Shown: positions 1 to 21,275 of the stretch, one piece after another
Layout: each line of letters starts with the position of its first letter
Position numbering within the stretch: the stretch's first letter is position 1
From: a virus
Length of the DNA stretch: 21,275 nucleotides
Virus record (IMG/VR): IMGVR_UViG_3300027754_000507
Coordinates: 1-21,275 of that record
Strand: one strand, 5' to 3'
Notes under the pieces: model-generated
Database searches by the model: none
Seen by the model: the letters and a program-made list of their open reading frames with translations, nothing else
What the model was told of the DNA's origin: nothing
Translations under genes and position numbers: made by a program

Positions 1-1589
1 CCGAAGAGGTTGGACATTGAGGCAACGCCGAAAGATGTGTCCCATTTGTTCTTGCCTGTAAAGTGAGCATCAAGTCGTACGCCGTAAGAAGCAAGCCATT
101 GTCTGAGTTCTTCATCTAGTGAGTATGCTTTCTGGTGAGCGTTGATTTCTACACGGAACTCTTGTGGCTTGTACTTGATAGTTAACTCTTCAATTGTTGC
201 ACGAATCTTTTGAGGTGTAGGCTCTTCCATATTGATGCAATCAAGAATATAAATCTTGCCATCTTCTCTGTTGTATGATGCAACAACAAAGGCAGCGTTC
301 CCCGCCATAGCGGGGTCAAAGCCAATTACAGTATGAGCCTGTACTTTAGAAGGATGTCCTGCAGCACCTGCACTTAGCAGTCCTCTTTTTCGCATCCCGT
401 TGGTGGACCCCCGCACCAACACGGGCGGGAAGATAGAGTCTTCTTGGATATCTTCTTGTTGGTATACGAGTGCCCATGTAGATGGCGTAACTTCGCTTCT
501 TCGTTTAAATAAGGTTTCGCCGTCCCATTTGGGGTAGAGGCCGTCTTCCGAAGGAGTGTCATCGTCTCCATCCCACGGCGCGTCCGAGAAGGGCCAGAGC
601 GTAACCCAGTCTTCGGGTTCCTCAGCATATTCAAGGACAGCAGGCATCCCCATGTAAGTAAAGGGAGTCCTACCCCCAGACCAATGCTTAGCATTACGAA
701 GTTCTTTATAAAGGTCGTTAGCAGCAATTCGTGTCCCAACCACTAGTAGTTTGCCGTTCTTGCCCAGACGGGTAATAACTTCCTTCTGCAGCCAGTCCAT
801 CTGCTTTTCCCACTCATGGGCGTTGGCAGTAGTGATGCAGTCGTCAAGGATAATCAGGTCAGCACGGGCACCGTAAATCTGACCGCCCATACCTAGGGCT
901 TGGAGGGTGGGGTCCTTCTCGCTAGAATTACGCGCATCGCCCCCAAGGTAGACTGTATCGGCTTTCCAAGTATCAGCGTCTTCTTTCCACCCGCCATCTG
1001 GACCATATGCGGTCTGCAGTTTTAGCCAGCGTGGATGAGACAGTCGTTGCTTGATAGCGTAAACGAACTCTCTAGCCTTATTCAAAGTCTTTGAGACCAC
1101 AATGATGCGGACGTTGGGATTGAGAGCGATGCGGTAAGTTGAGTAGTTCACCGTAATGACGGTGGACTTAGCATGTTCTGGCGGTACGTTCACCAGAAGT
1201 CTATTGTTTTCCCCAGGCTCGTAAATCATGGATGGATGTAACCAGGTAGGTTCGTATCCCTCTAAAAGGTCTACCCAGTCCTGATGGTGTGGAAATACCG
1301 TTTGTCCCAAAAACATCTTAGAGAAGTCTGAGAACTCAATTGACTCCTTCTTGAGCCCTAGGGCATCAAAGGATTGCTTGGTTCCCTCTTCCTTGGCCTC
1401 TTCAAGGGCCCTGGCAAAGTCAGGGTCTCGGCGCATCCACTGACGGATGGTATCTGCTTTTTTGTTTTCAGATGCCATAGCCGCTTGGATGGTATAGCCA
1501 GACTTGATACGTTCAAGGACGGCTGCCTGTATAGCCTTTAGGTTCTTGACGTTATGATGGTCTTTACCCTTTTGAAATCCTGATGCCAT
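1..1589 (-). CDS. terL: Terminase large subunit (DNA-packaging ATPase/nuclease), 3' end outside window
   Basis: This is the motor that cuts concatemeric phage DNA and pumps it into the prohead at the portal. The frame is open from an ATG at 1589 to the window edge, giving about 529 codons with no stop, so the C-terminus is missing. A GGGGA Shine-Dalgarno lies just upstream. Residues about 1-50 resemble a helix-turn-helix (SGYTIQAAM...ADTIRQWMRRD), like a small-terminase DNA-binding segment joined to the large subunit. The ATPase has a Walker A-type loop VPPEHAKST (about residues 135-143) and a Walker B LIILDD (about 243-248). The RNase H-like nuclease begins with VIGFDPAMAG near residue 424. 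No separate small subunit gene is visible upstream. It is the first gene of the leftward late arm, transcribed away from 1590-2136. Family assignment is strong; the fused-HTH reading is inference. Confidence 0.95.
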   Translation of the reverse strand, partial: MASGFQKGKDHHNVKNLKAIQAAVLERIKSGYTIQAAMASENKKADTIRQWMRRDPDFARALEEAKEEGTKQSFDALGLKKESIEFSDFSKMFLGQTVFPHHQDWVDLLEGYEPTWLHPSMIYEPGENNRLLVNVPPEHAKSTVITVNYSTYRIALNPNVRIIVVSKTLNKAREFVYAIKQRLSHPRWLKLQTAYGPDGGWKEDADTWKADTVYLGGDARNSSEKDPTLQALGMGGQIYGARADLIILDDCITTANAHEWEKQMDWLQKEVITRLGKNGKLLVVGTRIAANDLYKELRNAKHWSGGRTPFTYMGMPAVLEYAEEPEDWVTLWPFSDAPWDGDDDTPSEDGLYPKWDGETLFKRRSEVTPSTWALVYQQEDIQEDSIFPPVLVRGSTNGMRKRGLLSAGAAGHPSKVQAHTVIGFDPAMAGNAAFVVASYNREDGKIYILDCINMEEPTPQKIRATIEELTIKYKPQEFRVEINAHQKAYSLDEELRQWLASYGVRLDAHFTGKNKWDTSFGVASMSNLF

Positions 1590-1629
1590 AGGTCCCCTTA
1601 TGGCAGTACTATCCCGCCTATTAAGTACA

Positions 1630-1655
1630 GTCTGTACAGTTAGTCTGTACAGTCT
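1630..1655. repeat. Tandem 13-bp repeat with palindromic CTGTACAG core
   Basis: Two adjacent copies, 1630-1642 and 1643-1655, both begin GTCTGTACAGT. Each contains the 8-bp perfect palindrome CTGTACAG. A partial GTACAG sits just before them at 1625. The pair lies about 40 bp upstream of the terminase start codon. Two dyad sites 13 bp apart look like a repressor or activator operator for the late arm. The operator role is inference; the repeat is seen directly. Confidence 0.6.
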
Positions 1656-1656
1656 A

Positions 1657-1678
1657 GCAAGGCTCCAAAAAGCCTTGC
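1657..1678. repeat. Perfect 8-bp stem-loop upstream of terminase
   Basis: GCAAGGCT and AGCCTTGC flank a six-base loop, CCAAAA. There is no T-tract immediately after the stem on either strand, so a simple intrinsic terminator is unlikely. In a leftward transcript from the control region it would lie in the 5' leader of the terminase mRNA, about 70 nt before the start codon. It could be a leader structure or part of the adjacent operator. Confidence 0.5.
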
Positions 1679-1838
1679 AGTATATAGTAGAATAAAAACA
1701 ATCTCTATATATACTTAATCCGTTCAAACAGGTAAAACGAACGTTTTATTCTAAAGTATTTATAAAAGCCCTGTTCAGAGCCTGTCACTATACCCTCAGA
1801 AATATATAGGTAGAGATACCTACTATACGGACCAAGCA

Positions 1839-1880
1839 AATTAATAAACCTAGGGTCTGTCGACCCTAGATTTATTAATT
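1839..1880. repeat. Near-perfect 18-bp inverted repeat, 6-nt spacer
   Basis: Arms 1839-1856 and 1863-1880 match at 17 of 18 positions around the spacer CTGTCG. The outer ten positions of each arm are AT-only (AATTAATAAA type) and the inner seven are CTAGGGT/ACCCTAG. It sits mid-way in the divergent intergenic region. The arms are too long for chance. Possible roles are a bidirectional hairpin terminator insulating the two arms (the 3' arm ends in a T-rich run), a cruciform at a replication origin, or a large operator. The sequence does not decide between them. Confidence 0.7.
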
Positions 1881-2075
1881 CTACTACTCAGCAGTCCCGT
1901 AGACTGGAGTGTGTGTCTGTTGGTACTGTCTGCCCACCGAAATAAAAACAGAACGGTGGGGGTAGTCTGTTAAATTAATGTCTACTACTCGTCCATAGTT
2001 CTACTCGTATCTATCTGCTGACCGCACGGTTTCAGTCTGTGTAAATCCAAAGCGCTTCGCTGGATTGACACTGAC

Positions 2076-2136
2076 TGAAGGTCTGGATTTTGTAGTTTCG
2101 TTTGATTCTACTTCGTTTACTGAAAGGTTGTTCGTT
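2076..2136 (+). promoter_or_regulatory. Leader copy 1, upstream of the SLOG gene
   Basis: This leader shares ordered blocks with 2653-2699: TGAAGGTCTGG, then TAGTTTC, then GAAAGGTTGT just before the ATG. The GAAAGG block is the ribosome-binding site and fixes the start at 2137. The first copy carries about 14 extra bases between the second and third blocks. The shared arrangement suggests common translational or transcriptional control of the first two early genes. Confidence 0.6.
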
Positions 2137-2607
2137 ATGTTCAGATTACTGATTACAGGCTCACGCGCTTGGGTTGATACTCAGGCTATCCGTGATGAGT
2201 TCGATATCGTGCAGAGCCATGAAGGTTCTGATGTAGTGCTAGTTAGTGGCGCTTGCCCCAACGGTGCAGACCGCATGTGTGAGGTGCTTGCGAAGGAATA
2301 CGGGTGGACATTAGAACTTCACCCGCTGAACTGGGCTTCGGGTCCTGAAGGTGCATACAACCCCCAGGCTGGTTTCGAGCGTAACAAGTTGATGGTAGAC
2401 CTCGGTGCCGACTTCGTGCTCGCCTTCGTTATGAATGAGAGTGGTGGTGCTATGAATACCGTGCGTCATTCGCGCAAGGCTCAGATTCCTACCAAGTTAA
2501 TCCACCGCACTACTGCGGTTCCAGTGCAACGCAAGATGAGTGAGTGGTTGGCACCATATGCTGAGGTTGTCACCAAAGAAACCGCTGAGTGGTCGGTTAC
2601 CATTTAA
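2137..2607 (+). CDS. SLOG-superfamily protein (DUF2493 / YspA-like)
   Basis: Predicted Rossmann-like SLOG protein of 156 aa, a family thought to bind nucleotides or nucleotide-derived ligands. It begins MFRLLITGSRAW, the usual start of DUF2493 proteins. It carries the family signature SGACPNGADR (about residues 44-53), then HPLNW, a FERNKLMVDLGADFVLAF block and a GGAMNT stretch. I chose ATG 2137 over an in-frame upstream codon at 2065 because the conserved N-terminus and the GAAAGG ribosome site are at 2137. It is the first gene of the rightward arm, followed after a hairpin by DUF4326, a family often found with SLOG genes. Two 60-base lines counted by hand inside it are 53-55% G+C, against 35% for one line in a downstream gene, which hints at separate acquisition. 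The ligand is unknown. Confidence 0.85.
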   Translation: MFRLLITGSRAWVDTQAIRDEFDIVQSHEGSDVVLVSGACPNGADRMCEVLAKEYGWTLELHPLNWASGPEGAYNPQAGFERNKLMVDLGADFVLAFVMNESGGAMNTVRHSRKAQIPTKLIHRTTAVPVQRKMSEWLAPYAEVVTKETAEWSVTI

Positions 2608-2612
2608 AACTA

Positions 2613-2655
2613 TCACGGCGGTCAAGGGGTAAATACGCCCCTTGACTAGCCGTGA
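2613..2655 (+). terminator. Strong bulged hairpin between SLOG and DUF4326 genes
   Basis: TCACGGC plus GTCAAGGGG pairs with CCCCTTGAC plus GCCGTGA around an 8-nt loop: 16 bp with small bulges. It begins six bases after the SLOG stop codon. The downstream flank is only moderately U-rich (TGGTTGTTGTTAG) rather than a clean U-tract. It may be a weak or attenuating terminator, or an mRNA-stabilising 3' structure. Its last bases run into the duplicated leader. Confidence 0.5.
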
Positions 2656-2699
2656 AGGTCTGGTTGTTGTTAGTTTCCTACTATGAAAGGTTGTGTGCT
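2653..2699 (+). promoter_or_regulatory. Leader copy 2, upstream of the DUF4326 gene
   Basis: This is the second copy of the leader seen at 2076-2136: TGAAGGTCTGG (2653-2663), TAGTTTC, then TGAAAGGTTGT before the ATG at 2700. The ribosome-binding block GAAAGG supports start 2700 rather than the in-frame GTG at 2652, which falls inside the shared leader. Confidence 0.6.
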
Positions 2700-2969
2700 A
2701 TGAAGGTTAAGAATATAAATCATGATGATGGCAATACAGGTGTATACATCGGCAGAGGCAGTCAGTGGGGCAACCCTTATGTGATAGGTAAGGATGGTGA
2801 TAGAGCAGAAGTAATTGAGAAATATAGAGTCTATGCTTATGCAAAATGGGTAGAAGACCAAGGGTATGGAATGGATTGGCTTGAACCATTAAGAGGTAAA
2901 GATTTAGTGTGCTATTGCGCACCGCAGGCATGTCATGGTGATGTGCTGTTAGAGATGATAGGAGAATAA
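2700..2969 (+). CDS. DUF4326 family protein
   Basis: The protein is 89 aa, the normal length for DUF4326. It has the family landmarks in order: YIGRGSQWGNPYVIG near residues 16-30, a helical middle, then LRGKDLVCYCAPQACHGDVL near the C-terminus, with three cysteines and a histidine that could bind metal or be catalytic. Biochemical function is not established. The family recurs in phages beside SLOG/DUF2493 genes, as here, so a shared nucleotide-related substrate is plausible but inferred. The next gene starts two bases after its stop codon region, so it is co-transcribed with the microproteins downstream. Confidence 0.85.
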   Translation: MKVKNINHDDGNTGVYIGRGSQWGNPYVIGKDGDRAEVIEKYRVYAYAKWVEDQGYGMDWLEPLRGKDLVCYCAPQACHGDVLLEMIGE

Positions 2970-2970
2970 G

Positions 2971-3123
2971 ATGATAGAACAATCACCACGCCTTGCTATC
3001 TATGACATAGTAAAGGCTGTAGAACTAGGCGACATCACCCGCTATCAAGCCAACGAGTACATCATGGATGTACTCATGAACATACCACCACACCCATCAA
3101 CAGAGGAAGGAATCAACTCATGA
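2971..3123 (+). CDS. Hypothetical protein, 50 aa
   Basis: I do not recognise this gene. It reads MIEQSPRLAIYDIVKAVELG and onward to GINS. It looks like two amphipathic helices (about residues 8-18 and 23-37) followed by a proline-rich tail. It starts just after DUF4326, with GGAGAATAAG upstream as ribosome site. It ends in an ATGA overlap with the next ORF, the usual sign of translational coupling. The tight packing supports it as real. Confidence 0.65.
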   Translation: MIEQSPRLAIYDIVKAVELGDITRYQANEYIMDVLMNIPPHPSTEEGINS

Positions 3124-3227
3124 CTAAAGAAGAATACATGCGGATACTACGCCGTGCCATGTCCGATGACGGACTGATGGCACGGATAATGTCAGAACCA
3201 CCAAGCGGAAGCAAAGGAGAAGACTAA
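3120..3227 (+). CDS. Hypothetical microprotein, 35 aa
   Basis: I do not recognise this very small ORF (MTKEEYMRILRRAMSDDGLM...). It is predicted mostly helical and charged, with several methionines. It starts in an ATGA overlap with the preceding stop, preceded by an AGAGGAAGGA ribosome site, and its TAA overlaps the next ATG (TAATG). The chained overlaps on both sides are the main evidence that it is translated. Confidence 0.55.
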   Translation: MTKEEYMRILRRAMSDDGLMARIMSEPPSGSKGED

Positions 3228-3352
3228 TGCCTAAGTACCCACGCAAATGCTGGTGCGGACAACTCATTGAAGCAGAGTGGGAAGAAGGATACCACGACTG
3301 CAACCAATGGGAATACATAGTAGCAGAAGGAGAAAAAAAAGATGAGTGTTGA
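3227..3352 (+). CDS. Cys-containing microprotein, 41 aa
   Basis: Unrecognised 41-aa acidic protein. KCWCG (Cys8, Cys10) near the start, then His23, Cys25 and a terminal Cys41 could form a small metal-binding knuckle. AAAGGAGA upstream of the ATG is a good ribosome site. It overlaps the previous stop (TAATG) and the next start (3342) by 11 bases, so it belongs to the same coupled chain. No function can be assigned. Confidence 0.6.
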   Translation: MPKYPRKCWCGQLIEAEWEEGYHDCNQWEYIVAEGEKKDEC

Positions 3353-3563
3353 GTATGCAATAAACAAAGAGTTCAAGGTTGCATGTTTAAACATGCAACT
3401 TAAACCACACCTAATCATCTTCATAGGTGTACGCCCACTAGACTGGAAACGATTCGCAATCGGTACCAAGCAAGTCAAAGAAGGAATAAGAGCACGCTAT
3501 CTACACCTATCAGTATTCTCAATCGCGTACACAATTAAAGAAAAGGAGACAGACAATGACTGA
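3342..3563 (+). CDS. Hypothetical protein, 73 aa
   Basis: Unrecognised basic protein (MSVEYAINKEFKVACLNMQL...). A hydrophobic beta-like stretch (HLIIFIGVRPLDW, about 23-35) is followed by a K/R-rich middle and an alternating hydrophobic stretch (LHLSVFSIAYTI), suggesting a small folded alpha/beta domain rather than a membrane protein. GGAGAAAAAAAAG precedes the ATG. It overlaps the preceding ORF by 11 nt and the following one by 8 nt. Codons 13-20 lie on a perfect 22-bp palindrome. Confidence 0.65.
   Translation: MSVEYAINKEFKVACLNMQLKPHLIIFIGVRPLDWKRFAIGTKQVKEGIRARYLHLSVFSIAYTIKEKETDND
3378..3399. repeat. Perfect 22-bp palindrome inside a coding region
   Basis: The 22 bases read identically on both strands, centred on GTTTAAAC with arms GTTGCAT and ATGCAAC. 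There is no spacer, so it is a dyad rather than a hairpin with a loop. It lies near the 5' end of the 73-aa ORF. A dimeric protein-binding site is the natural reading. The regulator is unknown. Confidence 0.6.
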
Positions 3564-4092
3564 ATACCCACAATCTCAGGGCATATCAGTACAGAACACA
3601 TGCTATCACTGCGCCCTAGTCAGTGAGTATAGTCCAGAACTACGATGCCTCACCTGCGATGAGGATAAAGAAGGACGAGATGATGCTATAGCATATGAGA
3701 TAGTAGATGAAGGTAACATGCAGTACAAACATCAATGGTCACGCACTGATGACCAACCAAGTGGTAGTGACTGGACTGCATCAGAAACATACATCAAGCC
3801 CCAATCATGGGTTGCTAGAATGACAGAGAAATGGGACGATGACAACCCATTCCACCTCATTGAACTATCCGTTCAATTCGAGAAGCCAGAAGAAGATTAC
3901 CTGACACGACATGAGTTCAGCCCACCTATAGTACAACTCGTTGACGGAGGTGTGCTTGATAACCTATGGGAACTAGAGGATTACACACAGTACAAGCGTG
4001 AGAAGCAGTGCCAATGGTGCAACATACTCACACCTAAAATGTTCAATGACTGCCAGTCATGCGACAAACCGCTAGAAAACAATACCAAATAA
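3556..4092 (+). CDS. Hypothetical protein with two zinc-ribbon-like ends, 178 aa
   Basis: The N-terminus has CYHC...CLTC (about residues 16-34) and the C-terminus has CQWC...CQSC (about 152-169). Two CxxC pairs at each end are typical of zinc ribbons. The middle is acidic and rich in aromatics (W, Y), without a family I can name. KKGGAGACAGACA precedes the ATG (AAAAGGAGA), giving a strong ribosome site, and the start overlaps the previous ORF by 8 nt. Zinc ribbons usually bind nucleic acid or protein. DNA or RNA binding is a guess from the motif alone. Confidence 0.8.
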   Translation: MTEYPQSQGISVQNTCYHCALVSEYSPELRCLTCDEDKEGRDDAIAYEIVDEGNMQYKHQWSRTDDQPSGSDWTASETYIKPQSWVARMTEKWDDDNPFHLIELSVQFEKPEEDYLTRHEFSPPIVQLVDGGVLDNLWELEDYTQYKREKQCQWCNILTPKMFNDCQSCDKPLENNTK

Positions 4093-4097
4093 ATAAG

Positions 4098-4134
4098 CAG
4101 GGTTCCCCTGTCGTCTGCGACAGGGGTAACCCTG
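4098..4134 (+). repeat. 16-bp stem-loop upstream of the SSB-like gene
   Basis: CAGGGTT plus CCCCTGTCG pairs with CGACAGGGG plus AACCCTG around a TCTG tetraloop, with one bulged T. It begins six bases after the preceding stop codon and ends 29 bases before the next ATG. No U-tract follows (ACCAACTAAC), so termination is unlikely. RNA processing, stabilisation or translational control of the next gene is more plausible. Confidence 0.6.
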
Positions 4135-4163
4135 ACCAACTAACTAATAACAAGGAGAAGGTA

Positions 4164-4496
4164 ATGAATACAATCAACCATCTAGAAGTTAGTGGCACCC
4201 TAAAGGCGTTCACTGACAAGACAATCAAGACAAATGAATACGGTACATCTATTACAGGCTGGCTCAACCAGCGTGAAATGGTAGACGGAACACCACGATA
4301 TGTAGTAGGCGTAGGATTCCAAGCAAAAGACCCAGCAATTATCAAGCAACTAATAGCACTAGACGGAGCCCGTCAAGGTGCATCAGCATCAACACCAGTA
4401 GTACTATCAGGCAAGTTAACACAGTGGGTTGCCAAGAGTGACGGCAAAGATGAGTTCCGCTACCAACTACAAGTAGAGAAAATCACAGTACTATAA
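4164..4496 (+). CDS. Probable single-stranded DNA-binding (OB-fold-like) protein
   Basis: The protein is 110 aa. The pattern of short beta-strands with glycines (HLEVSGTLKAFTD, YGTSITGWLNQRE, RYVVGVGFQAKDP, STPVVLSGKLTQWV, FRYQLQVEKITVL) fits an OB-fold like that of small phage SSBs. No acidic SSB tail is present. Start 4164 is chosen over an in-frame upstream codon because AAGGAGAAGG lies just before it and the upstream part overlaps the preceding gene and hairpin. It stands alone between a leader hairpin and an intrinsic terminator, suggesting separate, strong expression as expected for an SSB. The fold is inferred by eye; a general OB-fold protein of another role remains possible. Confidence 0.6.
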   Translation: MNTINHLEVSGTLKAFTDKTIKTNEYGTSITGWLNQREMVDGTPRYVVGVGFQAKDPAIIKQLIALDGARQGASASTPVVLSGKLTQWVAKSDGKDEFRYQLQVEKITVL

Positions 4497-4502
4497 GCAA
4501 GC

Positions 4503-4531
4503 AAAGGCAGGGACTAACAATCCCTGCCTTT
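4503..4531 (+). terminator. Intrinsic terminator after the SSB-like gene
   Basis: An 11-bp perfect stem, AAAGGCAGGGA / TCCCTGCCTTT, with a 7-nt loop begins six bases after the stop codon and runs into CTTTCTTGC. The A-rich 5' side and T-rich 3' side make it possibly bidirectional. It closes the first early transcription unit. Confidence 0.8.
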
Positions 4532-4615
4532 CTTGCAGTACCCCACTGGGGGTAATCGGCAGCAACGCACAAGTTTTTATATTTATCCACCTACATACAA
4601 GAGAGAGAGAAGATT

Positions 4616-4777
4616 ATGTATCTATCATACTATGATATAACAGCAATAGTTATAGCATTAGGCACGAGTCTAGTGCTGTTAGTTATTATGTTGTATGCTA
4701 ACATACAACTGTTAAAAGAAAATAGATTCCTAAGAGACAGACTAAAAGCATGGCGCCGTAAGGCAACAACACTATGA
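4616..4777 (+). CDS. Single-pass membrane microprotein, 53 aa
   Basis: One hydrophobic segment (about residues 8-28, ITAIVIALGTSLVLLVIMLY) is followed by a basic tail (LRDRLKAWRRKA), predicting N-out/C-in topology. The start follows a purine-rich GAGAGAGAGAAG. The stop overlaps the next ATG (ATGA). It sits just upstream of a secreted transglycosylase-like protein, so a role at the host envelope is plausible. It is similar in size to small phage holins or inner-membrane accessory proteins but has no recognisable family. Confidence 0.65.
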   Translation: MYLSYYDITAIVIALGTSLVLLVIMLYANIQLLKENRFLRDRLKAWRRKATTL

Positions 4778-4902
4778 CTGAGCCAAGAGATGACGATGAC
4801 ACTGCACTAGGTAAAGATGGTGACTGCGAGTACTGCGGTAACTTCGTGATAGAGTGTACCTGTAACAGTGAACCTGACCGCATGTATGGAGACGAAGACT
4901 AA
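4774..4902 (+). CDS. Acidic Cys-containing microprotein, 42 aa
   Basis: The sequence is strongly acidic at both ends (PRDDDD..., YGDED). A central CEYCG...ECTC gives four cysteines in two close pairs (CxxC and CxC), enough for one zinc site. It starts by ATGA overlap with the membrane microprotein and is followed within 12 bases by the next gene. The family is not recognised. Coupled overlaps and the cysteine pattern support it as real. Confidence 0.6.
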   Translation: MTEPRDDDDTALGKDGDCEYCGNFVIECTCNSEPDRMYGDED

Positions 4903-4913
4903 GGAGTACTACC

Positions 4914-5351
4914 TTGGAAACTAACATAAAGAAATACATAGCAGTAAGCAGCAGCATACTACTGACACTAGTAACAATGGTGGGTATACCATTAAAAGCA
5001 TACTCACAACAAATAGAACATGACCCCAAGTGTATAGATGAGTGGTATAAGCCACGCATCTGGACACCACACCTATCCAAGATGTATGCTCTGTCATACA
5101 TGAAGACTTGGTATCCCCAATGGGGCAGAGGTGAACACAAAGCATTGATGAAACTATGGGGTAAAGAATCAGCCTGGAACTACAAGGCAGACAATCCTAA
5201 CTCAACAGCCTATGGCATAGCACAAGTACTAGGTACCAAACATGGTACCCCAGCCCCGCGACAGGTCGCTCGGGGGCTGGAGTATGTAGTTCATAAATAC
5301 GATAGCCCATCAATAGCATGGGCACATTGGAGAAAGCATGGCTGGTATTAA
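4914..5351 (+). CDS. Secreted lytic transglycosylase-like protein (TTG start)
   Basis: Predicted exported protein of 145 aa that may cleave peptidoglycan glycan strands. The N-terminus has a signal-peptide shape: basic KK, a hydrophobic core (about 9-27), then a plausible cleavage site near KAYSQ (about 28-32). The C-terminal half has SLT-like landmarks: LWGKESAWN, with Glu85 as candidate catalytic residue, then STAYGIAQV and a terminal SIAWAHWRKHGWY. It is shorter than most SLT domains. TTG is accepted as start because AAGGAG sits seven bases upstream and the signal peptide begins there. It lies among early genes, far from the lysis cassette. Export during infection, or a host-derived resuscitation-like hydrolase, are both possible. 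Confidence 0.75.
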   Translation: METNIKKYIAVSSSILLTLVTMVGIPLKAYSQQIEHDPKCIDEWYKPRIWTPHLSKMYALSYMKTWYPQWGRGEHKALMKLWGKESAWNYKADNPNSTAYGIAQVLGTKHGTPAPRQVARGLEYVVHKYDSPSIAWAHWRKHGWY

Positions 5352-5508
5352 GAAACCTATGTATAGAGTAGAGATATTGTTCTTTGTGTATGCAGATGAC
5401 GATGATACTGCACTACACAAGGTAACACGCACACTAAGATACGAAGATGACATGGTATGGGCATGGCAAAACACACAACTAGAAAACAAGGGAGAAACAA
5501 ATGAATAA
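5338..5508 (+). CDS. Hypothetical protein, 56 aa
   Basis: Unrecognised small protein (MAGIKKPMYRVEILFFVYADDDDT...). A beta-like hydrophobic strand is followed by an acidic turn, a second strand (HKVTRTLRY) and an acidic/aromatic helix, which suggests a compact domain. It overlaps the transglycosylase by 14 nt and the next gene by 8 nt. TTGGAGAAAG ahead of the ATG is a good ribosome site. Confidence 0.6.
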   Translation: MAGIKKPMYRVEILFFVYADDDDTALHKVTRTLRYEDDMVWAWQNTQLENKGETNE

Positions 5509-6025
5509 AACAGAAACAAAAGCAAAGATAGATGCACTACTACCTACAACTGGACAAGATGAGTACGGACAGTATGAGATAGGTTCACAAGAACAACGCA
5601 AGGCTGCTACATTAGTAGAGTATGCATACAATGCTGATACAATATCAGATGATATGATACCTCATGTGTTGTTAGCACTCAAAGATATACAGATACGGGA
5701 CTATGCAATGGGACTTATAAATCCTAGAGATGATAAAGGCTTATCGTTCTTTAAGTTATTAACAAAGCATGCACCTAAAAACTACAATGCTGCACCTACT
5801 ACACTGCTTGCTCTTGTACACTACGAGAAGCATGAAGATGGTAAAGCAGATGAATTATTACGACCAATGTTAAGAACAAATTATTCATTAGCAAGACTAT
5901 TGAGTAGAGTGTTTGATTCTAACTGGCCTGTTGGTGCATTTGAAGCAATGCGTATGGAACTACACCCTAAAGTAAAAGCAGGTATATTCGGAGAGGAAAC
6001 AGATGACAACAGCAACAAAGAATAA
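5501..6025 (+). CDS. DUF4192-like protein, 174 aa
   Basis: The C-terminal half (about residues 100-150: TTLLALVHYEKHEDGKADEL, then YSLARLLSRVF) resembles the end of DUF4192, an actinobacterial family of unknown function. The resemblance lies in its LLA, G-A-L and LA-LL pattern. The N-terminal part is shorter than in host DUF4192 proteins and less clear. It starts at ATG 5501 after AAGGGAGAAACAA, overlaps the preceding ORF by 8 nt and overlaps the next gene by 23 nt, so translation is coupled to DUF932. Alternative: an unrelated phage helical protein. Confidence 0.6.
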   Translation: MNKTETKAKIDALLPTTGQDEYGQYEIGSQEQRKAATLVEYAYNADTISDDMIPHVLLALKDIQIRDYAMGLINPRDDKGLSFFKLLTKHAPKNYNAAPTTLLALVHYEKHEDGKADELLRPMLRTNYSLARLLSRVFDSNWPVGAFEAMRMELHPKVKAGIFGEETDDNSNKE

Positions 6026-7010
6026 GTCAGCATGGGTAATAGGTGGCACTGCAGTTGAGGCTACCTCTGCTCGTGATGCAGCCATACAAGCAGGACTTAA
6101 CTGGACTGTACGCACAGCACCATTAGCAGCAGAGGCAACGCCTCTGTACATAGACCCAAATGGTGTAACACCAGCCACATACATAGATGTACCTAAGAAG
6201 CAGGCTATTATTCGTGAGGATAACAACACTGTCATAGGTGTGGTAGGTACCAAGTATAAGATGGTTCAGAACATGGAAGTGTTCAACGCATTAGATACAT
6301 TAGTAGACTCAGGTGATGCACGATATACTGCAGCAGGTGAGTTCAATGGTGGCTCTAACATATGGATGCTACTTGAAATACCACAAGGTATCAATGTAGC
6401 CAATGACCCACATGCTGCGTTCCTATTAGTTAAGACATCACATGATGGCTCATCATCAGTAGTAATTAAGCCAATCATTGAGCGCCTATGGTGCGCTAAC
6501 CAAGTCAACGGCTTGATTAGCAAGGGATATGCTAGAGGAACTAAAGGCTACAATGAGTACACATATCGCATGACACATACAACTAACCAAGAACTATCTG
6601 TCAATGACATACGCAACATTACTAACCTAACATATACAGCCATACAAGACTATGAGTTAATAGCAAATGGATTGTTAGGTCGTAAGATGACGCGTGAACA
6701 GACAGTCAACTTCTTCAAAGCAGTATGGCCTCTACCTAGTATAGTAGAAGACAAGCCATACGACTTACTAACTAGAGGTGAGCGCAAGCAACAGACTATA
6801 GCAAGAGATGCACGTGCTAGTGCATGGGCTATCTACTCAGAGTCAGAGACACAAGAGAACATCAGAGGCACAGCCTTCGGTGCATGGCACGCAGTAGTAG
6901 AACATGCTGACCACTATGCAACGGGTGGCGCGTCTCGCCGTGCCGCCGCCACCCTGAGTGGTCGCAATGATAAAGTAAAGACTAAGGCTTTGTCTTTACT
7001 TACTGTATAA
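6003..7010 (+). CDS. DUF932 / phage-plasmid-like protein (TIGR03299 type)
   Basis: The 335-aa length matches the family. The recognisable layout includes VIGVVGTKYKMVQNMEVFNALD (quoted here only in part: GTKYKMVQNMEVF, about residues 81-93). It also includes a PQGINVANDPHAAFLLVKTS region and an IIERLWCANQV stretch near 160-170. The C-terminal part has GTAFGAWHAVVEHADH. DUF932 proteins are widespread in phages and plasmids and are suspected to act in DNA replication or recombination, but no activity is firmly assigned. It overlaps the DUF4192-like gene by 23 nt. The region encoding GGASRRAAATLSG switches to GC-rich codons within an otherwise AT-rich gene. Confidence 0.88.
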   Translation: MTTATKNKSAWVIGGTAVEATSARDAAIQAGLNWTVRTAPLAAEATPLYIDPNGVTPATYIDVPKKQAIIREDNNTVIGVVGTKYKMVQNMEVFNALDTLVDSGDARYTAAGEFNGGSNIWMLLEIPQGINVANDPHAAFLLVKTSHDGSSSVVIKPIIERLWCANQVNGLISKGYARGTKGYNEYTYRMTHTTNQELSVNDIRNITNLTYTAIQDYELIANGLLGRKMTREQTVNFFKAVWPLPSIVEDKPYDLLTRGERKQQTIARDARASAWAIYSESETQENIRGTAFGAWHAVVEHADHYATGGASRRAAATLSGRNDKVKTKALSLLTV

Positions 7011-7097
7011 TTCCGTATGCATACTGCGTAAGCAGCGATAGCGCGGATGCACCTGAGTATGTGGATAAACTACTCACCCAAACAATGAGAGGAACAC
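7011..7097 (+). promoter_or_regulatory. Intergenic gap with palindrome and DnaA-box-like site
   Basis: This 87-bp gap holds a perfect 10-bp palindrome GTATGCATAC (7015-7024) and TGTGGATAA (7060-7068). The latter is the reverse complement of the classical E. coli DnaA box TTATCCACA. It lies between TGAGTA (7054-7059) and TACTCA (7071-7076), a 6-bp inverted repeat. No T-tract terminator follows the DUF932 stop codon. A host-DnaA binding site or a regulator operator is possible. Actinobacterial DnaA often prefers TTGTCCACA, which weakens the first idea. Confidence 0.4.
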
Positions 7098-7541
7098 ATG
7101 AACACAATCACAATATCAGATGGAGAGAGTAACAACGGTGCCATGATTACATACACAGACCATGAGATAGTACGAATGATAGCCGAACTTAAAGACTACA
7201 AGGACAGACAAGAAAGACTTGGAGATGCAAATGTCAACCTCAACAAAGATATCCGTACGCTACGTGAAAAGGTCCGTGACTTCTTCAGTGAAGGTGAATG
7301 GAATGACAATGAGTTCTCAGCAAGTAAGTCTGACATCAATGAGTTACTTGAATCCATTGGTGCAAACAGACTTACATCACAATATGGTGGTTCATTTACC
7401 ATCACTGGCACCTTCCAAGTAGAAGCAGAAGATGAAGATGAAGCAGGAAATATATTCACAGAAAATGTTAATGTTGATTTCTATAATGGTGACATAACTG
7501 TAGATGATGTTAGAGCAGAAGACATAGCAGAAGATTACTAA
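7098..7541 (+). CDS. Hypothetical acidic protein with coiled coil, 147 aa
   Basis: I do not recognise a family. Residues about 20-65 (DHEIVRMIAELKDYKDRQER onward) have heptad-like spacing consistent with a coiled coil. The C-terminal half is beta-rich and very acidic (EAEDEDEAGN, FYNGDITVDDVRAEDIAEDY). The high acidity could indicate a DNA-mimic or a protein-interaction role, but that is speculation. AGAGGAACAC precedes the ATG. Its TAA overlaps the next ATG (TAATG). Confidence 0.75.
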   Translation: MNTITISDGESNNGAMITYTDHEIVRMIAELKDYKDRQERLGDANVNLNKDIRTLREKVRDFFSEGEWNDNEFSASKSDINELLESIGANRLTSQYGGSFTITGTFQVEAEDEDEAGNIFTENVNVDFYNGDITVDDVRAEDIAEDY

Positions 7542-7720
7542 TGAGTAAACAACTACAAGCAGTACTAGACCGTGCTGCCAAAGCATGTGAGCCAGTACTA
7601 CATGAGTTACTAGATGAAATAAATAAACCATCATGGTCATGTCATCTTTGTGGTGCAACCACAACAAATCCAGAGCATATGTTAATTGAATATTTTCATA
7701 TGCCTTGTCCAGAAAAATAA
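7541..7720 (+). CDS. Cys-containing small protein, 59 aa
   Basis: Unrecognised 59-aa protein. A helical N-terminus (about 1-28) is followed by WSCHLCGATTTNPEH and a terminal MPCPEK. The CHLC pair with His46 and Cys56 could form a zinc site. It starts by TAATG overlap with the acidic coiled-coil protein and is the last gene before a structured leader, so it ends this translation chain. Confidence 0.6.
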   Translation: MSKQLQAVLDRAAKACEPVLHELLDEINKPSWSCHLCGATTTNPEHMLIEYFHMPCPEK

Positions 7721-7740
7721 ACTTGGCAACACGCCAGCAT

Positions 7741-7774
7741 CATCATACATAGTCCGTCACACTATGTTATGATG
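7741..7774. repeat. 13-bp inverted repeat overlapping an extended -10
   Basis: CATCATACATAGT (7741-7753) pairs with ACTATGTTATGATG (7761-7774) with one bulged base, around a 7-nt loop. Its 3' arm contains the candidate extended -10 at 7765-7773. That geometry suits an operator over a promoter at least as well as an RNA hairpin. Confidence 0.6.
7765..7773 (+). promoter_or_regulatory. Candidate extended -10 promoter for the replication block
   Basis: TGTTATGAT reads as an extended -10 (TGn followed by TATGAT, five of six matches to TATAAT). No good -35 lies 16-18 bases upstream, as is common for extended -10 promoters. Transcription would begin near 7780, just ahead of the 7783-7829 hairpin and about 70 nt before the exonuclease ATG. 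Confidence 0.4.
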
Positions 7775-7782
7775 AGGGCAGG

Positions 7783-7829
7783 TTAGAGGTGGCAGGGTTT
7801 TGGTTCTCTCCTTGTTCCTGCTCCTCTAA
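7783..7829 (+). promoter_or_regulatory. Structured 5' leader of the exonuclease gene
   Basis: TTAGAGG...GGCAGG (7783-7796) pairs with CCTGC...CCTCTAA (7817-7829) as about 12 bp with small bulges around a 20-nt pyrimidine-rich loop. It ends 21 bases before the ATG, leaving the AAGGGAG ribosome site exposed. It is a candidate regulatory leader or small RNA; no known riboswitch is recognised. Confidence 0.5.
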
Positions 7830-7850
7830 TCTACTTAACAAGGGAGAACT

Positions 7851-8624
7851 ATGACAGTAGAGATAGCAAGAGATAGATACGGTAGACCTATGGTAGTGCC
7901 ACCCAAGGGTGGCAAAGCAGTACCATACACACGCACTACTACAGTTGCAGGTTCATTAGATGATGGGACTGGACTAGTAGCATGGAAGTTACGCATGGCA
8001 GCAGCAGGTTTAACCCTGCGTCCTGACCTATTGCTTGCTGCATCAGCAGCCAGAGAAAATAAGTTAGAGATGGACAAGTTAGTAGAAGATGCTATGGAAG
8101 CAGCAGGTGCTACATCAGCAGCAACTATAGGCACAGCCATACATACACTGACAGAGAAGCACGACAGGGGCGAAGCCCTTGGCGTGATACCAGAAGACTA
8201 TGTTGCAGACATACAGGCGTATGATAATGCAACTAAAAACTTTGAGAATGTATTCATAGAACAGTTCTGCGTGTTAGATAAGTATAAGATTGCAGGCACA
8301 CCTGACCGTATAGTTAGATACAAAGGAGAGTTGTTTATCTCTGACCTAAAGACTGGTAGTATCTCCTACCCAAACAAGATTGCCATGCAGTTAGCCGTGT
8401 ATGCGCACGGCCTGCCGTATGACCCTGCTACGGCAGTCCGTAGCAGTTGGGGTGATGTGAACCAAGAGCGCGGTATCATTGTGCATCTGCCAGCAGGCAG
8501 TGGCAAATGTGAACTGCACTTTGTTGACATCAAGCAAGGATGGAAAGGTATTGAACTAGCAATGAAAGTTCGTACATTCCGAGACACAAAGAAATCCCTA
8601 GTAACATCTATTCAAGGAGAATAA
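7851..8624 (+). CDS. PD-(D/E)XK exonuclease, Cas4/RecB-like
   Basis: Metal-dependent nuclease of the RecB/Cas4 family, 257 aa, likely processing phage DNA ends for replication or recombination. Catalytic landmarks appear in order: GTAIHTLTE with His98, GTPDR with Asp152, FISDLKTG with Asp165 and Lys167, then AMQLAVYAHG with the conserved Gln. There is no cysteine cluster like that of true Cas4 iron-sulphur proteins, so it is closer to a plain RecB-type nuclease. AAGGGAG lies just upstream of the ATG. The gene opens the replication block and is followed without a gap by a zinc-ribbon protein. A pair of alternative hairpins lies within it at 8412-8446. Confidence 0.88.
   Translation: MTVEIARDRYGRPMVVPPKGGKAVPYTRTTTVAGSLDDGTGLVAWKLRMAAAGLTLRPDLLLAASAARENKLEMDKLVEDAMEAAGATSAATIGTAIHTLTEKHDRGEALGVIPEDYVADIQAYDNATKNFENVFIEQFCVLDKYKIAGTPDRIVRYKGELFISDLKTGSISYPNKIAMQLAVYAHGLPYDPATAVRSSWGDVNQERGIIVHLPAGSGKCELHFVDIKQGWKGIELAMKVRTFRDTKKSLVTSIQGE
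8412..8446 (+). repeat. Two mutually exclusive perfect stem-loops in the exonuclease gene
   Basis: CTGCCGTA (8412-8419) pairs with TACGGCAG (8429-8436). CTGCTACGG (8425-8433) pairs with CCGTAGCAG (8438-8446). They share bases 8429-8433, so only one can form at a time. Both stems are perfect, at 8 and 9 bp. The local sequence is more GC-rich than the surrounding gene. Confidence 0.5.
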
Positions 8625-9089
8625 ATGCCAAGTACGGAAGCACCTATCAGCATCACAGTTAAGACAGCAGCAGGCAGTCTCGTTACTGTTCGCGCCGAGA
8701 ACGGCGAAGAACTAGACCAAATAGTAGCACTATCACTAGCATCACTAGCATCAGCAGTGCATGAGTTAGAGGCAGCAGTCAAGCCTACTAACACAGCAGT
8801 ACCACCTAGCCCACAGATAGCAGCAATTGCTACATCATTCGGTGCAACCGATGTTGTTACACAGACAGCACCGTTTGTTCCAGCAGCATACACTCATGTA
8901 ACTGAAGGTCAGCGTCTATGTCCGCATGGTAATATGACACGCATTCATGGAATGACAGGTAAGTTTGGCCCATACAAGGGTTACTTCTGCCCTGCTAAGC
9001 AAGGCGACATGACTAAGTGTACCACTCAATACATCAAAGCAAATCAACCTGAATGGAATAGTTTCCAAGCCGACCAAACAAAGGCATAG
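8625..9089 (+). CDS. Hypothetical protein with C-terminal zinc-ribbon-like domain
   Basis: 154 aa. The N-terminal part is a short beta-rich stretch (ISITVKTAAGSLVTVRAENG) and a helix; an Ala/Pro-rich linker follows. The C-terminal 55 residues contain RLCPHGNMTRI, then YKGYFCPAKQGDMTKC: three cysteines plus a histidine spaced like a zinc finger. Similar end domains occur in actinophage proteins next to Cas4-like nucleases, from memory of those genomes. It starts directly at the exonuclease stop and is followed directly by the helicase-like gene, so a partner role in DNA processing is likely but unproven. Confidence 0.7.
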   Translation: MPSTEAPISITVKTAAGSLVTVRAENGEELDQIVALSLASLASAVHELEAAVKPTNTAVPPSPQIAAIATSFGATDVVTQTAPFVPAAYTHVTEGQRLCPHGNMTRIHGMTGKFGPYKGYFCPAKQGDMTKCTTQYIKANQPEWNSFQADQTKA

Positions 9090-9908
9090 ATGAAAACATT
9101 ACGCCGTAGTATAGGCAAGCCAGAGGTGGGGGGCGAACCACTTGCCCCTCCCTTTCAGGCTTTCCAAAGAGAAGGCATGATACTTAGGCGAGCAGAGGTA
9201 ACTGTAATTGCAGGTACACCTGGCGCAGGCAAGTCATCTATTGCATTACATATCGCAGCAAGACTAAAACAACCTACATTATATTTCTCTGCTGATACTA
9301 ATGCACACACTATGGCTATGCGATTACTCGCTATGAAAGCAAAGATATCTCAAGCACACTCAGAGTATATGCTTAAGACAGACCCAACCAAAGCAGAAGA
9401 ACTCTTACGAGAGTTCTCTAATTTGTACTGGTCATTTGAACCTAGCCCTACACTTAAAGATTTAGATGATGAGGTATCAGCATTTGAAACTATGTGGGGC
9501 AGAAGCCCAACGCTTATCGTTGTAGATAACCTTATGGACATAGCAATAGATGGACACGAAGAGTTCGCTGGCATGCGACAAGTAATGAAAGAGTTGAAGT
9601 ATCTTGCAAGAGATACTAACGCATGCGTATTAGTATTACATCATACTAAAGAAGGTGCACTAGGTTATCCATGTCAGCCACGCTCAGCACTACAGGGCAT
9701 GGTCTCTCAGATACCAGCAATGGTACTAACAGTAGGACAAATGATGCAGGGGCAAGACATATACCTATGTGTAGCCCCTGTTAAAAATCGTTATGGTAAA
9801 GCAGACCATAGCGGTCAGACATATGTCTCACTATCATTTGACCCAGCCTCTATGTATCTTGAAGATATAATGCGTGACTATAGACAACCAGAGATAGTCA
9901 ATGGGTAG
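9090..9908 (+). CDS. RecA/DnaB-type ATPase (replicative helicase-like)
   Basis: Single RecA-fold ATPase of 272 aa, resembling the C-terminal motor of DnaB/Gp4-type helicases without the N-terminal primase-binding domain. The Walker A motif is AGTPGAGKSS (about 41-50). Walker B is LIVVDNLMDI (about 141-150), and a VLVLHHTKEG strand matches the DnaB/RadA sensor region. The gene follows a zinc-ribbon protein without a gap and overlaps the resolvase by 8 nt. Together with the primase downstream it suggests a phage-encoded replisome. A recombinase-loader or RadA-like function is an alternative. Confidence 0.85.
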   Translation: MKTLRRSIGKPEVGGEPLAPPFQAFQREGMILRRAEVTVIAGTPGAGKSSIALHIAARLKQPTLYFSADTNAHTMAMRLLAMKAKISQAHSEYMLKTDPTKAEELLREFSNLYWSFEPSPTLKDLDDEVSAFETMWGRSPTLIVVDNLMDIAIDGHEEFAGMRQVMKELKYLARDTNACVLVLHHTKEGALGYPCQPRSALQGMVSQIPAMVLTVGQMMQGQDIYLCVAPVKNRYGKADHSGQTYVSLSFDPASMYLEDIMRDYRQPEIVNG

Positions 9909-10248
9909 TGCAGCAAAAGCCAAAGGTAGTGGAGCAGAGCGAGATGTAGTTGCATACCTCAAGCAATGGTTTCCTTATGTAGACAGACGCTTGGCTGGTG
10001 CAACCCTAGATAAAGGTGACATCTCTGGTATACCTGGAGTCACAATAGAAATTAAAAACCACGCCAAGATGGACTTGGCGGGGTGGACAGAAGAGTTAAT
10101 AGTTGAGATGACTAATGACAAAGCATGGACAGGCGTAGTGTGGCACAAACGTAAGGGTAGGGGAAGCCCTGAAGATTGGTACTGCACTATGCCTGGCTAT
10201 GTGTATGTAGATTTACTAAGGAGAGCACTTGGACAAACCACAGATTGA
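9901..10248 (+). CDS. Holliday-junction resolvase-like nuclease (Hjc/PD-(D/E)XK)
   Basis: 115-aa nuclease of archaeal Hjc-like or phage resolvase type that would cut branched DNA before packaging. The core is SGAERDVVAYLKQWFP with Glu13, then a basic loop (DRRLAGA), KGDISGIPG with Asp40, and TIEIKNH with Glu50 and Lys52, the ExK of the PD-(D/E)XK fold. The gene starts 8 nt inside the helicase gene and its end overlaps the TTG start of the primase by 20 nt, so translation is coupled. Confidence 0.85.
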   Translation: MGSAAKAKGSGAERDVVAYLKQWFPYVDRRLAGATLDKGDISGIPGVTIEIKNHAKMDLAGWTEELIVEMTNDKAWTGVVWHKRKGRGSPEDWYCTMPGYVYVDLLRRALGQTTD

Positions 10249-10606
10249 AGAGTATCTCAACTACATAGGCGCCACCGTGCCTCCTATGGGCAGCGGTTGG
10301 CGCAAGATGAAGTGCCCGTTCCATGTAGATTCACATGCAAGTGCAGCAGTAAACTATGACAAAGGTGCATTTATATGTCATGGTTGTGGAGTTAAAGGTG
10401 ATGTATACTCACTCATAATGTACAAAGAAGGCGGTGATTTCAGTGAGGCTCTCAAGTTCGCAGCGTCAGTTCTTACTACTGGCGACACAGCAATACGCAG
10501 CAAGGCTAGAACTGGCAACAGATTATCTATTAAGCCGTCATCTGTTGGTAGAAGAAGCAAACATCTTTCATCTGGGAGTGGTCGAAGACCCAATGCCAGG
10601 GCATGA
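10229..10606 (+). CDS. DNA primase, CHC2 zinc-finger part (TTG start)
   Basis: The first part of a DnaG-type primase, 125 aa. The CHC2 zinc finger is complete: MKCPFHVD (Cys29, His32) and FICHGCGVKGD (Cys50, Cys53). FSEALKFAASVL follows, as in DnaG after the finger. The last 45 residues are an R/S/K-rich tail and then a stop. TTG 10229 is supported by AAGGAG six bases upstream. The TOPRIM half lies in another frame (10434-11081), overlapping by 173 nt. Either the two halves are separate subunits, or a +1 (or -2) ribosomal frameshift or a sequencing indel joins them. A bulged 13-bp hairpin lies at 10269-10303, 40 nt after the start. Confidence 0.85.
   Translation: MDKPQIEEYLNYIGATVPPMGSGWRKMKCPFHVDSHASAAVNYDKGAFICHGCGVKGDVYSLIMYKEGGDFSEALKFAASVLTTGDTAIRSKARTGNRLSIKPSSVGRRSKHLSSGSGRRPNARA
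10269..10303 (+). repeat. Bulged 13-bp hairpin near the 5' end of the primase gene
   Basis: GCGCCA, CCG and TGCC (10269-10281) pair with GGCA, CGG and TGGCGC (10289-10303) with two single-base bulges and a 7-nt loop. It begins 40 nt after the TTG start, inside the coding sequence, and is GC-rich compared with flanking codons. It may influence translation of the primase. Confidence 0.45.
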
Positions 10607-11081
10607 ACCATACAAAAACAGACTGGCTATCCCATACATCACGCCATCAGGCGTGGTAGATATTAGATTCAGAGCCTTGCTTCCCGAACAAGAACCTAAG
10701 TATCTTGGTCTAGTAGGTAGCAAGACAACGATGTTTAATACGCAAGCATTATTTGCAGCAAACAAGTACATATGTGTAACCGAAGGAGAGTTCGATTGCA
10801 TCATGATGTCAGTCAAGACAACACATCCAACAGTAGGTATACCAGGGGCTAACAACTGGAAGCCCCACTATGTTAAACTATTAGATGACTTTGAAACAGT
10901 AATAGTATTAGCAGACGGAGACGCAGCAGGACTAGAGTTCGGTAAGAAGATAAGCAGGGAACTAGGCAATGTCAACATCATCAGCATGCCTGATGGTGAG
11001 GATGTCAACAGCATGATAATCAAGAAGGGGAGTAACTGGATACATGAGCGAATCGAACAATGTATTTCCACCATTAGATGA
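10434..11081 (+). CDS. DNA primase, TOPRIM part in a second frame
   Basis: The catalytic half of the primase. The frame is open from just after a TAA at 10416. Convincing protein starts near YAARLELATDYLLSRHLL, a typical DnaG catalytic-core entry, then HEPYKNRLAIPYITPSG. The TOPRIM motifs are CVTEGEFD (Glu117 counted from GTG 10434) and VLADGDAAG (Asp161, Asp163). The start is uncertain: GTG 10434 has AAGAAGG only two bases upstream, which is too close for efficient initiation, and GTG 10443 is an alternative. The frame is +1 relative to the CHC2 ORF. The last 38 nt overlap the next gene. Confidence 0.8.
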   Translation: MISVRLSSSQRQFLLLATQQYAARLELATDYLLSRHLLVEEANIFHLGVVEDPMPGHEPYKNRLAIPYITPSGVVDIRFRALLPEQEPKYLGLVGSKTTMFNTQALFAANKYICVTEGEFDCIMMSVKTTHPTVGIPGANNWKPHYVKLLDDFETVIVLADGDAAGLEFGKKISRELGNVNIISMPDGEDVNSMIIKKGSNWIHERIEQCISTIR

Positions 11082-11358
11082 TAGGTTCTGGGAGCATCTC
11101 AAACACATAGAGTTCTCTATTGGTATACCAATCTCAGAAACCAAGATGCTAAATATCTTAGGAGCACTAGAAGATATATACATTGCACTGGCTAGGGATG
11201 ACATAGAGGATGCAACTATGTGCCTTACGGCACTAGGTGCACTGTTAGTAGCCTCCAAGTATGACAAAGCAGATGAAGTATGGGAAGAATTAGTAGTCAA
11301 AGAAGCAATGCATAACTTCGACAAGCACCTGAAAGAGGTAATAGATGAAGAACAGTGA
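11044..11358 (+). CDS. Hypothetical helical protein, 104 aa
   Basis: I do not recognise a named family. It is predicted nearly all helical, with hydrophobic repeats around LGALEDIYIALARDD and LTALGALLVASKYDKADEVW, ending in a charged tail. The start overlaps the primase end by 38 nt, with GGGGAG about 12 bases upstream. The end overlaps the next gene by 14 nt. The position beside the primase suggests a replication accessory role, by association only. Confidence 0.7.
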   Translation: MSESNNVFPPLDDRFWEHLKHIEFSIGIPISETKMLNILGALEDIYIALARDDIEDATMCLTALGALLVASKYDKADEVWEELVVKEAMHNFDKHLKEVIDEEQ

Positions 11359-11734
11359 TGATGTAGATGTAATCTTAGAAGAACTAGCAAAGATTATGTA
11401 CAAAAAACATCAGGATTATGGTCCAATGAATATTGCTGGAGCACCAGGTGGGCCAATGAATGGGCTGCGAGTACGGATGTATGACAAGTTGGCTAGACTC
11501 ACACACCTTGGAGATAACGACACGCCGAACTACGAAACTATCGAAGATACCCTCATTGACCTAGCAAACTATGCCATAATAGGATTACTAGTCCAACGTG
11601 GACAATGGGAAGGCATACCTAATGGCGCAGCAAAGCAAACGGATAGTGGTCCTAAGCGACCTCCAGATTCCGTACCAAGACAACCGCATAGTGAACACAA
11701 CCCTGGCATTTATCCGAGAGTACAAACCAGATGA
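11345..11734 (+). CDS. DUF1599-like (nucleotide modification associated domain 1) protein
   Basis: 129 aa. Residues about 8-92 show the domain pattern: IMYKKHQDYGP, then GLRVRMYDKLARL and TIEDTLIDLANYAIIG, ending at RGQWEG. This family has been linked by genome context to phage base or nucleotide modification; its own activity is not proven. AAAGAGG precedes the ATG. The last 38 residues (from about GIPNG) look like low-information tail and share 113 nt with the start of the metallophosphoesterase in another frame. A shifted or extended C-terminus is therefore possible. Confidence 0.75.
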   Translation: MKNSDDVDVILEELAKIMYKKHQDYGPMNIAGAPGGPMNGLRVRMYDKLARLTHLGDNDTPNYETIEDTLIDLANYAIIGLLVQRGQWEGIPNGAAKQTDSGPKRPPDSVPRQPHSEHNPGIYPRVQTR

Positions 11735-12371
11735 ACTGTGGTGCGTGGGGGATGAACTAGATGCCCCCGAACCCAGTCGTTGGAACAAAGGCATGGCAGG
11801 TGAGTACGCATCAACACTTCAAGACAGTATAGATTTAACGCACGAAACAATGGCTAGTTACCGTAAAGCATTAGGTAACAAGCCATTTGTCATTCAACGC
11901 AGTAATCATACTGACCGCATTGATACATACATACGCAAGTATGCACCTGCATTTGATTCGTTAGACTCATTAAAGATTGAAACACTACTAGGCTACGACA
12001 AGTTGGGTATCAGATACCTACACAAAATGACAGAACTATTACCTGGTTGGGTAATGGCACACGGAGATGAAGGCGCACTTAACCGTGCACCTGGGGCTAC
12101 TGCACTTAACTTAGCAAAACGATTAGGCAAATCAGTAGTGTGTGGACACACACACAGAGTCGGACTACAACATGAGACATCAGGAATGTATGGAAAAACC
12201 AGTACTTTATACGGGTTAGAGGTCGGTCACATGATGGATATGTCACAGGCTCATTACCTAACATCAGGTTCTGCCAACTGGCAGCACGGCATAGGTATAC
12301 TTGTAGAAACTAACCGCAAGGTTACTCCATTTGCAGTGCCTATCGTTAATGGTGAGGTACACATTCCCTAA
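11622..12371 (+). CDS. Calcineurin-like metallophosphoesterase
   Basis: 249-aa two-metal phosphoesterase; the substrate could be a nucleotide or nucleic-acid end. Motifs in order: VVLSDLQIPY (Asp13, with Gln15 where most relatives have His), WCVGDELD, RSNHTDR, VMAHGDEG and VCGHTHR. I chose ATG 11622, which has GGAAGG nine bases upstream, over the in-frame GTG 11598. The gene starts inside the DUF1599-like gene and its stop overlaps the sigma-like gene's ATG (TAATG), so all three are translationally linked. Confidence 0.88.
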   Translation: MAQQSKRIVVLSDLQIPYQDNRIVNTTLAFIREYKPDELWCVGDELDAPEPSRWNKGMAGEYASTLQDSIDLTHETMASYRKALGNKPFVIQRSNHTDRIDTYIRKYAPAFDSLDSLKIETLLGYDKLGIRYLHKMTELLPGWVMAHGDEGALNRAPGATALNLAKRLGKSVVCGHTHRVGLQHETSGMYGKTSTLYGLEVGHMMDMSQAHYLTSGSANWQHGIGILVETNRKVTPFAVPIVNGEVHIP

Positions 12372-12994
12372 TGTCTTACATTGAAAACTATAATTACTTA
12401 GTACAACAACTTGCTGCTGAATATGCTAGACGCTATACTATGGTAGAGCGTGATGACATAGCACAGGAGATGTGGGTATGGTTTGTCGGTCATCCCAATA
12501 AGTACAATGAATGGTCTGCACTAGAGCAGAAAGACTGCGACAAAGTAATAGCAAAGTCATTACGCAATGCATCTCTTAAGTTTTGTGAACGAGAGAAAGC
12601 AAAGCATAGTGGCTACCAATCATCTGATTTATATTATTATGATGCATCAGTAATAGAAGCATTCTTGCCTTCTATTATTAGTGACTCATATGAAATGCCA
12701 AGTAAGATAAAAGACCTAAACTCTAAGTCTGGTAGTGGTGTTCTAAGTGAGGGTAACAACTGGCTAACACTACGTTCAGACATAGCAAAGGCTTACTATA
12801 AACTCAGTGAAGCCAAGCAAAACATACTACGCTTGCGCTTTAGTACCGAACAACCTGACTGGACAGAGTTAAGTAAGGACATGGATAGCACACCAGATGG
12901 TGCCCGTATGAAAGTACAACGAGCAGTCAACTCTATTATCAAAGTATTAGGTGGCTGGAAGTCATACCGAGATGATGATACAACAAGTAGTTGA
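12371..12994 (+). CDS. Sigma-70-like transcription factor (phage)
   Basis: 207 aa. The N-terminal region has the sigma region-2 look: YARRYTMVERDDIAQEMWVW (about 18-37), where the ERDDIAQE acidic block matches core-polymerase-binding sigma2. The C-terminal third (about 141-195: YYKLSEAKQNILRLRF, then WTELSKDMD and ARMKVQRAVNSI) fits a region-4 helix-turn-helix. The linker is Ser-rich. It would redirect host RNA polymerase, plausibly to late promoters. It lies near the end of the early arm beside WhiB. The match is by motif; a sigma-like regulator without promoter specificity is an alternative. Confidence 0.75.
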   Translation: MSYIENYNYLVQQLAAEYARRYTMVERDDIAQEMWVWFVGHPNKYNEWSALEQKDCDKVIAKSLRNASLKFCEREKAKHSGYQSSDLYYYDASVIEAFLPSIISDSYEMPSKIKDLNSKSGSGVLSEGNNWLTLRSDIAKAYYKLSEAKQNILRLRFSTEQPDWTELSKDMDSTPDGARMKVQRAVNSIIKVLGGWKSYRDDDTTSS

Positions 12995-13163
12995 CTTAAC
13001 AGGAGAGCCTACATTTGCCTGCATATGTGGGTGTATGATGTTTAAAGTTATAGTCATGTGGGATGAAAATACTAGAGCAGTAGGCTGGTATGATTTAAGA
13101 CAAGAATGTATAGAGTGCGGTACAATAACTACCGCACCTACCGAGATAGATGGATGTGAGTGA
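12972..13163 (+). CDS. Zinc-ribbon small protein, 63 aa
   Basis: CICGC near the N-terminus and CIECG about 30 residues later give a two-knuckle zinc ribbon. Between them are two strands (FKVIVMW, RAVGWYDLRQ). ATG 12972 is preferred over an in-frame upstream codon, which would add a poorly folded leader; the adjacent ATG 12975 is also possible. It overlaps the sigma-like gene by 23 nt and the next ORF by one base. It is unassigned to a family, possibly a transcription accessory. Confidence 0.65.
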   Translation: MMIQQVVDLTGEPTFACICGCMMFKVIVMWDENTRAVGWYDLRQECIECGTITTAPTEIDGCE

Positions 13164-13324
13164 TGCCAAACTATGATTTCAAATGTAAATTTTGTGGCTC
13201 AGTGGTGGAGGTACAAGACCCGACACCAACAGGATGCACAGTTTGTGGCAACACAATGGTTAGAATCTGGACCAGTCCAGCCGTTAAGTTCAACGGCGGT
13301 GGCTTCTACTCAACAGGAGGATGA
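13163..13324 (+). CDS. FmdB-family zinc-ribbon protein
   Basis: 53-aa protein with the FmdB/CxxC_CxxC_SSSS layout: MPNYDFKCKFCG (Cys8, Cys11), then GCTVCGNTMVRIW (Cys25, Cys28), and the family's tail VKFNGGGFYSTGG. FmdB-like proteins are annotated as putative regulators, without a well-defined activity. The start overlaps the previous stop (TGATG) and its stop overlaps the WhiB start. It sits between sigma-like and WhiB genes, in line with a regulatory cassette. Confidence 0.8.
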   Translation: MPNYDFKCKFCGSVVEVQDPTPTGCTVCGNTMVRIWTSPAVKFNGGGFYSTGG

Positions 13325-13584
13325 TGTACACATTCAGTGATACAGCAAATTGTGAGGGTACCGACCCTGAAATCTTCTTTACACAGGATGGAAGTAGCAC
13401 ATATGCTGAAGTGTTGGCACTTAAAAGAATATGTGGCAACTGTGCAGTAGTTAAAGAGTGCCTTGACTATGCCTTAAGGCATCAGGTCATGGGATACTGG
13501 GGCAATACAAACGAAATACAACGCAAGATAATGAGAAAAAAACTGAATATAATCCCACGTCCACTACACATGGACTACAACTAG
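13324..13584 (+). CDS. WhiB-family iron-sulphur transcriptional regulator
   Basis: 86-aa WhiB-like protein. The four cluster-binding cysteines are Cys10 (ANCEGTDPEIFF), Cys37 and Cys40 (CGNC), and Cys46 (KECLDYALRH). The family's turn GYWGN (usual form G-[IV]-W-G-G) follows at 57-61, and a basic tail (RKIMRKK) ends the domain. WhiB proteins bind host sigma A region 4 and tune promoters; phage copies can alter host physiology. Two ATGs are adjacent (13321, 13324). AGGAGG directly abuts the first, so 13324 has the better spacing. This gene is the strongest evidence for an actinobacterial host. Confidence 0.93.
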   Translation: MYTFSDTANCEGTDPEIFFTQDGSSTYAEVLALKRICGNCAVVKECLDYALRHQVMGYWGNTNEIQRKIMRKKLNIIPRPLHMDYN

Positions 13585-13592
13585 GAGGAACT

Positions 13593-13766
13593 ATGGAACT
13601 ATATGTAAGCATAGCACTGGGTATTATGCTAGGAGAACTAGGCAAGGAACTTATCTATCGAATCCAGAACGCATGGTGGACATTCAAGCATCGCAAGGAC
13701 CCTAAACATGGGTTCCGTAAATGGTTAGAAGACACAGAAGATACTGAAGAACTACTAGCAAAATAG
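13593..13766 (+). CDS. Small membrane-associated protein, 57 aa
   Basis: The N-terminal 20 residues (MELYVSIALGIMLGELGKEL) form a short hydrophobic helix, followed by a basic/aromatic segment (YRIQNAWWTFKHRKDPKHG) and an acidic tail. AGGAGG lies five bases before the ATG. It is the last gene of the rightward arm, eight bases before the terminator hairpin. No family is recognised. It could be membrane-anchored or purely amphipathic. Confidence 0.65.
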   Translation: MELYVSIALGIMLGELGKELIYRIQNAWWTFKHRKDPKHGFRKWLEDTEDTEELLAK

Positions 13767-13773
13767 AAAAAGA

Positions 13774-13808
13774 ACCCCACTCCCTGTGTCAATACAGGGC
13801 AGTGGGGT
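13774..13808. terminator. Convergent terminator between early and late arms
   Basis: ACCCCACTCCCTG pairs with CAGGGCAGTGGGGT (one bulged base) around an 8-nt loop. On the minus strand the stem is followed by TTCTTTTTCTATTTT, a clear U-tract, so it terminates leftward lysis transcripts efficiently. Rightward the flank is only CTTCTAG, so it may act there more weakly. A second small stem GGGGC/GCCCC lies at 13823-13838, between the holin stop and this hairpin. Confidence 0.85.
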
Positions 13809-13849
13809 CTTCTAGTCTCTACGGGGCTGCTAGGCCCCTTAAATCGGTA

Positions 13850-14035
13850 TTACTTTGAGCCACGACCAAAGTCTGTGGCAGACGGGTCAAGCCATTTAAG
13901 CAGTGGACCAGCCACACCAGCCAAGCCAGCAGCAGCAAGAGTCTTAGGACTGGTCTCGCCAGTCATATAGACAACAAGAACAGCAGCAGCAGCAGCACGG
14001 AACCAAGATAGTGCTAGTTGTTTGAATTGCTCCAT
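13850..14035 (-). CDS. Holin-like small membrane protein
   Basis: 61 aa. Two hydrophobic segments (about 12-24 AAAAAVLVVYMTG and 33-47 AAAGLAGVAGPLL) are joined by a polar turn (ETSPKT). The tail is LKWLDPSATDFGRGS, a pattern common in actinophage holin-like proteins. It would form the membrane lesion that releases the endolysin. AGGAGG lies upstream of the ATG. It is the last gene of the late arm, directly downstream of the endolysin. The 64-aa membrane protein at 14632 could be a partner or antiholin. Confidence 0.75.
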   Translation of the reverse strand: MEQFKQLALSWFRAAAAAVLVVYMTGETSPKTLAAAGLAGVAGPLLKWLDPSATDFGRGSK

Positions 14036-14052
14036 TATATCCTCCTATAGGA

Positions 14053-14544
14053 TTAGGACTTTACACCGTGTAATTTACAGCAGGTGCAAACTTCGGTCTT
14101 ATATGCCTTCTTTGCAGGCAACGATACTAACGCTGCAAGAATCTGATTTACGGGCTTCGGTGAGTTCATCCACCAGAACCAAGGGGAAGTATCGGCACCC
14201 ATACCATCATTGATGGAGATGTGTAAGTGATGTGGGTGTTGGTTACTGCCCAGATATTTACGATTGCCCAACTTAACTTTGTCCTTAGCCCATATCCTGC
14301 CTTGAAAGATTAGATATTTAACTCGCTTATCTTCTTTTAACTTCTCAAAAATTATCTTGCAATCAATCCCATTTACTGGGTCGTGTGTTAAATCTACGGC
14401 AAAACCTGTGTTGTGGTCTGAGGTAGGGTTTTGTTTCAGATGCGCAGCAGATGGCAGCAAGCCATCGCTAATCTTCTTGCGCTTAGGGCACAATGCTGTA
14501 GCCTGACGCAGTACTGCAACAGCCGCAGGTGTAGCCTTACTCAT
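14053..14544 (-). CDS. Endolysin, peptidase M15-like
   Basis: Peptidoglycan peptidase of about 163 aa. Zinc-ligand motifs of the M15/D-Ala-D-Ala carboxypeptidase fold are visible: PTSDHNTGFAVDL with the SDH His and the following Asp, then HPHHLHISI carrying the last His ligand. A catalytic acidic residue lies between. I start it at ATG 14544 (MSKATPAAVAVLRQ), which overlaps the 31-aa ORF's stop. An ATG two codons earlier (14550) and an in-frame TTG at 14577 are alternatives. No cell-wall-binding domain is obvious, and the C-terminus ends CTCCKLHGVKS. Substrate bond not determined. Confidence 0.85.
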   Translation of the reverse strand: MSKATPAAVAVLRQATALCPKRKKISDGLLPSAAHLKQNPTSDHNTGFAVDLTHDPVNGIDCKIIFEKLKEDKRVKYLIFQGRIWAKDKVKLGNRKYLGSNQHPHHLHISINDGMGADTSPWFWWMNSPKPVNQILAALVSLPAKKAYKTEVCTCCKLHGVKS

Positions 14545-14632
14545 CGTCATCAGTCCAATCACTGCCTTCTTCTTCAATTGAAGGGCTCAATGGTCCCCAT
14601 ATTGTCTCAGGTACTGGCTCTAAAAATGACAT
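14537..14632 (-). CDS. Acidic microprotein in the lysis cassette, 31 aa
   Basis: The short ORF MSFLEPVPETIWGPLSPSIE ends in EEEGSDWTDDDE. It has GGAG seven bases before the ATG, its start overlaps the upstream membrane protein's stop, and its stop overlaps the endolysin ATG by 8 nt. It is very acidic and proline-rich, with no membrane segment. The two-sided overlaps argue for translation; the family is unknown. Confidence 0.55.
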   Translation of the reverse strand: MSFLEPVPETIWGPLSPSIEEEGSDWTDDDE

Positions 14633-14826
14633 TATTTCTCCGCAACCAATTTGTATAGGTCATCAATACGTACTTCCATCCGAGCCATAGAATCCTTCAT
14701 TGAACTGCCACCATTTGGGCGAAGTTCATTAAGATAATGTTTAACCATCCAGCGCATACTCCCAGCAAAAGCGGTTATGATTGCTATAACAGCAACTGCC
14801 ATTGTTAGATAGTCTTTCAACTCCAT
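14632..14826 (-). CDS. Small membrane protein with coiled-coil tail (lysis/tail-associated)
   Basis: 64 aa. One transmembrane segment (about 8-22, MAVAVIAIITAFAGS) is followed by a HYLNELRPNGGSSMKDS linker and a heptad-like tail (MARMEVRIDDLYKLVA). The RPNGGSS-helix pattern is common in small membrane proteins near holins of actinophages. A holin or antiholin role is plausible by position, just upstream of the endolysin. Its start overlaps the stop of the 655-aa tail gene. Confidence 0.7.
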   Translation of the reverse strand: MELKDYLTMAVAVIAIITAFAGSMRWMVKHYLNELRPNGGSSMKDSMARMEVRIDDLYKLVAEK

Positions 14827-16793
14827 TATACTGTCCTTACGGTTATCTCTATGATGCCACCAAAACCATCAAAGCGTTTATCGGGCGGTGTCATACGGGT
14901 GAATGTAACTTGTTCGATTACTGCTTGTCGTGATTCTCCTGTTGTCAAGTCTTGCCAAGTCAGAACATCGCCTGTCTTTTCAATCTCTTCTAATAATTGA
15001 ATACGAGCATATGCTCTACCCTCATAGCCAACTACAGTATTAAACCTATCTGTTTCAATATCAAAACAGTAGACAGGAAAACGAATGACTCTATTGCGTG
15101 GAGATGCAATGGTCGCTTTGGCTTGGTATCCTTTAAAGGTAGGGCCAGCAGTTGTAGTAGTTGTATCACGGCTAAGTGTAAACTTGTATGCTAGGAACTC
15201 TTGTGCTACTTCAGGCTGAGATGTAGTTACTTCTACTGCACCTACACCTGAGTTGTATGTAATGTGGTCATACTGTGTTTCAAGACCAGTCTCATCTGTA
15301 GCAAGAGATGATAGCGTAAAGTCACCAGATGTAAATGTGCCACGTCCAATAAGACGCTTGTAGTTCTTGGGTTCAAGAGTAGAAAATCTAATCTTGCCTG
15401 TAGTTATAGAGCCAGATGTTGCTAATGCACCAGTGGTGCCGTTATATTCGCCTGACTGAATGGCTATGCCATTACTGGCTGATGTAGTAAAGGCTAGTTG
15501 ATTACTATTACCTATAAAGTCTACAGTAGTAGCATAACCAGCAGCGATACCAAGGTAGGCGTCTTTGGCATAGGCAAAACGTAAAGATTCAATCTCTGAA
15601 CCTAAGTCAATGCGGTATAGTCCAGCATAGCCACCAACTGTGCCAGTAGCCCAGACATACTTATCACGGAATGCAAAGTCACGTGCTAATGGCTTAACCG
15701 TTCCAGTGCTATCTTCAAATATCAAGGGACCGTAGGACAAGTCACCAGTTGTATCTGAGATACTAGCCACACGAATACCTTTATTGGTACCAATCATCAA
15801 GTAACCAAGGTAAGACTCAATCTTATAGACTATCTCCCCAATGGGAAGTTGCGCTGCTACAATCCCTGATGTCAGGGTAGGCATAACACCAGCAGTAGAT
15901 AGAACAAACTTGTAGATGGCGGAAGTTCCGCCAGCATAACCAGCAGCATAGATGGCAGAGCCACCTTCAGAAATAGATGTCCAAGTCCAGCCAGTATTAG
16001 GGTGTGTATAGATAGCAGTAGGTAGTGTAGTAGTGCCAAGGGCACCAGTTAATTCATAGATGCTAGTACCAATACCAGCAACAAGGCGTTGCTTAACCCA
16101 ACCCATCTTTACTGCAGCAGTACCAGTGGTGTAGTGATTGTTTAATGCACCAGTTGCACCAATTGTTTGATAAAAAATACGAGTTGCATTAGCAACAAAT
16201 AGTGTAGTTCCGTTAGTAACTATATCTACTATTGCAGATGCAGTTGTAGCATAAGTAGTAAGTGTAGTTGCATCAGCCTTAACATCTAAAAGTGTAGTAC
16301 TACCTGGAATAAATGAAATTGCTACATCAGTACTACCAGAAACGCCAGAGATAAGTTTATAGATACCACTGCTAACACCAGTATTAGTTGTCTCTTTGAG
16401 GAGAGTTACTTGTCCTTTAGTCCACACATCTACATTGTCTGAGTCAGCAAAGCGATAGTTAACTGTCTCACCAGCGGACGGGTCATAGAACTTAATGCCT
16501 GTGCCATTGTGGAAAGAAGACTGACTTCTTAGCCAGAAACCAGTGAGCGATTGCTCACCTGGTTCTGCGCCAATGTCTGACTGTTCCTTACGAAACGGTG
16601 CAGTCTGACGGATGTATGGACGAGCATCACTGATAGCGTAGAAGAATGGAAGTCCACCTACTGCTACATCATATGACTCATTAGTGTTCTGCCAAGTAGA
16701 ACTAGATGAAACAATACCTAAGTCAACAGCAATAGCACGACCAATGCTGGCAGTTGAGGAGCCTCTACCTTCGGTTATATCTCTCGTTGCCAC
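14826..16793 (-). CDS. Minor tail protein, 655 aa
   Basis: Large Thr/Ser/Gly-rich beta protein with many short repeats of the form YKL/IYE plus aromatic turns (GIYKLISG, SIYELTG, AIYKFVL, GLYRIDLG), suggesting a beta-propeller or stacked beta-sheet array over about 150-430. The final 100 residues (RNRVIRFPVYCFDIETDRF..., TGESRQAVIEQVTFTRM) form a distinct beta domain. Start is GTG 16793, with AAGGAG eight bases upstream. It lies between fibre genes and the lysis cassette, as minor tail or distal tail proteins do. Precise role (baseplate, receptor-binding) not determined. Confidence 0.75.
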   Translation of the reverse strand: MATRDITEGRGSSTASIGRAIAVDLGIVSSSSTWQNTNESYDVAVGGLPFFYAISDARPYIRQTAPFRKEQSDIGAEPGEQSLTGFWLRSQSSFHNGTGIKFYDPSAGETVNYRFADSDNVDVWTKGQVTLLKETTNTGVSSGIYKLISGVSGSTDVAISFIPGSTTLLDVKADATTLTTYATTASAIVDIVTNGTTLFVANATRIFYQTIGATGALNNHYTTGTAAVKMGWVKQRLVAGIGTSIYELTGALGTTTLPTAIYTHPNTGWTWTSISEGGSAIYAAGYAGGTSAIYKFVLSTAGVMPTLTSGIVAAQLPIGEIVYKIESYLGYLMIGTNKGIRVASISDTTGDLSYGPLIFEDSTGTVKPLARDFAFRDKYVWATGTVGGYAGLYRIDLGSEIESLRFAYAKDAYLGIAAGYATTVDFIGNSNQLAFTTSASNGIAIQSGEYNGTTGALATSGSITTGKIRFSTLEPKNYKRLIGRGTFTSGDFTLSSLATDETGLETQYDHITYNSGVGAVEVTTSQPEVAQEFLAYKFTLSRDTTTTTAGPTFKGYQAKATIASPRNRVIRFPVYCFDIETDRFNTVVGYEGRAYARIQLLEEIEKTGDVLTWQDLTTGESRQAVIEQVTFTRMTPPDKRFDGFGGIIEITVRTV

Positions 16794-16802
16794 TATTGCT
16801 CC

Positions 16803-16886
16803 TTAATATATTTGTTCTTCTGCTTCATCTATTGCATCATCTATATCCCTATACAGGGGTACTAGGTAAGTAATAAGTTGTTCCAA
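16803..16886 (-). CDS. Possible 27-aa ORF (TTG start)
   Basis: A short frame MEQLITYLVPLYRDIDDAID plus EAEEQIY starts with TTG one base after the preceding stop codon and ends just before the GTG-start tail gene. It looks like an amphipathic helix with an acidic end. There is no clear ribosome site, but translational re-initiation after the abutting stop is possible. Otherwise this gap is a plain intergenic spacer. Confidence 0.35.
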   Translation of the reverse strand: MEQLITYLVPLYRDIDDAIDEAEEQIY

Positions 16887-17096
16887 TTAGGACAGTAGCA
16901 ACTTTGCTTCATCGGCAGTAATGCCAAGTTTAGAAAGTAGCGCCGCTTGCGCCGCCGCTTTATCTGTAGCCGCCTTATCTGCAACTAGTGAATCGACTTG
17001 CGATTTTTCATAGGCTGCAAACTCTGTATCATTCATCTCACGGTCTGTAATTTCATCGGTTGAAATATCGTGTATGCGTATCATTGGTCTAGTCAT
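16887..17096 (-). CDS. Small tail-region protein, 69 aa
   Basis: Unassigned. An acidic N-terminal half (DEITDREMNDTEFAAYEKSQ) leads to an Ala-rich helix (DKAATDKAAAQAALLSKLG) and the ending ITADEAKLLLS, an end seen on small phage tail proteins. Its ATG overlaps the stop of the 250-aa fibre-like gene. A chaperone or short structural partner of the fibres would fit its place. Confidence 0.7.
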   Translation of the reverse strand: MTRPMIRIHDISTDEITDREMNDTEFAAYEKSQVDSLVADKAATDKAAAQAALLSKLGITADEAKLLLS

Positions 17097-17848
17097 TAGT
17101 TCACTCCGTAGATGTAAATGTTGCCTTGTGCAGTCCAGTTGCCTGTTGATGGAAATAATTGGATGCTTGAAATTGCGCCAATTTTGGTTGCAACCGCACC
17201 AAAGTTCATTGATGGGTCGGTTACGGCTGGTGAATAATATCTAATATATGACACATCAAAAGTTCCCAATTGCAATCCAGTTGTTGCCGTGTAATCGGTA
17301 AAAACTATGTTGGCCGAGATATTGTTAGTGTTGGCTGTTCCTGTCATTGCGCTTGCAATCGTTGTGAAAGTATTGCCGCCAGAAGATGCTGAAGTTGCAT
17401 CTGATATGCTCGCATAAGAATAAACAGCGGTTGTGACTGTGTTGAGTTGCATTTTAATATTAACATTCGTGCTAACAGTTGCCGCATTATTTATTCTTAC
17501 AATTAACTGCTTGTAAGATTGTGAAATGCCAGTAATTGAAATTGAAGCCACATTAGTTATTGCTGTAGTTGATAGTAATGTCATCGAACCAGCCGTAGCC
17601 GTAGCCCACGATGGTAAACCTGCCGCAACTGTAAGCACTTGACCAGTGGTACCAATAGCAAGGGCGGCAGGAGTATTAGCAGCAGATGCATAGATAGTAT
17701 CGCCAGTAGTAGTAGTTAATGTCTTAGCAATCTTTGCATCCATCTGTGTCTGGATAGCAGAGGTAACACCATCTACATACCCAAGTTCTGTTGCCGATAC
17801 AGCAGCAAATGCTGCTGCTGAGTTGGCTAGGTCACGTGCTTTAGTCAT
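17096..17848 (-). CDS. Tail fibre-like protein, 250 aa
   Basis: The N-terminus (about residues 10-45) carries ATELGYVDGVTSAIQTQMDA, nearly the same module as in the 772-aa fibre, where it reads AEIGYVDGVTSAIQTQLDA. A shared linker with TGQVLTVAAGLPSW follows, which the larger fibre also approximates (TNGQVLTADS). The C-terminal 150 residues are a beta-rich, Thr/Asn-rich domain without a named family, likely the tip. It looks like a second, shorter fibre or receptor-binding protein assembled from the same attachment module. Confidence 0.75.
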   Translation of the reverse strand: MTKARDLANSAAAFAAVSATELGYVDGVTSAIQTQMDAKIAKTLTTTTGDTIYASAANTPAALAIGTTGQVLTVAAGLPSWATATAGSMTLLSTTAITNVASISITGISQSYKQLIVRINNAATVSTNVNIKMQLNTVTTAVYSYASISDATSASSGGNTFTTIASAMTGTANTNNISANIVFTDYTATTGLQLGTFDVSYIRYYSPAVTDPSMNFGAVATKIGAISSIQLFPSTGNWTAQGNIYIYGVN

Positions 17849-18021
17849 TCAGTTGACTCCTCTGGGATTGGGAAGAATGCTCCGCCATCAATACCATTAT
17901 TGTAATCCCAACCATTTGTATATTCAATATACTTGCCAGGGTTAGCAGCAATTACTTCATCTTCTACGCCAATAATAATGTTGACTACTATGTTATTTTC
18001 AATGACTGCAAATGTTTTCAT
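17845..18021 (-). CDS. Small tail-region protein, 58 aa
   Basis: Short protein (MKTFAVIENNIVVNIIIGVE...) with a beta-strand start and ANPGKYIEYTNGWDYNNGID, then GGAFFPIP near the end. Small proteins starting K-x-F/Y-A-V-I-E-N-N and ending with a PP/IP tail are frequent next to phage fibre genes. GGAGATAGTT lies before the ATG. Its stop overlaps the 250-aa fibre start by four bases (ATGA). Confidence 0.7.
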   Translation of the reverse strand: MKTFAVIENNIVVNIIIGVEDEVIAANPGKYIEYTNGWDYNNGIDGGAFFPIPEESTE

Positions 18022-18030
18022 AACTATCTC

Positions 18031-18531
18031 CTATATCCAGTATTCAAGTTCAATTTTGCCTATACCACCATCGCCAGAACTTTGAGTAGTGCTTGGGTTT
18101 CCTCCGCCGCCATTTCCTGCACCAGCACCTGCTGAACCTGCTCCTCCTGCTTGATTTGCACCAGCAGAAGAACCTGAACCGCCAATACCACCTGTTCCGC
18201 TAGTTGCGCCTGTAAATGTAGTTGTACCACCGCTGCCACCTTTAACACCAGTAGTACCACCTGTCCCTCCAGCACCAATTGCATATGCTATAGAGTTTCC
18301 TGGCGTGGTTGTTACATTTGTAGTAACTACTTGTCCACCAGCGCCAAACTGTGCCGAACCAGCCGTGGTAAGAGCGTTGCCATTACCACCAGCACCACCA
18401 CCACCAAATAGTGTTGCATTAACATAAGTGACGCTAGTGGGAACAGTCCACGAAGTACCAGAAAGAAGAGTTACAACATAGCGAGTTTTACCAGCCGCTG
18501 CTGCTGCCACAGGAAATACTGTTGATGCCAT
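18031..18531 (-). CDS. Glycine-rich tail adhesin-like protein
   Basis: 166 aa. The N-terminal beta part (TRYVVTLLSGTSWTVPTSVT) precedes a long glycine-rich region (from about residue 42, LFGGGGAGGNGN, through GIGGSGSSAGANQAGGAGSA) and a hydrophobic end (IGKIELEYWI). The W-x-V-P plus glycine-rich pattern is typical of phage tip adhesins whose Gly runs can pack as polyglycine-II helices. It probably contacts the host surface. Only the pattern supports this; the receptor is unknown. Confidence 0.75.
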   Translation of the reverse strand: MASTVFPVAAAAAGKTRYVVTLLSGTSWTVPTSVTYVNATLFGGGGAGGNGNALTTAGSAQFGAGGQVVTTNVTTTPGNSIAYAIGAGGTGGTTGVKGGSGGTTTFTGATSGTGGIGGSGSSAGANQAGGAGSAGAGAGNGGGGNPSTTQSSGDGGIGKIELEYWI

Positions 18532-18833
18532 TAGGAAATCTCCACTCCGCTAATATGGAACTTGACTGTTACTGCGCTGGCAAAGCCAGCAATAATTTGA
18601 GTTGTTGCCATTACCTGTTTTAAGTCAAACATTGCTGTTGAGTTAGCGGCAATTGCACTTGTAGTAAATATATCAACGCTGTTAAGCGTAAGAGTAAACG
18701 TAGCAGCAGATGCTGCTGAGTTAGTTACTACAATATTAGTTACTACTGTAGTTGTAGAGGCTGGCACTGTATACAGTGTAGCCGTTGATGTTCCTGCTGC
18801 TGCTCTTACCAGAGCCTTAGTTGTTGTAGCCAT
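18531..18833 (-). CDS. Small beta-rich structural protein, 100 aa
   Basis: Ala/Thr/Val-rich protein (GTSTATLYTVPASTTTVVTN, then FTLTLNSVDIFTTSAIAANS). The alternating hydrophobic pattern suggests a beta-sandwich, such as a tail or capsid decoration protein. Its ATG overlaps the stop of the preceding fibre operon spacer region, and its stop overlaps the glycine-rich gene start (TAATG). Function beyond structure is not assignable. Confidence 0.7.
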   Translation of the reverse strand: MATTTKALVRAAAGTSTATLYTVPASTTTVVTNIVVTNSAASAATFTLTLNSVDIFTTSAIAANSTAMFDLKQVMATTQIIAGFASAVTVKFHISGVEIS

Positions 18834-18849
18834 TAGTTACTACTTTCTA

Positions 18850-21168
18850 TTAGAGTGCGCCCATAAGGCTTAGTGTTTGAAAATCTGTAATGCTTCCAAA
18901 TGCACCAGTAGCAGATATTGTAATATCTCCTGATGCTGTTACTGTTCCAGTTAGTGTTGGTGCTGCAGAAAGTACAACAGAACCTGTACCAGTCTTAGCC
19001 GTAACCGCAGTTCCGTTAATACTAAATGAATTGCCTGTACCTGCTGTGTCAAAAGTTTTATTTGTAAATGTAGTTGTAGAAGAAGCACTTATAGGTGTAG
19101 TATAAGCAAGACCAGTACCAGCAGTTGAGTCTGCAGTTAATACCTGTCCATTAGTACCAACGGCAAGTCTGCCTACTGTGTCAGCAGCAGTTGCAACAAT
19201 TAAATCACCTTTAACATCTACTATAGATTGAGGTATATCAGTCACTACGCTAAGTGCGGTAAAGGTAATAATCTCTACTATGTCATTTAAGACAAGGGCT
19301 GATAGTGCTGTAATGCTTGTGCCAGTAGTTGCTGTGTAGTCTGTAGTACGAACTAGAAGCACACCGTTAAGGTATACTTGCTCATTACCAGCAATATATG
19401 CAAGGGTCTGAGAAGACGCGTCAAGACCAGATAGAGATGTTTCTCCACCTGCAGCAATAAATTTGTAGCGATAGATAGCAGCAGATGAGGAGATAGAAGC
19501 CCACGCAGAACCTGACCAAACAAGCATTGCGGCAGATACTGTATTAAAATATATAGCACCAGTAAGTAAAGAGTTGCCATCATTATCTAAGGTTGGGTTT
19601 GAAGCATATGGTCCAAGGTATCTATCATCAAATGAATCATATGATGCAGCAGCAGCGGCAGCAGAGGCTGCAGCAGCAGTAGCAGAACCAGCAACACCAT
19701 CTACATAGAGTTTAGTAGCAGCGTGTAAGTTTGATGTTGGAGCAGCAGACAAGGTAAGAAGACCTGTCATAGTTGCACCAGACTTGAGTACTAGGGAATC
19801 ATAGAATGTTCCACCAGATTGGATTGCAGTTGCAATCTCACCCAAAGTATCATAGATACCAGGGGCTGAGTTAATAAGGTTATCTCTTTGTAAATCTACA
19901 TATGCTTTAGTTGCAGCATCTTGTGCCAGTGTAGGGTCACCCATACCAGTAACCTTGCTAGTACCCATAGCAATAGCACCAGACATAGTGCCACCAGTTT
20001 TAGCCAACTTAGCATCTAACTGTGTTTGAATTGCTGATGTTACTCCGTCAACATATCCAATCTCAGCAGATGATACTGTAGAAGATATACCAAGTTTAGT
20101 CCAGTCAATTGCAGCAGATGCATTGATGTCAGCATTAACAATAGTGCCATCTACAATATCTGCAGAGGTAATAGTTCCGTTAAGGTTTAACTTGCTGTAA
20201 TCAATAGCAGCAGAGGCATTAACATCAGCATTAAGGATAGTTCCATCAAGCAACATTGTTGATGTAACAGTTCCAGTATCTGCAACAGTTACTGCTGTGC
20301 CTGAAATCTTAGTCTTGTCAATGGCTGCGGATGCATTAATATCAGCATTTAAGATTGTGCCATTAAGAATCATTGTGCTTGTTACTGTGCCTGTGTCAGT
20401 TGTATAGACACCGTTAGTTACTGTGCCAGCAGAACCTGATACGTTACCAGTAACGTTACCTGTTAGGTTACCAGTTACGTTACCAGTTAGAGGACCAGAG
20501 AATGCTGCTGCAGTTACGGTGCCAGAGGCGGTTAGATTAGTAGCAAGTGCCGTACCCGTAAGAGTGGGTGAAACAACAAGAACTGCTGCACCAGTACCAG
20601 ATGTTGAACTGATAGTAGTTCCGTTAATCTTGAAAGCATTACCTGTACCTGCTGTGTCAAAGGTCTTATTGGTAAGAGTGTCAGTTGTTGCTTTACCTAC
20701 AAGAGTGTCAGTAGATGTAGGTAGAGTTAATGCGCCTGTGTTGCTGATAACAGCAATGACTGGAGCAGTCAAAGTTTTGTTAGTTAAAGTCTGTGTGTTA
20801 GTTGTACCAACTACTGCACCTGTTGCACCGTGTCCAGTGGTTGCTTCAATATGTGTGTTAGCCTCAGTAAGGTCACGACCAATAACCATATGTCGGACAA
20901 TGGCACCAGCAGAGTGGGCTACACCAGTAGAACCATCAATGCCTCTAGCAATAGTAAGTGTGTTACCTGATGCGTAGTTACTGACATCTACAATTTCTTC
21001 AAGGGCCGTATCAGGGTCAATAACAACTGTATAGGTTTCAAGTGATGATGGTGTCTTACCACCCATTAGGTTGGCACCAGAACCTACAGTCATAGATGTA
21101 TCACCAGAGGTGATTCCGCTACTGAGTGTGGTCTGCTGTGCTCTGGACGAGTATTTTCTAGTTGTCAT
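18850..21168 (-). CDS. Large repetitive tail fibre protein, 772 aa
   Basis: N-terminal about 115 residues form an attachment-like domain (TTLSSGITSGDTSMTVGSG, then TLTIARGIDGSTGVAHSAG). The middle has a run of LTGNVTGNLTGNVTG and three copies of an NADxNASAAID unit (about residues 275-365). Then comes AEIGYVDGVTSAIQTQLDA, GGTMSGAIAMGTSKVTGMGD and AATKAYVD, the Phage_fiber_2-type repeat. The TNKTFDTAGTGN unit occurs near 165 and again near 715. The protein likely forms a trimeric fibre for host binding. No tip or chaperone domain is recognised at its very end (SLMGAL). Confidence 0.85.
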   Translation of the reverse strand: MTTRKYSSRAQQTTLSSGITSGDTSMTVGSGANLMGGKTPSSLETYTVVIDPDTALEEIVDVSNYASGNTLTIARGIDGSTGVAHSAGAIVRHMVIGRDLTEANTHIEATTGHGATGAVVGTTNTQTLTNKTLTAPVIAVISNTGALTLPTSTDTLVGKATTDTLTNKTFDTAGTGNAFKINGTTISSTSGTGAAVLVVSPTLTGTALATNLTASGTVTAAAFSGPLTGNVTGNLTGNVTGNVSGSAGTVTNGVYTTDTGTVTSTMILNGTILNADINASAAIDKTKISGTAVTVADTGTVTSTMLLDGTILNADVNASAAIDYSKLNLNGTITSADIVDGTIVNADINASAAIDWTKLGISSTVSSAEIGYVDGVTSAIQTQLDAKLAKTGGTMSGAIAMGTSKVTGMGDPTLAQDAATKAYVDLQRDNLINSAPGIYDTLGEIATAIQSGGTFYDSLVLKSGATMTGLLTLSAAPTSNLHAATKLYVDGVAGSATAAAASAAAAAASYDSFDDRYLGPYASNPTLDNDGNSLLTGAIYFNTVSAAMLVWSGSAWASISSSAAIYRYKFIAAGGETSLSGLDASSQTLAYIAGNEQVYLNGVLLVRTTDYTATTGTSITALSALVLNDIVEIITFTALSVVTDIPQSIVDVKGDLIVATAADTVGRLAVGTNGQVLTADSTAGTGLAYTTPISASSTTTFTNKTFDTAGTGNSFSINGTAVTAKTGTGSVVLSAAPTLTGTVTASGDITISATGAFGSITDFQTLSLMGAL

Positions 21169-21179
21169 TTATCTGCCTA

Positions 21180-21275
21180 TCAAAGGGAGTAGTGGACACG
21201 GATAGGATATTTGTCTTGCTGTTTCTTAATCTCTTCATTTAATCGTTGATTAAACAAAGCGTAAACTTGCTTAGT
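21180..21275 (-). CDS. C-terminus of an upstream late protein (partial)
   Basis: Thirty-one codons are open from the window edge to a TGA at 21180: ending KKQQDKYPIRVHYSL, with a charged helix before it (LFNQRLNEEIKKQQDK). It runs in the same direction as the fibre gene, which starts 11 bases further on. Too short to name; it may be the tail of a baseplate or minor tail protein. Confidence 0.65.
   Translation of the reverse strand, partial: TKQVYALFNQRLNEEIKKQQDKYPIRVHYSL

Follow-up and report, generated by a model that had tools for sequence, protein, structure and literature searches.

We present evidence that the window analysed here (the whole stretch of 21,275 nucleotides from the viral record IMGVR_UViG_3300027754_000507) very probably encodes its DnaG-type primase as two polypeptides, made from two overlapping genes by independent initiation. 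What resembles an error, a frame break between a CHC2 and a TOPRIM reading frame, would accordingly be a natural two-subunit primase, and the start of the second gene is placed at position 10443. That the two products are separate in the cell, form a complex and are active is what we infer. The locus comprises the following features:

10229..10606, plus strand: gene 1, CHC2 zinc-binding subunit of the DnaG-type primase (TTG start, TGA stop at 10606, 125 aa)
10218..10223, plus strand: AAGGAG, the ribosome-binding site 5 nt ahead of the CHC2 start TTG 10229 (read directly from the sequence)
10443..11081, plus strand: gene 2, TOPRIM / RNA-polymerase-domain primase subunit (212 aa; from Pfam/PHROG, alignment and structure model)
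10428..10437, plus strand: Shine-Dalgarno-like AAGGCGGTGA of the TOPRIM gene (duplex energy -9.0 kcal/mol; AAGGAGGTGA-type in relatives)
10443..10445, plus strand: GTG start codon of the TOPRIM gene (from start-codon conservation and the drop in CHC2-frame synonymous diversity)
10443..10606, plus strand: dual-frame stretch of 164 nt, coding for the start of the TOPRIM protein and the C-terminal end or tail of the CHC2 protein
10481..10603, plus strand: tail of the CHC2 protein, residues 85-125, Arg/Ser-rich and predicted to be disordered (pLDDT about 40-50)

Both reading frames that an earlier note on this DNA had pointed out are present, overlap in different frames and have clear domain matches. 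The CHC2 frame matches Pfam Zn_ribbon_DnaG (E=4e-13) and, over positions 4-116 of 133, PHROG 360 'DNA primase' (E=4e-27), a separate CHC2-only protein; the TOPRIM frame, which lies in +1 relative to the CHC2 frame and is open from 10419 to a stop ending at 11081, matches Pfam Toprim_2 (E=5e-8) and PHROG 849 'DNA primase' (E=3e-45). The overlap of 173 nt given earlier holds when counted from the first GTG (10434), and shrinks to 164 nt when GTG 10443, the start favoured here, is used.

The frame break is conserved, as the earlier note had proposed to check. In the close family, consisting of 80 IMG/VR loci fetched by the TOPRIM part and the window itself, the +1 offset with both frames open across the junction is found in 81 out of 81 loci, among them two other contigs (L001 and L002) that encode an identical TOPRIM protein. 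A wider set, obtained by profile search and from isolated phages, holds 170 loci with both parts (two more are cut by contig ends): the offset is +1 in 169 and +2 in one (Omar), and a single reading frame is seen in none. Five further phages (phiCAM, RGL3, Lokk, BarryBee and SWU1) have the +1 offset, and Spernnie has +2. A one-piece CHC2 and TOPRIM frame, the kind of homologue that would have spoken for one continuous primase, is seen only in FreddieHg, which is distantly related. A search of phages at the nucleotide level gave no near match to the DNA of the locus.

The earlier note had stated that the second frame has no good start, which is wrong because only the first GTG (10434) was judged and the second (10443) was overlooked. 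GTG 10443 is preceded by AAGGCGGTGA at normal spacing, with a duplex to the 16S tail of -9.0 kcal/mol against -1.1 for GTG 10434. Among 70 representative loci (thinned to below 85% identity), an ATG, GTG or TTG stands at this position in 66, against 26 expected when the locus is recoded with preservation of the CHC2 protein. By inspection of the four exceptions, PA6 and Omar have starts a few codons farther upstream, and L170 and Switzer are without ATG, GTG or TTG at the expected place. Relatives carry AGGAGGTGA at the same spot, followed by ATG (Kampy), TTG (EricB, DekHockey33 and Hiro) or GTG; the start codon thus alternates while the CHC2 residue read there also changes. Of 65 loci, 27 have a TOPRIM-frame stop two codons upstream of the start and others have one at -21 to -27, and no such stop was found downstream of the start. 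A further indication comes from the CHC2 frame: among 65 distinct close relatives, its 4-fold synonymous diversity is 0.43 before 10424, 0.47 at 10424-10441 and 0.00 at 10442-10475, and because it drops to zero from 10442, TOPRIM coding begins at GTG 10443. Judged by sequence evidence only, the CHC2 gene therefore contains an independent start codon with its own ribosome-binding site.

The strength of that site was considered as a stand-alone proof and dropped. It averages -8.4 kcal/mol at the TOPRIM start against -2.5 at random positions; however, recodings that merely preserve the CHC2 protein already average -7.2 kcal/mol there and so yield nearly equal sites. The Shine-Dalgarno-like stretch is thus partly a by-product of the CHC2 residues.

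The predicted products agree with two separate subunits. Translated from GTG 10443, the TOPRIM protein gives an AlphaFold2 model with a pLDDT of 93.5 and a first helix at residues 5-19; it matches the DnaG polymerase domains 5vaz, 3b39 and 5w33, and is predicted to form the complete fold of that domain. Its acidic residues E114, E116, D158, D160 and D187 (EGE, DGD and the D of the third motif) are invariant in 53 relatives. In the model of the CHC2 protein residues 1-84 are folded, matching 1d0q and 2au3, and residues 85-125 are disordered, so the predicted product is a DnaG zinc domain with a disordered Arg/Ser-rich tail; the zinc ligands C29, H32, C50 and C53 (CHC2/CHCC) are invariant in 44 relatives. 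In Switzer (L093, JF937108.1, 1468-3009) the TOPRIM gene has an apparent intein in the EGE-C-D active-site motif and a product of 513 aa.

Given that the tail is predicted to be disordered and that its length varies (the overlap ranges from 104 to 212 nt among loci), one might accept two real, separate genes and still hold the CHC2 reading past the folded domain to be a functionless run-on. We consider this improbable, as three observations argue against it. In recodings that preserve the TOPRIM protein, the CHC2 frame stays open to its own stop with an average probability of only 0.15 per locus (median 0.07), the loci being related. The 4-fold wobble sites of the TOPRIM frame are less variable inside the overlap (diversity of 0.24) than after it (0.38; P=0.003, though the loci are related and not independent trials). 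Finally, the CHC2 tails of Omar and Spernnie, where there is no overlap, resemble the ones that Hydra and phiCAM encode within their overlaps (as much similarity was reached in 0 of 2000 shuffles), and for this reason the tail is very probably a real part of the protein. Judging by these patterns, the CHC2 protein is constrained past GTG 10443 as well. In six loci (L158, L165, L168, L172, L085 and L174) from several lineages, the CHC2 tail closes with a basic YxP motif of similar sequence (YVPPRLR, GYVPAWKRK, GYQPRWRR), which may act as a docking peptide.

Omar and Spernnie, both Streptomyces phages, also provide a natural experiment. Here the CHC2 and TOPRIM genes are unfused and do not overlap, and each has its own ribosome site: the CHC2 stop TAA overlaps AAGGAGGAG, with the TTG start codon of the TOPRIM gene lying 15 nt further along. 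With separate genes, no fused chain is needed. Since the two phages nest inside Streptomyces phages with overlapping genes (support 1.0), the separation is derived; a relic of a tandem duplication behind their non-overlapping genes was looked for and not found.

These phages bear on a further explanation, in which ribosomes would pass from the CHC2 into the TOPRIM part by a programmed +1 (or -2) frameshift in the overlap and so make one chain. The nearly uniform +1 offset, never fused, might suggest it, as might the Shine-Dalgarno-like stretch upstream of the junction; internal Shine-Dalgarno sequences are able to promote +1 shifting, as in prfB. A fixed offset is, however, forced by any long double-coding overlap. 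Moreover, the start codon changes in type yet remains a start codon, TOPRIM-frame stops lie just upstream of it, Omar and Spernnie use two separate genes, and no slippery codon common to the lineages is seen, since their CHC2 codons at the boundary are not the same. Overall, we regard such a frameshift as very unlikely, and give equally little credence to a variant in which the two proteins are accompanied by a fused primase, made by a minority of ribosomes that undergo a +1 shift within the overlap, with a fixed ratio of split to one-piece product. Neither an indel from sequencing or assembly nor a real frameshift mutation confined to this phage is tenable: the +1 break is retained by all close relatives and by all but one of the wider loci, without a single fusion, across many independent metagenomes and the finished genomes of isolated phages. 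From the options weighed in the earlier note, two separate subunits are consequently supported and an assembly indel is excluded, whereas a programmed frameshift found no positive evidence.

The primase pair belongs to a replication cassette in the order exonuclease, DnaB-like helicase, resolvase-like gene, primase pair and further genes, many of which overlap their neighbours by a few codons:

7851-8624: exonuclease gene of the replication cassette
9090..9908, plus strand: DnaB-like helicase gene (PHROG 243, E=1e-70), same cassette, 5' of the primase pair
9901..10248, plus strand: gene named as a RusA-like Holliday junction resolvase (PHROG 244, E=3e-23; weak Pfam PDDEXK match)

The 3' end of the resolvase-like gene overlaps the CHC2 start by 20 nt. 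At the other side, the last 38 nt of the TOPRIM gene are shared with a 104-aa gene (11044-11358) that has no significant Pfam or PHROG match. Elsewhere in the window there is a WhiB-family transcription factor gene (13321-13584, Pfam E=6.5e-14), in keeping with a phage of actinobacteria, and a DUF4326 gene (2652-2969, E=7e-25) adjoins a YspA/SLOG-family gene (2065-2607, E=9e-14).

In the arrangement of two overlapping genes that we favour, both would be carried on one mRNA, with the CHC2 gene translated from TTG 10229 to TGA 10606 and the TOPRIM gene initiating within it at GTG 10443 of the +1 frame, by means of a ribosome site written in CHC2 codons. Translation of the second gene is probably aided by ribosomes crossing the first, i.e. 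coupled. The zinc protein would recognise the initiation site on the template and the TOPRIM protein would synthesise the RNA primer, presumably cooperating in trans and probably acting with the DnaB-like helicase encoded just upstream. The long overlap may go back to a one-piece primase in which the frame broke long ago where the zinc domain meets the polymerase domain; in the direction thus proposed, the overlapping frame would then have supplied the disordered tail. Such a split primase would be a natural case of a zinc domain that has to act in trans on the polymerase domain, which is of mild interest to enzymology; Corn and colleagues reportedly described in 2005 that the zinc domain acts in trans between DnaG subunits.

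Gene prediction frequently omits or shortens one member of the pair. Among deposited annotations, the CHC2 gene is dropped in Yokurt (L083) and P318 (L087) and the TOPRIM gene is truncated at its start in Hydra (L090), phiCAM (L175) and RGL3 (L176), probably due to the overlap.

In the open literature we found no paper that analyses the overlap of the primase genes or its translation, and no described split or frameshifted primase; the parts consulted of a review on recoding (PMC5009743) do not mention primase. As for the pair itself, a 2011 publication lists it for phages of P. acnes (PMC3094311), two DNA primases are mentioned in a Cluster A1 announcement (PMC9584200), and in proteomics of the Cluster A phage Kampy neither primase gene was among the detected proteins (PMC4626039).

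The TOPRIM protein matches 1,550 phage records, mostly from Mycobacterium, Streptomyces and Propionibacterium phages, and among the matches listed most records have two primase genes under the match. Bacterial DnaG (Aquifex 2au3, M. tuberculosis 5w33) shares the CHC2 zinc domain and the TOPRIM polymerase domain, and consecutive stretches of the one-chain Aquifex primase align with the two window proteins. The window differs in having two chains instead of one and a shorter polymerase domain, and the C-terminal helicase-binding domain is not seen in either of its reading frames. The T7 gp4-like fused primase-helicase FreddieHg gp47 also has CHC2 and TOPRIM domains, but in one continuous frame annotated as primase/helicase and at a distant 28% identity. 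Further comparisons are Pahexavirus PA6 (gp31/gp32) and the Streptomyces Arquatrovirinae and Beephvirinae, with the same gene pair beside a DnaB-like helicase and a resolvase; PA6, Hydra, phiCAM, BarryBee and Treat have the +1 overlap of the window, unlike Omar and Spernnie with their separated genes. The earlier note was correct on two-gene primases in mycobacteriophages: Cluster A and its relatives (for example EricB gp59/gp60, Kampy gp54/gp55, Gordonia DekHockey33 67/68, Rhodococcus Hiro 48/49) are annotated with paired overlapping 'DNA primase' genes. They share the order CHC2 then TOPRIM, the +1 frame, an overlap of about 170-185 nt and AGGAGGTGA followed by an ATG or TTG start, whereas the start in the window is one codon later and GTG, and the TOPRIM part has only 42-47% protein identity to the window. 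The arrangement is therefore one already annotated in over a thousand phages of actinobacteria, and the window is another case of it.
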